64,000 nt of DNA from an uncultured Dehalococcoidia bacterium (GTDB taxonomy: Bacteria; Chloroflexota; Dehalococcoidia; Lucifugimonadales; CAJWUJ01), in contig CAJWUJ010000002.1 in NCBI GenBank assembly GCA_913047625.1, positions 98,175-162,174 on the forward strand, given 5' to 3'. The first letter of the stretch is position 1; every line of letters begins with the position of its first letter. Made by a program: the position numbers and the translations under genes. The notes under the pieces were generated by a model. That model ran no database searches and was not told where the DNA came from. It was given only the letters and a program-made list of their open reading frames with translations. This document shows positions 1-64,000 of this stretch, in pieces.

Positions 1-1
1 T

Positions 2-2326
2 AAACGGTTTCTTAATAAGGAAGAGGCAAGGTTATACGGCGATCTTGGCCTTGTCGATTTGCATGCTGAAATTGTCGTTCAGGATGATGGGAGTGGGACG
101 CAACTTAAAACAACAATTGGCAGAATTATTTTCAATGAGGCTATTCCTAAAGAAGTAGGTTTCTATAACCGCTTAGTTGATAAACAGTCAATAAAAGAAA
201 TTGTATCTGATTGTTATCGACTACTTGGAAACGAAGGAACAGCAAAAGTTCTGGACAAAATTAAGGATGTAGGATTTAGATATGCAACACAATCGGGTAT
301 CACTATAGCAATTAACGACATAACGGTATCTAAAGAGAAAGCTGCAATGATTGATAAGGCTTCTGAAAAGATAGCAAACTTACAGGAGCAATACGGTGAC
401 GGTTTGCTCACGCCCGATGAGAGGTACAAGCGAGCTGTAGATATATGGACTGAGGTTAGTGATGATATGACTTCCTTGATTGAGAAAACCATGCCTAACT
501 ATGGTGGGATCTATTTCATGGCTCAGTCAGGAGCTAAGGGTAATATAGCTCAGGTCAAACAAATGGCTGGGATGCGAGGATTAATGAGCAATGCTCGAGG
601 TAAGGTATTGGATTTGCCAATCAAATCCAGTTTCCGGGAAGGATTAACAGTGCTGGAGTACTTTATTTCTACTCATGGAGCTCGGAAAGGATTGGCAGAT
701 ACGGCTTTGCGTACGGCTGACAGTGGATATCTAACTCGTAGACTCATAGATATTGCACAGGAAATTATTGTTTTGGAAACAGACTGCGGAACGGAAAAAG
801 GAGTTTGGGTTATTTCTGAAACAGCAGAAGAAGATATTATGGTAGCCAGTTTTGAAGAGCGCTTAATTGGCCGTCATTTGGCAGAAGATTTAGTACATCC
901 CAAAACCGGTAAGATCATCGGAAATAGAAACCAAGAGATTGACGAAGATATGGCAAGCAAGTTAACCCCAGCTAAGGTTGAGGCTGTTTTTGTAAGGTCA
1001 ACTTTGTTATGCGAATCTGAAAAAGGTGCTTGCCAGTTGTGTTACGGGCGAAGTTTGGCTACGGGCAGAAGTGTTATGCTTGGAGAGGCAGTAGGGATAA
1101 TTGCTGCCCAGTCAATTGGTGAACCAGGTACGCAGCTTACAATGAGAACTTTTCATACTGGGGGCGTTGCTGGAGTTGACATTACCAGTGGACTACCTCG
1201 TGTTGAAGAATTGTTTGAGGCAAGAGTGCCTAAAAGTAAAGCATTACTATCAGAAATTGAAGGAAATGTAGAAGTTTTTGATAGTGGAATTTTGATAGGG
1301 ACTGACTCAGCATTGCCTTCTGGCGGGCTGAAACCTCCTATTTCTGAGGGTAAGGTGGTTCGAGTAACTAATGAGATTCCTTATTCAGAAGAATATAGAA
1401 TACCTAGAGGATATAAGCCTTCAGTAGTTGATGGTGCTTGGGTAGAGAGTGACGCGGTTTTGGTGACCAAACCCCGAGTTGCTAAAGAATCTAAGTTATT
1501 GAATGAGTCCACCGATGGTTCGGTGCGTTCGAGCAACGCAGGTACAGTTAAAGTAATGAAGACCAAAATAAAGCTATTTTGGGACGAAAGTGATAGTCGG
1601 GATTATCCAGTACCAGCCACGGCAAACCTTGTAGTAAAGACGGGAGAGACTGTGCGTGCTGGTCAACCTTTGACCAAGGGTCAACGGGATCCACACGATA
1701 TTCTCAGGATCCAAGGAAGAGAAGCAGTGGAACGTTATTTGAGGCAACAGGTTCAAACGGTCTATATGAACCAAGGGGTGTCTATTAATGATAAACATAT
1801 TGAGGTTATTGTAAGGCAGATGCTTCGTCGAGTACGGGTAGACTTTTCAGGTGACACTGAGTTATTACCAGGCCAACTAGTTGACAGGCTGACTATTGAA
1901 AGAACTAACGCAAAGATATTGGCGGAAGGGGGAGAACCTGCTACAGCGAGCCCCGTTCTTCTTGGGGTTACTCGAGCTTCTCTAAATACGGATAGTTTCC
2001 TTGCGGCAGCTTCATTCCAAGAGACTGCGAGAGTATTGACTGAAGCAACTATTACAGGTTCTATGGATTCCCTACAGGGATTAAAAGAAAATGTGATCAT
2101 CGGTCGATTGATACCAGCTCGATTTGACTTGTCAGAAGAAGGTAGGATTAGGCTTGGATTCGATAAACTTGAAGAAGAAAGGTCAAATAAAAAGGCTCAA
2201 TACGAGTCTTTAGGTGAGCCAAATGAGATGGCTACTTCTGAGGAAGAAGAATTGCAAAAACAGCTTATCGGAGATGATACCGGGTTGGGTGATGAAGTGC
2301 AGCCAACAGAATCCTTTCTAGACTAA
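2..2326 (+). CDS. rpoC: DNA-directed RNA polymerase subunit beta' (C-terminal part, 5' truncated by window edge)
   Basis: Frame is open from base 2 upstream of the listed start (KRFLNKEEARLYGDLGLVDLHAEI...). Contains CESEKGACQLCYGRSLATG..GEAVGIIAAQSIGEPGTQLTMRTFHTGG, typical of RpoC. Confidence 0.98.
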   Translation, partial: KRFLNKEEARLYGDLGLVDLHAEIVVQDDGSGTQLKTTIGRIIFNEAIPKEVGFYNRLVDKQSIKEIVSDCYRLLGNEGTAKVLDKIKDVGFRYATQSGITIAINDITVSKEKAAMIDKASEKIANLQEQYGDGLLTPDERYKRAVDIWTEVSDDMTSLIEKTMPNYGGIYFMAQSGAKGNIAQVKQMAGMRGLMSNARGKVLDLPIKSSFREGLTVLEYFISTHGARKGLADTALRTADSGYLTRRLIDIAQEIIVLETDCGTEKGVWVISETAEEDIMVASFEERLIGRHLAEDLVHPKTGKIIGNRNQEIDEDMASKLTPAKVEAVFVRSTLLCESEKGACQLCYGRSLATGRSVMLGEAVGIIAAQSIGEPGTQLTMRTFHTGGVAGVDITSGLPRVEELFEARVPKSKALLSEIEGNVEVFDSGILIGTDSALPSGGLKPPISEGKVVRVTNEIPYSEEYRIPRGYKPSVVDGAWVESDAVLVTKPRVAKESKLLNESTDGSVRSSNAGTVKVMKTKIKLFWDESDSRDYPVPATANLVVKTGETVRAGQPLTKGQRDPHDILRIQGREAVERYLRQQVQTVYMNQGVSINDKHIEVIVRQMLRRVRVDFSGDTELLPGQLVDRLTIERTNAKILAEGGEPATASPVLLGVTRASLNTDSFLAAASFQETARVLTEATITGSMDSLQGLKENVIIGRLIPARFDLSEEGRIRLGFDKLEEERSNKKAQYESLGEPNEMATSEEEELQKQLIGDDTGLGDEVQPTESFLD

Positions 2327-2360
2327 ATACCTGACCTATATTTTTAAACTAAGATTTCAT

Positions 2361-3350
2361 CTATTCCAGATCAGTGAGATTGTTCTTGACTGTTTTCAAA
2401 AAACTAGCTGCAGGTGCGCCATCTACAACTTGATGATCAAAGGTTATACTAAGACTTGCTACTGTTCTGATAGCAATCTCTTCATTAACTACCAATGGTC
2501 TTTTAATACTTCTACCTATTCCAAGAATAGCTAGCTCCGGTGGATTAATTATCGGAGTAAACGCGTCTATATCATATGATGCGAGGGAAGAGACGGTAAA
2601 TGTTCCGTTTGTAACATCTTGGTAGTCGAGGGTTCCGTCCCTTGCTTTCTTGGAAAGAACGAATAGTTCTTCAGCTATGCTAGCGACGCTTTTTAAATTG
2701 GCGTTTTGGATTACAGGTACGATGAGACCCTTATCAATAGAAACTGCCACTCCCACATTGATATCGGTAGATAATGTTAACCTACTGTTTTCATAAGTCC
2801 CATTGAGATCAGGATGTAGTTCTAGTGCTTTTGCTGCTGCCTTTATGATTAGATGCAGGCTTCGTATCCGAGCTTTCGGGTATTTTGTATTGAGATTCTT
2901 TTGATACAACTCCATATCTGTTAGATCAGCTTCAGTCATTAAAGTAATTTGAGCCATACTTGTCAGGCTATGCATCATATTTGTTGCAATAGTTTTTCTT
3001 AAGCCACTTAATTCGTTATTTATCTGTCGACTATTAGTGCTCTGTCTAGTTGTTGGACGTGGACGCTTGTTCGCCTCTTGTTGATTTGTGACAACTTTAG
3101 TTTTAGAGATAATACCTAGTGTATCTCCTACGGATATGAGTTCACCTATTTGATGATTTTGTTCCTTAAGAAAGCCATTACAAGGAGCAATAACAGTAAA
3201 ATTGATCTTTGCAGATTCTACTTCTAGGAGAGGCTCATTTTTTTTCACAATTTCCCCAATGTTTTTATGCCAGTGGGTAATTGTGGCCTTAACCATATCT
3301 GTATTCCAGGCATTTAGAATTATTTTAGTTGTGATTTGCTTTGCACTCAT
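2361..3350 (-). CDS. 2-oxoacid dehydrogenase E2 component-like dihydrolipoamide acyltransferase
   Basis: N-terminal lipoyl domain (EVESAKINFTVIAPCNGFL) and C-terminal catalytic domain with ITFDHQVVDGAPAASFL (HxxxDG). Confidence 0.9.
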   Translation of the reverse strand: MSAKQITTKIILNAWNTDMVKATITHWHKNIGEIVKKNEPLLEVESAKINFTVIAPCNGFLKEQNHQIGELISVGDTLGIISKTKVVTNQQEANKRPRPTTRQSTNSRQINNELSGLRKTIATNMMHSLTSMAQITLMTEADLTDMELYQKNLNTKYPKARIRSLHLIIKAAAKALELHPDLNGTYENSRLTLSTDINVGVAVSIDKGLIVPVIQNANLKSVASIAEELFVLSKKARDGTLDYQDVTNGTFTVSSLASYDIDAFTPIINPPELAILGIGRSIKRPLVVNEEIAIRTVASLSITFDHQVVDGAPAASFLKTVKNNLTDLE

Positions 3351-3488
3351 TTGAATTAGATTGTACGAATAAAAAGACCGTTTGGAAAGTTAGGGTTCAG
3401 TAGGATTGCATTCAAAATCACTGCTGACTGGCGTAACTTGTGTTAGAATACCCGCTTATGAGGTCAATATTTAAAATAATGAATATTA

Positions 3489-5099
3489 ATGGGAGTCAAG
3501 AAATTGGATCACGGTAAAAGTGAATTTGGTCTTGATATTCATGGTATCTCTCATGAGGGGTCTAGTTTTTGGAATCTCGATGTCAAGGCTTTGTATAAGA
3601 GTGCCTTAGCACAAGGGAATGCAGTTCTGGCCCATGGTGATTCTTTAGTTGTCACTACAGGAAAGTATACCGGGAGGTCTCCCAAAGACAAGTTTATCGT
3701 GTGTGATGAAACTACTAAGGATGTAGTGTGGTGGCAAGGGGGCAATCAATCATTTAGCCCCGAGCAATTCGATTCTCTTCATGACAAAGTGCTTGCGTAT
3801 TTAGGGTCACAAGATTTATTTATTCAGGATTGTTTTGTGGGTGCGGATTCTGAATATAGGCTCAAATTAAGAGTCATTACTCATTCTGCTTGGCATTCCT
3901 TATTTGCGCGTAACATGTTTATTATCCCTGAGGTAAATCAGTTAGCCTCCCATAACCCAGATTTTACAGTTCTTCACTGTCCAGGTTTCAAGGCTGATCC
4001 TACTGTGGATAGTACTAATTCAGAAGCTTTTATAGTTATAAATTTTAATAAGAAGATCGTTATGATAGGTGGCACAGAGTACGCCGGTGAAATCAAGAAA
4101 TCGATCTTCACTGTTATGAACTACATATTGCCAGAAAAGGATGTCTTCCCCATGCATTGTGCTGCGAATGGGGAGCCCAAGAACGGTGATGTGGCTTTGT
4201 TTTTTGGCCTTTCCGGTACTGGTAAAACAACTTTATCTGTGACTAATGACAGGATATTGATAGGGGATGATGAGCATGGATGGACCCCTGATAGTGTATT
4301 CAATTTCGAAGGCGGATGTTATGCGAAGGTGATTCGACTATCCGCTGAAGCAGAGCCTGAGATTTTCGAACGAACTAGGTCTTTTGGAACAGTCTTAGAG
4401 AATGTTGTTATGGATAGCAGTACAGGGATTTTAGATCTTGACGATGACTCTATTACTGAAAACACTAGGGGATCATACCCTCTTAGTTCCTTGTCCAATG
4501 TCTCGAGTACCGGTTGCGGGAAGCAGCCGAATTATATTTTCTTTCTTACCGCGGATGCTTTTGGAGTTTTACCGCCATTAGCTCAGCTAACAATCAATCA
4601 AGCAATGTATTATTTTATTTCTGGATACACTGCAAAGTTGGCAGGTACTGAAAGAGGGGTTATACAGCCCGAAGCAACCTTTAGTACTTGTTTTGGCGCT
4701 CCTTTTATGCCTAGGCATCCCAGCACGTATGCGGCGTTACTGGGTCAGCGCATGTTAAACGATAATGTACAAGCTTGGCTTGTTAACACCGGTTGGAGTG
4801 GAGGTCCATATGGGATTGGAGAAAGGGTTAAAATTGCACACACTAGAGCAATGATTAGAGCGGTTCTCAGTGGGAGCATGGACTCTGTCCCAACAGTTGA
4901 AGATCCTATTTTCAGAGTTGATGTCCCAGTATCCTGTCCTGATGTTCCTGATTCAATATTGAGACCCCGGGATACGTGGCCGAATCCTGATGGTTATGAT
5001 GAACAGGCTAAACTCTTGGCTAGAATGTTCCAAGACAATTTTTCCAGCTTTGCAGATCAGGTATCTCTTGAAGTGTTAAACTCCGGTCCTCAATCTTAA
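3489..5099 (+). CDS. pckA: phosphoenolpyruvate carboxykinase (ATP)
   Basis: TGRSPKDKFIV, GLSGTGKTTLS and IGDDEHGW motifs; full length (536 aa). Confidence 0.97.
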   Translation: MGVKKLDHGKSEFGLDIHGISHEGSSFWNLDVKALYKSALAQGNAVLAHGDSLVVTTGKYTGRSPKDKFIVCDETTKDVVWWQGGNQSFSPEQFDSLHDKVLAYLGSQDLFIQDCFVGADSEYRLKLRVITHSAWHSLFARNMFIIPEVNQLASHNPDFTVLHCPGFKADPTVDSTNSEAFIVINFNKKIVMIGGTEYAGEIKKSIFTVMNYILPEKDVFPMHCAANGEPKNGDVALFFGLSGTGKTTLSVTNDRILIGDDEHGWTPDSVFNFEGGCYAKVIRLSAEAEPEIFERTRSFGTVLENVVMDSSTGILDLDDDSITENTRGSYPLSSLSNVSSTGCGKQPNYIFFLTADAFGVLPPLAQLTINQAMYYFISGYTAKLAGTERGVIQPEATFSTCFGAPFMPRHPSTYAALLGQRMLNDNVQAWLVNTGWSGGPYGIGERVKIAHTRAMIRAVLSGSMDSVPTVEDPIFRVDVPVSCPDVPDSILRPRDTWPNPDGYDEQAKLLARMFQDNFSSFADQVSLEVLNSGPQS

Positions 5100-5136
5100 G
5101 AATGTAAGCAATTAATTCCTGCGTCAAAGGATATTC

Positions 5137-6282
5137 ATGCTACTACCTATAGGAGAGAATGATTTGTACAAACACGATAACCTAGGGGTTGCTTGGGTCA
5201 GTGGAATTACAGCCGAATCGCAAGGTATAGCTCGTACTTCAGGAGTCTGCTCTGGTGACTTGGAAGAACAGACCAAGAAAGCCTATAAAAACTTAGAGCT
5301 AGTTTTAAGTAGAACTGGTCATACTCTAAAAGATATAACCAAAATAATCTACTATATTGATCCCCGTGCAGTTCCCGCATTTAATCAAGCTATTGGTGTC
5401 AGGGCAGAGCTTTTTGGAATTGATCAATTGCCAGCTGTTACGGCAGTCGCGGTTCATTCTCTAATCGATAAGGGAGCCTTGGTGAAAATTGAGGCGATAG
5501 CAGATCGAAATGGCAAAAAAACCGTACATTATCCAGATCAGAGGAATGACTGGAAATTGCCCTACAAACCATGCTGGGACGGAGGCAATGTACTATGGGT
5601 AGCTGGATTAGTAGCTCGGTCATATGATAGCTTGGGCGTGCCTTTATGGCCTTCAAATTTAGTCGGTCAAACTGAGGCTATCTATAGAAGAGCTGAGATA
5701 ATGTTAAGCCGTGCGGGATTACAGTTCAGTGATGTAGTTAATTTAGTAGACTATGTTGTTCCAGAAGGATATAAAGATTATCAACAGGCGAATCAGGTAC
5801 GGAAGAAGTATTTTAAAGACCAACCACCAGCTTGCACTACGGTCGTAGTTGACAAGCTTCTAGCAGATGACGCCTTAGTAGAGACTGACATGTTTGCGGT
5901 TCGTGATGGTAACAGAGTTGATATTTCACTTACATCTACTTCAAGTATTTCACCTGATGGAGTCAAGAAAGGATCATTAGTGTTCATTGGAGGTCAGGTA
6001 GCTAGTGATTTATCTCCTAAGGATACCAAGGTACAAGCTACAGAATGTCTGAATAACATTGATGGTTTGTTGGAACAAGCTGGGGGGAATAAACAGAATA
6101 TTACTCGCCTTGTAGCCTATATATCCGAGCAGGCTTTTGGTGATTATGACGAGGTACTAGGAGCAATTGAGCACTATTTTTCTGGCAGCCCACCTTCTGT
6201 TACTGCTGTTGCTGTACAAAACCTTTCAGACCCCAATCAAAACATCATGATGAATGCTGTGGCTGATTTAAGCACTGACTAA
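5137..6282 (+). CDS. triple RidA/YjgF-domain fusion protein
   Basis: Three successive RidA-like segments, each with a VxxxG strand, an A..L.N/LGL helix, a Y(V/I)-D/P segment and a PPAxTxVxV segment (LPAVTAVAV / PPACTTVVV / PPSVTAVAV). Confidence 0.85.
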   Translation: MLLPIGENDLYKHDNLGVAWVSGITAESQGIARTSGVCSGDLEEQTKKAYKNLELVLSRTGHTLKDITKIIYYIDPRAVPAFNQAIGVRAELFGIDQLPAVTAVAVHSLIDKGALVKIEAIADRNGKKTVHYPDQRNDWKLPYKPCWDGGNVLWVAGLVARSYDSLGVPLWPSNLVGQTEAIYRRAEIMLSRAGLQFSDVVNLVDYVVPEGYKDYQQANQVRKKYFKDQPPACTTVVVDKLLADDALVETDMFAVRDGNRVDISLTSTSSISPDGVKKGSLVFIGGQVASDLSPKDTKVQATECLNNIDGLLEQAGGNKQNITRLVAYISEQAFGDYDEVLGAIEHYFSGSPPSVTAVAVQNLSDPNQNIMMNAVADLSTD

Positions 6283-6306
6283 ACGTCACCTTGGTAACCC
6301 GTCACC

Positions 6307-8034
6307 CTATTTAGAGCGCAGTTTTTCGGTACCTCTCCAGTCTATCGAACGATTATCAGGCATTATTGCGACGGCATATACATCCTTAGCTCGCTCAATA
6401 GATACCTTTTCTTCTATAACGTCCCAGAGAACCAGTTCAGGATCTCTCTGCTTGGGATCGCCCCAGCCACCAGCTCCTGGCCATTCAATTTTCAGCCAGT
6501 CACCTGCATTTACCGTTTCTAAGAATTTCGTTGGCATCTTTTTGACCTGTCCTTGTTTCGAGACAGAGATTTTGGTTGACTGAGAGGAAGAACCTCCGTT
6601 TAAACCATAAGGAGAACTTTTTTGTCTATCAGATCTCAATTGAATAACTGTGTCGTCTAACAAATACGTGTATTTTCTAACCATTGCCAGACCACCTCTG
6701 TGTAAGCCTGCTCCCTCAGAATTAGGAACCATACCGTATTCCTCAATGCGAATAGGTTGTTCAATTTCCATAGTTTCCGATGGTATATTAGCTAGGTTCG
6801 ACACGTTAGTCCCCTGAGCGTCTAAGCCATCCAATGTAGGAGACCCTCCCCTGGCAGTTTCATTATGAAATTCTAATTGTACCCATGGTTTCCATGGGGT
6901 TTTGCTTTTATCATAGCCTCCTGCCCCAACTCCTACTTCAGCTCCGCCTGGGCAGGCAAAAACTTTGTCAGGTAACATTTGTGCAAATGCGCCGTATAGT
7001 ACATGTGTAATTCGTCTACACCCCAAAGCTCGGGCTGCAACCGGGGCTGGTGGTAAAGGATTTGTGAATGTTCCTTCCGGGGATGTAATAGTAACTGGTC
7101 TGAAATAACCAGCAGTGTTTGGTATATCTCCCCCTATAACGCTTCGCATGACGGCATAGACCATAGCTTTTGTGGTAGCAAATACCGGTTGAATAGAACC
7201 TTTGCACTGGGGAGATGTGCCTGTAAAGTCTACCCACAAGTGATCACCTTTTTTCGTTATTGTAGTTACAATAGATATCTGATCGTCTGTGAAGCCATCA
7301 TCATCGATGTAATCGGTGAAGGACCACGTTCCCTCTGGCCATTCTGATATAGCTTTGCGTATAGCCATTTCAGTATAGTCAAGGAGTTCGTTGATGGTGG
7401 TTTCTAGTTCTTCAGCACCGTATCGTGCAATCAGTTTTCGATACTCTTGCTCGCCAAAATGCAAAGATGCAACTTGCCCGCGAATATCTCCTAAGACGAT
7501 GTCAGGCACTCGAACAGCTTTTTCAATTATTCGGAAGAGAGTCTCATTGGGCTCACCTTTTTCATATAGCTTCAAAGGAGGGATCCGTAGGCCTTCCTGA
7601 TAAATTTCTGATGAGTCGCAAGCGTTACCTCCTGCTACTCTACCTCCGATATCGGTTTGATGAGCCATTGAGCACAAATAAGCTGTAATATGACCACCTT
7701 CGAAGACTGGCTTGAATAGGAATATATCTGGAAGATGGCTTGCTCCTTCGTAGGGATCATTGCTTGCTAATATATCTTCTGGATATATTCTGCCTTCATA
7801 CCGTTCCAGGCAGGCTTTTAAGGCAGGCATCATTCCCCCAAGGTGAATTGGGGTACATGCTCCTTGACCAACGAGTTCGCCGTCACAGTTAAGGACACCT
7901 GTAGAAAAATCCAAACTTGTTCTTACTACTGATGATCTTGAAGTCCGTACAACTGTTAGGGCCATGCCATCAGCTATGCTTTCGAGATTATTTTTGATAA
8001 TCTCCATCTTGATTGGGTCTGTTACCTTAAGCAT
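6307..8034 (-). CDS. hydantoinase B/oxoprolinase (HyuB) family protein
   Basis: SIADGMALTVVRTSRSSVVRTSLDFSTGVLNCDGELVGQG...NDPYEGASHLPDI; C-terminal PGAGGWGDP; 575 aa. Confidence 0.93.
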   Translation of the reverse strand: MLKVTDPIKMEIIKNNLESIADGMALTVVRTSRSSVVRTSLDFSTGVLNCDGELVGQGACTPIHLGGMMPALKACLERYEGRIYPEDILASNDPYEGASHLPDIFLFKPVFEGGHITAYLCSMAHQTDIGGRVAGGNACDSSEIYQEGLRIPPLKLYEKGEPNETLFRIIEKAVRVPDIVLGDIRGQVASLHFGEQEYRKLIARYGAEELETTINELLDYTEMAIRKAISEWPEGTWSFTDYIDDDGFTDDQISIVTTITKKGDHLWVDFTGTSPQCKGSIQPVFATTKAMVYAVMRSVIGGDIPNTAGYFRPVTITSPEGTFTNPLPPAPVAARALGCRRITHVLYGAFAQMLPDKVFACPGGAEVGVGAGGYDKSKTPWKPWVQLEFHNETARGGSPTLDGLDAQGTNVSNLANIPSETMEIEQPIRIEEYGMVPNSEGAGLHRGGLAMVRKYTYLLDDTVIQLRSDRQKSSPYGLNGGSSSQSTKISVSKQGQVKKMPTKFLETVNAGDWLKIEWPGAGGWGDPKQRDPELVLWDVIEEKVSIERAKDVYAVAIMPDNRSIDWRGTEKLRSK

Positions 8035-8187
8035 GTCATACTCCTACGATTGAGTTACCTTTAGAGCCTATCTTAGATTATTGAATGGCTAGTTGCAAAG
8101 ATTTTGTTAAGATAGAGTCAAATATTGTTCTACTAGCAACCTATTTAAGAGAAATAACCTTAAAACACAAAGAGAAAGTTAACATTT

Positions 8188-10248
8188 ATGACTAATAGAT
8201 TAATCAATGAAAGTAGTCCTTATTTACAGCAACATGCGCAAAATCCGGTTGAATGGTATCCATGGGGCGAAGAAGCATTGAACAAAGCTATAGCGGAAGG
8301 AAAACCTATGCTACTAAGCATTGGTTATTCTGCCTGTCATTGGTGTCATGTTATGGAGCGCGAGTCGTTTGAGGACAGAGACGTTGCTGCAATAATGAAC
8401 AAATGGTTTGTTAATATCAAGGTTGACCGGGAAGAGCGTCCTGATTTGGATAGCATCTATATGTTAGCCGTACAAAGTATGACTGGTAGTGGTGGATGGC
8501 CTCTTACTGTGTTCCTAACCAGTGATGGCAAACCTTTTTTTGGTGGTACTTATTTTCCCCCAACCGATCGACATGGCTTACCTTCGTTTACAAAAGTTTT
8601 AACTACTATAGGAGAACTCTATCACCAAGAACCGGAAAAAGTTGCCGAAAACGCAGAACAAGTGATTAATCATCTTCAAAAAATCCTTAGTAGTGGTGCA
8701 AATAGTGAAAAAACTCAAGTGCACGATAGTCAAATACATCAAGCAATTCAGGGTTTAAAGAATTCTTTTGATTGGGAACACGGAGGACTAGGTACTGCTC
8801 CTAAATTCCCTCAGCCTTTAGTGCATGAGTTTATGCTGCAATACGCGGATCGATTTAAGGATGAAGATGCATTGAATATGGTTCTTCAATCGCTGGATGC
8901 AATGTCAGCAGGCGGGATTTATGACCAGATTGGAGGAGGGTTCCACCGTTATTCCACCGATAGATCCTGGTTGGTTCCTCATTTTGAGAAAATGCTATAT
9001 GACAATGCTTTGCTTAGTTCACTATACCTTAATGCTTACCGTATTACAGGACTATTACAATACGAGAAAGTTGTAACAGAAACATTGGACTATGTGATAA
9101 GGGAAATGATTAGTGATAATGGAGGGTTTTTTGCAGCCCAAGATGCTGATAGTGAAGGTGTTGAAGGAAAGTACTTTGTTTGGACAAGCGATGAAATCAT
9201 TTGTGAGCTTGGACGTTCTGACGGAGAAATACTGTGCCAATATTTTGGCGTTATTGATGGAGGAAACTTTGAAGGCAATTCAATCCTCCATAAGGTTACA
9301 ACGGAAAACGAATTAGCAGCAATCCATAATATGACTATAGTTAAACTTAGAGAGATTCTTGATAAAGGGAAAATGCATCTCTTGAATATACGATATCAGA
9401 GAATCCCTCCAGCTTGTGATGACAAGATCATCGTCGCATGGAATGGATTCATGATGCGTGCTTTTGCTGAGGCTGGATCAGTATTGCAAAGCAGTCAATA
9501 CACGAATGTGGCACTGCGTAACGCTGAATTCTTGCTAGAGAATTTGTCTGACGATGGCATCTTATGTAGAGTTATCACGGAGGGATCTCCAAAGGGTGAA
9601 GGGTACTTAGAGGATTACGCATCCTTGATTGATGGTTTGTTGGCAGTGTATAGGTGTACCCTTAATTTAGAGTGGCTTACTCAGGCGGATGCGTTGGCAC
9701 AAACAATGATTAGACTTTTCTGGGATGAAGAAAGCAAAAGTTTTTATGACACTGGGATCAATCATGAGAAGTTAGTGGTTCGACCTAGAGATTATTTTGA
9801 TAATGCTGTTCCGTGCGGGACATCACTCGCTGTGAATGCCTTACTACAACTTGGATCAATGACTTTAAGTAAAAGATATCGAGAGATTGCTGACACTGTC
9901 TTATCTGGCAAGAATACGTTCGCTGCTAATAATCCATTTGCAATGAGCAATTTGCTTAGAGGTCTCGATTTTCATTTGGCACCCCCATCTGAGATTGTTC
10001 TTGTTGGGAGTAACCGTCAGCTAGATGAGTCTGCTTTGCTGTATGGATGTCATAAACGATATATGCCAAATACAGTTATAGCTGGTGGTGATCCATCTCA
10101 TCCAGCTTATGCTACTTTCCCTCTTATGGAAGATAAGAGTTTGGTGGGCAACGAGGTCACAGCGTACATTTGCCGGGATTATACCTGCGGGCCACCTATC
10201 ACGGAATTAAATGAGCTAGAAAGCTATCTCACGTTAAGAGAAAAGTAG
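8188..10248 (+). CDS. thioredoxin domain-containing protein, YyaL/SSP411 (DUF255) family
   Basis: [51 protein letters not shown]; six-hairpin glycosidase-like C-terminus. Confidence 0.95.
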
Positions 10249-10277
10249 CTTGACTGGTAATTATTATTTGAGTTATT

Positions 10278-12389
10278 TTGACTGAATGGAAGGGTGTTTT
10301 GAATAAAGTTAGTTTTGGAGTAGATGTAGGAGGAACCTTCACGGATTTCGTGGTATTCAACCATGAGACCAAGAAATATTCGCTCGGCAAACGGTTGAGC
10401 ACGCCTGAAAATCCGAGTAAGGGTATTTTGGCAGGTGTTCAGGACTTGCTTGAGCTATTGAATATTCCTGCGAGTGCGATTGAGCATGTAATACACGGTA
10501 CAACTATGGTCGCTAACAAGATCATCGAGCGCAAAGGAGCTAAGGTTGGCTTAATTTCTACAGAAGGATTCCGGGACAACTTGGAACTTGGTAGAGAGCA
10601 ACGGTATGATATGTATGATCTTTTTATTAGAAGAGCGGAACCTTTGGTTCCTCGCTATTTGCGGCGTACGATTTTTGAGCGTGTCGACTGGGAAGGGAAT
10701 ACACTCAGGCCTATCAAAATTGATCAACTTGATTCTATTTCTGAACTCTTTACTAAAGAGGGCGTGCAAGCTGTAGCTATTTCTTTAATGCATTCTTACC
10801 GGAATCCTGAACATGAGCAGAAGATTCGTGATCACTTGAAGCGGCTGAATCCTGATCTGTATGTTTCTATTTCATCTGAGGTATCTCCCGAGGTGCGGGA
10901 GCATCAGCGGACTTCGACAACTGTTACTAACGCGTATGTGCAACCTGTAGTAGATCTGTATCTGAATGACTTGCAGCAAGGATTTAAAGAGCTGGGCTCA
11001 AAAGGGACTATTTACATTATGCTGTCAGGAGGAGGAGTTACGACTGTAGACGTTGCTACGTCGGTTCCGGTCAGAATGGTGGAGTCAGGACCAGCTGCGG
11101 GTGCTATTGCTGGATCTTACTATGGCAAATTGAGGAATGAAGAGAACGTTGTGTCTTTTGATATGGGAGGAACTACGGCAAAAATATGTCTGATTAATAA
11201 TAACGTCCCTTCCACTACAAGCGAAATCGAAGTTGCGAGAGAGCACCGATTCAAAAAAGGTAGTGGATTAATACTCAAGGTTCCTTCCATAGAAATGATT
11301 GAAATAGGCGCGGGAGGAGGAAGTATCGCCCATCTAGATTCTATGGGACTGCTTAAAATTGGTCCGGAGAGTGCAGGAGCTGATCCTGGGCCAGTCTCAT
11401 ACGGACTAGGGGGGACTTCACCCACGGTAACTGACGCGGATCTAGTACTAGGTTTCTTGAATCCTGAGTACTTCTTGGGCGGGGAAATGCAATTAGATGC
11501 CACTAAGGCAGGAGAAATCATTAAACAAACAATCGGTGATCCTTTGAATTTGGATGCTGTCCAGGCAGCTCAAGGTGTTAATGAGGTCGTGAATGAAAAC
11601 ATGGCGAGTGCTGCGAGAGTGTATGCTGCTGAGCAGGGTGTTGATATTCGAAAATATGCTATGGTTGCATTTGGGGGAGCTGGTCCTGTTCATGCCTATA
11701 AGGTTGCGAAACTCCTGGGTATTCCCCGGGTGATTTGTCCTCTCGGAGCAGGGGTGATGTCATCCGTTGGTATGTTGGTCGCGCCTAAGTCTTTCGATTT
11801 TGTGCAGAGCTATATTAGCCGAGTAGATTCCCTTGACTGGGATTATTTGGATAACATGTACAGTGGAATGGAATCTCATGCAAAAGATATTTTGACGTCC
11901 GCTGGCGTTCCTATCAGTGACATTATTTTGACTAGAAGTGCTGACATGCGGTATGTCGGACAGGGTTTTGAAATCAGTGTACCTATTCCTGAAGGATCAT
12001 TTAAGGGAGGAAAGAGTGACCAATTCACTTCCGCGTTTAATACAACGTACGAAAATCTCTTCAAGAGGTATTTGACGCATGTTCCGGTGGAGGCTATTAC
12101 GTGGAGATTGAAGGCTTCTGAGCCGACACCGATGCCACAATTGCTCTTTGATATCCCCACACCCGAAACAAAGAATGGACGGGTAAAAGGTACGCGACCT
12201 ATCTACATGTCAGAGAAAGCATCGTTTGAAGATGTTCCTGTGTACGATCGGTATGCTTTGGAGCCTGGATTCGAATTTGCAGGGCCTGCTCTTGTTGAAG
12301 AAAAAGAATCGACAGTGTATGCGGGACCAGATTGTAAATGCACAGTTGATGAACAGCTTAATTTAATTATGGAGATCGTGTACAAATGA
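10278..12389 (+). CDS. hydantoinase A/oxoprolinase (HyuA) family protein
   Basis: FGVDVGGTFTDFVVFN, MVESGPAAGAIAGS, SFDMGGTTAKICLI and AFGGAGPVHAYKVA motifs. Confidence 0.95.
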   Translation: MTEWKGVLNKVSFGVDVGGTFTDFVVFNHETKKYSLGKRLSTPENPSKGILAGVQDLLELLNIPASAIEHVIHGTTMVANKIIERKGAKVGLISTEGFRDNLELGREQRYDMYDLFIRRAEPLVPRYLRRTIFERVDWEGNTLRPIKIDQLDSISELFTKEGVQAVAISLMHSYRNPEHEQKIRDHLKRLNPDLYVSISSEVSPEVREHQRTSTTVTNAYVQPVVDLYLNDLQQGFKELGSKGTIYIMLSGGGVTTVDVATSVPVRMVESGPAAGAIAGSYYGKLRNEENVVSFDMGGTTAKICLINNNVPSTTSEIEVAREHRFKKGSGLILKVPSIEMIEIGAGGGSIAHLDSMGLLKIGPESAGADPGPVSYGLGGTSPTVTDADLVLGFLNPEYFLGGEMQLDATKAGEIIKQTIGDPLNLDAVQAAQGVNEVVNENMASAARVYAAEQGVDIRKYAMVAFGGAGPVHAYKVAKLLGIPRVICPLGAGVMSSVGMLVAPKSFDFVQSYISRVDSLDWDYLDNMYSGMESHAKDILTSAGVPISDIILTRSADMRYVGQGFEISVPIPEGSFKGGKSDQFTSAFNTTYENLFKRYLTHVPVEAITWRLKASEPTPMPQLLFDIPTPETKNGRVKGTRPIYMSEKASFEDVPVYDRYALEPGFEFAGPALVEEKESTVYAGPDCKCTVDEQLNLIMEIVYK

Positions 12390-14041
12390 CGCAACATCAA
12401 GTAAACATTGATCCTATCAGCCTTGAAATTTATTGGAATCGTCTTATTTCGATATGTGATCAAGGGGCTGCTAATCTTGAACGTGCAGCGTTTTCTACAA
12501 TCATACGTGAATCGAATGATTATACTGTTGTGCTACTCGATTCCAACGGAGATTCCCTGGCCGAGAATAGGGCGACAATAGGAGCGTTCGCTGGTTGCTT
12601 GCCCAGAACTATGAAGCACTTACTGAAAATTTTCCCAATAGAGTCGTGGGAACCTGGAGATGTCGTAATTAGCAATGACCCTTGGATAGGTACAGGGCAT
12701 CGACCAGATGTGACTGTTGTGGCACCCATCTTTTACAAAGATAAGATCATTGCGTTCACTGGGAACACAGGACACTGGGCTGATGTCGGGGGAACAATTT
12801 TCTCTGCTGATGCTAAGTCAGTTTTTGAAGAAGGGATAGGACTCCCCCCGATGAAGATCGTAAACAAAGGTATTCCAGATGCTACTTTGGTAAATTTAAT
12901 TAAGTCTAACGTCAGAGTTCCGGACATGGTACTAGGAGATCTTTATGCCCAAATTGCCACGGTAGAGATCTGTAGCGACTTAGTAGTAGAATTTGTCAGT
13001 CAGAGTGGATTCGAAGATCTCTCTATTCTTAGTGTTGCGATTATGAGTAGAGCAGAGGTCGCGATGAAGGCAGCAATCGAAACAGTTCCCGATGGGACAT
13101 ATCGTTCTACAGTATCTTTAGATGGTTACGATACCCCTCTTTTCATCAAGTGTGCGATAAAAGTAGACGGTACATCCATTGAAGTTGACTATGATGGTAC
13201 CTCAGATCAAATCACTCAAGGTAGTACGAATGTAGTATTGACGTATGCGATGGCATGGACTTGTTATACCCTTAAATGCGTGCTAGATCCCAGTACTCTT
13301 CGCAATGAAGGATCGTATAGACCGATAGGAATACAGGCTCCTTTGGGTTGCATACTGAATTGCGAATATCCGTCGCCAGTGAATGCGAGACACCTAATGG
13401 GAAGGTGCATTAGTTCAGCAATAACAATGGCATTAGCGCCGATTTTGCCTGAAAAAGTTATAGCTGAATGCGGTAGCACACCTGATCTTACGGCAGTGTT
13501 TGAAGGCTTCGATAAGAGGAAGGATCCTTTTAGTTTTATGCTTATGACCTCGGGTGGCATGGGAGCAAGTGCTCACGGTGATGGGCTTGCTTGTACTCCG
13601 TTTCCTCAGAATGTGGCAGCTGCCTCAATTGAAATTATGGAAGCAATGTCTCCTTTGCTGGTATGGGAAAGGGAAATTCGAAAAGACTCTGCTGGTAACG
13701 GTAAACACCGAGGTGGTTACGGCCAAGTGCTAGTTGTTGAAAATTTGGCACCACATGCAATTAATTTATCCCTGATAGCAGAGAGAACTAAGAATCCGGC
13801 ACAAGGCTTGTTTGGTGGATCTTCAGGGGAATCGATTGTGATATCCAAGGTTGGGGAGGACCAACTATTACCTACAAAAGCGCGTGTCCAATTGCTTCCG
13901 AAAGAAGCTGTCCGAATGGCCCACGGAGGAGGGGGAGGATTCGGTGTTCCAACCGAACGAGATAGAGATCAAGTTCGAGAAGACCTAAGGAATGAAATCA
14001 TCTCAGAGCAAACTGCCAGAGATGTGTACGGATTAAAATAA
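12386..14041 (+). CDS. hydantoinase B/oxoprolinase (HyuB) family protein
   Basis: Overlaps the HyuA stop by 4 nt (ATGA); NDPWIGTGHRPDVTVVAPIF..DVGG; C-terminal GGGGGFGVPTERD. Confidence 0.93.
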   Translation: MTQHQVNIDPISLEIYWNRLISICDQGAANLERAAFSTIIRESNDYTVVLLDSNGDSLAENRATIGAFAGCLPRTMKHLLKIFPIESWEPGDVVISNDPWIGTGHRPDVTVVAPIFYKDKIIAFTGNTGHWADVGGTIFSADAKSVFEEGIGLPPMKIVNKGIPDATLVNLIKSNVRVPDMVLGDLYAQIATVEICSDLVVEFVSQSGFEDLSILSVAIMSRAEVAMKAAIETVPDGTYRSTVSLDGYDTPLFIKCAIKVDGTSIEVDYDGTSDQITQGSTNVVLTYAMAWTCYTLKCVLDPSTLRNEGSYRPIGIQAPLGCILNCEYPSPVNARHLMGRCISSAITMALAPILPEKVIAECGSTPDLTAVFEGFDKRKDPFSFMLMTSGGMGASAHGDGLACTPFPQNVAAASIEIMEAMSPLLVWEREIRKDSAGNGKHRGGYGQVLVVENLAPHAINLSLIAERTKNPAQGLFGGSSGESIVISKVGEDQLLPTKARVQLLPKEAVRMAHGGGGGFGVPTERDRDQVREDLRNEIISEQTARDVYGLK

Positions 14042-14063
14042 GTAAAGATTCCTCTTTGCTCTA

Positions 14064-15677
14064 TTAGTAAGCTTTCGTAACACTTCCTCCACCAGCTCTT
14101 GGATCTGAGCCGCCTCGGATAGTCCCCTCAATGTTTTCTGCAATTTGTACTCTCGCCATCATTGGATGAAGGGCAAGGGGTTCCTTACTTGTCACATGTC
14201 CATACTGTTCCAGTTGGTTAGTGTAGTCAGTACGGATACCTGCTTCTAAGAATACTTTACCGCCTTCACAATGTATTCGAGAGGCTGACACTGCTTCAGT
14301 TGGTGTCATATTGAAATCTAATAAGTTTACAATTGCTTGAAAAACTGCACTAACGATTACCGCACCGCCAGGCGCGCCAACAGCTGTAACTGGTGTGCCT
14401 TTGCTGTCGCAAATAAGAGTTGGGACCATGTTTGTTCCTCTTGCTTTGCCCGGAGCAATAGAATTCAATTTTCCAGGAGCTGGGTCAGCCAGATTCATAC
14501 CGTTATTGAAAACGAAACCTAATCCAGGTGTTACCACGCCGGATGCCCATCCTAAAGTATGGGTAACACAGAATATATTTCCTTGTTTGTCCAGTACATT
14601 AACGTGGGTGGTATCACCTTTTTCAAAGGCATTTCTTCCACTTGTCATGATGCCTTTCCTGATTTGATCCTGTTGTTGTGAAATTCGTGCTGGATCCAGA
14701 ACAACCTCTCTTACTGGTACCTGCACGAAATCTGGATCGCCGTTATATTCGAGACGATCTTTATGTGCGAGCGACATAGCTGACGTTATAATATGTAGAT
14801 ATTCGGGGCTATTGTGATCCATTGAACCTAGATTAAATGGTTCAACTAAAGCAAGTAACTGCAGTACTGTCATGCCTGTATTTGGTGCTGGTACTGCGGC
14901 AATTTTTGTGCCGTGGTAGCTACCCCACAAAGGCTCAGCAATTTTTGGTTTGTAAGACTGTAGATCTTTAAGGGTTACGAAACCGTTGTTGGATTCCATA
15001 TCCTGTGCGATTGCTCTGGCTATATCACCTCGGTAAAATTCATCAACCCCTTTGTTGGCTATGATATCTAAGGTGTTTGATAAATCATTTAGCGGGATCG
15101 TATCTCCCACGTAGTAGAGAGACTTATCTGGTTTGAGGAATGCCTTTGTGCAAGCCGCTGTTGCCAGAACTCGCTCCTCTCCCGTAATAGTCGTTCCGGG
15201 CATGGGCTTTTGGTAAAAAGTTTCTAATGCAGTATTTACTTTGGTGCCAAGTTTTGCTTGGGCAATAGCTGGTGCGAGTAGTTCTTTCCATGGCATGGAG
15301 CAAAATCTTTTATGAATCTCAGCGAACCCTGCAAGTGATGTAGGAATCATTACAGATTGATGACCAATTTCATTGCGCAGGTCATCAAAGGTGAAGATAC
15401 TGGATACCTCACTTCGAGTGTACTTGTCCTTTGCCCACATGTCGGGCTGTACTTTTGCGCCTGCTTGAGTAGCGAAGTCAACAACTGTTAATTTTTTTGA
15501 CTGGTTATCCCAAATTTGGCCAATTCCGAAGCCCCCCGGGCCACACATAAATGGATCTGAAACCCATTGAGTGAAGGCAGTAGCTAGTCCCGCGTCGAAT
15601 GCGTTACCTCCTGCCTCTAAGATTTGAGCTCCTACTTCTCCCGCAACTGGTTGTGGGCATGTAACGATTCCTCTCAT
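14064..15677 (-). CDS. gamma-glutamyltransferase-family (GGT-like) Ntn hydrolase
   Basis: GGNAFDAGLATAF..GPGGFGIG; putative nucleophile region GDTTHVNVLDKQGN; VGAPGGAVI; no signal peptide. Confidence 0.9.
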   Translation of the reverse strand: MRGIVTCPQPVAGEVGAQILEAGGNAFDAGLATAFTQWVSDPFMCGPGGFGIGQIWDNQSKKLTVVDFATQAGAKVQPDMWAKDKYTRSEVSSIFTFDDLRNEIGHQSVMIPTSLAGFAEIHKRFCSMPWKELLAPAIAQAKLGTKVNTALETFYQKPMPGTTITGEERVLATAACTKAFLKPDKSLYYVGDTIPLNDLSNTLDIIANKGVDEFYRGDIARAIAQDMESNNGFVTLKDLQSYKPKIAEPLWGSYHGTKIAAVPAPNTGMTVLQLLALVEPFNLGSMDHNSPEYLHIITSAMSLAHKDRLEYNGDPDFVQVPVREVVLDPARISQQQDQIRKGIMTSGRNAFEKGDTTHVNVLDKQGNIFCVTHTLGWASGVVTPGLGFVFNNGMNLADPAPGKLNSIAPGKARGTNMVPTLICDSKGTPVTAVGAPGGAVIVSAVFQAIVNLLDFNMTPTEAVSASRIHCEGGKVFLEAGIRTDYTNQLEQYGHVTSKEPLALHPMMARVQIAENIEGTIRGGSDPRAGGGSVTKAY

Positions 15678-15752
15678 TGTTGTTTGCTCCCTAAGTAAAT
15701 TTGCTGTAGTTTTATATTACGTTATATCGAAACCTTTTGCTACTGAACTTTA

Positions 15753-16640
15753 TTGTCATGTAGGCCTGATACTTTGTTATTACAAGATGCAATAACTCAT
15801 ATTAATGATATTGGAATACACTATCGTTACAAAGGTACCAGTGTAAGTCAGTGCTTAGTTTTTCTACATGGATTGGCTTCAACCTGTCGCATTTGGGATA
15901 AAACAATCGAACACCTTCCTGATCTGTCAGTAATTTCGGTTGATCAGCGAGGACACGGGGAAACCCAAAAACCTCAAGGGGATTACGGTTTCAAGACCTT
16001 TGTAAAGGATCTTCATGGTCTCATTGAAAGTCATGAGATTTCTAGACCTGTGGTGATCGGACATTCATGGGGTGGTTGTGTTGCTATTGAATATGCGGCT
16101 CAGTATCCGAATAGAATTGCGGGGTTGGTTTTATTAGATGGCGGGTTCTATGATTTCCAAAACGAACCTGGGGCTAATTGGGAGGATCTTGCGATGAAGC
16201 TGGCGCCACCAGACTTCACTGGAGTGAATATAAGTACCCTACTTGATCGCGTAAAAGCTGGAGGAGTATTTGGTACTTGGGATGAAACCCTGGAGAGTTC
16301 TATTAAGTCCAACTTTCTAATAGATCAGGGAGGTTTTTTCAAGGCCCGATTGGACAGGGTTAACCATATGAAGATATTAAAGGCAATTTGGAATCAAGAT
16401 GTTGCTAGTTTGTATCGTAAAATAGAATGCCCCACACTCATCGTTGCTGCAAGGAGAAACTCTGATGACGACAAAGAAAACAATTTTATCCGGCACAAAA
16501 TGCGCACTGTCCCGATAGCAGGTGCAAACATAACGAAAAGCGAGATTGTATGGTTTGAAGATTCTGTTCATGATATCCCGTTGCAACATCCTAAAATCCT
16601 AGCTGATTGCATTGCTGACTTTGCTAGTAAATTAGAGTAA
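15753..16640 (+). CDS. alpha/beta hydrolase
   Basis: LVFLHGLASTCRIWD, VIGHSWGGCVAIEYA nucleophile elbow, VHDIPLQHP catalytic His region. Start codon (TTG) uncertain. Confidence 0.9.
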   Translation: MSCRPDTLLLQDAITHINDIGIHYRYKGTSVSQCLVFLHGLASTCRIWDKTIEHLPDLSVISVDQRGHGETQKPQGDYGFKTFVKDLHGLIESHEISRPVVIGHSWGGCVAIEYAAQYPNRIAGLVLLDGGFYDFQNEPGANWEDLAMKLAPPDFTGVNISTLLDRVKAGGVFGTWDETLESSIKSNFLIDQGGFFKARLDRVNHMKILKAIWNQDVASLYRKIECPTLIVAARRNSDDDKENNFIRHKMRTVPIAGANITKSEIVWFEDSVHDIPLQHPKILADCIADFASKLE

Positions 16641-16732
16641 TTCCATATAACATTCGGATAAAATGATTCAGAACAAAGTATCAGGACCTATTACGGATGG
16701 GTATCGATATATGAAAAGTAAGGAGAGAATTA

Positions 16733-18790
16733 ATGGCATTTGAATTGTGGCTGGAGACTCGATCAGTGAATCCTTTTGCAGGTGGAAAACATTTTGGATC
16801 TGTGGGAGCGTATGACCTCATTAGTGGCGTAGCTCACTACAGTGTTGATCCCAGTGAAACAAAAGAGGTTGTAGATATTGGGAAGGTACCTACTAATGCT
16901 GATGGTAAAGTGGAATTCACCGCAGATGTACACATACTAAAACCTAGAAATTTAGCAAATTGGAACAGACGAATATTCTATGATGTCATTAATCGAGGGA
17001 ACGTTTGGAACTGCCTCTATTTCAATGATGCCTTTCCGGAAATTGCTGAGTCTGGTGAGTTTTCAAGCTACGGAAATAACCCTAACACAGAAAGACATGC
17101 CGGGAATGGCTTTTTAATGAGGCAAGGGTATGCTGTTGTCTGGTCAGGCTGGGACGGAGTTATTTTACCGGTAGATGATCGGGTAACCCTAACTGTGCCT
17201 CACGCCACCGAAGGTAATCAACCACTTACGGGCGTCGTGCGAACAGAGCTTTCCGCAAATGCTGCTGGAGTGCATAGTTTGCCCCTGTCAGGGAATGTGT
17301 ATTCCTGCTCTTATGAGCCAGTTATTAATCCTGAGATTGAGCCTGTTTTAACATTTCGAGAAAATGAAACTGATCCTCGTATGACTATTCCGAACGACCG
17401 CTGGAGCTTCCAGTTTCCTGGAAGTCACGAGATCGACGGCAGGAAAGTAGATCCTGTTCCCTTAACTTCTCTTTTTGTTGAAGATGGATTTAATCCAGGG
17501 TGGTTATATGAACTCATATATGAGGCAAAAGACCCACCAGTTCTGGGTCTTGGGTTTGTTGCAGTCCGTAATCTTATTGACTACCTGAAGTACTGGGAGA
17601 AAGATAGCAGAGGGAACGAGAATCCTCTCTATGAAGGTTCTGTTCGAACTGAGTACGCGTACACCTGGGGCTTATCACAGGGTGGGAGATTCCTGAGGGA
17701 TTTTGTGTACTTGGGTTTTAACGAAAATGAACAAGAAGAAAAGATCTTTGACGGTGTTTGGGTTGACGGTTCTGGTAGTGGAAGGATGTTTTTCAATCAT
17801 CGGTTTGGTCAACCAGGACGCAGGAATAAGCAACACGAAGAACACTTATTCCCTGTGGATATATTTCCCTTATCGTACAGTCCAACAAATAGTCCGAAAG
17901 ACAATCGTACAGATAGTATCTGTCTAAGACCAAAGACCGATCCATTGATTTTTCATACGAACAGTTCTACTGACTACTGGCAGAGAAGAGCTTCCTTGGT
18001 GCATACCTCCCCGAAAGGCGAGGACTTGGTGGATCCGGAAAATGTTCGGTTCTATCTTTTTGCTAGTGCTCAGCATTTTATTCCGCCTGGTGGGATTATC
18101 ACGGAAGGAGTGTGGCAACATCATCCAAACCTCATGGTAGTTACGTCGATTATGAGAGCACTGCTAGTAGCTTTAGATGAGTGGGTGTCAGGAGTGGCAG
18201 ACCCTCCAAAGAGCCAAGTTCCTATGGTAGCGGAACAGACGTTAACCAGTCCATCCGAAGTCTCCTCTCGTTTCCCGAGTGGTAATTTTGCCAGATGTCC
18301 TGATTTCAATAATCGGTTGCATGAAATTGATTGTGGACCAGAATTCCAAAACGGAATCGTTACGAATAACCCTCCGATAGTAGATAAGAACATTGAATAT
18401 GCAGTTTTAGTACCTAACGTGGATGTTGATGGTCATGATTTAGCCGGTATTAAAAGCCCAGAAATTCAAAATCCGGTTGGAACCCACGTAGGGTGGAACT
18501 GGAGAAAAGAAGGGTTTGTACCTACCGCGCTCGCTGGGACTATGGGGTCCTTTTTACCTTTTAGTAGAACAAAGGCTGACCGCATTGATGCACAGGATGC
18601 CAGACTTTCAATTGAGGAACGCTATAAAGATCACGAAACGTATGTTCAGCAGATAGCTAGTTCAGCTCAGTCTTTAGAGGCACAAAGGTTTCTACTTAGG
18701 GAAGATGTAGAGCGGTATGTGCTGGCTGCAAAGAAACGGAATCCCTTAGATCAGGATGTTGAGCTTGGTCCATTTATTTTGCCTTGGTGA
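16733..18790 (+). CDS. alpha/beta hydrolase domain-containing protein (Abhydrolase_10 type)
   Basis: 685 aa; MAFELWLETRSVNPFAGGKHFGSVGAYDLISGVAHYSVDP...YAYTWGLSQGGRFLRDFVYLGFNENEQ; paralog of 43841-45847. Confidence 0.85.
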   Translation: MAFELWLETRSVNPFAGGKHFGSVGAYDLISGVAHYSVDPSETKEVVDIGKVPTNADGKVEFTADVHILKPRNLANWNRRIFYDVINRGNVWNCLYFNDAFPEIAESGEFSSYGNNPNTERHAGNGFLMRQGYAVVWSGWDGVILPVDDRVTLTVPHATEGNQPLTGVVRTELSANAAGVHSLPLSGNVYSCSYEPVINPEIEPVLTFRENETDPRMTIPNDRWSFQFPGSHEIDGRKVDPVPLTSLFVEDGFNPGWLYELIYEAKDPPVLGLGFVAVRNLIDYLKYWEKDSRGNENPLYEGSVRTEYAYTWGLSQGGRFLRDFVYLGFNENEQEEKIFDGVWVDGSGSGRMFFNHRFGQPGRRNKQHEEHLFPVDIFPLSYSPTNSPKDNRTDSICLRPKTDPLIFHTNSSTDYWQRRASLVHTSPKGEDLVDPENVRFYLFASAQHFIPPGGIITEGVWQHHPNLMVVTSIMRALLVALDEWVSGVADPPKSQVPMVAEQTLTSPSEVSSRFPSGNFARCPDFNNRLHEIDCGPEFQNGIVTNNPPIVDKNIEYAVLVPNVDVDGHDLAGIKSPEIQNPVGTHVGWNWRKEGFVPTALAGTMGSFLPFSRTKADRIDAQDARLSIEERYKDHETYVQQIASSAQSLEAQRFLLREDVERYVLAAKKRNPLDQDVELGPFILPW

Positions 18791-18892
18791 CTCTAGAACC
18801 GTAAAATAAGTCTCCGTACTCAACAATATAATGAGGTTTATTCTCTGAATAACCACTTGTGATAATCTAAGCACTACTCATGGAGGATTGCT

Positions 18893-20086
18893 ATGTTGAA
18901 GGCAACTCAAGACCTTATATTGCCTACGGCTGTTATAGGCTCATTTCCTAGGCCTTCTTGGTATACCGAGAGTCTAAACGGCAGGTCATTTAAGAAAGCA
19001 ATGGGTGATGCGTTGTTCCGGGAGCAATACCTGGACACTTTGGCTTGCGTCATTAATACACAAGAATCGGCTGGTTTGGATATTGTAACCGATGGAGATA
19101 CTCGGTTCGATCTTGCTGTGGGTGGAAAATCATGGCATTTCTATCCTATTGAACGAATTGAAGGAGTGACGGAAACGAGGGATGGTTCACCAGTGTTTAC
19201 GAAAACCGCCGGTAAAGGTCCTGGCGATATACTATGGGAAGTTGCGGAAGCCTATCAGCCTGGTGTTGTTACCCAGCCTTTGGCGCGGGGACCGCTTGAG
19301 TATGCGGCCTTGTGGAAGGTTGCCAAGCGATTCACTGATAAACCCGTAAAATTTGGAGCTGTCAGTGCGCAGTGTATTCCTGGCATGCTTTGGAATAACT
19401 ATTATGATCAATTCAATGATTTGATTAATGCTCTAGTTACGATCATGAACGCAGAATTTCGAGAATTGGCTGAAGCTGGATGTGAAATTATTCAAGTTGA
19501 AGAACCAAGGATTCACATGGCAACAGCAAACACGAAAGGCAAGAACAAAGATGTAGAGTTTTACATCGATGCGTTCAATAGGGAAGTAGAGGGCGTAAAT
19601 GCTGAAATATGGGCGCATACATGTTGGGGTAACCCTAACCAGCAGAGAATTTTCTGGGATGTTCCTAGTTATGAAAAAGCTATTCCGTATATGCTGGAAC
19701 TGAATGCTGATGTAATTACCTTTGAATGTGCAAGTACTCTCGGTAGAGACCTTCCTCATTTTGCAAAATATAAAACAGATAAGAAAATTGGTATTGGAGT
19801 TATTTCCCACACAAATACGGTGGTCGAACCTCCAAGTTTTGTTGCAGAGTTAATACGCTACGCCTTGAAGTTCATACCCCCCGAACGGTTAGTGTTAACC
19901 ACTGATTGCGGATTTGGTAGAGAAGGATTATCAAGGAGAATTGCTTACTACAAATGTGTTTCTCTTGTCATGGGCGCGAATATAGTAAGGAAAGAATTGG
20001 GTTTACCCGAAGTCAGGGTGCGGGCGGCTGACCCTACTGTCTACTTTGCTGATCGAGATACTTTGCTGGGTCAGGATCGAGCATAA
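18893..20086 (+). CDS. MetE-like (cobalamin-independent methionine synthase C-terminal domain family) protein
   Basis: GSFPRPSWYTESL; candidate Zn ligands conserved: HTCWG (H-x-C), TFECAST (E), TTDCGFGREG (C). 397 aa, catalytic domain only. Confidence 0.85.
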   Translation: MLKATQDLILPTAVIGSFPRPSWYTESLNGRSFKKAMGDALFREQYLDTLACVINTQESAGLDIVTDGDTRFDLAVGGKSWHFYPIERIEGVTETRDGSPVFTKTAGKGPGDILWEVAEAYQPGVVTQPLARGPLEYAALWKVAKRFTDKPVKFGAVSAQCIPGMLWNNYYDQFNDLINALVTIMNAEFRELAEAGCEIIQVEEPRIHMATANTKGKNKDVEFYIDAFNREVEGVNAEIWAHTCWGNPNQQRIFWDVPSYEKAIPYMLELNADVITFECASTLGRDLPHFAKYKTDKKIGIGVISHTNTVVEPPSFVAELIRYALKFIPPERLVLTTDCGFGREGLSRRIAYYKCVSLVMGANIVRKELGLPEVRVRAADPTVYFADRDTLLGQDRA

Positions 20087-20130
20087 GGACTCGATCATAT
20101 TTCGCTGTTTAACTTAAGGAGGATTAAGTG

Positions 20131-21213
20131 ATGACTACATCTGGAGAACGTCGGTCTACTCATCCGTTCTATATGTATGAAGCTATTCATGATCAACCTC
20201 GCGTGATAGCAGAACTGCTGGATCGTGAAAAGGATGCGGTTATTTCAGCTGCAGGTATGCTAAAAGAGTCCTCTCGGATTCATTTGGTTGGGATTGGTAC
20301 TTCATGGCATGCATCGTTAGTGGCAGAGTACATGTTTAAAACGTTTGGGCAGAGGATTGATGCATGTGCTTGGAATGCTTTTGAATTTTGCACGAAGACA
20401 CCTCCATTGAGTAAAGAGGATATAGTTATTGTTTTTACGCATCGCGGGTTCAAGCTCTACCCGATACAAGCTCTTGATATAGCGAAAGCGAGTCCCTGTA
20501 AAGTTATTGTAATTACTAGCACAGAATCGAAAGTTGATTTAACCAAGATTGATCAAGTCATTTACACAAGCTATCCTGATCCATCATCTGCGTTCACCGT
20601 AAGCCATACAGCAGCTATGACGATTGCCTGTATGCTGGTTACCCACTTAACTGGTAACTCCATGTTGGTTAATGCCCTGCATCAGCTTCCGGCCGCAGTC
20701 GCAAAAAGCCTGGAAAGTGATGAGCAAATAAAGAGTCTCGCTCAGAACTATAGAGACAGTACATGGTTTTGCTTTGCTGGATGGGGATCGAATAGTGCAA
20801 CTGCATATGAGGTAGCACTGAAAATTAATGAAGCAGCGTATTCCGTGACTACAGGTTTTCAGCTTGAGCAGTTTTTGCATGGGCCGTTTGTAGCTATGAC
20901 TACAGGCTGTTTTCTAAGTCTTATAATTCCTGGAGAAGCTGGGCGTGCACGGTCAATAGAAATTGCTAGGGCTGCTAAAACCGTAGGGGCGGATGTCATT
21001 GCTTTGAGTGGCGGTTCCGACAGTAATCTTACCGAAGTAGTAGACGATGTTATTGAATTACCGGTTGTACCTGAAATTTTGGAACCCATAGTGTATTTGG
21101 TTCCTTTGCAACTATTTACATACTGGTTAGCTGTTTCATTAAAAAGGAATCCTGATGTATTCCGTTTGGATGATCCCAAGCGTCAGGCTGCGAGAAAACT
21201 GTACACTCTATAG
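20131..21213 (+). CDS. SIS domain protein (GlmS isomerase-domain-like)
   Basis: VGIGTSWHASLVAEYMF..., IVFTHRGF, LEQFLHGPFVAM; no glutaminase domain. Confidence 0.88.
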   Translation: MTTSGERRSTHPFYMYEAIHDQPRVIAELLDREKDAVISAAGMLKESSRIHLVGIGTSWHASLVAEYMFKTFGQRIDACAWNAFEFCTKTPPLSKEDIVIVFTHRGFKLYPIQALDIAKASPCKVIVITSTESKVDLTKIDQVIYTSYPDPSSAFTVSHTAAMTIACMLVTHLTGNSMLVNALHQLPAAVAKSLESDEQIKSLAQNYRDSTWFCFAGWGSNSATAYEVALKINEAAYSVTTGFQLEQFLHGPFVAMTTGCFLSLIIPGEAGRARSIEIARAAKTVGADVIALSGGSDSNLTEVVDDVIELPVVPEILEPIVYLVPLQLFTYWLAVSLKRNPDVFRLDDPKRQAARKLYTL

Positions 21214-21240
21214 GATAGAACTATAAAAAGGAGCTTCACA

Positions 21241-22242
21241 ATGGATGGTAAACGGTTAGGAGTAGCCGCAATGGCAGGCAGTTCCGCGGAAGTTGTTTCA
21301 CGGATTGAGCTGTTTGAGCAAATGGGTATTTCAGCCGCGTGGCTGACTACTGGTGGCACTATGCCGGATGGGATTACATTGTTCTCGGCTGCAGCAGTGA
21401 AAACAAACAAAATCCTTATGGGAACGTGTATTACACCTACCTATCCCCGGCATCCTCTTACGGCAATACAACAGATAAGAGTCGTTACGAGTTTAGCACC
21501 AGGAAGATTTCGCTTAGGATTAGGTCCCAGTCATCGAGTCATAGTGGAACCAACCTATGGATACTCTTTCGGCAAGCCAATTACTAATTTGAAGGAGTAT
21601 ATACATATTATTCGGTCGTTAATTAATCACAATGAAATTGATTTTGATGGGCATGAATGGAATGCCCATGCTCAGTTTGGGCCTGACTTTGATTCTGGCG
21701 AACGGGATGCATTAGCTCAAATGCCGATTATGGCTTCCGCTTTACGTCCCAAGTCGTATGAAGTTTGTGGCGCAGTATCGGATGGGGCAATCAGCTGGGT
21801 CTGTCCTGGGGAATACTTAAATAGCATTGCTCTACCGTCTCTAGAGTTGGGAGCACAACAAGCAGGGAGGGCAACTCCTCCTCTTGTTGCTCATGCTCCA
21901 GTCTGTGTTCACGATAATCTTGAAGAAGGAAGAATAGCAGCAAGAGAGCAGCTCGCCCGATATCCAAAGTCGCCTTTGTATCAGGAAATGTTTGCCGAAT
22001 CAGGTCACCCTGAGGCTAGGAACGGTTTATGGAGTGATGGGATGCTGGATGATGTGGTGTTTATTGGTGACGAGGAAACAGTTACTTTTAAATTAAAGAG
22101 ACTCTTTGATCTAGGGGCAACGGAGATCATTGCACATCCTGTGGTTGCAGGTGGTGATCAATCCCAATCTCTTCAAAGAACACTTAAGTTACTTGCTAGT
22201 TTGTGTAAACGCTTGGACGAACAGAACGAATTCTCATTATGA
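21241..22242 (+). CDS. LLM class (luciferase-like/F420) oxidoreductase
   Basis: LMGTCITPTYPRHPLTAIQQIRVVTSLAPGRFRLGLGPSH, typical luciferase-like family signature. Confidence 0.9.
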   Translation: MDGKRLGVAAMAGSSAEVVSRIELFEQMGISAAWLTTGGTMPDGITLFSAAAVKTNKILMGTCITPTYPRHPLTAIQQIRVVTSLAPGRFRLGLGPSHRVIVEPTYGYSFGKPITNLKEYIHIIRSLINHNEIDFDGHEWNAHAQFGPDFDSGERDALAQMPIMASALRPKSYEVCGAVSDGAISWVCPGEYLNSIALPSLELGAQQAGRATPPLVAHAPVCVHDNLEEGRIAAREQLARYPKSPLYQEMFAESGHPEARNGLWSDGMLDDVVFIGDEETVTFKLKRLFDLGATEIIAHPVVAGGDQSQSLQRTLKLLASLCKRLDEQNEFSL

Positions 22243-22266
22243 AGAATTGAATCTCTGAGCGAATAG

Positions 22267-23508
22267 TTACTGCTGGCTGATACGATCAGGTTTACGTAAC
22301 ACAACAATGGCAAGACTGAGTGCGAGAAATAACAGGCCGCTTATCATCAACGCGGTGGATACCCCTGCATAAGATGAGAGTGCTCCTGTAAACAAACCTC
22401 CGATTGAAGTGATTCCCCAGCTTAACTGATGGATGCTCATGACTCTTCCCCGGTACTGATCCTCCACACTTTGTTGGATAAAAGCATTGTTTGACGTTCT
22501 GAATACTGCAGTGAACAAACCGAGGATGCAGATTGCTGCTACCGAGAATAATAATGTTGTTGTTTGGGAAAATAAAATCAGCCCTGCACCAGTTCCAATT
22601 GCTACTATAGATTGCACTGTCCAAGGACTAGTTTTAGCTTTTAAGAATCCTGTTGTTCCTGTTCCTATAATGCCCCCAATACCGAGACCAAAAAGTAAAG
22701 TACTGTAGCTTTCTACTTCACCAGAGAGAATCTGATCTACAAATGCTGGAAGTACCGTTGTAAACGAATAACCGAAAATCCCGCCACTCGCTGATAGAAG
22801 GAGTAATCCAGAAATGAGGCGGTGATGTCGGACATATGAAAGCCCGGCCAGAAGGTTTTCCCACGTTGACCCTATTGCTTGAGATTCTCGAACTTTGAGT
22901 TGTTTCATCATGAACAATGTTATAACCGTAACGACGTATGTGACGCCTATAACTATAAAGATGCTTGCTATACCCAAGGTGCTAACAAGGGGACCAAAGA
23001 AAGCGGGGCCAATAACTGATGAAGCGCCAAAAATAATGGAATAGAGAACAATTGCTTCTAGCAATCGGGATTTGGGGACGATATCAGCAATAATAGACTG
23101 TCGTGCCGGTATGTCGAATGCCAGAAGCATACCTGTAAGAAATGCGATTGTGATGAGCAGCCATGGGGTCATGAGATTAGAAATAATAAGAGCTGCTGTT
23201 ACAAAAGCTTGAAGAGCAAATAGGGATCTAGTAAATCGAATGGTTTGAAGACGGTTAAATTTATCGGCAAGAACACCTCCCCACATAGAGAATATAAGGA
23301 TTGGAATAGTGTTAGCGAACGTTAATAGTCCCAGCATTGTTGCTGAACCAGTGAGAAGATGCATGAGCCATAGTCTTCCAGAGATAAGGATCCACATGCC
23401 TAGGTTGGAGAAAACGGCACCTATCCAAAACAGTCGATATTCTCTTTCTCTAAGGATGCTAATGATCGAAAAGGACTTTTGTATAAAGTAGGAGAGAATA
23501 TTAAACAT
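22267..23508 (-). CDS. MFS transporter (EntS/MFS_3-like)
   Basis: REREYRLFWIGAVFSNLGMWI, WGGVLADKFNRLQTIRFT, about 12 hydrophobic segments. Confidence 0.9.
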   Translation of the reverse strand: MFNILSYFIQKSFSIISILREREYRLFWIGAVFSNLGMWILISGRLWLMHLLTGSATMLGLLTFANTIPILIFSMWGGVLADKFNRLQTIRFTRSLFALQAFVTAALIISNLMTPWLLITIAFLTGMLLAFDIPARQSIIADIVPKSRLLEAIVLYSIIFGASSVIGPAFFGPLVSTLGIASIFIVIGVTYVVTVITLFMMKQLKVRESQAIGSTWENLLAGLSYVRHHRLISGLLLLSASGGIFGYSFTTVLPAFVDQILSGEVESYSTLLFGLGIGGIIGTGTTGFLKAKTSPWTVQSIVAIGTGAGLILFSQTTTLLFSVAAICILGLFTAVFRTSNNAFIQQSVEDQYRGRVMSIHQLSWGITSIGGLFTGALSSYAGVSTALMISGLLFLALSLAIVVLRKPDRISQQ

Positions 23509-23529
23509 CCACTTTGATAGGGTTTATTA

Positions 23530-23898
23530 GTGACATGGACATATTCAAACACACATACTACCCTTTGGGAATTAGATTCTGTATTCTTTATAGCTGTTTC
23601 TGATTGTAAGGCTGTGATGGAAATATTGAGCAGGATGATCGAAGATTACGATGATATTGGTAATACGGTTGATGAACTTGCTTCATTTTCTGACCCAAGA
23701 GAGCCTAACTGGGTCGACGAAAAAGGCCAGATTATTACGGACAAGGGTCCTCAAATGAATTTCGGCAAATACTCAGGATGCCTCGTATCTGAAGTCAATG
23801 ATCGCGAATATCTTGAGTGGGTCTTAAGAGCTGATTTCGATGCTTCGGTCAAGGCTGTTATCAAGCAACACCAGAAAATTTTAACTAATGGAAGCTAA
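23530..23898 (+). CDS. small protein with ExoX C-terminal-like/DUF3820 domain
   Basis: MNFGKYSGCLVSEVNDREYLEWVLRADFDASVKAVIKQH resembles the FGKhkGk..sevp..YLrWll..DF pattern. Start codon GTG uncertain. Confidence 0.6.
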   Translation: MTWTYSNTHTTLWELDSVFFIAVSDCKAVMEILSRMIEDYDDIGNTVDELASFSDPREPNWVDEKGQIITDKGPQMNFGKYSGCLVSEVNDREYLEWVLRADFDASVKAVIKQHQKILTNGS

Positions 23899-24009
23899 CG
23901 ATTCACAAAACGTCGTTTAGGAACTACGATACTTCTTGTAGTTGGTAAGATATTGATCCTTGCTGTAGACTGGTAGCACCTTATTATTATCCGCGAAGGA
24001 GAAATTATC

Positions 24010-24876
24010 ATGGATGATGATCAAACCTTTTTGTTCCTGTTAGCTACCCTTTGGTTTGCGCAAGCGTTATGGGTGTTGTTTGACGTATCAGAAACTAAAA
24101 AACGCTTACCAGTAGCGATAGCATGGGGTCTGGGGTGTTTGGTACTGCCAGTCATTGGAATGATTGGGTATTTATTGAAAAAACAAGACGATGTTGCTAA
24201 ACCTGTAGGCAACATTGTTATGCGGCAATATTGGTTCACAGTGTCGTTTACTTTTTTAGCTATGCTGTTTGTGGGAGTGGCCCAAACAGGAAGTTCGGTA
24301 CTGCAAATGGCTTTGGAAAACACGCCAGATAGATCGTTGGGAGTTCGAGAAGATTTAGCATGGAGCCTAGCTGTAGTTACAATAGCGTTGCCTGCCTGGC
24401 TGTTCCATTATATTCGTGCCCGAAGCTATCTTCGTAATTTGGTAAGCGATTATGAATTCCAGGCTACCTTTCTCATTAGAAAGACGATGCTTGTTGTAAC
24501 GATGGGAATCTCCGGTTTTCTGGTTATTGGTATTTTGTTTTTCTATGTGTTTGCATTTTTCAGGACGCTCCTTGGAGTTTCAAATGTACCTGCTGCGGAA
24601 TACGGAGGACCAATTGCATGGCTAGCCACTGCATCGTTTACCCTTGCTTTTGCATATCTTTTCGTTTACAGGGGTGCAGAATATAAAGCCTTAGCGAACC
24701 GATTTCTTCAAGTGGAAGATGCTCCGGAGGAGCCAGAGGTAGAATCATCATCAACTGAGGGTAATACTACGCACACTTCAGTTTGTGGTTCATGCAAGTT
24801 ATCAGTGGATCCCAGCGATAAATTCTGCGGAGCTCACGGTGTTCCTATTAGTGAGAGTCCGTGTTTATTTAAATAG
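24010..24876 (+). CDS. multi-TM membrane protein with C-terminal zinc-ribbon-like motif
   Basis: Several hydrophobic segments, then CGSCKLSVDPSDKFCGAH (CxxC-x10-CxxH). Confidence 0.6.
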   Translation: MDDDQTFLFLLATLWFAQALWVLFDVSETKKRLPVAIAWGLGCLVLPVIGMIGYLLKKQDDVAKPVGNIVMRQYWFTVSFTFLAMLFVGVAQTGSSVLQMALENTPDRSLGVREDLAWSLAVVTIALPAWLFHYIRARSYLRNLVSDYEFQATFLIRKTMLVVTMGISGFLVIGILFFYVFAFFRTLLGVSNVPAAEYGGPIAWLATASFTLAFAYLFVYRGAEYKALANRFLQVEDAPEEPEVESSSTEGNTTHTSVCGSCKLSVDPSDKFCGAHGVPISESPCLFK

Positions 24877-24900
24877 AAGGAGCTTTTTGCGAGGTTTGTT

Positions 24901-25299
24901 ATGAGTGTTAGTTTCGGTCATGTTCATGTTAAAAGCCCAAATCCTCACGAAACAGCCGCATGGTATATCGAAATGCTGGATGCGGAGTACGTCGAAGAAA
25001 TTGATGTGGATGGAGCACTGTTCGTCCGCATTCGTTTGGGAGGCGTAATGTGTAATGTTTCTAGTCCAGCTCCTGGGCAACATCTTAATGACTCAAGCAT
25101 AGATCTTCGATATGGGCTGGAGCATTTTGGTTTACGAGTTGATGATATCGAGGTTGTGATTGCTAAAATGAAACAAGCAGGAGTGCCTATTTTACAGGAC
25201 ATAAAAAAAACGACTTCTGGCAACCGTATCGCTTTTGTGCATGGACCTGATAACGTCATGATTGAGTTGAGTCAGTATCATGCTGGGTTTAAATCATAG
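24901..25299 (+). CDS. VOC (glyoxalase/bleomycin resistance) family protein
   Basis: FGHVHVKSPNPHETAAWYIEMLDAEYVEE...HFGLRVDDIE...FVHGPDNVMIELSQ. Confidence 0.9.
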   Translation: MSVSFGHVHVKSPNPHETAAWYIEMLDAEYVEEIDVDGALFVRIRLGGVMCNVSSPAPGQHLNDSSIDLRYGLEHFGLRVDDIEVVIAKMKQAGVPILQDIKKTTSGNRIAFVHGPDNVMIELSQYHAGFKS

Positions 25300-25304
25300 G
25301 ATTG

Positions 25305-25928
25305 CTAGGTTGACGGACTACTGTTGATCTGGTTTGGTGTGTTTATACCGCCTGAGAGTACCAAAGACATTGCGGTTTGAACTGAGAGATCTGTGTCTCG
25401 AACTTCTTTCAATGGTAAGAGAGTCACAAATCCAGAGTTCGGTGTTGGTGCCGTTGGAATATAGACGATAGCGAACGGTTGATCCGCTTCATTCTTAGTG
25501 AGCCCAGTGAGGAATCCGATAGACCAAAGGCCTTTCCGTGGATGTTCAATCATAACAACTCTTTTAAACCCGGTAGTGCTACTGCCTGAAAAAGACTCAA
25601 TAAGTAAACGTGCCGAAGAGTAAACTGCCCGTACTATTGGAGTTCGTAACAGAAGAGACTGTGAAAACTTAATCACTTTTCGTCCCAAAATATTTGCGCT
25701 CAATAACCCTGCAAGGTAGATGAGTATGAACAGTGCAATTAATCCTAATCCCGGAATTTCTCTTCCTATGAGACTATCAATAGTGGGTTTCAACACACCG
25801 TCGATAGCATCAAAGAGGATTTTCAGCAGCAGATAGGTTATTACTATGGGGATTAAGATGAAGAGTCCAGCAGCAAACACCTTTCGTAAATGTTTACTGC
25901 ATTTTGATAACATATTTGTAATAATCAC
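25305..25928 (-). CDS. DUF502 family membrane protein
   Basis: LRKVFAAGLFILIPIVITYLLLKILFDAIDG... LLRTPIVRAVYSSARLL ... RKGLWSIGFLTG. Confidence 0.88.
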   Translation of the reverse strand: MIITNMLSKCSKHLRKVFAAGLFILIPIVITYLLLKILFDAIDGVLKPTIDSLIGREIPGLGLIALFILIYLAGLLSANILGRKVIKFSQSLLLRTPIVRAVYSSARLLIESFSGSSTTGFKRVVMIEHPRKGLWSIGFLTGLTKNEADQPFAIVYIPTAPTPNSGFVTLLPLKEVRDTDLSVQTAMSLVLSGGINTPNQINSSPST

Positions 25929-25973
25929 AAGAAAGCCTTCGCTGGACGATATTGGTTTGGAAACTAGCCTAAG

Positions 25974-26816
25974 TTATGCAACGGGCATGGCGTGAGATAC
26001 TCCGATCATACTATCTCTCGTTACTAATTTGGCAGCTTGGTCCTCTGAGAGACTTTCAACACCTTCAGGTATTTTGGGAATAACTAAGTAACGTACGTCT
26101 GCTGTGCTATCCACTACTCGCAGTTTTACCTGTTCATCTAGGGGTAATCCCATTTCTAAAAGTACCTGTCGAGGTTCGGCTACGACCCTTTGCCTATACA
26201 CCATGCTCTTATACCATTCTGGTGGTTCTCCGAGGAGAGCTCTTGGATAACAGGAGCATAACGTACATACCACCACATGATGGAGAGTAGGGGTGTTTTC
26301 TACTATGCGGAACTCCACATGCTCTTCCAGTGCTATGCCCATTTCACTGATAGCGGAACGAGCATCACTCAGAAGTCTGTTCTTGTAATCAATATCCAAC
26401 CATGCTTTAGCCACAACACTGGCTCCGAGAGCGTGCGTGCGTTTTTCGTTGGTTGACACCTGGTCTTGAATTTCCTGATATGAGGTTATATTTTTAGCTA
26501 CTAAAAGTGAAGCAAAGGCTCGTACAGCGTTTTCATAGGTTGAATGCTCTGGAATTTGCATAGTATCTATTTGCTCTTGAATTTCACTTTGCACAAGAAC
26601 GTTTTTTTCCACGCAAATGGCAATCAATGCCCGAATGCGGTTTTCAAAGTATGGATCATAAGGCGTGTTAAAGTCCTCTATTGTTCTACGGACTTCGTCT
26701 GTAGTCAGGATACTCTGCCGCCGAAGAATTTCACTCAAGGCTATGGCTTGTTTGTCATATTGGGAAAGTTCGTGTTCGCTGGTATCGATGTATGGACCGT
26801 GGTGTACATTAGACAT
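25974..26816 (-). CDS. nitrile hydratase alpha subunit-like protein with N-terminal triple beta-N-like repeat
   Basis: C-terminal half: VVVCTLCSCYPRALLGEPPEWYKSMVYRQRVVAEPRQVLLEMG..VRYLVIPKIPEG..LVTRDSMIGV (CTLCSC claw setting). N-terminal about 130 aa: three 37-aa repeats. Confidence 0.88.
   Translation of the reverse strand: MSNVHHGPYIDTSEHELSQYDKQAIALSEILRRQSILTTDEVRRTIEDFNTPYDPYFENRIRALIAICVEKNVLVQSEIQEQIDTMQIPEHSTYENAVRAFASLLVAKNITSYQEIQDQVSTNEKRTHALGASVVAKAWLDIDYKNRLLSDARSAISEMGIALEEHVEFRIVENTPTLHHVVVCTLCSCYPRALLGEPPEWYKSMVYRQRVVAEPRQVLLEMGLPLDEQVKLRVVDSTADVRYLVIPKIPEGVESLSEDQAAKLVTRDSMIGVSHAMPVA
26427..26759 (-). repeat. three tandem 37-aa coding repeats (residues 20-56, 57-93, 94-130 of the NHase alpha-like protein)
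   Basis: YDKQAIALSEILRRQSILTTDEVRRTIEDFNTPYDPY / FENRIRALIAICVEKNVLVQSEIQEQIDTMQIPEHST / YENAVRAFASLLVAKNITSYQEIQDQVSTNEKRTHAL, counted as 37 residues each. Confidence 0.8.
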
Positions 26817-26837
26817 ATTTGCGTACCTCTCAGGGAG

Positions 26838-27152
26838 TTATTTTTTTGGACCGGGACTTAACCAGTGTTCAAAGATATCCATCATTAGTTCATCCGAAGG
26901 CAAGATATCTTTGCTTATTTCCACGTCTGTATACTTGAAGAGAACAGAATAGAGTGTTTGTTCAGGAAGTCCATTGTTTCCGTATGCAAGTTGCTCCGGA
27001 TTCTTAAATTTACCATGAATTTTTTCGATTCGGCCTTCCTTTCCGTAGATATAGCTGGGAGTACGGTGGTGGTGAGTAACCTTGCGAGATTGAACTATTA
27101 CAGTATCCCCGATTCCAAACTGTTGTCCCATACAGTTGCCTCCAAATTTCAT
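26838..27152 (-). CDS. nitrile hydratase beta subunit C-terminal (SH3-like) domain protein
   Basis: QQFGIGDTVIVQSRKVTHHHRTPSYIYGKEGRIEKIHGKF..PEQLAYGNNGLPEQTLYSVLF matches the NHase beta C-terminal pattern (GD.V.V.....HtR.P.Y..Gk.G.i...hG....P...a.g.g..pe.lY.V.F). Confidence 0.85.
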   Translation of the reverse strand: MKFGGNCMGQQFGIGDTVIVQSRKVTHHHRTPSYIYGKEGRIEKIHGKFKNPEQLAYGNNGLPEQTLYSVLFKYTDVEISKDILPSDELMMDIFEHWLSPGPKK

Positions 27153-27175
27153 TGTACTAGAAAACCGGACATTTA

Positions 27176-27520
27176 TCAGTCAAAAATACTAAGAGGGAAT
27201 GTGAGTTGAAGAAGGGGCCCTTCCTGATTCATTCCGTACACATCTGTATCTCCTGGACTTCCTGAAGGATAGTGTCTCTTGAGAGTTGCCTTTATAGCGT
27301 GCAAGCTGTCGATATGTTCGAGGACTACTACTTCGCTTTCACTGATGTTATATACTTCGGAAATAGTGCCCTTTGTTATTAAATTATTATCTTTGATTGC
27401 ATAATAGCTAGAGGAATCCCGAAATATAATATCAAGGGTGATAAGAAAAGGACCTGCATTCTTACTTCTGATAACAGAACAAAGATCTTCTAGATGTACA
27501 TTATTGGAATCCGACATCAT
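27176..27520 (-). CDS. DUF4387 (AtuA-related) family protein
   Basis: LEDLCSVIRSKNAGPFLITLDIIFRDSSSYY...AIKATLKRHYPSGSPGDTDVYGMNQEGPLLQLTFPL. Confidence 0.82.
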   Translation of the reverse strand: MMSDSNNVHLEDLCSVIRSKNAGPFLITLDIIFRDSSSYYAIKDNNLITKGTISEVYNISESEVVVLEHIDSLHAIKATLKRHYPSGSPGDTDVYGMNQEGPLLQLTFPLSIFD

Positions 27521-28918
27521 TTAACCAGCCTGTGTTATTTTGATGTCAAAAAGCTCAAGCGGATCACTTATCGGCATCTGATGATAAATTGTAGTTTCGA
27601 AAGTTTCTCCGACATCGATAACATTTGGTGAAAATAAGTAACCTACATTTCCTGCGGTAGTGGTACGGTCTCGATAACGAGAAAATGCTATTTTTAAGGA
27701 TAAGTCTTCTGCGATGTCATGCGAGAGTTGCTGAGTTTCTGAGACAATATCAAGCACAATGCCGATTTCAGTAGGATGAGAAGAAAGAGGTTCTCGAAGC
27801 CCCAGAACAGCTCCTTTCCCATAAACATGATAACGGATAGAAAATTGGCCAGCGGTTTGAAAACTTGCTTCAGCACTACGCTTTTCTTGTGCTAGGATTT
27901 CATCTATCTGCTCTATCATTCGGTGATTTCGTGCTCCGAGAATTGCTATCGTCCTGTATCCTAAGAAAGACACTCCTTCGAGTAAAACCGTATAAGCCTG
28001 CTCGGTGAATTTAGTTCCAGAGACTCTAACGGTGCTTGGTGTTTCTTGAGAAAAAACAGTTGCATGTTTTTCAAGAAGGCCACCAGGGAGTTCTACGATG
28101 GCATGTGACTCTCGTTCATACAGTGAATGGGCGGTCGCAGACTCTACGGAACAAATCATCCCAGGATGCCCGGGCTGAAGAGTAAAGTGATCATCATGCA
28201 TAGTACCTACAATAGGAATTCTGTTAGGGCCCAAGACTTTTGTAACTCCTGTGGTATCCGTCAAGGCGGATTCACCGCATTCCATGATATCGCCCATATG
28301 GATGGAGAGTCCTTTGTCAAACCCTAACATTACAGGATACGCACCGATTGCGCATGAATCTGCCGCTCTTCCTGCGAGCACAACCTGTGCCCCCTGCTGC
28401 AGCGTTTCTATGATCGGTTCGACCCCCATCATAGCCACTATAGTTCTCGCCTGTTCCACTTGTTCAGTAGTGAGTAAGTCACCGAGGAGGGTCGTTGGTA
28501 CCTTTGGCATTTTTGTGCCTTTGAGAAGGGCGTTTTTTACGGTTTGTTTCTCGATATCTGAATAAATGGTGCCTACTGGAAAACTGATACTGTTTTCTTG
28601 GGCGATTTTCATTACAAGGTCAAGGGTGAAGTCAACGTGAGCATTCGCACCTGATCCTCCCGAAGAGCCAAGGATAAAAGGGATACCTCGTTTATGTACT
28701 GCTTCCACGAGAATGATTTCCAAATCCCTTCGCAGATTTGTGAGTGGACTGTGCGGTTTGCCAGTTCCTAGATACCAAGGCCCGATGTCGAAAGATCCGC
28801 CGTCCACAGCGACAACGTCTGGTTTATTGGCGTCAAGCGCTTCAATAAATGCTTCTTTGAAGATGCCCCTATTTCCGATACATCCTGTCGGTGTTAAAAC
28901 GGTTACCGTATTCATCAC
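27521..28918 (-). CDS. acyclic terpene utilization AtuA-like (DUF1446) family protein
   Basis: KPDVVAVDGGSFDIGPWYLGTGKPHSPLTNLRRDLEIIL..., VVLAGRAADSCAIGAYPVMLGFDKG, ECGESALTDTTGVTKVLGPNRIPIVGTMHDDHFTLQPGHPGM. Confidence 0.88.
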   Translation of the reverse strand: MMNTVTVLTPTGCIGNRGIFKEAFIEALDANKPDVVAVDGGSFDIGPWYLGTGKPHSPLTNLRRDLEIILVEAVHKRGIPFILGSSGGSGANAHVDFTLDLVMKIAQENSISFPVGTIYSDIEKQTVKNALLKGTKMPKVPTTLLGDLLTTEQVEQARTIVAMMGVEPIIETLQQGAQVVLAGRAADSCAIGAYPVMLGFDKGLSIHMGDIMECGESALTDTTGVTKVLGPNRIPIVGTMHDDHFTLQPGHPGMICSVESATAHSLYERESHAIVELPGGLLEKHATVFSQETPSTVRVSGTKFTEQAYTVLLEGVSFLGYRTIAILGARNHRMIEQIDEILAQEKRSAEASFQTAGQFSIRYHVYGKGAVLGLREPLSSHPTEIGIVLDIVSETQQLSHDIAEDLSLKIAFSRYRDRTTTAGNVGYLFSPNVIDVGETFETTIYHQMPISDPLELFDIKITQAG

Positions 28919-29046
28919 AGGCCAATATAGCGTGTCAGTCTAAGACCGTCAAAAGCAGTCTGCTCTCGGGACTTGATTTACGAGTATATCTTGGAAGTTA
29001 GGAAGAAAATCTGTATATTGTGGATATTGGTGGAGGATACGGTTTT

Positions 29047-30036
29047 ATGAATAGCAAAACTAAGATTCCAAAAGTGAAAGTACTAGCTACTGGTGGAACA
29101 ATAGCCAATAAAATTGATAAAGATGTGGGAGGAGGGGTTCCAACCTTGACTGGTGAAGACTTGATTGAATCTATACCAGATGTTGAAACTTTGGCGGATG
29201 TTCATGTCGAACAAGTACTGAATGTGGGGAGCCATTTGTTGTCTCCGAACGATATCTTGAAAGTTCGGAACAAATGTAGAGAATCATTGAATGATGGGTT
29301 TGACGGCATAGTGGTAACGATTGGCACTGCAACAATGGCTGAGTATGCATATATGCTTTCTATCACCCTCGATACCGACAGACCTGTGGTGCTAACGGGT
29401 GCAATGAGGAATATCTCATTACTCGGTGCCGACGGAATCAGAAATCTGGCAGATGCTATTCGTCTCGCCGGATCACGTCAAGAGTTCAATCTCGGAGTGG
29501 TTGTTTGTATGCAAGGTGAAATATTTCATCCGCATGACGTTAATAAAATTCATGCCCAGAAGACAGAAGCATTTGGTTCATCTTTTGGGCCGCTCGGGGT
29601 CATTTTACCAGGCAGAATTGTGATGTATCGTAAACCGTTAATGAATCAATATATACCAGTGGAATCATTGACTAAACGCGTAGAGATTATTGTTGCTGAA
29701 GAAGGGGGAGACGGCTCTCTTCTAGACTTTGCATCAGAGAAAGCGGATGGTCTTGTTTTAGTGGGATTTCCTCCTGGAAATGTTTCGCCGGGTATGAATA
29801 AAGCTATAGAAAAGGCATTGCTGCAGGGTGTCCCTATTGTTCTGGTTCATCGTGCAATAGGAGGGGTTTTGAATCAAGGATTTCACTCTGATGGAGGACC
29901 TGAAGCGCAGTTATTGGGAGCAGGAGCCCTGCCGGGAGGAAGTCTTACAGCAGCTAAAGCTCGTCTGAAATTGATGCTAGCATTGAGTTATACGCAAGAC
30001 AAAGGTGAGTTACGGAAGTTATTTCAAAATTATTAG
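29047..30036 (+). CDS. asparaginase family protein (L-asparaginase type)
   Basis: KVKVLATGGTIANKIDKDVGG (first Thr motif), VVTIGTATMAEYAYML, VLTGAMRN. ATG at 29047 preferred to the upstream GTG. Confidence 0.92.
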   Translation: MNSKTKIPKVKVLATGGTIANKIDKDVGGGVPTLTGEDLIESIPDVETLADVHVEQVLNVGSHLLSPNDILKVRNKCRESLNDGFDGIVVTIGTATMAEYAYMLSITLDTDRPVVLTGAMRNISLLGADGIRNLADAIRLAGSRQEFNLGVVVCMQGEIFHPHDVNKIHAQKTEAFGSSFGPLGVILPGRIVMYRKPLMNQYIPVESLTKRVEIIVAEEGGDGSLLDFASEKADGLVLVGFPPGNVSPGMNKAIEKALLQGVPIVLVHRAIGGVLNQGFHSDGGPEAQLLGAGALPGGSLTAAKARLKLMLALSYTQDKGELRKLFQNY

Positions 30037-31262
30037 TATGAACGTTGCTTGCTAAGAATTTCACTTGTTTGCTTCCGAAGTTCAGGCACCAATAAGAACA
30101 CTAGAAGCCCTAAAAGTAAACCAGTGCCAGCGGAAATAGCCATGGCATTATTTGCGCCGATAAAACTGGCAATTACTCCGACTTCAAGATTTCCTATCGA
30201 CCAGGTTCCTTGTGCAAAAAGCATGGCCCCAACAGCGAATCCTTGCATTGATTTTGGCGGGAAGACTAGCATGAGGGTGAATTGCATGATGGCATATCCT
30301 GATAAAGCTAGCCCAGAAATACCTACAAATGCCAGGGCAACAAAATAATTGCTGGACAGAGAAAAGAGAAGAATTGCGGTGCAAAATCCGAGCATTCCAA
30401 ACAGGAAATAGCGTCCGTGATAGTTAATTTTGGGTCGACTAACAAAAACTAAGCAACCTATTAGTGCACCGAGTCCTTCAGCTGACACTAGCATACCGGC
30501 AAGTACTTGGCTAACATTAAGAGTTTCCTCTGCTATGACTGGGATGAACTGGGCGTAAGGAGCAATAAATGTATTAAGAATTACACTTGCTAATAGAGCT
30601 CCGATAAGGTGTTTAGTGGTCAAAACATACTTGAGGGCACTTTTTATCGGTGGCTGGCTATTTTGCAGTTTTTCCTTGCTAGCAGGATCATGCACTACTT
30701 TCACAAAATATAGGAAAAAGAGTCCTAACAAGTAGAAAGTTGCTACCATTAAATACGCTTGACTGAGACCAAACTGGACAGCAACAAAACCACCTGTGAA
30801 GGGACCAATAAACCTACCCCCAAAAAGAGCAACGAGGTCTAGGGACATCGCACCAGTGATTTGTTCCTGACCCATAATGTCATGAGTCAACGGTCTTCTC
30901 GATGTGTAGTCTCCAGCCCAGCCGGTACCCATTACGAGAGTAACTGCCACGATCCACCATAACGACATAATGTCAGCTAGGAGGAATAATCCTGTAAGTA
31001 ACATGCCAGAAAATTGAACTGCTTGTACCACTGTAAGCATTTTTTTTCTGTTGACTCGGTCAGCTATTCTTCCTAGAGGAATGCCGAGAATGGGTAGAGG
31101 TATAATTCTAAGGAATGTTGCTAAGCCAACCCAGAACACAGAGTCTGTGATATCGAGGACTAGCAGTGCAAGAAGAAATAACTCGGTCCATCGGGCGGTA
31201 TACCAAAAGCATGCTGCTAGCCACAAAGCCCGATAATTTTGATTCGTAAGTGCATGAACCAT
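30033..31262 (-). CDS. MFS transporter
   Basis: NYRALWLAACFWYTARWTELFLLALLVLDITDSVFWVG..LGRIADRVNRKKMLTVVQ; about 12 TM segments. Confidence 0.88.
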   Translation of the reverse strand: MVHALTNQNYRALWLAACFWYTARWTELFLLALLVLDITDSVFWVGLATFLRIIPLPILGIPLGRIADRVNRKKMLTVVQAVQFSGMLLTGLFLLADIMSLWWIVAVTLVMGTGWAGDYTSRRPLTHDIMGQEQITGAMSLDLVALFGGRFIGPFTGGFVAVQFGLSQAYLMVATFYLLGLFFLYFVKVVHDPASKEKLQNSQPPIKSALKYVLTTKHLIGALLASVILNTFIAPYAQFIPVIAEETLNVSQVLAGMLVSAEGLGALIGCLVFVSRPKINYHGRYFLFGMLGFCTAILLFSLSSNYFVALAFVGISGLALSGYAIMQFTLMLVFPPKSMQGFAVGAMLFAQGTWSIGNLEVGVIASFIGANNAMAISAGTGLLLGLLVFLLVPELRKQTSEILSKQRSY

Positions 31263-31265
31263 GGC

Positions 31266-31628
31266 TTAGTCAGGATTCTTATCCAGAAATTTACTAAAGA
31301 TATCATCTGTCTTTTTAGCCATGATAAAGTCATTTCGGTGCAGATTGCGGATTTTGTGGGTCCACCAGGAAACGCTCACCTTGCCCCATTCCAGTATTAT
31401 GCGCGGATGATGCCCTTGTTCTTCAGCAAGCGATGCGATTGCCATGGTGAAGTCAGTTGGTGCGGAAAATCCTTTGAAAGAAAATAAGCGAGTCAACTGA
31501 GGAACTTCCTTTTCGCTGGTTATTTCCCAGTCAGGTATTTCAGGGAGAAGGTTATTGATTTCTGCTTGAGTTACCTTTGGGGAATCTGCTCTGCAGGCAA
31601 CGCATTTCTCTGATCCTAGTTGTGACAT
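31266..31628 (-). CDS. 4a-hydroxytetrahydrobiopterin dehydratase (pterin carbinolamine dehydratase) family
   Basis: PDWEITSEKEVPQLTRLFSFKGFSAPTDFTMAIASLAEEQGHHPRIILEWGKVSVSWWTHKIRNLHRNDFIMA. Confidence 0.92.
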   Translation of the reverse strand: MSQLGSEKCVACRADSPKVTQAEINNLLPEIPDWEITSEKEVPQLTRLFSFKGFSAPTDFTMAIASLAEEQGHHPRIILEWGKVSVSWWTHKIRNLHRNDFIMAKKTDDIFSKFLDKNPD

Positions 31629-31761
31629 GTATATTCCTTTGTAGTATGGTGCGGAGGGAAGGCAACCAATTACGAATGTTATTTATTTGTTCTGTCGAAT
31701 AGCCTAGCTACCTATATACAATACTTTAGTCGATCGGGTCAACAAACCCTGAAAGGAGCTT

Positions 31762-32250
31762 ATGATCAAGTGGATTAATCACACCTGCTTTATTGTGAAG
31801 GATCTTGAAAAGTCATTGGTTTTCTACCGTGATTTGTTAGGAATGACGGTTGAACGTGAAGAGTTTCGGGATCAGGGGTCTGCTGGATCGTTCGGCGCAG
31901 CTCTCTTTGGTCAAGAACAAGTTCGGTATAACATGGTCTACCTAGGTATTGGGGATATGAGACATTCAGTGGAATTGGTGCAGTTTTTTGATCCTGTTCC
32001 AGAGCAGCTTGACCAGGGAAGGCCTGTCGATATTGGATCGGGTCATTTAGGAATCATAGTGGAGGACTTGGATGACGTGTATGCTCGTTTATCAGCAGAG
32101 GGAGTAGAGTTTTTGACCCCTCCTCAGGTTCGTAATGACAAGCCAGCTTATCCTTGGGCAAGAAAAGGTGCATTTGCTAAAGATCCCGATGGAAATTGGT
32201 TGGAATTCCTAGAACGTTCGGAGCCTACAGAGCAAACAAGCGTCGTTTAA
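31762..32250 (+). CDS. VOC family protein
   Basis: INHTCFIVKDLEKSLVFYRDLLGMTVEREE...GHLGIIVEDLDDVYARLSAEGVEF...KDPDGNWLEFLE. Confidence 0.93.
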   Translation: MIKWINHTCFIVKDLEKSLVFYRDLLGMTVEREEFRDQGSAGSFGAALFGQEQVRYNMVYLGIGDMRHSVELVQFFDPVPEQLDQGRPVDIGSGHLGIIVEDLDDVYARLSAEGVEFLTPPQVRNDKPAYPWARKGAFAKDPDGNWLEFLERSEPTEQTSVV

Positions 32251-32274
32251 TATCAGTAAGAAAGAGGTGACTTG

Positions 32275-33156
32275 ATGAGTACGTTACAACAATTCTCCTC
32301 AATAGAGGACATTATCCTGTCCCATCACGGTGAAGGCAGAAAAAAATCGATTGAAGGTATGGCTCAACTCAAATCCCTCTTGCCGGCAGACTTCTGTCGG
32401 GATGCAGCTCGGTTTTTGTATGAATTACCCGGGTTGGTTATGGTGGTAACAGGTTTTTATGAGCCAGTTCCTCAAACAATTGAAACAGACGGACCTCCTG
32501 GGGCTATAGCAATCGGAAATGCGTTACGAAAACTTGGCCGGGAGGTGATATACATCAGCGACAAATATGCTGTTGATTACCTAAGGACGTTGGGAGGTGG
32601 AAGCGATGTTGTTGAATACCCTATTGCAGACCATGAGGACAGCCGCGATTTTGCATCGAATCTCCTGTCCACCTACAATCCAGCTGTAGTTGTTGGTATC
32701 GAACGCTGTAGTCTGACTGATGATGGTAACTATTACAACATGTCTTTTCAGAACTTGTCAGCATTTACAGCAAAGACGGATTATTTATTTACTCAGCATT
32801 CTCATACTATCGGTATAGGTGATGGCGGAAATGAAATTGGTATGGGTAATTTATATAATGCTATAGCCAGCATTCCTTCATTGCCCAAAAAGCCTGCTGT
32901 AACAGGATCAACACACTTAATTATCTCTAGCGTTTCTAATTGGGCTGGCTACGGCCTAGCGGCGGCTTTGTCGCAGGTATCTGGGAAGGATGTCAGTACT
33001 AGTCGTATAGAGGCGGAGTCAGTAATAAATGCCATGATTGAACTAGGTGCAGTTGACGGTGAATTATTGGAACCTATTCCATGGGTAGATGGGTTTTCAC
33101 TGGATGAAAATTTAGAGATTGTTGATCAGTTGCTAGCATGTTCAAATACCATGTAG
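32275..33156 (+). CDS. DUF4392 / D-glutamate cyclase-like protein
   Basis: GLVMVVTGFYEPVPQTIETDGPPGAIAIGNALRKLGREVIYISDKYA..., GIGDGGNEIGMGN, WAGYGLAAALS. Confidence 0.88.
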   Translation: MSTLQQFSSIEDIILSHHGEGRKKSIEGMAQLKSLLPADFCRDAARFLYELPGLVMVVTGFYEPVPQTIETDGPPGAIAIGNALRKLGREVIYISDKYAVDYLRTLGGGSDVVEYPIADHEDSRDFASNLLSTYNPAVVVGIERCSLTDDGNYYNMSFQNLSAFTAKTDYLFTQHSHTIGIGDGGNEIGMGNLYNAIASIPSLPKKPAVTGSTHLIISSVSNWAGYGLAAALSQVSGKDVSTSRIEAESVINAMIELGAVDGELLEPIPWVDGFSLDENLEIVDQLLACSNTM

Positions 33157-33230
33157 GATTCTACATCCAGGTTCGTAAATAAGGGTTCCTAAATAGAAGT
33201 ATCAGTAAATTGGATTGAGAGGAGATAAAA

Positions 33231-34283
33231 ATGTCTGGAGAAGGATTAAAAGGGAAAGTTGTGACAGTATCAGGGCCGGTTGACAGCAATAAATTGGGAG
33301 TCACATTACCCCACGAACACTTTTTTTACGACAGTCGTTCTAGATTTGTGGAACCTGAAGATGAGATCGGTAAGGAGTACGCACATCAGTCGGTTACCTT
33401 GGAAAATGTAGGCTGGATCACTAAGAATTGGATTAATAATATTGACAATCTCGTGGTAGATGATGAAGCTGTGGCAATTACAGAAGCACAGCTGTTTAAG
33501 GATGTCGGAGGAGGTACGATTGTTGATGTGACCAATGTGGGTCAACCTCGCAATCCTGGGGCTCTTTGTCGTATAGCGCAGGCTACCGGATTAGATATTG
33601 TGATGGGATCGGGATACTATTTCGGCTATTTTCATCCTGGGGATATGGATTCCCGTACAGAAGATGATATTACTAAAGAAATTATTTCTGACCTAACTGT
33701 GGGTGTAGACGGTACTGGTGTCAAGGCCGGATTGATCGGTGAAGTTGGCTTCTCAACACCTTTTGATCCCAATGAAATAAAATCTCTTCGTGCTAGTGTG
33801 GCAGCACAAAAGGAATGTGGCGTAGCACTATCTATTCATCCGGGGCCTGGTGCAGATTCGCCTTTCCAGATTATTGATATGCTTGAGGAAGCTGGTGCAG
33901 ATTTAAGTCGTGTGGTGATGGGTCACATTGAACGCTCATCTCTAGATATGGATGGAATTTTAAAAGTTGCGAGTCGTGGTTGCTATGTGGAATTTGACTG
34001 GTTTGGCACGTTAAATCCTGCATATCCGTATGGACCTGTTGATGTTCCCAGCGATAGTGTGCGAATCAAGCAGATTAGGAAATTAATAGCGGAAGGCCAT
34101 CTTGATCAGGTGTTGGTCTCACATGACGTGTGCTTTAAAATGAGAATGGCCTGTTACGGTGGTCCAGGGTATGCTCATATTTCCAAGTACGTGGTCCAAT
34201 GGATGGATGAGATGGGTATCACCCCAGATGAGATAGAATCTCTGACCAAGGCAAATCCGCAAAGAATGCTGGCAGTCATCTAG
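33231..34283 (+). CDS. phosphotriesterase-family amidohydrolase (PTE/lactonase-like)
   Basis: LGVTLPHEHFFYD, GLIGEVGFSTPF, SIHPGPGAD, MGHIERSSLD, LVSHDVCFK, in the order of PTE metal ligands. Confidence 0.9.
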   Translation: MSGEGLKGKVVTVSGPVDSNKLGVTLPHEHFFYDSRSRFVEPEDEIGKEYAHQSVTLENVGWITKNWINNIDNLVVDDEAVAITEAQLFKDVGGGTIVDVTNVGQPRNPGALCRIAQATGLDIVMGSGYYFGYFHPGDMDSRTEDDITKEIISDLTVGVDGTGVKAGLIGEVGFSTPFDPNEIKSLRASVAAQKECGVALSIHPGPGADSPFQIIDMLEEAGADLSRVVMGHIERSSLDMDGILKVASRGCYVEFDWFGTLNPAYPYGPVDVPSDSVRIKQIRKLIAEGHLDQVLVSHDVCFKMRMACYGGPGYAHISKYVVQWMDEMGITPDEIESLTKANPQRMLAVI

Positions 34284-34305
34284 CTCACCTAATATATACC
34301 GGCAA

Positions 34306-34734
34306 CTAGATTTTATTATGCTTCAGTGCTTCTAATCCCAGATAATATCCATAGACTCCAAATCCCCATATAAGCCCTTTACATACTGGATGGATGTGTG
34401 AGACTAAGCCTCGGGAACTAGGATTGGAAAAGTGGATTTCGATTACAGGGAAAGTCACTTGAGGGATAGCATTTTTTAGCGATGGAGCACCTGCTGTGTT
34501 TCCTGCGGGATTAATCAGTGCTCCATCGTACTTGTTTTCGTAAGCATCATAGAGTGCATTTACTAATTCCCCTTCAATGTTTGAATGGAATATGTGGACG
34601 TCGACATTTAAAGCAGTTCCATATCCCATAATTTCTTCGTTGATTTCTGGCAGAGTTTTGGTACCGAATAGTTCTATTTGCGATTTGCCACGCATGTTCA
34701 TTCCTGCCCCTTGAAGGACTAATATCTTGGTCAT
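34306..34734 (-). CDS. type II 3-dehydroquinate dehydratase-fold protein with altered active site
   Basis: ILVLQGAGMNMRGKSQIELFG..ALINPAGNTAGAPSLKNAIPQVTFPVIEIHFSNPSSRG...GLIWGFGVYGYYLGLEAL, homologous to AroQ throughout. Confidence 0.8.
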   Translation of the reverse strand: MTKILVLQGAGMNMRGKSQIELFGTKTLPEINEEIMGYGTALNVDVHIFHSNIEGELVNALYDAYENKYDGALINPAGNTAGAPSLKNAIPQVTFPVIEIHFSNPSSRGLVSHIHPVCKGLIWGFGVYGYYLGLEALKHNKI

Positions 34735-34878
34735 GATGTTCTCCTTGTTGCAACGTTCTATAGCGATTGTGCTTCTAGTATACCCGTAAATATTTCATCA
34801 GACAGACCCATTTGCTTTCTTCTCACACCTAAATAGCGTATAGTGATCCCTCAGATTGGATGCATTCCTAGTTGTCAA

Positions 34879-35871
34879 ATGAAATTAGATAGATACCTTA
34901 TACCTTCTGTTATTGCTGGCGTCGTTGCTGGACTTGCTCTGGTGATTTCGCTTGTGGGGTTGTTTAGTACTGAAGGAAATTCTCCGGATCTGGAAGAAGC
35001 GTTTCTTGTTGATCTGCCGGAGGATTTTCGAGATCTATCACCTGAAGAAGTTGCGGAGCTTGCAGTAACCCTCGGAAGGCATCTCGACCGTCTTGATAAA
35101 GATATGGATGAATCTTCGAAGTTGCTCTCAGATCGTCTCAGAAAGCTAGAAGAAATTGTGGTATCACAGGAAGATTGGACTCGTTGGAGGGATGATCTTC
35201 TTTCCATTACCCAGGACGCTGAAACCAACATAGAACGAACTCAATATTTGCTCGATAAGATCCCGCAAGTTTTCCGAACCACTTTCAGACGTCAGGGCAC
35301 TGTCCAGTGGGAGGCCAATTGGGAGGGACGATTTACTCCTACCAGCAACTTAGGAAATCTGGATCTTATTACTGGTTATGACGAGTATAGTGGACCAATT
35401 TTTGATCCGGTTAGTGCAAGTGAGTATGAAGGAAGTCTGGGTCAAAGACGGACGGGTGACCAGTCTGATTACTGGAAAATGGATGAACTTCTTATTCCTT
35501 ATTCATCCGAAATTGTTGAACAATCTTCTTCCTGTTATCCTGAGGTTCAAGGAAGTTGGGCGTACTCATTAGATATCCCAGTAGCACAACAGCAATCCCT
35601 AGGATTAACAGACGAGGAATTAGCTTATTTTAATAAGGGAACCTATACCTCAACAAACGTGGTTGTAGCAAACTATACTGATGTAAGGCAAGATACCCCA
35701 GCCAGATATGTTTTTAGCGGGATGGCACTCAACGTTTCTTATGCTCATATGTTGCTTACGGTTGCGCCTGTAGTTGACTTCTCAAATCCTGCTACACCAT
35801 TTCCTGATTTCATGGATTCTATTGATGTCTTTTATCACGTGATCATGGTTTGTATTCGTGATGATCAATAG
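34879..35871 (+). CDS. uncharacterised membrane-anchored protein with predicted coiled coil
   Basis: MKLDRYLIPSVIAGVVAGLALVISLVGLF TM anchor, then a charged heptad-like region (LDRLDKDMDESSKLLSDRLRKLEE). No family recognised. Confidence 0.65.
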   Translation: MKLDRYLIPSVIAGVVAGLALVISLVGLFSTEGNSPDLEEAFLVDLPEDFRDLSPEEVAELAVTLGRHLDRLDKDMDESSKLLSDRLRKLEEIVVSQEDWTRWRDDLLSITQDAETNIERTQYLLDKIPQVFRTTFRRQGTVQWEANWEGRFTPTSNLGNLDLITGYDEYSGPIFDPVSASEYEGSLGQRRTGDQSDYWKMDELLIPYSSEIVEQSSSCYPEVQGSWAYSLDIPVAQQQSLGLTDEELAYFNKGTYTSTNVVVANYTDVRQDTPARYVFSGMALNVSYAHMLLTVAPVVDFSNPATPFPDFMDSIDVFYHVIMVCIRDDQ

Positions 35872-35873
35872 TA

Positions 35874-36914
35874 TTAAGGGGTCGTAATTCCATAGCGTGT
35901 CATCAGGGATGTAATGCTTTTCCAGGTAGCCTCTTCAACAAAAATTCCTTTATCCTTACGTTCTATGGTCGTCAAATATTCTAATTCTCCAGGGTAATAC
36001 ACCTTATTGCTGTTAGGGGCTAGAGGGGTTTCCTGGAGATATTCTGCGAAAGCAGTGATGTCTTTTGTAAATGATTTAAGACTACGGAATGCTTCAACAT
36101 TGATAGCCATAACGAAGCAACCATCATTATGGATGCCTTCAGGGTCTACACCGAACCCAAGACCAGTGAGAATGCCCGATAAAACTTCTACTATAACCGA
36201 GAGACCGTAGCCTTTATATCCTTGGTCCCCTCCTATTGGAAGGATAGATCCTCCTAGGTCTAGATCATTCGGATTGGTACTTGGACGACCGTTTTTATCA
36301 ATAATCCATCCCAGGGGAATTGATTCTCCTCGTTGTTTTGCTAGGTCTACTTTGCCTTTAGCTACCGAAGCAGTAGCTAAATCAATACAAAACGGTCCTG
36401 GAAGATTACTTGGGAATGCCATGCACAATGGGTTGGTGCCTAAGCGGGACTCTTTGCCTCCGAACGGTACCACATTCTTGACGGTTCTTCCTGAGTCAGC
36501 GGTAATGAAACCTATCATCCCTTCTTGGGCAGCTGTTATAGAGTAAGTTGCTAACCGTCCTATATGACTTTGTTGGAACACTGAGATGATTCCAACATTT
36601 GACTCTTTGGCCTTCCTAATAGCCAGATCCATTGCTTGAGTGGTTATCACATAACCGAATCCCCAATGACCGTTAATTCGTGCGGTAGTAGAAGTTTCTT
36701 GAAGAATTTCTAGCGATGCGTCAGGTAAAATATGCCCCTTTTCGATCCTGTCGATGTAAACCAGTAGTTGGATAATTCCATGGGAGTCATGCCCTGAAAG
36801 GTTTGCAGAAACAAGGTGCTCTGCAATTAGTTGTGCGTCCTCTTCCTTGACGCGATTGGCCACCAGCAGGCTGCGGCACACAGATTGGAGGTATTGATGT
36901 GAAAAAGTAGGCAT
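35874..36914 (-). CDS. Ldh2/malate-lactate dehydrogenase family oxidoreductase
   Basis: AQLIAEHLVSANLSGHDSHGIIQLLVYIDRIEKG..., IGRLATYSITAAQEGMIGFITADSG, KESRLGTNPLCMAFP. Confidence 0.93.
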   Translation of the reverse strand: MPTFSHQYLQSVCRSLLVANRVKEEDAQLIAEHLVSANLSGHDSHGIIQLLVYIDRIEKGHILPDASLEILQETSTTARINGHWGFGYVITTQAMDLAIRKAKESNVGIISVFQQSHIGRLATYSITAAQEGMIGFITADSGRTVKNVVPFGGKESRLGTNPLCMAFPSNLPGPFCIDLATASVAKGKVDLAKQRGESIPLGWIIDKNGRPSTNPNDLDLGGSILPIGGDQGYKGYGLSVIVEVLSGILTGLGFGVDPEGIHNDGCFVMAINVEAFRSLKSFTKDITAFAEYLQETPLAPNSNKVYYPGELEYLTTIERKDKGIFVEEATWKSITSLMTRYGITTP

Positions 36915-36920
36915 GTTTAC

Positions 36921-38354
36921 TCACGATATTGGAGGAAGATATTGTGTCCATGGCTGGGCCTCTTCGAAAGCAGCAGAGGCAGCTAGGACTGTCGACTCAT
37001 CACCTTTCTTTCCGATGATGTGGAGACCGATAGGCATTCCTTCAGAAGAAAAACCACACGGTACTGTGGCTGCGGGGTGACCAATGGTATTAATAGGATG
37101 GCTGAAAGGCATAAAACCGTAGGGTGGGTTTGGATGAACCGGATGTCCTCCAATCGTCTCGGGAAATGTTCCCACTGGAAATGCAGTAACTGGCATGGTA
37201 GGTGAAAGTAGTAGGTCAAACTGTTCAAATTCTTGGTTAAATTTAGCTATCATTTGTTCTCGATGACCAAGTGCCTTAGCATAATGTTCGGCTGTGACTT
37301 CGGCACCTGCTTCAAGTTTTGCCTGGTTATACCAGGTGAGGTCATCCTTATTGGTTTGTAGCAATGAACCCGAGTTGATGTGGGCGTGGGCAGTCCATAT
37401 AGTCCACCATGTCTCGAAGGTCGCTTCCAGACTGAGATTTGATTCTTCGAGAGAACAGCCGAGTCCCTCAAAGACATGTGAAGCCTTAATGGTAGCATTC
37501 AACACTTCAGGGTCTGAGTGGATATAACCATAATTAGAGGACCAGCCCAGTTTGAGGCCCTTAACACCTCTTTCAAGAGCTGCTAGGAAATTAGGTGGCG
37601 TTTCTCGCAGAGAACTGGGATCTCGAGGATCATAGCCTGCTAGTACTTGGAGCATCATTGCTGAGTCGTGAACTGATCTTGATATTGGACCTTGCTGTCC
37701 GAGGAAGTTTGGAAGGTGTGTGCCAGGTACTCCCCCATAGCTGGGAACCCTGCCTTGGGAATTCTTGATTCCGTAGAGTCCACAAAAACTTCCGGGAATA
37801 CGTATAGAGCCTCCTCCATCACCCGCAGTTGCCAAAGCACATAGTCCTGCAGCTATGGCAGAACCGCTGCCACCACTGGATGCCCCTGAAGTCCGTTCCA
37901 GGTTCCAAGGGTTGCGACAGTGATCTCCTAGTTTGTTCTCATTCACTCCCAGCGCGCCGAATTCGGAGGTATTTGTTTTTCCTAGGATGATGACACCAGC
38001 CTTACGTAAACGTTCTACCACAATAGAATCTGCTTTGGGAACATTGTCTTTATATATCAGTGAGCCGAGTGTAGTTCGAATCCCTTGTGTTTTTTCAAGA
38101 TCCTTTATCCCGATGGGAAGGCCATGAAGAGGTCCCAGGGCATCCCCTTTCATTACTGCGGTTTCAGCCTTCTTAGCAGACGCTAAGGCGTCCTCCTGAT
38201 TTAGAGTCAGATAAGCATTAAGCTGAGAATCCAGCTGATCGATACGTTCCAGGTATACATTGGTGAGTTCAATAGGCGATACTTGTTTTTGGCTTACCAT
38301 TCGTGCTAATTTCCAGGCAGGAGTGAATGCGAGATCTTGATTCGTAGTTGACAT
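36921..38354 (-). CDS. amidase (amidase signature family)
   Basis: GPLHGLPIGIKDLEKTQGIRTTLGS; NPWNLERTSGASSGGSGSAIAAGLCALATAGDGGGSIRIPGSFCGLYGIK. Confidence 0.95.
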   Translation of the reverse strand: MSTTNQDLAFTPAWKLARMVSQKQVSPIELTNVYLERIDQLDSQLNAYLTLNQEDALASAKKAETAVMKGDALGPLHGLPIGIKDLEKTQGIRTTLGSLIYKDNVPKADSIVVERLRKAGVIILGKTNTSEFGALGVNENKLGDHCRNPWNLERTSGASSGGSGSAIAAGLCALATAGDGGGSIRIPGSFCGLYGIKNSQGRVPSYGGVPGTHLPNFLGQQGPISRSVHDSAMMLQVLAGYDPRDPSSLRETPPNFLAALERGVKGLKLGWSSNYGYIHSDPEVLNATIKASHVFEGLGCSLEESNLSLEATFETWWTIWTAHAHINSGSLLQTNKDDLTWYNQAKLEAGAEVTAEHYAKALGHREQMIAKFNQEFEQFDLLLSPTMPVTAFPVGTFPETIGGHPVHPNPPYGFMPFSHPINTIGHPAATVPCGFSSEGMPIGLHIIGKKGDESTVLAASAAFEEAQPWTQYLPPIS

Positions 38355-38446
38355 AAATAGCTCCTAATTAATTGTACTTTCGATATCGTATATCAAATGT
38401 GACAAGGCGCGTCAATGACACTCAAGGAACATAGCCGTTTACGTGG

Positions 38447-39664
38447 CTAAATAATGCCAGCCTTGTTTAGTTTTTCTAGTTCGTCCAGTGAAATACCTAG
38501 ATAATCGTGAAAAACTTCTTGATTATGCTGACCCAAGGTGGGACCAGAAAACTGTATATGACCAGGTGTTGAACTGAAGTGCGGCACGGGTGATGGCATT
38601 TTAATTGGACCTAGTATTGGGTGCTCTATTGTCGAAATGTTACCACGATTAATATAGTGAGGATCGTTGAGGATATCTGGCGTGGTATATACGGGGAATA
38701 TAACAGCCCCTGTCGACTCCAGAGCCTGGGTAATTTCATTGGATGTTTTCGTAGTCATCCATTCTTGTATGATAATTTCTAATTCTTCTGAGTGTTCCAC
38801 ACGGAGTTTGTTTGTAGTAAACCTCGGATCCTTGATTAGCGTATCCGGGTCGATGGCTTTTGCAAGATTTTCCCAGGTTCCTTGGGAATTCGCGGATAAG
38901 GCTAACCATTGGTTATCGTTGGATTGAAAGATTCCTCTTGGTGATGCGTCTGCAAATCGGCTTCCAATTCTAGATGCAACCAAACCCAGTTGATCATACT
39001 GGATAATATTTGGTATAAGGAGACGGAAGAGAGGTTCATACAGACTGATATCAATTTCCTGACCTTTATGTTCTCGCTGGGTTTTTTGCTTCAAGAGGGC
39101 CATGAGTATCGACATAGTTGCAAATGTTCCAGCTATTTCATCAGCCAAAGGCATAGGGGGCAGCAGGGGTGGTAGATTAGGGTAGCCGTTGGAGTTTACA
39201 AATCCGCTCATGGCTTCTGCTGCTGAGCCGAATCCTTTTCGTTTGCTGTAAGGACCGGTTTGTCCATATCCTGTGATGTGAGCGACTATGATTTTGGGAT
39301 TGACCTTCGCAAGCTGTTCATAGCCTAATCCCCATTTTGCCATAGTGCCAACGCGGAATGATTCTATAAGAACGTCAGCTTTTTTTACTAATTTCAGCAA
39401 GAGTTCTTTCCCGTCTGGCGTCGATAAGTCTATAGTAACTGACTTTTTATTGCGCCCTATTACAGCCCACCAGAGGGATTGTCCTTTGTTGAATGGTCCC
39501 CAATTACGGATAATATCCCCTTTACTTGGATGTTCGACTTTAATCACGTTTGAGCCGAAATCTGCAAAATGGGAGGTGCAACTGCCCCCAGCAACGACTT
39601 GAGTAAGATCAATGACTGTTACGTTATCAAGAGGGCCAAATATTGTATTGGTTGATGGAGGCAT
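38447..39664 (-). CDS. CaiB/BaiF family CoA transferase
   Basis: GPLDNVTVIDLTQVVAGGSCTSHFADFGSNVIKVEHPSKGDIIRNWGP...NRNKKSVTIDLSTPDGKELLLKLVKKADVLIESFRVGTM. Confidence 0.95.
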   Translation of the reverse strand: MPPSTNTIFGPLDNVTVIDLTQVVAGGSCTSHFADFGSNVIKVEHPSKGDIIRNWGPFNKGQSLWWAVIGRNKKSVTIDLSTPDGKELLLKLVKKADVLIESFRVGTMAKWGLGYEQLAKVNPKIIVAHITGYGQTGPYSKRKGFGSAAEAMSGFVNSNGYPNLPPLLPPMPLADEIAGTFATMSILMALLKQKTQREHKGQEIDISLYEPLFRLLIPNIIQYDQLGLVASRIGSRFADASPRGIFQSNDNQWLALSANSQGTWENLAKAIDPDTLIKDPRFTTNKLRVEHSEELEIIIQEWMTTKTSNEITQALESTGAVIFPVYTTPDILNDPHYINRGNISTIEHPILGPIKMPSPVPHFSSTPGHIQFSGPTLGQHNQEVFHDYLGISLDELEKLNKAGII

Positions 39665-39839
39665 AACTCTGTTATTTCCCGATGTGTGGCACGCTAGTGA
39701 TAGTTTCCACTAGACTTTTTGGGTGTTAGTATACAGTGATATATTTGATCATTCGAGATATTTATTAAAGAAATACTGCCATCCTGTTATCTATAATGTA
39801 AAAAGGCTCCTAAGAATCAATTGTCTGTAAAGGGTTAAT

Positions 39840-41627
39840 ATGGACAACATTAGCAGTTCAGTCGTATTAGAAGTTTTAAAGAATGCCCTTGAAGGTATTG
39901 CGGATGGTATGGCTATCACTGTTGTGAGAACCTCAAGATCCTCTGTAGTCCGTAACGGTTTGGATTTTTCTACGGCTTTACTAAATGCAGATGGCAAATT
40001 AATTGGTCAGGGTATGTGCCAACCTATCCACTTGGGCGGAATGGAGCCAGCTTTACGTTCTATCCTTGATAAATACCAGGGAAATATTTCTCCTGGAGAT
40101 ATTTTAATAAATAACGATCCTTACGAAGGCGGAAGTCATCTTCCTGATATCTTTCAATACAAACCTGTTTTTGTGGGAGAGACATTAATGGGATTTTGTT
40201 GTGCGATGACACATCATACTGATATTGGCGGTCGTGTTGCAGGAGGTAATTCTTCAGATAGTACTGAGATCTATCAGGAAGGCTTACGGATTCCCCCGTT
40301 AAAACTTTATGACCAGGGTAGTCCTAACGAAGCTTTGATGCGCGTCATTGAGAAGGCAGTCAGGGTTCCAGATAAAGTTATGGGAGATCTTTTAGGGCAA
40401 GTAGCGGCAATGGAATATGGTGCGGAACAATATTTACAACTAGTGAAGAATTACGGTAGAGAAACACTTTTGCATTATCAGAATCAGCTGTTGGAGTATA
40501 CAGAGTCTCTCATGAGGAAAACCATCAGAACTATGCCGGATGGTCAGTGGCAGTTCACTGATTACATTGATGATGATGGGTTTTCCAATACGAAGATTGC
40601 CATAGTTGTTAGCCTGAGTAAGAAAGATGATCAGATCGTAGTAAATTTTGAAGGAACATCCTCCCAGTGTACGGGAGCAATACAACCAGTATTTGCGACA
40701 ACGCAGGGTATGGTGTATTCAGCAGTTAGAAACGTTGTTGCTGCTTTGGGAGTGGACATTCCAAATACGTCTGGTTATTTTAATCCTATAAAAGTTCTTG
40801 CGCCTGAAGGAACGTTTGTTAATCCTAACCTACCAGCACCAGTAGCAGCGCGCAATCTGGGGTGCATTAGAGTACATCAGGCTGTGATGGGGGCTTTTGC
40901 CCAGATGTTGCCTGAAAGGATTTATGCATGTTCAGGAGGAGCAGAATATCTCTGCACACTTTCTGGTTATGACCGGACTGTCATCCCTTGGCAAGCGTGG
41001 GTTCAAATTGAAGCTTCTAACGAGTTTGGATCAGGAGGCTATCCTTGGCGAGATGGTATTGATGGAGAGTCTGCAGGATCAACCAATATTGCGAATATCC
41101 CGTCCGAAATCATGGAAGTGGATAATCCAGTAATGATTGAGCAATACGGGATGGTATCGGATATGGAGGGAGCGGGGAAATATCGTGGATGCGTCGGTAT
41201 GGTACGGGCTTATAAAATACTGGAAGATAATGTAATGGTACAAATTCGAAGTGATCGTGCCAAATCGTCTTCCTATGGATTATTTGGTGGGCAAAGTCCT
41301 GGGAATACTCAGATTGTTATAGAACGTGGTTCCACTACGGAAGTTAAGGAATCTAAGTTTATTGATAATCTGAATACAGGAGATCGGTTAATAGCAGTAC
41401 TTCCCGGCGGAGGAGGCTGGGGACTACCATATGAAAGAGATATAGACCTGGTGTTAAACGATGTGCGTTTGGGGAAACTAAGCTTTGAAAGAGCAGAAAC
41501 TGTTTACGGTGTTGCAATTAAACAGTCTGGATTAGAATTTTGGGTGGACGAACAGTTAACCAATGAGAATAGGAGATCTATTTGTAATGACTATCTGAGT
41601 GACTCATGTCGGGAGAAACAAGCCTGA
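39840..41627 (+). CDS. hydantoinase B/oxoprolinase (HyuB) family protein
   Basis: GIADGMAITVVRTSRSSVVRNGLDFSTALLNADGKLIGQG...NNDPYEGGSHLPDIF; close paralog of 6307-8034. Confidence 0.93.
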   Translation: MDNISSSVVLEVLKNALEGIADGMAITVVRTSRSSVVRNGLDFSTALLNADGKLIGQGMCQPIHLGGMEPALRSILDKYQGNISPGDILINNDPYEGGSHLPDIFQYKPVFVGETLMGFCCAMTHHTDIGGRVAGGNSSDSTEIYQEGLRIPPLKLYDQGSPNEALMRVIEKAVRVPDKVMGDLLGQVAAMEYGAEQYLQLVKNYGRETLLHYQNQLLEYTESLMRKTIRTMPDGQWQFTDYIDDDGFSNTKIAIVVSLSKKDDQIVVNFEGTSSQCTGAIQPVFATTQGMVYSAVRNVVAALGVDIPNTSGYFNPIKVLAPEGTFVNPNLPAPVAARNLGCIRVHQAVMGAFAQMLPERIYACSGGAEYLCTLSGYDRTVIPWQAWVQIEASNEFGSGGYPWRDGIDGESAGSTNIANIPSEIMEVDNPVMIEQYGMVSDMEGAGKYRGCVGMVRAYKILEDNVMVQIRSDRAKSSSYGLFGGQSPGNTQIVIERGSTTEVKESKFIDNLNTGDRLIAVLPGGGGWGLPYERDIDLVLNDVRLGKLSFERAETVYGVAIKQSGLEFWVDEQLTNENRRSICNDYLSDSCREKQA

Positions 41628-41635
41628 GATAAAAA

Positions 41636-42637
41636 TCATCCCTCTTGAAGTCGAATAGTTGGAAGGTCAATCACTGTTAGAAGACCCGCTGGAGCACTAG
41701 CCATACTATACAGAGTGTTAGCAACCATTCCTATTGTGGCACTGTCTCCGAAGATACCCCCATGAATTTTCATATCTATTGAGGGAGTGGCGTCAATATA
41801 GGTCGCATCAACACTGTCTTCGGCGCCTACATACATATAGAGTTCCAGTGTAATCACTGTTCTCCCATTTCGTATCCCGGTTGAAATTTGGTGAACTCCA
41901 GCTGCTTCGTCAGGTTGGACTGTGAGATACGGTGTCTGCACCATCTTTTTACTGATGACTGGTTCGATGCTTTCGGTAATGGTATCCAGTTTCCATCCCA
42001 GTCCATAGGCGAGAAGTGCTAGAGACTCTTCCATACCGACATGTCTTATTGACCCGTCAGCAGCCTTGTCTCTAAATTCTTTTTCACTCAAACCAGCTCC
42101 AACTTTTCGTTGCAGAGGCAATCTCCGTTTACCAGCATCTACAATTCGAGTGACGGTAACACTATTGATGCCAGATACTGGTCCGGTGAGTGCTACAGGA
42201 AGAAGATCCATTACGTAGCCAGGATTGACCCCAGTTCCTACGAGAGTTGCATTATGTTTTTTAGCAAGAACGTGTAGTTTGTCAGCAGCAGTCTTATGTC
42301 TGTGCCAGGGGAATGCCATCTCTTCACACGTAGAAACCACGGAAATTCCTGACTCAACAGCGGGTTTGATTTGGTCGCTAGTGGTCAAAAATGACGAACT
42401 TGCTGTGTGAAGTAGAACATCAGCTGGAGTTTGCTGTAGTACCTCTTCAAGAGATGCTTTTACAGGAATACCAAGAGGTTTGCTCATCTGGGCTACTTTT
42501 CCGATATCTTTCCCGACTTTGTCAGGATCAACATCAACAGCCCCTACTACTACCAAGTTTCTTCTTGAGGCAAGAAGTTTGGTTAACTCAACACCGATGG
42601 AACCAAGGCCCATTTGCACTACTCTAATTTGACTCAT
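41636..42637 (-). CDS. dihydrodipicolinate reductase-like / 2,4-diaminopentanoate dehydrogenase-like oxidoreductase
   Basis: IRVVQMGLGSIGVELTKLLASRRNLVVVGAVDVDPDKVGKDIG (Rossmann), NATLVGTGVNPGYVMDLLPVAL. Confidence 0.82.
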   Translation of the reverse strand: MSQIRVVQMGLGSIGVELTKLLASRRNLVVVGAVDVDPDKVGKDIGKVAQMSKPLGIPVKASLEEVLQQTPADVLLHTASSSFLTTSDQIKPAVESGISVVSTCEEMAFPWHRHKTAADKLHVLAKKHNATLVGTGVNPGYVMDLLPVALTGPVSGINSVTVTRIVDAGKRRLPLQRKVGAGLSEKEFRDKAADGSIRHVGMEESLALLAYGLGWKLDTITESIEPVISKKMVQTPYLTVQPDEAAGVHQISTGIRNGRTVITLELYMYVGAEDSVDATYIDATPSIDMKIHGGIFGDSATIGMVANTLYSMASAPAGLLTVIDLPTIRLQEG

Positions 42638-42713
42638 TATATAGTCCTTTAGAAGTGGTTTTATGTTGGATTAGCTGATAACACTATCTTAACACATTCA
42701 ATATCTAAGTGCT

Positions 42714-42739
42714 AACATCAAGAGGGAGTCCTTGATGTT
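42714..42739. other. 9-bp perfect inverted repeat (possible terminator/attenuator hairpin)
   Basis: AACATCAAG-AGGGAGTC-CTTGATGTT followed by TTTA on the + strand. Confidence 0.5.
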
Positions 42740-42757
42740 TTTAGAAGGTTATGGGTA

Positions 42758-42798
42758 ACATCCACTTGAAATTTGCCTAGCTGTTTTCAAGTGGATGT
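42758..42798. other. 14-bp perfect inverted repeat downstream of the RidA-family gene (possible terminator)
   Basis: ACATCCACTTGAAA-TTTGCCTAGCTGT-TTTCAAGTGGATGT, verified base by base. Confidence 0.6.
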
Positions 42799-42807
42799 CT
42801 ACTCACT

Positions 42808-43191
42808 TTAGTCAGGAATGCATGCAGTGCACATGATTTCTACAAGTAGCTCAGGCCTGTTAAGCATTACTTCTACCGTTGCTCTGGCGGGCTTATCACT
42901 AGTGAAGTACTCATTATAGACTTCGTTGTATCCACCAAGATCCTCTCGTTTGGTAAGGAATGTGGTGACTGTCAAAACGTTTTCTAGAGATGACCCTGCA
43001 GCTTCCAGTATCAACTTGAGCCTTTCAATTGTATAACGGGTTTGTTCTCGAACATCTTTCCCAAGCTGACCTGAGACTGGGTCTGTTCCAGTGTTGCCTG
43101 AGACAAAAACGAGGTTTCCAAATCTTGTTGCATGTGAAAGATTGGCATTAGGTCCGAACTGTTCGACTGTGATGGTTTCTTTCTTTGGCAT
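42808..43191 (-). CDS. RidA (YjgF/YER057c/UK114) family protein
   Basis: LVFVSGNTGTDPVSGQLGKDVREQTRYTIERLKLILEAAGSSLENVLTVTTFL...KPARATVEVML..LVEIMCTA; canonical Arg present in PARATVEV. Confidence 0.92.
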   Translation of the reverse strand: MPKKETITVEQFGPNANLSHATRFGNLVFVSGNTGTDPVSGQLGKDVREQTRYTIERLKLILEAAGSSLENVLTVTTFLTKREDLGGYNEVYNEYFTSDKPARATVEVMLNRPELLVEIMCTACIPD

Positions 43192-43319
43192 AGTAATTCC
43201 TCCAATAGTAATTAAGACGTGCCCAGTTTATCTTCGAGGAGCTATCGTGTAAATGGTTACTTATTTTGAGATATCTTTATTTATATACATGTGGAGCTTT
43301 TTGATATTAGTAGCTATGA

Positions 43320-43775
43320 CTATGTGATACGGTTGAGCAAATCTTCAATAGCTTCTGTAGTATTCATGTCCTGTTCCCATGCTAAGATAAATCCGTTTTC
43401 GTCTATAACGACAGCTGGCCTACGCCCTTCTTCCGATTTCTTAACATATCGGTCTCCATCAGGATCGGACATTTCCAATGCTGCTCCAACCTTTCTTCCG
43501 ACATCTTGAAGAACTTTAAATGGGAGGTTTTCTTTTTCGACCCATTCTTTGTTGACTTGAGCTCCTTTATCATTCATACCGTAGATAACGATATCATGTT
43601 GGCTGAATTTATCGGCTAACTCACGGTAGCCGTGTGCCATACGTGTTCAGTTACCACCTCCAGGGCTTGTAAAAAAGTAAAGCCAAATTTTCTTACCCCG
43701 CAGACTGCGGGAGTCGACCTCATTGCCACAACAGTCAGTTAGGGTAAAATCGGGTGCTTTTTCACCTATGTTCAT
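43320..43775 (-). CDS. peroxiredoxin (AhpC/TSA) family, probable selenoprotein with in-frame TGA (Sec43)
   Basis: Joined translation MNIGEKAPDFTLTDCCGNEVDSRSLRGKKIWLYFFTSPGGGN[TGA]TRMAHGYRELADKFSQHDIVIYGMNDKG...; TGA at 43647-43649 replaces the peroxidatic Cys. The ORF track lists only 43320-43640. Confidence 0.82.
43614..43638 (-). promoter_or_regulatory. candidate bacterial SECIS hairpin downstream of the TGA
   Basis: GGC-A-CACGG-CTA-CCGTG-AGTTA-GCC; 5-bp perfect upper stem, apical loop 18-20 nt after TGA, 3-bp lower GGC/GCC pairing. Confidence 0.45.
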
Positions 43776-43840
43776 CACTTGTCCTCACTTTGATAGTTAA
43801 TTTATTTGGTACCAGCAAAATATGTAAAGGCATTCTGAAA

Positions 43841-45847
43841 CTATAGTGTATCAAATATAGGCGTTTTGCGGGCTGATGCTATATAACGATCTACGTCTTC
43901 TTGAAGCAGGAGACCGTCTTTATGTAGTTCTCTTGCCGCTTGGACTACAGCCTTAATGTATTGATCCTTTGAAGAAAATCTTTCCTGAACTGATAACCGT
44001 GGATCAGCGTTAGCAAGCCGTTCCGCTTTAGATAGGCTAAAAGGAAAGTAGCTTCCTGTAGTGCCGGTAGGTGCATTTTCAGCATAGCCAGGCAATCGCA
44101 TATTCCAACCTGTGTAGGTTGCTAGTGCGACTGTTACATCAGGAGTGCGAATCCCAGCTATCTCGTTCCCATCGTCATCAACTTGTGAAACATAGATAGG
44201 GTATTCCTTATCAAGGAGTTCTATAGGAGGTTCCTGTTCTAGGATGCCTTCCTTGAAGTTAGATCCGTGATCTTGAAAATGGACTCGGTTGATTAAGAAA
44301 GAGCAGAATACCCCCGGTATGGAAGGAAATTTGTCTCTTATTTGGTTAGCCTTGACAGCAGATTCATCGGATAAAACAGGGACTCTGCTTGAAGGAGGAG
44401 AAGTCTCTTTCCGTACCCATTGATCAAGTCTGTCTAGGAGGGCTCGTAGCAGAGGTGTGGAGTTAAGTGGATTTGGTTTATAACGCGTATGTCCAGCAAT
44501 TTCAGCTACCAATGGATCGAGGTTTCCTGGTAACGGATCTGCAAAGTGCTGGGAACTCGCGAACAAAAATACACGGGCTTTCTCGTTTTCTGGCAGGGCA
44601 TTGCCATTAAAATCAGTGTGTACGAGAGATCCACGCCTATCCCAATATTCTGAGGATGTTTGAGTATGAATGACCAGAGGATCGGTTTCAGGCCGCTTGA
44701 GGATTCCATCCTCTATATCACTGAATGGATCCGTGAGTACGGAGTAGGCGAAGGGAAATTGATCTGAAGGGTACAGATGTTCTGCGTGCTTCAATGGAAA
44801 TCTACCTGGCTGGGCGAACCGGTAATTTAAACAGACTCGTCCTCCTCCCGCAACGTGGGGAAAGATTCCGTCGAAAACTTTTTGCTGGTTGGGTGCTGCA
44901 TTGTAACCTTGGTAAACGAATTCGCGAAGGAATCTACCACTCTGTGATCGTCCCCAAGCATATGCCCTTTCTACTGGAGCATCTTTGCTGTATAGAGGAT
45001 TGGGGATCTGATTCGCATCCGCTTTTTCTGATTTCAAGAACCAGATGAGATCGCGGACACCAAGGAAACCTAGTCCTAGCACAGGCGGATTAATGGCAGT
45101 ATAGATAAGTTCGTAGATCAGTCCTGGTTTAAAACCTGATCGTAGGTAACAATGTTGATCAGAAGGAACAATTTGCCCATCAGTCTCTTGGTATCCAAAT
45201 ATCCATTCAGCTGGTTTTATTGGGATTCTTTCATCTTCTTCATACTCCCGATACGTTAGGGAAGCACTTGAGGTGTCCAGAGATGCCGTCGAGTAACTAT
45301 CGGTATACGAATTGCCACTCAGTGGAAGGCTAAATACGTCTTGGGTATCAACGATGAACTCCGATCGAACTAGTCCCTTTATAGGTTGACTGTTATGTGA
45401 GGGAATCGGAAGGTGCATAGTCAGTCTATGGTCACCAGAGCTAAGATCCCCCTGCCATCCAGACCAGACGATAGAATATCCTCTCCTCATCAAATAACCA
45501 TTCCCAGCATGTTCAGCAAGCATAGGTTTATTGCTGTGAACGGCATCGTTCATGAACTGCAGTAACCTTTTATTACCTCGGTTGTTAACGTCATATATTA
45601 ACGTTCCGTTTCCGCGGTCAAGAAAAAGTGGTTTTAGCATATAGAAATCTGTTGAGAATTCCACTAATCCCTCAGAATTGGTTGGAGCAAGGTTCAAGTC
45701 GACGATGGAGGCGTTCGTTGGGTTTTCTGGGTTAACAGAAAATAGAACAGTTCCTGAAATACATTCATACGACCCAACGTCTCCAAACAGCGCACCGTTT
45801 GCGAAGGGTTCTCTGTTCACTATTTGTAGCCGAATTTGTGTGTCCAT
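43841..45847 (-). CDS. alpha/beta hydrolase domain-containing protein (Abhydrolase_10 type)
   Basis: LQIVNREPFANGALFGDVGSYECISGTVLFSVNPENP...RAYAWGRSQSGRFLREFVYQGYN; paralog of 16733-18790. Confidence 0.85.
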   Translation of the reverse strand: MDTQIRLQIVNREPFANGALFGDVGSYECISGTVLFSVNPENPTNASIVDLNLAPTNSEGLVEFSTDFYMLKPLFLDRGNGTLIYDVNNRGNKRLLQFMNDAVHSNKPMLAEHAGNGYLMRRGYSIVWSGWQGDLSSGDHRLTMHLPIPSHNSQPIKGLVRSEFIVDTQDVFSLPLSGNSYTDSYSTASLDTSSASLTYREYEEDERIPIKPAEWIFGYQETDGQIVPSDQHCYLRSGFKPGLIYELIYTAINPPVLGLGFLGVRDLIWFLKSEKADANQIPNPLYSKDAPVERAYAWGRSQSGRFLREFVYQGYNAAPNQQKVFDGIFPHVAGGGRVCLNYRFAQPGRFPLKHAEHLYPSDQFPFAYSVLTDPFSDIEDGILKRPETDPLVIHTQTSSEYWDRRGSLVHTDFNGNALPENEKARVFLFASSQHFADPLPGNLDPLVAEIAGHTRYKPNPLNSTPLLRALLDRLDQWVRKETSPPSSRVPVLSDESAVKANQIRDKFPSIPGVFCSFLINRVHFQDHGSNFKEGILEQEPPIELLDKEYPIYVSQVDDDGNEIAGIRTPDVTVALATYTGWNMRLPGYAENAPTGTTGSYFPFSLSKAERLANADPRLSVQERFSSKDQYIKAVVQAARELHKDGLLLQEDVDRYIASARKTPIFDTL

Positions 45848-45916
45848 AGTTGAATGATTTTACTAGAAAATAGTCGATAAGGGATAGCTATTAATCTGTT
45901 TTGTGCCTCATGAGCA

Positions 45917-46990
45917 CTAATTGGATAAGTTTTGTGCCATTGAAAGGAATTTATTTGCTTCGGGTCCTATTCGTTGTGCCCAATCATCGATGCTACCTTT
46001 CAATAGCTGGGTTAGTTCTGCTGCCATTGCTTCAGACAGAGGTGATGGGGAGAAAGTGTTTTTGGACCCGAAACGAGTATCACTTCCTTGCTCCATTTGT
46101 GTCATCCAGAAATTTCTATTCATTGCAGATAATTCAAGTCCAACTGAGTTTAGAATAGTCATTGTATCGTCGGGGATAGAAAAATGAGCATCAACATTAA
46201 AAACAGACTCAGCGTACCCTCCACAGGCAGGAAGAACAGTGTAATAGGGAGTGATCTCTTGAAAGTCATTTGATGCAGCGGCAGAAATGCTAGTAATTGC
46301 CGCATCAACCTGTCCATCTTTGAGAGATTGGTAAGTGTCTTCCCAGGGTATTTGAGAAGCTGTTATCCCTAGGGAAGATAATTGGTTTACCCCAAGGGCT
46401 GTATTATGACGAATCTTCATATCGAGAAAGCTTTGAATGTCCGTAAGTGGTTCTTTTGTGAAAATTGCTTGTTGGGGGTAGGTGAAAGAGCCATAACTAG
46501 GATCAATTATAAGTCTGTGGTCATTGTCATATATTTCACTGCGCAACGGTTTAGTCGCGTAAAACATGTCCTCAGCTTGGTCATATGATGTACACAGTCC
46601 CATGAGATGATAGATATTCATTTCCGGAGAATCTAGAGTCAGATACATTGGAACTGTTTCCCACATAGCAAAGACTCCTTCTCTAACAAGGTTTATCCCG
46701 TGACCTCCGGAATATCCTAGGGTGTCGTAATTTGTGTACGTTATCTGGAAATAGTTAGCAGTGAGTTTTTGGAGCCGCGCGTTTGCAGCTGAATGATTTT
46801 GAGCTATTGGGTGTGTAGCATTGTAGATTCCTCCCCATGTCCATTTTACATTTGCAGGCACATTTTTTTGCTGAGGTATGGGAATCGGTTGTACAGATAT
46901 ATCCTTGGATTCCGTAGGTGCTCCACATCCAGCCAGTAGTGAATGGAAAATGCAGCAAAACAGAATCAGAAGTGTGCTGAATTTTTTCAT
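45917..46990 (-). CDS. TRAP transporter solute-binding subunit (DctP-like), lipoprotein
   Basis: Signal with LLAGCGA lipobox; PLTDIQSFLDMKIR...PWEDTYQSLKDGQVDAAITS. Confidence 0.78.
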   Translation of the reverse strand: MKKFSTLLILFCCIFHSLLAGCGAPTESKDISVQPIPIPQQKNVPANVKWTWGGIYNATHPIAQNHSAANARLQKLTANYFQITYTNYDTLGYSGGHGINLVREGVFAMWETVPMYLTLDSPEMNIYHLMGLCTSYDQAEDMFYATKPLRSEIYDNDHRLIIDPSYGSFTYPQQAIFTKEPLTDIQSFLDMKIRHNTALGVNQLSSLGITASQIPWEDTYQSLKDGQVDAAITSISAAASNDFQEITPYYTVLPACGGYAESVFNVDAHFSIPDDTMTILNSVGLELSAMNRNFWMTQMEQGSDTRFGSKNTFSPSPLSEAMAAELTQLLKGSIDDWAQRIGPEANKFLSMAQNLSN

Positions 46991-47107
46991 AAAGTAGCGT
47001 AGTTACGAAGGTTACGAGTTTGTCGTCTAGCGTTAACCAGTACGATATCCTGATTATACAAGTGATGAAGATTCAGTGCGAGTAGATGGAAAGAAACATC
47101 TAGATTC

Positions 47108-47722
47108 TTAGTCTGTCCAGTTTATAACCATATCGCGCTGTTTTTGGTTCTGTGGAGACGCTCTAAACTTGCTTGCCGTGTTATTCCGAAGGCTGTCCAA
47201 TAATAACAGTGCCTCATCCCCGGAATATCCATGTCTAGCTAGATAGCATCCTACAACTAAACCGGTTCGTCCTAGTCCGCGAAAACAGTGAAGGTATATA
47301 GGTTGATTCTTTTTGATTTTGTCATCTATGCAATTCAGAATTGCTTGCATGAATGATTTTGAAGGGACGTTGCGATCCATGATGGGGAACCTGTGATGCT
47401 GGATAATCATGTTTTGGTTTGTGGCAAGCTGATCGAGCTTGTCAAAATACTCGAAGCGTTCATTAGTTTCTGTGAGATCGATAATATGTTTTATGTTTGC
47501 ATTTATAATAGACTGATGTCGTTGTTTAGAGGTATGAAAATAATGGTACTTGGTTTTATGGAGACCAACGATAGTGTGCGTACAGGAAATAAGCGTTGTT
47601 AGAGGATTATATGAATAGTGCGTTCCTGGATAGTCACCTGCTAGGAATTTATTTGGTACGACCCAGTACGAGAAAGGATTAGGATTGTGATTGGTTTGAT
47701 TAGCATCCATGATGTGCACCAA
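47108..47722 (-). CDS. dual-specificity/protein tyrosine phosphatase-like protein
   Basis: IYLHCFRGLGRTGLVVGCYLARHG (HCx5R). Confidence 0.85.
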   Translation of the reverse strand: MVHIMDANQTNHNPNPFSYWVVPNKFLAGDYPGTHYSYNPLTTLISCTHTIVGLHKTKYHYFHTSKQRHQSIINANIKHIIDLTETNERFEYFDKLDQLATNQNMIIQHHRFPIMDRNVPSKSFMQAILNCIDDKIKKNQPIYLHCFRGLGRTGLVVGCYLARHGYSGDEALLLLDSLRNNTASKFRASPQNQKQRDMVINWTD

Positions 47723-47753
47723 ACATTATACGAATTAAGAGAAAGGTTCAATA

Positions 47754-48311
47754 ATGCAAGATGATAAATTAAGTAGATTAATATGGATCGATCTTGAAAT
47801 GACTGGTCTTCGTGATGAGGACGTGATTGTTGAGATTGCAACGCTTGTCACTGATGCATTTCTTAATGTTTTGGCAGAAGGTCCTGAAATTGCAATTTTT
47901 AGAACTGAGGAAGAATTAACTGGGATTGATCCTTGGGTGAAAGAACAACATACATCTTCGGGGCTATTAACTCGCGTGAAAGCGTCTGAAATTACTCTCC
48001 AAGAGGCTGAAAAACAAACATTAACATTTCTATCAGCTTGGGCAGAACCAGGTACTTTGCCTTTGTGTGGCAACTCAGTATCAACTGACCGTAGGTTTAT
48101 CCGCAAGGAAATGCCAGGTCTCGATCAATTCTTGCACTACAGGATTGTTGATGTGTCGACTGTCAAAGAACTGGTTCACAGGTGGTATCCTGAGATGATC
48201 GCTCCTGAAAAACAATCATCTCACACGGCTCTGGCTGATATCAGAGAAAGTATCGAAGAATTATTATGGTACAGGAATAATGTCTTTTTACCATCCAAAC
48301 CTGACGCGTAA
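47754..48311 (+). CDS. orn: oligoribonuclease
   Basis: LIWIDLEMTGL..DVIVEIATLVTD...CGNSVSTDRRFIRKEMP...YRIVDVSTVKEL...SSHTALADIRESIEEL. Confidence 0.96.
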   Translation: MQDDKLSRLIWIDLEMTGLRDEDVIVEIATLVTDAFLNVLAEGPEIAIFRTEEELTGIDPWVKEQHTSSGLLTRVKASEITLQEAEKQTLTFLSAWAEPGTLPLCGNSVSTDRRFIRKEMPGLDQFLHYRIVDVSTVKELVHRWYPEMIAPEKQSSHTALADIRESIEELLWYRNNVFLPSKPDA

Positions 48312-48312
48312 A

Positions 48313-50058
48313 TTAGCGGTCAAGAATTGGGAGGAGTATATGCGACGGGTAACTTGTAGTATGTAATACGGTTTGGGTAGCTTTTATAACATCTGCACTC
48401 TCGCCTAGTGGCAGCCCTGTGTTTGCATTGGCATTGTAGCGAGGGAAATTACTCGATGATATTTCTAAACGGATTCGATGGCCAGCTTTGAATAGATTAC
48501 TGGTAGATTTTAAATCAATGGTGTAACGATACACTGTACCAGGATCAATAAGTTCTTGTTGTGATGTACCATTCCTGTAGCGAGCTCTGATAATTCCCTC
48601 CGCTATATTCTTGGCAGTGCCACATTCGGTAACCTCGACAAGTTTGGCGGTGAAATCGGTATCTATTGCTGTCGTTGCGGCGTAGAGTACCACGGCAACT
48701 GGACCTGTAACCTCGGTATCCTGTTCTAGGACTGGGCTTGTATAGACAAGTACATCGTCTCTAGTTTCTACTTCCGATTGGTCAAATGGGCCCGCTGGTT
48801 CTGTAATAGCGTAGCAGCACAAGTTCCCTCCTCTTGTAGGAACAGGATTGAGAGGATCGAAGACGAAAGTGTCCTCGGGTTCATCTTGTGGTGATTGTCT
48901 AGTTAATGAGCCGTCTCCATGTAGGGAGTTGGCTTTCCCTTTACTGTGTAGGAAATACTCTAAATACTGTATGTCTGCGGGTGGCCATTGGGATTCTTCT
49001 CTCCACTCGTTCTTACCCATAACAAAAATTTTGACCGCGGGCTCGGATAAGATTCCTGTATCTTCTTCCTTCAACCACTGATCAAACCAGCGCAGTTGGG
49101 CTCCGTCAGAGTCTATAAGAGCCTTTAAACCAAAATCAAAAGAACCAGTTTGATTACTGAAAGGGAATGGAGTATGAGCCCATGGACCGATAAGAAGTTT
49201 TTGTGAGGAACGAGCAATGTCACTACCACCGTTCGCTTGCATGCCTACAAAATTTTTAAGCGTTCCACCGATGAAAATATCGTACCAGCCGCCGTAGTTG
49301 AATGCAGGAACAGTCACTGCACTATAATTGTCCTCAATTTTCCATGGTTTCCAGTAATCATCATCTGTTTCGTGTTTGATCCAGTCATAGTAGTATGGAG
49401 CAAGTCCTTCGCGTTTGAGAGGTGGAAAGTCCATTAATGGAAGGTGGCGCATGTATTCAACAAGATTGTTGTTTGCCTCTACTAATTTTGACCGGTCATT
49501 AAGTGCGGCTGGTAGATGACTAGAAATGCGCTGAAGATTTGCTAAAGTCAACTGACTGGTAGCCCATGATGCCGCGAACCATAGCTGGAAAGCTCCCCCT
49601 TCATATGTCCAACCGTCGTAGTATTGTGACGCGGTTACGCCGGGTGCCAGAGCTTTTAGGTAACCTGGTGTGGCAATTGCAGCTAGCCACTGTGTAGCAC
49701 CAACGTACGATCTGCCGTACATGCCGACAGAACCAGTGGACCATGACTGAGTCCCGCACCAGTCAATGGTATCAACTCCGTCTGATGTTTCATCTTTAAA
49801 ATTGTAGAAAACACCTTCAGATGCAAATCTGCCTCGAACATCTTGAATAACTACAGCATACCCGGAGGAAGCTGCTCTGATAGGATCAATGGTGAAGACG
49901 GAACCAAGACGGTTCGACTTATCATAGGGTGTCCTTTGGAGGAGAACAGGATGTTTTTCCCTACTATCGGGACGATAAACATCTGCACGAAGCAGTGTGC
50001 CGTCACGCATTGGGATGTTTACATTTTGGTCTACAACGATAGAAGAGTATTGCGCCAT
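48313..50058 (-). CDS. CocE/NonD family hydrolase
   Basis: NVNIPMRDGTLLRADVYRPDS..PVLLQRTPYDKSN...VVIQDVRGRFASEG...GSVGMYGRSYVGATQWLAA. Confidence 0.95.
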   Translation of the reverse strand: MAQYSSIVVDQNVNIPMRDGTLLRADVYRPDSREKHPVLLQRTPYDKSNRLGSVFTIDPIRAASSGYAVVIQDVRGRFASEGVFYNFKDETSDGVDTIDWCGTQSWSTGSVGMYGRSYVGATQWLAAIATPGYLKALAPGVTASQYYDGWTYEGGAFQLWFAASWATSQLTLANLQRISSHLPAALNDRSKLVEANNNLVEYMRHLPLMDFPPLKREGLAPYYYDWIKHETDDDYWKPWKIEDNYSAVTVPAFNYGGWYDIFIGGTLKNFVGMQANGGSDIARSSQKLLIGPWAHTPFPFSNQTGSFDFGLKALIDSDGAQLRWFDQWLKEEDTGILSEPAVKIFVMGKNEWREESQWPPADIQYLEYFLHSKGKANSLHGDGSLTRQSPQDEPEDTFVFDPLNPVPTRGGNLCCYAITEPAGPFDQSEVETRDDVLVYTSPVLEQDTEVTGPVAVVLYAATTAIDTDFTAKLVEVTECGTAKNIAEGIIRARYRNGTSQQELIDPGTVYRYTIDLKSTSNLFKAGHRIRLEISSSNFPRYNANANTGLPLGESADVIKATQTVLHTTSYPSHILLPILDR

Positions 50059-50159
50059 TCAGGGTTCCTCCTTGCCTTGAATAGATGTATAGAAGAATAT
50101 ACTGTAGGTTCTACTAAAGCACAAGAACAGTCTTTTCTGTGAACACCAAGGCCTCAGTT

Positions 50160-50654
50160 TTAATGTACTAGGGTTTTCTTCATAGTGCAGTGTCGAATTC
50201 CAACCTCATCAAAAGGACGTCCGTCTTGTCGGTATCCAAGATATGAATAGAACTCCTTAACATACTCTTGGGCGTGTAAAACTATTTCCTGAAGATTTTT
50301 TTTACGAGCTTTATGTTCCAAAAAACCTAGGATAAGACTTCCTACACCTTGACGCCGGAAGGAAGGGTCAACAGCCATTCTACCAATAGATCCCGTTGTC
50401 TTTGAGACCGTGATAAGTCTGCCGGTACCAATAACTGTCTCAGCACTTGTTACTATCGCATGGAGTGCATCTTGGTCTAGTTCGTCAAGTTCGATTTCTG
50501 CAGAAATGCCTTGTTCATCTACGAAAACCGTGTGTCGAAGTTGATATACAGCTTTTCGTTCTGACAGAGACGTCACTTCTTTGATGCTGTAAGGTCTTGA
50601 TTGCATAGTCATTATCGTGTCGGTATGGTCAATATTACATAAAGTAAGATCCAA
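50160..50654 (-). CDS. GNAT family N-acetyltransferase (ElaA/YjcF-like)
   Basis: YQLRHTVFVDEQGISAEIELDELDQDALHAI...IGRMAVDPSFRRQGVGSLILGFLEHKA. Confidence 0.9.
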   Translation of the reverse strand: MDLTLCNIDHTDTIMTMQSRPYSIKEVTSLSERKAVYQLRHTVFVDEQGISAEIELDELDQDALHAIVTSAETVIGTGRLITVSKTTGSIGRMAVDPSFRRQGVGSLILGFLEHKARKKNLQEIVLHAQEYVKEFYSYLGYRQDGRPFDEVGIRHCTMKKTLVH

Positions 50655-50657
50655 TGG

Positions 50658-51212
50658 TTATGAAAAAATACTTTGGAATACAAAAGAACAACTGACAGCG
50701 ACGGCATATCCGGCTACTACAACCAGAATAGCTCTAATAGTTGACTTGTAGTCCAGTGCAGCTCGCACGGCTATAACGGTAGCTGCAAGGGTCCAGGAAA
50801 CGCAGGCTAGCCCAAGCCACAAAGCAAGCACTTCTGCGAACGTGACTACAAGCGGTGTCGAGAATAGAAACAAGTTAGGTGTTTGAGCAAATCCGATGGT
50901 TCGGGCAACCTCGCCCCAAGTGGCTTGTGTTTGATTGGTATTAAAGAGAGTTACGCCTATAACATAGATGACTCCTGCTAAAAGAGCCCAGTAGATGATA
51001 CCTTGCACTACGGCGAAGAGAGTATCACTTATAGACCAGCTGACTGGAACAGAGGAATTGGAATTTTCTAGCAGTACAAGAAACCAGACAGAAATTGCTA
51101 ATTGAGAGAGCACAACAACGAGTACCGCTTGTATCGTTGCTCCTCGATCAGATTCAATCTCTTCATAGATTTCATCTTTTAATAGTAAGGCACCAATTAT
51201 GCGTCTCAGCAT
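50658..51212 (-). CDS. Yip1-like multi-TM membrane protein
   Basis: Hydrophobic segments; GEVARTIGFAQTPNLFLF, as in Yip1/YIP-like bacterial membrane proteins. Confidence 0.6.
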   Translation of the reverse strand: MLRRIIGALLLKDEIYEEIESDRGATIQAVLVVVLSQLAISVWFLVLLENSNSSVPVSWSISDTLFAVVQGIIYWALLAGVIYVIGVTLFNTNQTQATWGEVARTIGFAQTPNLFLFSTPLVVTFAEVLALWLGLACVSWTLAATVIAVRAALDYKSTIRAILVVVAGYAVAVSCSFVFQSIFS

Positions 51213-51272
51213 TTCCGTAAACTCCGATCAAGGTTGTTTTTGAGGTGACTTGATGGTTTTCTCCAGCGAGTA

Positions 51273-52028
51273 CTATTCTGCAGTCCATCCCCCATCAATA
51301 ACCAGTTCAGACCCAGTGACAAAAGAAGACTCATCACTCGCGAGATAGACAGCTCCATAAGCAATATCTTCTCCTGTACCAATCCGTCCTAGTGGAATTT
51401 TGTCGAGATGGCTTTTAAGAGTCGAAGTTCCAGGTTTGAGACGCTCGTTAGTGAATGGAGTGAGAACAACGCCAGGGTGAATGGAATTAACGCGGATATG
51501 TTCGTGAGCATGCCTGATTGCAGTAACCTTGGAAAAAATACGCACTGCTCCTTTAGACGTTTGGTAGGCGGGTGAACTAAGTTTACTTCCTACCATTCCC
51601 ATCTGAGAAGAAAGATTTATAATAGATCCTCCTCCATTACTGCGCATTGCAGGAATGACCGATTTTGTCCCCAGAAATACTCCTTTGACGTTCACCGCCA
51701 TAACTTTGTCCCAATCTTCTTCACTGGTATTCTCGATATCAGAACGGTCACGGATAGCAGCATTATTAACGAGGATATCCACTTTGCCGAAACGTTGTAT
51801 AGTTGTATTTACTGCGTTAGTCCATGCTGTTTGATCAGTGACATCCATCGGTATAAATACGACTGAAAGACCTTTGTTCTGTAAGCTAGTTTCGAGTTTC
51901 CGCCCCTCAGCTTGGAGTGTATCCAAGAGTACTACCGATGCTCCTTCTTGAGCAAAGAGAGTCGCTATAGATTCGCCTATTCCTTGTGCAGAGCCAGTCA
52001 CTATGGCTACTTTTGAGTGTAATCTCAT
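51273..52028 (-). CDS. SDR family oxidoreductase
   Basis: AIVTGSAQGIGESIATLFAQEGA, LVNNAAIRD, YQTSKGAVRIFSK, GSELVIDGGWTAE. Confidence 0.95.
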   Translation of the reverse strand: MRLHSKVAIVTGSAQGIGESIATLFAQEGASVVLLDTLQAEGRKLETSLQNKGLSVVFIPMDVTDQTAWTNAVNTTIQRFGKVDILVNNAAIRDRSDIENTSEEDWDKVMAVNVKGVFLGTKSVIPAMRSNGGGSIINLSSQMGMVGSKLSSPAYQTSKGAVRIFSKVTAIRHAHEHIRVNSIHPGVVLTPFTNERLKPGTSTLKSHLDKIPLGRIGTGEDIAYGAVYLASDESSFVTGSELVIDGGWTAE

Positions 52029-53368
52029 GGTTTTCCTTTAGTTGGAGGACTTGCTGCTAAGGCAGCTATGATACATATTATAGGTAAAATTACGAACAGT
52101 AAAATGGCTTGATCGAACGAATTTATGAGGTCTGAAACAAATGAGATTGAAAGCGGTCCTAGCGCTGAGGAAGCTACCATCATGCACGTTGCTGCGCCTT
52201 GGATACTTCCAATGTAAGTTCTACCGTAGTAATTAGCGAAAATCACAGAATATACGGCGTGCGCAAAACCTCCCGTTCCACCCAAGATGATCCCGTAGAC
52301 AATTGCTTGCCACACCGAATTGACGTTTAGAATCATTAAGATGCATAGAATCATCCCAACTTGGCCAATAGCAGTTAAGTATCTATTTGGTATTTTATCC
52401 GACAGAATGCCTCCGAGGAGCGATCCCGAAAGGGCTGCAAAAGCAGATACAGAGAAAATTGATGCTGCGATCCCAGGATCCAAACCTCTGGCTGTAAGTA
52501 ATGGCATCTGGAGGAAAGTCAGTCCGGTTGAAATTAAGCTTGGGGATGAGCCGGCAATAAGTAGCAACCAAAACGCTTTTGTTTGCATCGCTTCATTTAA
52601 TGACCATCCTGAATGCGCTGGACTAGATGTACGGTTAATTTTTGTTCCTGTCTGGTTGTTAGCAAAGCCGTCACCGTCTGGCTTTGTTCCGATCGATTCA
52701 GGACTTCTGCGTATTGCCAACAATGCAATTGGGAGAAACATAAACCAAATACATCCAGTGAAAACTTGCCATGTTTTTCTCCACCCAAATGCCATAATTA
52801 AAACATGGTTTAATGGAGGAAGAATCGCTCTGCCAGCTGCGCTGCCCAGCAAGTTAATAGACATTGCCTTGCCTCTATGACGAACAAACCAGATTGCAAT
52901 AAGAGTTGCGGGTATAAGACTTAATGCTCCTTGTCCGAATGTACGTAAAGCTACAAAACCAGAGAATAATTCAAGGGAGTTTGAGATCGTACTCATCCAG
53001 AGTGTGGAAGCGCCAAAAATAGCAGCTATCGAGACTGTCATTATACGAGTGCCTAGTTTGTCAATTAATTTCCCTATAAATACTACAAAAATTGCGGCAA
53101 GTAGCGATCCAAGGGTATATAGCCCAGCTATTTCTGTCAGGGATAATCCCAACTCTTGTCGAATGGGTTCAATAAATAGTGAAATTGAATAGGTTTGACC
53201 AGGTCCCGAAATAAAGGTAGTCAAGGATGCTATACCCAGAATTATCCATCCATAGTAGAAGGGTATCTTATTGACGAAACTTTGTTTAGGTAGCCTTATG
53301 TCTGGATCCGTCATATTGGTTAATGATCCAAATCCATTTGTGCTAGTATCACAAGTGAGATGAAGCAA
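52025..53368 (-). CDS. MFS transporter (OFA/monocarboxylate-like)
   Basis: FYYGWIILGIASLTTFISGPGQTYSISLFIEPIRQELGLS...GKLIDKLGTRI; TM-rich. Confidence 0.9.
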   Translation of the reverse strand: MLHLTCDTSTNGFGSLTNMTDPDIRLPKQSFVNKIPFYYGWIILGIASLTTFISGPGQTYSISLFIEPIRQELGLSLTEIAGLYTLGSLLAAIFVVFIGKLIDKLGTRIMTVSIAAIFGASTLWMSTISNSLELFSGFVALRTFGQGALSLIPATLIAIWFVRHRGKAMSINLLGSAAGRAILPPLNHVLIMAFGWRKTWQVFTGCIWFMFLPIALLAIRRSPESIGTKPDGDGFANNQTGTKINRTSSPAHSGWSLNEAMQTKAFWLLLIAGSSPSLISTGLTFLQMPLLTARGLDPGIAASIFSVSAFAALSGSLLGGILSDKIPNRYLTAIGQVGMILCILMILNVNSVWQAIVYGIILGGTGGFAHAVYSVIFANYYGRTYIGSIQGAATCMMVASSALGPLSISFVSDLINSFDQAILLFVILPIICIIAALAASPPTKGKP

Positions 53369-53411
53369 TAGAGGGAATGCATATGCTCAATTCTAGCACA
53401 CTCGGGAAGGT

Positions 53412-53720
53412 CTATTTTCCGCTAACGGTTTGATTAAACCAGCTGAGGAATGGGACATTAACCTTATCTACTGGTATTTGCCCGATAAAATTGGCATACG
53501 TTATATGACTTTCCATTATGCGAACAATGGAGTCGAAGAGGTCTTCCTTGGTCTTTACAAGAAGAACTGTTTCAGGTTCAGTGGTTATTTCTCCTTCCCA
53601 TATATAGGAGCACGTTATAGGGAAGAAGTTTACACAGTTAGTCAGCTTTCTCTCCAAAAGGATTTTAGCAAGGCTTTCAGCTTCTTTCGAAGTGTTAAGC
53701 GTAATATATATCATTATCAT
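53412..53720 (-). CDS. cutA: CutA1 divalent-cation tolerance protein
   Basis: ITLNTSKEAESLAKILLERKLTNCVNFFPITCSYIWEGEITTEPETVLLVKTKEDLF. Confidence 0.9.
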   Translation of the reverse strand: MIMIYITLNTSKEAESLAKILLERKLTNCVNFFPITCSYIWEGEITTEPETVLLVKTKEDLFDSIVRIMESHITYANFIGQIPVDKVNVPFLSWFNQTVSGK

Positions 53721-53877
53721 TGGTTAGCAAGTACTATTAGCTACAGGTAGCACATCCAGAGAGTTTTAGTAAAAGGTACATACTACGATAACGAAGCCTT
53801 ATACCCAACAAAAGCCTCATGCTTTTAATTGATTGGCATGTAATTTTATTAAAAACTTGACTAGGTAATGTATTGTC

Positions 53878-54618
53878 TTATGCAGCTACTGGAATCCGAA
53901 TTTCTTCTAGTAGAGAACCGAATCCGTGAATGGGTTCGTTGACCCCAATTGTTCTTAGCGCCGCCCAAATGGTTACTTGATTTGAAGTAAACACAGGTTT
54001 TTTGAGTTGTTTTTCCACTCTGGCTACCGCTTCAAGAGCTCTCCAGTTTGTGCATGACAGGAACATAGCATCTGCTTCGTCGTTAAAGTTATTCAGAGCA
54101 AATTCCACTATATCATCAGGTTGTTCTGAGCCTATCTCCGTATTTACTGTTAATTGACGACCTGCGACATTCAATACGTCAAAGTCGTATCCTTCTAAAA
54201 ATGCTCGGAGGCTTGCATTTACTGGGTCTTTATATGGTGTTGCGACAGATACTTTTTTAATCCCATGATTCTTCAATACTTCAACCATCGCAGATGAAGT
54301 GGCTACTGAAGGAATACCACCTGAAGCCTCTGTTATCATTCGTAACAATTCTTTATCCCATCCTGGTCCGTTTAGGAAGCTTCCACCTGTACATCCGTAT
54401 GCGATAACTCCTACTTTTGCGGTTCCCACCTGCCTTGATGCCATTTCTATGTCATCGTTCATCGCATTTAATTTGTCCAGTTCTCCTGTTACCAGCATCA
54501 TTCTTCCGGAATGGTATGAGATATCTACATTCGCAGGACCTACGAGCTGGAAGTCTCTTTCCAGAGTAGTATTGGATGACGGGAGAACGATACCTATTGT
54601 CTTTCTTGAGCTACTCAT
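53878..54618 (-). CDS. maleate cis-trans isomerase / Asp-Glu racemase superfamily protein
   Basis: TIGIVLPSSNTTLERDF, YGCTGGSFLNGPGWD, FLSCTNWRALE. Likely start MSSSRKTIG after an AGGAGGT-like RBS, shorter than the listed ORF. Confidence 0.88.
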   Translation of the reverse strand: MSSSRKTIGIVLPSSNTTLERDFQLVGPANVDISYHSGRMMLVTGELDKLNAMNDDIEMASRQVGTAKVGVIAYGCTGGSFLNGPGWDKELLRMITEASGGIPSVATSSAMVEVLKNHGIKKVSVATPYKDPVNASLRAFLEGYDFDVLNVAGRQLTVNTEIGSEQPDDIVEFALNNFNDEADAMFLSCTNWRALEAVARVEKQLKKPVFTSNQVTIWAALRTIGVNEPIHGFGSLLEEIRIPVAA

Positions 54619-54809
54619 TATGACCTCCTGAACTGAGTTCTCGATAACCAGAAAATTTATCCACATAGGATATTTTGGCATTGTACGAAACATTTAGTAT
54701 TCTGTGAAGATAGTATTTAAATCGATGCTGTCATCATAGAAATTCACGAAAATCGTACTTGCCTGGGTGGGATATTAGAATGTTGCAAAAGGGGGACTTA
54801 AATTAAATC

Positions 54810-55751
54810 ATGGGTAATATTTTGGCACATCAATCTTGGGTACCCACTCCTTTTTATAGAGCAATGTCGCTTAGTCAAAAACTTGGAATGGATTTGTGGT
54901 TGAAAAGAGAAGATTGTACTCCGGTTGGATCGTTTAAGTTGCGAGGAGCTCTACTGGCAGTAGAGAAGCACAAAGCACTTTTAAAAGAAAGAGGGCTATG
55001 TGTAGCTTCTGCGGGTAATTACGGGCTAGCTATGGCATTCGCAGTGTCCGTTTGGCAGTATGAGAATGTGGTGTTTGTACCGGAAAATGTAACTGAATCC
55101 AAAGAGAGTAGCATTAGAACTACGGGTGCCTACGTTATCAAAAAAGGTAGGGACTTTGATGAGTCCAAGCAGTATGCCAAAAGCTATGCTCAAGAAACAG
55201 GGATGATTTACTGGGAGGATGGTGTGTTACCTGAAATGGCACTTGGTTCGGGTACCATAGCCCAAGAAATTATCAACGTTTCTTCCTCTTGGGACACTAT
55301 TTTGGTGCCCCTTGGTAACGGTTCGCTGATTAAAGGTATCGCGCTTGAAATGCGAAAAATTCTTCCTAAAATCCGTATTATCGGCTTAGTTCCCTCAGGA
55401 TCACCTTCTATGTGGGAGGCTTTCCATGAGGGCCAAGGGACTGCAGAAGCTGAAACCCAAACAATTGCTGATGGACTATCGGTGCGAATCCCGATCCAGA
55501 AAATTACTGACGAGATAAAAGGACTTATGGATGACGTATGGCTTGTTCCTGAAAAAATGCTTGTTCCGGCAGTTAGAACATTCTTAGATACCGAGAGAAT
55601 CTTGGTCGAACCCTCCGCGGCTATAACTCTTGCAGGTATTGTAAATAATATTTCAAGTTTATCCGGTGAAAAGATTGCTACTATAGTGACAGGATGTCAT
55701 GTCCAGACAAAAGTACTGCAAGATGCCCTTTTGGGGTCTAGCCTTTTGTAA
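54810..55751 (+). CDS. threonine/serine dehydratase-like PLP enzyme
   Basis: LWLKREDCTPVGSFKLRGALLAVEKHK (PLP Lys), SAGNYGLAMAFA, PLGNGSLIKG. Confidence 0.92.
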   Translation: MGNILAHQSWVPTPFYRAMSLSQKLGMDLWLKREDCTPVGSFKLRGALLAVEKHKALLKERGLCVASAGNYGLAMAFAVSVWQYENVVFVPENVTESKESSIRTTGAYVIKKGRDFDESKQYAKSYAQETGMIYWEDGVLPEMALGSGTIAQEIINVSSSWDTILVPLGNGSLIKGIALEMRKILPKIRIIGLVPSGSPSMWEAFHEGQGTAEAETQTIADGLSVRIPIQKITDEIKGLMDDVWLVPEKMLVPAVRTFLDTERILVEPSAAITLAGIVNNISSLSGEKIATIVTGCHVQTKVLQDALLGSSLL

Positions 55752-55800
55752 ATAGCCACGTTGTATAGCCAAATTTATTGCAAGAGTATAAGTGTAATCC

Positions 55801-57024
55801 ATGAAAAACGATCTAAGTTTGCTTTTCGGAATGACTACAGTCCTGTGTCTTTCCGTATTGCCATTTTCAAGCTATGTTGGTGCGTTGCCTTTAATCCAAG
55901 AGGAATGGAATCTTACCAATAGTGAAGCAGGTCTTTTGTTTTCTATGTCGATGATCGGATACCTTTTGGCCTCACTAATTCTTATGCCACTAACAGATCG
56001 CATTGGATCGGTACGCATAATCATGGGTTCGATGATTATATCTTCGGTGGCGCATATATTATTTCCTTTCATTGCGTATGGTCTGGTATCGGGATTAGTC
56101 TTACGGTTTTTGATCGGGGCTGGATTGGTCGGAATATATATGCCAGGAGCTCGGCTTGTAGTAGCGCGTTTTGCAGGCAAAATGGGTGGAACAGCAATGG
56201 GCTTGTACGTTGCTGGATTTTATTTCGGCACAAATATTTCCTTGACTCTTATCGGAGTGTTGATTTCCCCTCTAGGATGGAGATCAGCTTATTTTTGTGT
56301 GGCGATGAGTTGTGTTGTAGCTACACCCATAGCTTTTTTTGTCATTAGGCGTATGGGCGTTGATTCTGTAAAGTCTAGTACTGGAATTATAAACTTGAGT
56401 GTTTTGAAAAACCCACTTACTCGTTTGTTCACTTTGTCATACACGTGTCACGCATGGGATCTATATACCCTGAGAGTTTGGGGCCCTCCTTTTATGACTT
56501 TTATCCTACTGCAGCAAGGGCACAGTTTAATTCAAGCGACTGCTTCTGCATCTACACTTTTGGGAATGCTGTTTTCCTTAGGGTGTGTTGCTCCTGTAAT
56601 TGGAGGTACTTTATCGGATAGATTAGGGAGAGCGCAGACTGCATTTTTAGTTGTTGCAGCAGGTACGTTATGTGCATTAGGTTTAGGATGGCTGTATAGC
56701 CTCCCTATAGCCTTTTTTGTGGTACTCATTAGTTTATATGGATTTCTAACTGGTGCTGATTCCGCAGTTTATTCCACAGCCATTATTGAAACGGCAGACC
56801 AGGACAAAATAGGAGCTACTCTCGGTGTATATGCTTTTTCTGGAATGAGTGGTGGTGCCGTGGGCCCTTATTTATCAGGATTATTACTGGACCTTTTTAC
56901 GTCTCCCAGAAACTGGGTATTTGGATTTTCTGTGTCTGGAGTTGTGGGTATCGTTTCTTTGTTGTCTATGTATAAGGCAATCCAAATCAAAAAAAGTTGC
57001 AAATTGGATACTGCTAGTACATGA
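55801..57024 (+). CDS. MFS transporter
   Basis: PLIQEEWNLTNSEAGLLFSMSMIGYLLASLILMPLTDRIGSVRI; about 12 TM segments. Confidence 0.9.
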   Translation: MKNDLSLLFGMTTVLCLSVLPFSSYVGALPLIQEEWNLTNSEAGLLFSMSMIGYLLASLILMPLTDRIGSVRIIMGSMIISSVAHILFPFIAYGLVSGLVLRFLIGAGLVGIYMPGARLVVARFAGKMGGTAMGLYVAGFYFGTNISLTLIGVLISPLGWRSAYFCVAMSCVVATPIAFFVIRRMGVDSVKSSTGIINLSVLKNPLTRLFTLSYTCHAWDLYTLRVWGPPFMTFILLQQGHSLIQATASASTLLGMLFSLGCVAPVIGGTLSDRLGRAQTAFLVVAAGTLCALGLGWLYSLPIAFFVVLISLYGFLTGADSAVYSTAIIETADQDKIGATLGVYAFSGMSGGAVGPYLSGLLLDLFTSPRNWVFGFSVSGVVGIVSLLSMYKAIQIKKSCKLDTAST

Positions 57025-57044
57025 TGCATCGAGTAGTGCAATTT

Positions 57045-57120
57045 TGGAGGCGACGGGGAGATTCGAACTCCCGAATAAAGGTTTTGCAGACCTCCGCCTT
57101 AACCACTTGGCTACGTCGCC
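57045..57120 (-). tRNA. tRNA-Cys (GCA)
   Basis: Minus strand GGCGACGTAGCCAAGTGGTTAAGGCGGAGGTCTGCAAAACCTTTATTCGGGAGTTCGAATCTCCCCGTCGCCTCCA; 7-bp acceptor stem, anticodon loop CTGCAAA, encoded CCA. Confidence 0.96.
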
Positions 57121-57143
57121 CCATATTCATTGATGCTAGTCTA

Positions 57144-57230
57144 TGGTGCCGAGGAGGAGACTTGAACTCCTACGGACTTTCGTCCACGGCCCCCTCAAGA
57201 CCGCGTGTCTACCGATTCCACCACCTCGGC
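57144..57230 (-). tRNA. tRNA-Leu (GAG)
   Basis: Minus strand GCCGAGGTGGTGGAATCGGTAGACACGCGGTCTTGAGGGGGCCGTGGACGAAAGTCCGTAGGAGTTCAAGTCTCCTCCTCGGCACCA; long variable arm; anticodon stem CGGTC/GGCCG with GAG. Confidence 0.95.
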
Positions 57231-57338
57231 TTGTGATGCTCTTTAGCAGAGAGTACACAGGTTTCCAGATTTTTTTGACTACGTCATTATCTTGGTGCTG
57301 TTAATTACTGTCAATCCAAGTTATAAATGGGTTGGATT

Positions 57339-58235
57339 CTAATCCGAGTAATGATCCCACCACCATCTAGCAATATCACTTCTTCGAGCAAACCATACCT
57401 GAGGAAAACCTTTCGCATATTTAATGAAGTCTTCTAGTATTCTAGCCCTTCCTGGTCTTCCTGAAACTCTGCAATGAATTCCAACCGACATCATTTTTGG
57501 ATTGGTCGTTCCTTCCTCATAGAGTTGATCGAACGTATCTACTAGGCCTTTATAATGATCTGTTGAACTGCCTCCTCCCCTGTATAAACGTGCGTCATTA
57601 GTATCCCAACTATAAGGAACGATTAGGAGTTTTTGGTTGTTTATCAATGTGAAATAAGGAATATCATCATTGTAAGAGTTGCTGTCATAAAGAAACTGTC
57701 CATGTTCTGCTACCAGTTCACGTGTATTGGTGCTAGGCGCGTAGCGATTGTGCCATCCAAGTGGTTTTTGTCCAGACATTATTTCTATAGATTTGCAAGC
57801 TCTCTGCATGTCTTCCCACTCAGTAGCTCTATCCATTTCAAATGCCTGAATCCATCTATAACCATGTCCGCAAATGTCATGACCTCCAGATGTAATAGCA
57901 GGTCCTGCCTCTGGGTTGCATTCCAAAGCCATGCCGCAGCAAAAAAAAGTCCCTGGAACATTTTGTTTCTCAAGAATAGATAAGATTCTCCAGAAACCGG
58001 TTCTACTTCCGTATTCAAATAGAGATTCGTTTACTAGATCTCGTCGATCCATGGGTACTGGAGAAGTGACTTCATTAGTGGGCTCTCTATGCTTATCTCC
58101 TTGGAGAAGAGAATATTCTGAGCCTTCCTCGTAAGCGATAGCTAGGTTTATGGCTATACGAGCCTTATGTGGCCACTCTATCGCAGGTGCACGTTTCCCG
58201 TACCCTACGAAATCTCTCTGAGGATTCATCATCAA
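57339..58235 (-). CDS. polysaccharide deacetylase-family protein (PuuE/allantoinase-like)
   Basis: VGYGKRAPAIEWPHKARIAINLAIAYEEGSEYSLLQGD...GHDICGHGYRWIQAFEMD...GIHCRVSGRPGRARILEDFIKY. Confidence 0.9.
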   Translation of the reverse strand: MMMNPQRDFVGYGKRAPAIEWPHKARIAINLAIAYEEGSEYSLLQGDKHREPTNEVTSPVPMDRRDLVNESLFEYGSRTGFWRILSILEKQNVPGTFFCCGMALECNPEAGPAITSGGHDICGHGYRWIQAFEMDRATEWEDMQRACKSIEIMSGQKPLGWHNRYAPSTNTRELVAEHGQFLYDSNSYNDDIPYFTLINNQKLLIVPYSWDTNDARLYRGGGSSTDHYKGLVDTFDQLYEEGTTNPKMMSVGIHCRVSGRPGRARILEDFIKYAKGFPQVWFARRSDIARWWWDHYSD

Positions 58236-58354
58236 CTCCCAAGGATCAAATATAAGAATTTAAATTCTTTGTTATGTTATTATTAAGCGATCTTGCAGGT
58301 CAGTTAAGAATCAACCTGTAAAAGACATAATATCGTTAACGGGGGAGGGTATCA

Positions 58355-58732
58355 ATGCAACGTTTTAAACTAGAAGATGTAGAACTAACAGATCCAAAAG
58401 TGGTTGAGCCTCCAGGAACTCTATTTACGGGTCGGATTGGTCGTCAGAAGGTCTTGATTCCAGGTTCGTCAGCTAATTTTGTTATGAATATTATTCACTT
58501 CGATGTAGGAGTGCGTAACAAATTTCACATACACAGTACAGATCAAATATTGATTGTAACTGATGGACAGGGATATGTTGTTAATGAGTCAGAAACAATC
58601 GAAGTATCTCAAGGCGACATAATTTTTATTCCTGAGGGTGAAGTACATTGGCATGGTGCGCAGGAAGATTCGTCATTTGCTCATATTTCGCTTCAAGCTG
58701 CAGGGTGCAAAACTTCCCAAATTGAAGAGTAA
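58355..58732 (+). CDS. cupin domain protein
   Basis: FDVGVRNKFHIHSTDQILIVTDGQGYVVNESETIEVSQGDIIFIPEGEVHWHGA. Confidence 0.92.
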   Translation: MQRFKLEDVELTDPKVVEPPGTLFTGRIGRQKVLIPGSSANFVMNIIHFDVGVRNKFHIHSTDQILIVTDGQGYVVNESETIEVSQGDIIFIPEGEVHWHGAQEDSSFAHISLQAAGCKTSQIEE

Positions 58733-58848
58733 TTTTAGTCGATCAATGAGTGCAATACTTTACCTATCATATTCTTGACAGATACTGGATATCGAACTAA
58801 CGTACGTTCTAGAGTTCAGGTTTCATTCAACTGAAGGAGGATGTCAAT

Positions 58849-59646
58849 ATGGTTTTAACCGCTAGTGAAGTCTCTGTAGTGCCCAGTGAAGCTCGAATGC
58901 TTTTTCGGAAGGGTGAGTGGACAGATCACACCGGTGGTCTATGTCTCGGATTCGCCCAAGCGAATTTGGCGATAGTTCCAAAAGACGTAGCTTTTGATTT
59001 CCTTTTATTTTGCCAGCGCAACCCGAAACCTTGCCCGTTATTGGAGGTATTGGATCCTGGAGATCCTACTATTCGCACAATGGCTGATAATGCAGATGTG
59101 AGAACCGATTTACCCCAATATAGGGTCTATGTTAAGGGTGAATTAGTGGATGAACCAACCGATATTTTAGAGTATTGGAAAGATGATCTAGTAGGTTTTT
59201 TGTTAGGGTGCAGCCATTCTTTTGAAGAAGCGTTAATGAATGGTGGGGTTCCAATGCGCCATATCGAATCAGGCTGTATGGTGTCTGCGTATGATTCCGC
59301 GATTGAATGTGCTTCCTCAGGGTCTTTTCGGGGCAATATGGTTGTAAGCGGAAGATCAATACCAGCAGATAAAGTAGCTAAAGCAGTTCAAATCACATCA
59401 AGATACCCAGGTGTCCATGGCTCTCCTGTGCATATTGGCGACCCTTCGGTAATAGGTGTGGACTTTTTACAACCCACATATGGTGCGCCACCGCAACCAG
59501 AAGAGGGAGATGTACCAGTTTTTTGGGCTTGTGGAGTTACTCCTCAACTCGTAGCACGCAATTCTAAAGTTGATTTGCTGATATCGCATGCCCCTGGAGC
59601 GATGTTTATCACTGATATTCCCAATGAACACCTTGCTTCACTGTGA
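58849..59646 (+). CDS. DUF1445 family protein (putative hydro-lyase / D-glutamate cyclase N-terminal-type)
   Basis: FLLGCSHSFEEALMNGGVPMRHIESG..., GNMVVSGRSIPADKVAKAVQITSRYPGVHGSPVHIGDP, VPVFWACGVTPQLV, SHAPGAMFITD. Confidence 0.92.
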   Translation: MVLTASEVSVVPSEARMLFRKGEWTDHTGGLCLGFAQANLAIVPKDVAFDFLLFCQRNPKPCPLLEVLDPGDPTIRTMADNADVRTDLPQYRVYVKGELVDEPTDILEYWKDDLVGFLLGCSHSFEEALMNGGVPMRHIESGCMVSAYDSAIECASSGSFRGNMVVSGRSIPADKVAKAVQITSRYPGVHGSPVHIGDPSVIGVDFLQPTYGAPPQPEEGDVPVFWACGVTPQLVARNSKVDLLISHAPGAMFITDIPNEHLASL

Positions 59647-59695
59647 TTGATGGCATGTCTAGAACCACACTTGTAAGAACGTATAACGTCGGTTT

Positions 59696-60895
59696 TTAAT
59701 CAATCTTTTCGTGGAATAGTGCTATAGAGGCGGTGTATCCGTGGAGGTATGTGGTGTGTCCGACCGGGCCGATCTCGCCGTTGCAAAAGAAACCACTCAA
59801 AGGGATTGAGCCTATTATTTCTGTGAACATGCGACTGTCGTGTCCTTCTTCCCCATATAAGTAGGAACCCCTTCCAGTGCATTGAAACATCATGGCTGCT
59901 TTAGGATTTCCTGATACCGTTGGGGTTTTCGTATGCTTTACAAGCTGGGTACGAAGATCATTGGCTGAACTAACCGCATCACGAATATGGAATTGAACTA
60001 TTTGACCTTCTCTTATCAATTCACCGATTGCGAGGATACCTTTTTCAGGATCTGCTCCCATAATATTTCGGATCAAGAATTCCGTACTATCTTCTGGGTC
60101 TGAGTCAAAGACCGAGTCAGTTCCAATGCCAATGAGCAATTGGTTTCTGAAAAGACCTTGTTCATGGGATGAGAGTTTTTGATAGAGACCGTTTAGGTAA
60201 TCAAGAGGAGGTTCACCGTCAAGGCCGAGCAGGATATTTTCTTGGCATTTGGTAATTTGTTTCTGAGCACCAATGGGTCGGCAACCCTGAGCTACAACTG
60301 GCTCTACTTTTAAATTTCCTTCCAATGCCAGGCCGATTAAGCCTTGAGTATATACAGAAGCATTGGAGAAAAGGTAATTTGTTCCCGGTTGCGTCCCACC
60401 GCTTGTAAGTCCACCTATTTTTGCTGAACGAGGGAAAGCATAATCTATCCCAGCCAGAAACTGGTTGATGTGAGGGTAGAACGGTTCAGCAAGCAATATG
60501 AAATCAGGCTTTTCAAGATGAGTTATGCCTAGGAATTCCTTCCATGATTCTGGTGGGTCATCTGCGCTTGGGATTGCGTTGCCCGCCGTGTAAAAAGGAA
60601 CAATCGACACTGAAGGAAGAATTGCCGCCATTATTGTGACAGATGGTCTATTTTGGTATTCCTTACCACTACCCACAATTCCAGCTGCTGAGCAACCAAA
60701 GATGACAGATTCGGAGAAAGACTCTTTGAGAATATTAAGAACTGTATCTTTTTCTTCAGGGTAGTGGGCAGAAACAAAAATGACAATAAGAGATGGTTTC
60801 TGCTTAGGCTCAAGATTGTCATTAATGACGGTTATGCAATCTCGAATTGCTGTCTCAAGTTGAGGATCATCTGATGAGGAAGAAATCCATTTCAT
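59696..60895 (-). CDS. FIST N/C sensory domain protein (standalone)
   Basis: FIST_N-like VIFGCSAAGIVGSGKEYQNRPSVTIMAAILP; FIST_C-like AAMMFQCTGRGSYLYGEEGHDSRMFTEIIGSIPLSGFFCNGEIGPVG. Confidence 0.9.
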   Translation of the reverse strand: MKWISSSSDDPQLETAIRDCITVINDNLEPKQKPSLIVIFVSAHYPEEKDTVLNILKESFSESVIFGCSAAGIVGSGKEYQNRPSVTIMAAILPSVSIVPFYTAGNAIPSADDPPESWKEFLGITHLEKPDFILLAEPFYPHINQFLAGIDYAFPRSAKIGGLTSGGTQPGTNYLFSNASVYTQGLIGLALEGNLKVEPVVAQGCRPIGAQKQITKCQENILLGLDGEPPLDYLNGLYQKLSSHEQGLFRNQLLIGIGTDSVFDSDPEDSTEFLIRNIMGADPEKGILAIGELIREGQIVQFHIRDAVSSANDLRTQLVKHTKTPTVSGNPKAAMMFQCTGRGSYLYGEEGHDSRMFTEIIGSIPLSGFFCNGEIGPVGHTTYLHGYTASIALFHEKID

Positions 60896-61968
60896 TTCGG
60901 TCTACTCTCCTGTATCTGGTGGGATGATATTGTAGCGTCTGTGTTAGCTAGGCCAAAAGCATCTGCAATAAGCTCATAAGAACGAATTCTATCGGTAAAA
61001 GAGTGGCAAATCGTGACAATACCTACATCTAACGTACCGTATCTTTCAGCGGCTTCTAGGATTTTCTCTTTCACATAAGACGTATCACCGTCAATGTAGC
61101 TTGCTGTGAGCCGAGATACGTAGGTTTGTTCTGCCGGGGTCAGTGGATAGTTATTTGCCTCTTGAGGGTCAAGGAGTCCTGATGGACGACCACGGCTTTG
61201 AACAATTTTATTGATATTTCTGCTGGCACCCAAGAATTGAGCTTTTTCGTTAGTTTCTGCGCAAATAACCTGTAGAGAGACGTTGCATTTCGGTTCTGAC
61301 ATAATACCGGAGGGTTTGAACTCTTGCCGATATAACTCAGTTATTAGCGGACCGTAATCACCAGTAGTACCGAAGAAATCAGCAAAAGCAAAGGGCAATC
61401 CTAGAGATGCAGCAAGCTGAGCGCTGTAATTACTTGATCCAAGTAGCCAAATAGAAGGAATGGAATTTCTGGCGGGGCCAGGTTGTGCCTGCACCGTTGC
61501 AAAAGGATGGTCAGATTGCAAAGTGCCTGAGAGAAATCCTATGAGATCTAGTACTTGTTGAGGAAACATAGAAGCATCTTTTAATGGTTGTGGATATGCT
61601 AGCGCGGCTGCTGTTAACTGGTCACTACCAGGAGCTCTTCCTAATCCCAGATCGATTCTTCCTGGGAAGAAGGATTCAAGGATAGAAAACAATTCTGCGA
61701 CTTTTAAGGCAGAATAATGGGGCAACATGACACCTGCACTACCCACTCTTATTTTTTTAGTTTGTGCCGCTATTTGGGATATTAATAGTTCGGGTGCAGT
61801 TCCGGCAAATGAACCTGTATTATGGTGTTCAGCTACCCAATACCTACTGTAGCCAAGTTGTTCAGCACGCTTGGCCAGCTGGATGCTTTCTTGTAGTGCT
61901 TGTACTGCTGATTCGTTTTTTCTAACAGGACTTTGATCTACAATACTGAGAGTAAGTTCTTTGCTCAA
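60892..61968 (-). CDS. LLM class flavin-dependent oxidoreductase (MsnO8-like)
   Basis: SIVDQSPVRKNESAVQALQESIQLAKRAEQLGYSRYWVAEHHNTGSFAGTAPELLISQIAAQTKKIRVGSAGVMLPHYSALKVAELF. Confidence 0.95.
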   Translation of the reverse strand: MSKELTLSIVDQSPVRKNESAVQALQESIQLAKRAEQLGYSRYWVAEHHNTGSFAGTAPELLISQIAAQTKKIRVGSAGVMLPHYSALKVAELFSILESFFPGRIDLGLGRAPGSDQLTAAALAYPQPLKDASMFPQQVLDLIGFLSGTLQSDHPFATVQAQPGPARNSIPSIWLLGSSNYSAQLAASLGLPFAFADFFGTTGDYGPLITELYRQEFKPSGIMSEPKCNVSLQVICAETNEKAQFLGASRNINKIVQSRGRPSGLLDPQEANNYPLTPAEQTYVSRLTASYIDGDTSYVKEKILEAAERYGTLDVGIVTICHSFTDRIRSYELIADAFGLANTDATISSHQIQESRPK

Positions 61969-61982
61969 GGCACTCCCTTTAC

Positions 61983-62975
61983 TTATGCATAAAGCTTTGG
62001 AAATATGACATCCCGAAATGCTTCTTTTTCTTGGATAGGCATTATATACCCACCGTCGATTGTATGGACGGGAAACAAAAATATGTGGTCTAGATTACTT
62101 TCGTTGACAGCCTGTAAAAGTCTGTCAGCACAATATTCCGGTGTCCCGAACAGTCCTAGTGCATCGCAAATCTGATGGGATAATTTTGTCGAAATGGTTG
62201 TCGGGTCTATCGAGTCAGGGAGATCTATACCGATTTGGCGCAGCCAGTAATGATGCGACTTGCTGGGGTACGAAAGCCATGGTTTTTTTGGAGCTAGGTA
62301 CCTCTGTGGCCATGACTGGGCTTTGTCCTGATCTTTATCGATAGCCAGATGAGTGATAAAGACCACTGGAATGTCTTTTAGATTCCTGCCTGCGCGTGCA
62401 GCTCCTATGCTAAGATGCTCGGTCGCAGCAGCTATGATTCTAGGATCAAGGCCAACCATAGCCATCACTCCGTCGGCTATTTCGCCAGCTAGCTCTAGCA
62501 TTTTGGGTCCCGCTGCTGTCATATACACAGGCGTGGGTTGAGTGCTGACATTTCTGAGATACCCATCTACTTCTCCATACATTACGCTTTCGCCTGATAG
62601 TAAAGATTTGATGTTGAGAATTGCATCTCGCATTTCAGAAAGTCGAGCTTTGGGTTGGCCAATGTTCCCTACTGATAGAAATCCAGGTGCAAGGCTTAAT
62701 CGAATCCTTCCTGGAGCTATTTCTTCTAACGAGTGGGCTAGGGAAGCGAGTACCATTTGGTGACGGGTAACGGGGTTTGATGTAGCTGGATATAAATGCA
62801 ACCTTTCCGTTTGAAGAGCTGCAAGAGCTAATGTAATGTACACATCTCTTCCACTGTGTTGATGATCATGAACACCCACTCCATTGAAACCTATGTGTTC
62901 ACAGTCCGCGATAAATGAGGCGGTTTCTTTAATAGGAAGACCAACAGGTACTCTAATGTCGATTTTAGGTATCAT
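61983..62975 (-). CDS. LLM class flavin-dependent oxidoreductase
   Basis: TASFIADCEHIGFNGVGVHDHQHSGRDVYITLALAALQTERLHLYPATSNPVTRHQMVLASLAHSLEEIAPGRIRLSLAPG. Confidence 0.92.
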   Translation of the reverse strand: MIPKIDIRVPVGLPIKETASFIADCEHIGFNGVGVHDHQHSGRDVYITLALAALQTERLHLYPATSNPVTRHQMVLASLAHSLEEIAPGRIRLSLAPGFLSVGNIGQPKARLSEMRDAILNIKSLLSGESVMYGEVDGYLRNVSTQPTPVYMTAAGPKMLELAGEIADGVMAMVGLDPRIIAAATEHLSIGAARAGRNLKDIPVVFITHLAIDKDQDKAQSWPQRYLAPKKPWLSYPSKSHHYWLRQIGIDLPDSIDPTTISTKLSHQICDALGLFGTPEYCADRLLQAVNESNLDHIFLFPVHTIDGGYIMPIQEKEAFRDVIFPKLYA

Positions 62976-62983
62976 GATAATAA

Positions 62984-63496
62984 TTAATAAGATATTACTG
63001 AATGGGCTTGCAATCCCTTCAATTGCTCACGCCCGTTTAGGAAAGTCAACTCTGCTAGCACGCTTATTCCGACAATGTTGGCTCCAAATCTTTCGACAAG
63101 GTTGATCGTGGCTCTCAGGGTTCCACCAGTAGCCAAAACATCGTCTACTAGTAATACATTATCTCCTTTACAAAGTGCATCCTGATGAATTTGAAGAGTC
63201 TCTGAACCATACTCCAATTCGTAACTTTCTTCAAAGGTTAGCCATGGTAGTTTATTTGGTTTTCGCACAGGAACTATCCCAGACCCAATCTTTAGAGCAA
63301 TTCCTGCTCCTAAGAGGTATCCTCGAGCCTCAATTGCAACAACTGTATCTATCGATGTCTTATCGAAGGGCGATGTCATTTGGTCTATGGCACTTTTGAA
63401 AGACATCGGGTTCCTGAGGACTGGAGTGATATCCTTGAACTGGATTCCAGGTTTTGGGAAATCTGGTATGCCCCGTATATGGTCTTTGATGTTCAT
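62984..63496 (-). CDS. apt: adenine phosphoribosyltransferase
   Basis: IRGIPDFPKPGIQFKDITPVLRNP; AIEARGYLLGAGIA; VLLVDDVLATGGTLRATINL (PRPP loop). Confidence 0.97.
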   Translation of the reverse strand: MNIKDHIRGIPDFPKPGIQFKDITPVLRNPMSFKSAIDQMTSPFDKTSIDTVVAIEARGYLLGAGIALKIGSGIVPVRKPNKLPWLTFEESYELEYGSETLQIHQDALCKGDNVLLVDDVLATGGTLRATINLVERFGANIVGISVLAELTFLNGREQLKGLQAHSVISY

Positions 63497-64000
63497 TTGG
63501 TAAGTATCTCGAATTGAAAATAATTTTGTAGACCAGACAGCGTGACCCTATCGATTTATATGGGAGCGGGCAATCATCAGTAACAAGATTAACAATTTTG
63601 AGGCTCTTAAATTCAGTAAGTAACAACTGCAATGCTCCCTGCAATTTTGGTAATCCAGCACTTGATTATCGGAATTGAGAGTTCCTATCTTATTGCTTTC
63701 ATAAGAAAGAAATATCTGGACGACTCTAGGGGCCTAGTTATTTCCAACATCCCGCTATTGATATTCAAACTGGGTTTAGCCTATGCCGTGTTCTTACCGG
63801 TAGGCTGGAATGATTGATCATCTGTTTCTTACTCTCTCCTTCGAACATCACTGACGGCCAGTAGGGTGGATTGATAAAAATGAAAGGAATATGCCCTTAA
63901 CTCCGCAATAAGAATTTATCCTGTCCCTCTTGTTCTGAGGGGCAACGCTGGTTTAGGCTCTTAATAGGTAAGAAGCGGTAATAACAATCCGTTCACCTCT

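Follow-up and report, generated by a model that had tools for sequence, protein, structure and literature searches.

A nitrile hydratase with the beta N-terminal domain fused to alpha and a separate beta-C gene in a Dehalococcoidia bacterium: a rare variant of a known enzyme

Introduction

The toyocamycin nitrile hydratase (NHase) ToyJKL is a heterohexamer of the form (alpha beta gamma)2, with alpha, beta and gamma subunits of 21.2, 10 and 11.4 kDa (PMC8574189). In Monosiga and other eukaryotes, NHases occur as beta-alpha fusions (PMC2603476, PMC3323583); a survey in 2012 recorded no prokaryotic NHase fusion, and the beta-alpha fusion was then regarded as a eukaryotic trait (PMC3323583). Engineered beta-alpha fusions show altered cobalt maturation and stability and are considered unlikely to undergo subunit swapping (PMC4709657). 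Two residues of beta, Arg52 and Arg157, bind the modified (oxidised) cysteines, and NHase is inactive without them (PMC7587978). We found no paper in open-access text on a fusion of the N-terminal domain of beta (beta-N) to alpha, accompanied by a separate gene for the C-terminal, SH3-like half of beta (beta-C).

Here we describe such a pair of genes in a stretch of 64,000 nucleotides (hereafter, the window) from an uncultured Dehalococcoidia bacterium. The enzyme that they encode is very probably a cobalt-type NHase of three parts (alpha, beta-N and beta-C), in which beta-N has been fused in frame before alpha and beta-C has remained separate.

Organization of the locus

The minus strand of the window carries a run of four genes placed nearly end to end: AtuA, DUF4387, beta-C and a 280-aa NHase protein (Table 1). 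Both NHase reading frames were present at the coordinates given in the preliminary description when the ORFs of the window were checked, and the 104-aa neighbour, which it had taken for the C-terminal half of beta, indeed matches NHase_beta_C (E 2e-17). Judging from the sequence, the better and most likely start of this neighbour is an internal one, Met8 with GGAGG upstream, which would give a protein of 97 aa. The complete metal claw claimed for the alpha-like protein is likewise in place, as VCTLCSCYP in the 280-aa protein.

Table 1. Features of the NHase gene run, in window positions
Feature	Position	Strand	Basis
beta-N::alpha NHase fusion, 280 aa	25974..26816	-	ATG, GAGAGG upstream; Pfam; AlphaFold2 model
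Fusion residues 1-92, complete beta-N domain of the split type without most of the HDxGG N-terminal loop	26541..26816	-	PF21006; tree clade 100/99; alignment
beta-N hairpin 1, residues 19-48 (repeat 1 of the preliminary description), carrying Arg43 (= beta Arg52)	26673..26762	-	DSSP of model; 4fm4_B alignment
beta-N hairpin 2, residues 56-85 (repeat 2 of the preliminary description)	26562..26651	-	DSSP of model
Alpha subunit, fusion residues 93-280	25977..26540	-	PF02979 at residues 94-273, 1.1e-74
Normal N-terminal arm of alpha, residues 93-125 (repeat 3 of the preliminary description)	26442..26540	-	Aligned with 1v29_A from 1v29_A residue 26; alpha arms of relatives score with beta-N HMM
CTLCSC metal claw, residues 184-189	26250..26267	-	Conservation in 50-sequence alignment
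Separate beta-C (SH3-like) gene, likely start 27131 (Met8)	26838..27152	-	PF02211 2e-17; GGAGG before Met8
DUF4387 gene, upstream in the NHase gene run, 23 bp gap to beta-C	27176..27520	-	Domain match
AtuA-family gene, first of the run	27521..28918	-	Domain match

The NHase genes lie within 25 bp of the AtuA and DUF4387 genes (window 26838-28918, minus strand), a pairing not seen near the NHases of the relatives checked. A single protein search found no AtuA, DUF4387 or asparaginase gene beside NHase in the longer loci of relatives that it covered, and a literature search for a published link of AtuA or DUF4387 returned unrelated word matches only.

Domain assignment of the fusion

Pfam assigns residues 16-85 of the fusion to NHase_beta_N (E 1.9e-5) and residues 94-273 to NHase_alpha (E 1e-74), and crystal NHase alpha chains align with it from residue 91. 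That a beta-N-like domain sits on alpha, and that the N-terminal repeats are related to NHase beta, had been proposed beforehand and is borne out by the Pfam match, by the family profile, which matches NHase beta chains (4fm4_B, 2e-21) and the beta chain of thiocyanate hydrolase (SCNase; 2dd4_B, 9e-17), and by the fold of residues 1-92 modelled alone (medium confidence, pLDDT 80), for which the top 23 fold matches are all NHase or SCNase beta chains. The AlphaFold2 single-chain model of the whole fusion (pLDDT 93.3, pTM 0.88) contains the three hairpins listed in Table 1 (DSSP), and its alpha part superimposes on Co-NHase alpha with a TM of about 0.87. In the 50-sequence alignment, C184, T185, C187, S188 and C189 of the claw are invariant and L186 is conserved in at least 90%; a CTLCSC claw within an NHase alpha fold places the alpha part, as far as sequence can tell, among the cobalt-type NHases.

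The alpha model TIGR01323 scores 233.8 bits on the whole fusion, just under its cut-off of 249.85, and the SCNase gamma model TIGR03887 does not reach its cut-off (171.6 vs 291.45 bits). An SCNase or other SCNase-like enzyme, in which the beta-C gene would be the counterpart of SCNase alpha, would agree with the division of beta into two chains, likewise seen in SCNase, and with the alignment of SCNase gamma with the fusion. However, NHase alpha chains outrank SCNase gamma in both the sequence and the fold searches, as the NHase alpha model does in bits, and we consider this identity quite improbable. A third model, TIGR03793 (NHLP leader peptide), matches the fusion at 72.6 bits. The NHLP leader peptide, a RiPP precursor, is defined as being without the metal claw and as ending in Gly-Gly and a core peptide (PMC2887384); this identity is ruled out by the presence of the claw and by the fact that TIGR03793 also matches an ordinary relative.

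The three 37-residue units

The preliminary description recognized, in about 130 residues said to precede the usual alpha start, three repeats of exactly 37 residues, and took them for a beta-N motif that had been triplicated and then moved onto alpha. The likeness and the spacing are real: the units start at Y20, F57 and Y94, exactly 37 residues apart, and their resemblance exceeds that of shuffled sequences (units 2 and 3, 13/37 identical, p<5e-5; units 1 and 2, p=1.5e-4; units 1 and 3, p=0.0015). What does not hold is the period, because hairpins 1 and 2 of split beta-N relatives are mostly 39 residues apart (an approximate motif count); since relatives do not keep 37, the exact spacing is, by this comparison, accidental. 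Nor does the later alpha start hold, for alpha begins near residue 93 (Pfam from 94, crystal chains from 91) and the third repeat lies inside it.

Unit 3 falls within the stretch covered by the crystal alpha chains, which starts at residue 91, and is therefore the ordinary N-terminal arm of alpha. Units 1 and 2 correspond to the pair of helical hairpins present in every NHase beta-N, so that the protein consists of one complete beta-N followed by one normal alpha. The alpha arms of the first-collected relatives also score with the beta-N model, and profile comparison connects the three hairpin families with probabilities of 93, 97 and 99%; on this evidence, the likeness of the three hairpins is a property of the whole NHase family and nothing peculiar to the window protein. 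Triplication would account for three similar 37-residue units, but with the third belonging to a normal alpha arm, the first two making up both hairpins of a normal beta-N, and the hairpin homology being family-wide, it is scarcely credible. That beta-N and the alpha arm are homologous may be relevant to the competition between activator and beta for alpha. Several tandem beta-N-like matches occur in one other genome, apart from its alpha gene (G007:C1:30720-31603).

Beta subunit or activator

The beta-N domain of the window has diverged (33% identity to its best relative). The beta-N tree resolves the activators as one clade and the split beta-N sequences, including the two fusions tested, as a second (100/99 for each); the N-parts of full beta subunits stand apart. 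The same division is visible in two residues: Arg43, which aligns with Arg52 of 4fm4_B, and Glu47 are present in all split or fused beta-N and in nearly all full beta subunits, whereas among activators the Arg occurs in 10 of 27 and the Glu in none. The second active-site arginine lies in beta-C: its Arg30 falls at the position of Arg157 in 1ire_B when the two are matched by ungapped offset, and the residue does not vary among 71 relatives. Hence both active-site arginines of beta, Arg52 and Arg157, are retained according to these alignments.

The N-terminal domain could instead be imagined as a fused activator, that is, a self-subunit-swapping chaperone serving as a maturation factor in cis, which would leave beta truncated. 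Activators and beta-N are homologous and of similar size, the genome has yielded no other activator gene, and TIGR03889 (nitrile_acc) weakly matches 28 of 31 split beta-N members (best 6e-7). Against this, TIGR03888 (nitrile_beta) matches all 31 (best 3e-25), the tree groups the domain with split beta-N, away from activators, and the domain has both Arg43 and Glu47, of which the 27 activators lack the latter altogether and often the former. A fusion of activator to alpha was rejected on the tree and the Arg/Glu columns, and we regard it as improbable.

A subunit role for beta-N is also consistent with the gene complement. The window genome contains a single NHase alpha match and a single beta-N match; no second beta-N or activator gene and no NicO-type nickel/cobalt transporter were found in it, although, the genome being a 91% complete draft, an activator gene could be missing. 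The two prevailing architectures in the order are the classical one (full beta, alpha and a separate activator) and the split one (beta-N, beta-C and alpha as three genes). In the complete genomes tested, the classical type has two beta-N loci and the split type has one, with some alpha arms scoring as well; the split-type NHases of the order therefore seem to have no separate activator, as far as gene content indicates.

Distribution and origin of the fusion

A first scan of genome contigs with the single protein as query found no relatives, and among 72,556 plasmid records no match extended over 80% of the query. An NHase match is present in 105 of 250 genomes of the order, and the fusion occurs in the window genome only. 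The split type is widespread in loci of Chloroflexota, Proteobacteria, Rokubacteria, Binatota and Rubrobacter. The phylum-wide sample contained one further beta-N::alpha fusion (locus L067, in the Chloroflexota genome G262), whose beta-C lies on a different contig. In a scan of GTDB genomes, at least three marine Alphaproteobacteria had the fusion: MarineAlpha3_Bin7 (L123), Rhodospirillaceae SP18 (L131) and SAR116 AH-326-N16 (L139). These are among the best 80 of more than 590 loci, which attests to the presence of the fusion in other lineages but gives no measure of its frequency. Beta-C is the next gene in L123 and was not found near the fusion in L131 and L139; a separate beta-C is thus known for two of the four other fusions (L123 and G262). 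The alphaproteobacterial fusions also fall below the TIGR01323 cut-off, and L067 lies above it. The architecture is consequently not special to the window, and the split of beta that it includes is of an already known kind.

The three fusions of Alphaproteobacteria group as one clade in the alpha tree (100/98), and the window and L067 fusions stand elsewhere among Chloroflexota-type sequences. The AU test weakly rejects a single origin of all five fusions (p=0.041) and does not reject a grouping of the window with L067 (p=0.20), both with long branches; the branch of the window itself measures 0.95-1.6 changes per column, and its exact place in the tree is unsure. The fusion is rare but recurs, and from these trees it has probably arisen more than once.

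The four other fusions likewise join beta-N to alpha. In them, the HDxGG loop is retained and a long linker with His residues is present, whereas in the window the N-terminal beta loop is mostly lost (MSNVHHGPYID vs HDRGGWPTDEPID in relatives) and the linker is absent, as is the His-rich tail before alpha that is common in relatives and at whose place L067 has its linker. Long His-rich N-terminal tails (HTHQGHDHGHDHDGHEHEG), possibly for cobalt, occur in split-type alpha genes such as L111:5856-6512. Together with the long branch and the reliance on a single draft genome, the lost loop might suggest a decayed or misassembled locus, in which the junction is an assembly error or the gene a pseudogene. 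Yet the fusion reads through as a single open frame, has a ribosome-binding site of its own and retains the catalytic residues, the gene order differs from that of relatives in a manner that the loss of a stop codon cannot produce, and the same fusion occurs in other lineages; decay or misassembly is therefore very unlikely.

Other rearranged loci were observed among the relatives. In genome G039, a split-type beta-N lies in frame with an upstream stretch resembling a Cro/CI-type (XRE) HTH, identified by eye (L120:4851-5516, 221 aa), which is possibly a regulator-subunit fusion or two in-frame genes. The beta-C of genome G045 (L103:5350-5823) adjoins alpha and bears at its C-terminus a helical hairpin that resembles hairpin 2 of beta-N or the arm of alpha; no beta-N gene was found in that genome, and the locus is another reshuffled NHase. 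On Rhizobium and Microvirga plasmids (L204 and L205), genes annotated as SH3-like, NHase alpha and SH3-like stand beside CbtA/CbtB or HoxN-type cobalt transporters, an arrangement that suggests a split NHase whose genes run betaC-alpha-betaN; in the two plasmids inspected, RefSeq names the small genes 'SH3-like domain-containing protein'.

A model for assembly and maturation

A three-part NHase with tethered beta-N suggests how the enzyme may be built. In the folded fusion, beta-N would rest against alpha in the manner of the usual complex, and the metal site would lie in the alpha part, where Arg43 of the tethered beta-N and Arg30 of beta-C would clamp the oxidised cysteines of the claw. The product would be a heterodimer, (beta-N::alpha)+(beta-C), probably doubled in the manner of the (alpha beta gamma)2 toyocamycin enzyme, and the hydration of nitrile to amide would be performed by two chains in place of three. 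As a separate activator was not found, cobalt loading is probably the work of the enzyme's components themselves, among them the tethered beta-N, and not of a swap of alpha with an activator. It is tempting, if rather speculative, to go further and suppose that the tethered beta-N inserts cobalt and oxidises the cysteines in cis, replacing self-subunit swapping; the enzyme would then be naturally activator-free, and the order's split NHases, which lack the tether, would represent an intermediate step, in which beta-N is both subunit and chaperone.

In engineered beta-alpha fusions, both cobalt maturation and stability were altered (PMC4709657); a natural fusion for which no activator is visible is therefore a direct test system for the entry of cobalt into NHase. 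The fusion and beta-C also represent a possible compact two-gene catalyst.

Comparison with known systems

Among the known systems, the split three-gene NHases are the nearest: they have the same three domains, their beta-N belongs to the same clade, and no separate activator was found in the complete genomes of the order. Their domains are encoded by separate genes, in the order betaN-betaC-alpha or betaC-alpha-betaN, whereas in the window beta-N is fused; RefSeq labels the products 'SH3-like domain-containing protein' and 'nitrile hydratase subunit alpha'. In the toyocamycin NHase, as in the split loci, beta is divided into two small pieces, each around 100 aa long, a likeness drawn from subunit size. 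Its three chains are separate, whereas in the window one small chain is joined to alpha; accordingly, the window departs from the toyocamycin type, in which beta-N and beta-C are both separate, by its fused beta-N, even though this domain falls within the split clade. The thiocyanate hydrolase of Thiobacillus thioparus shares the split beta and the superfamily fold, but it consists of three separate chains, acts on another substrate and has an activator gene in addition (gene order: PMC7193024). Eukaryotic fusions, like that of the window, place beta sequence ahead of alpha in one chain, sometimes with a His-rich linker; there, however, the whole of beta including beta-C is fused, and here beta-N only. 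Bacteria, too, have thus re-cut the subunits of NHase; this has probably happened repeatedly, apparently with split beta as the starting point. With a split beta already known, and a fusion of whole beta to alpha known in eukaryotes, the window enzyme belongs to a known kind, of which it is a rare recurrent variant, and does not constitute a new one.
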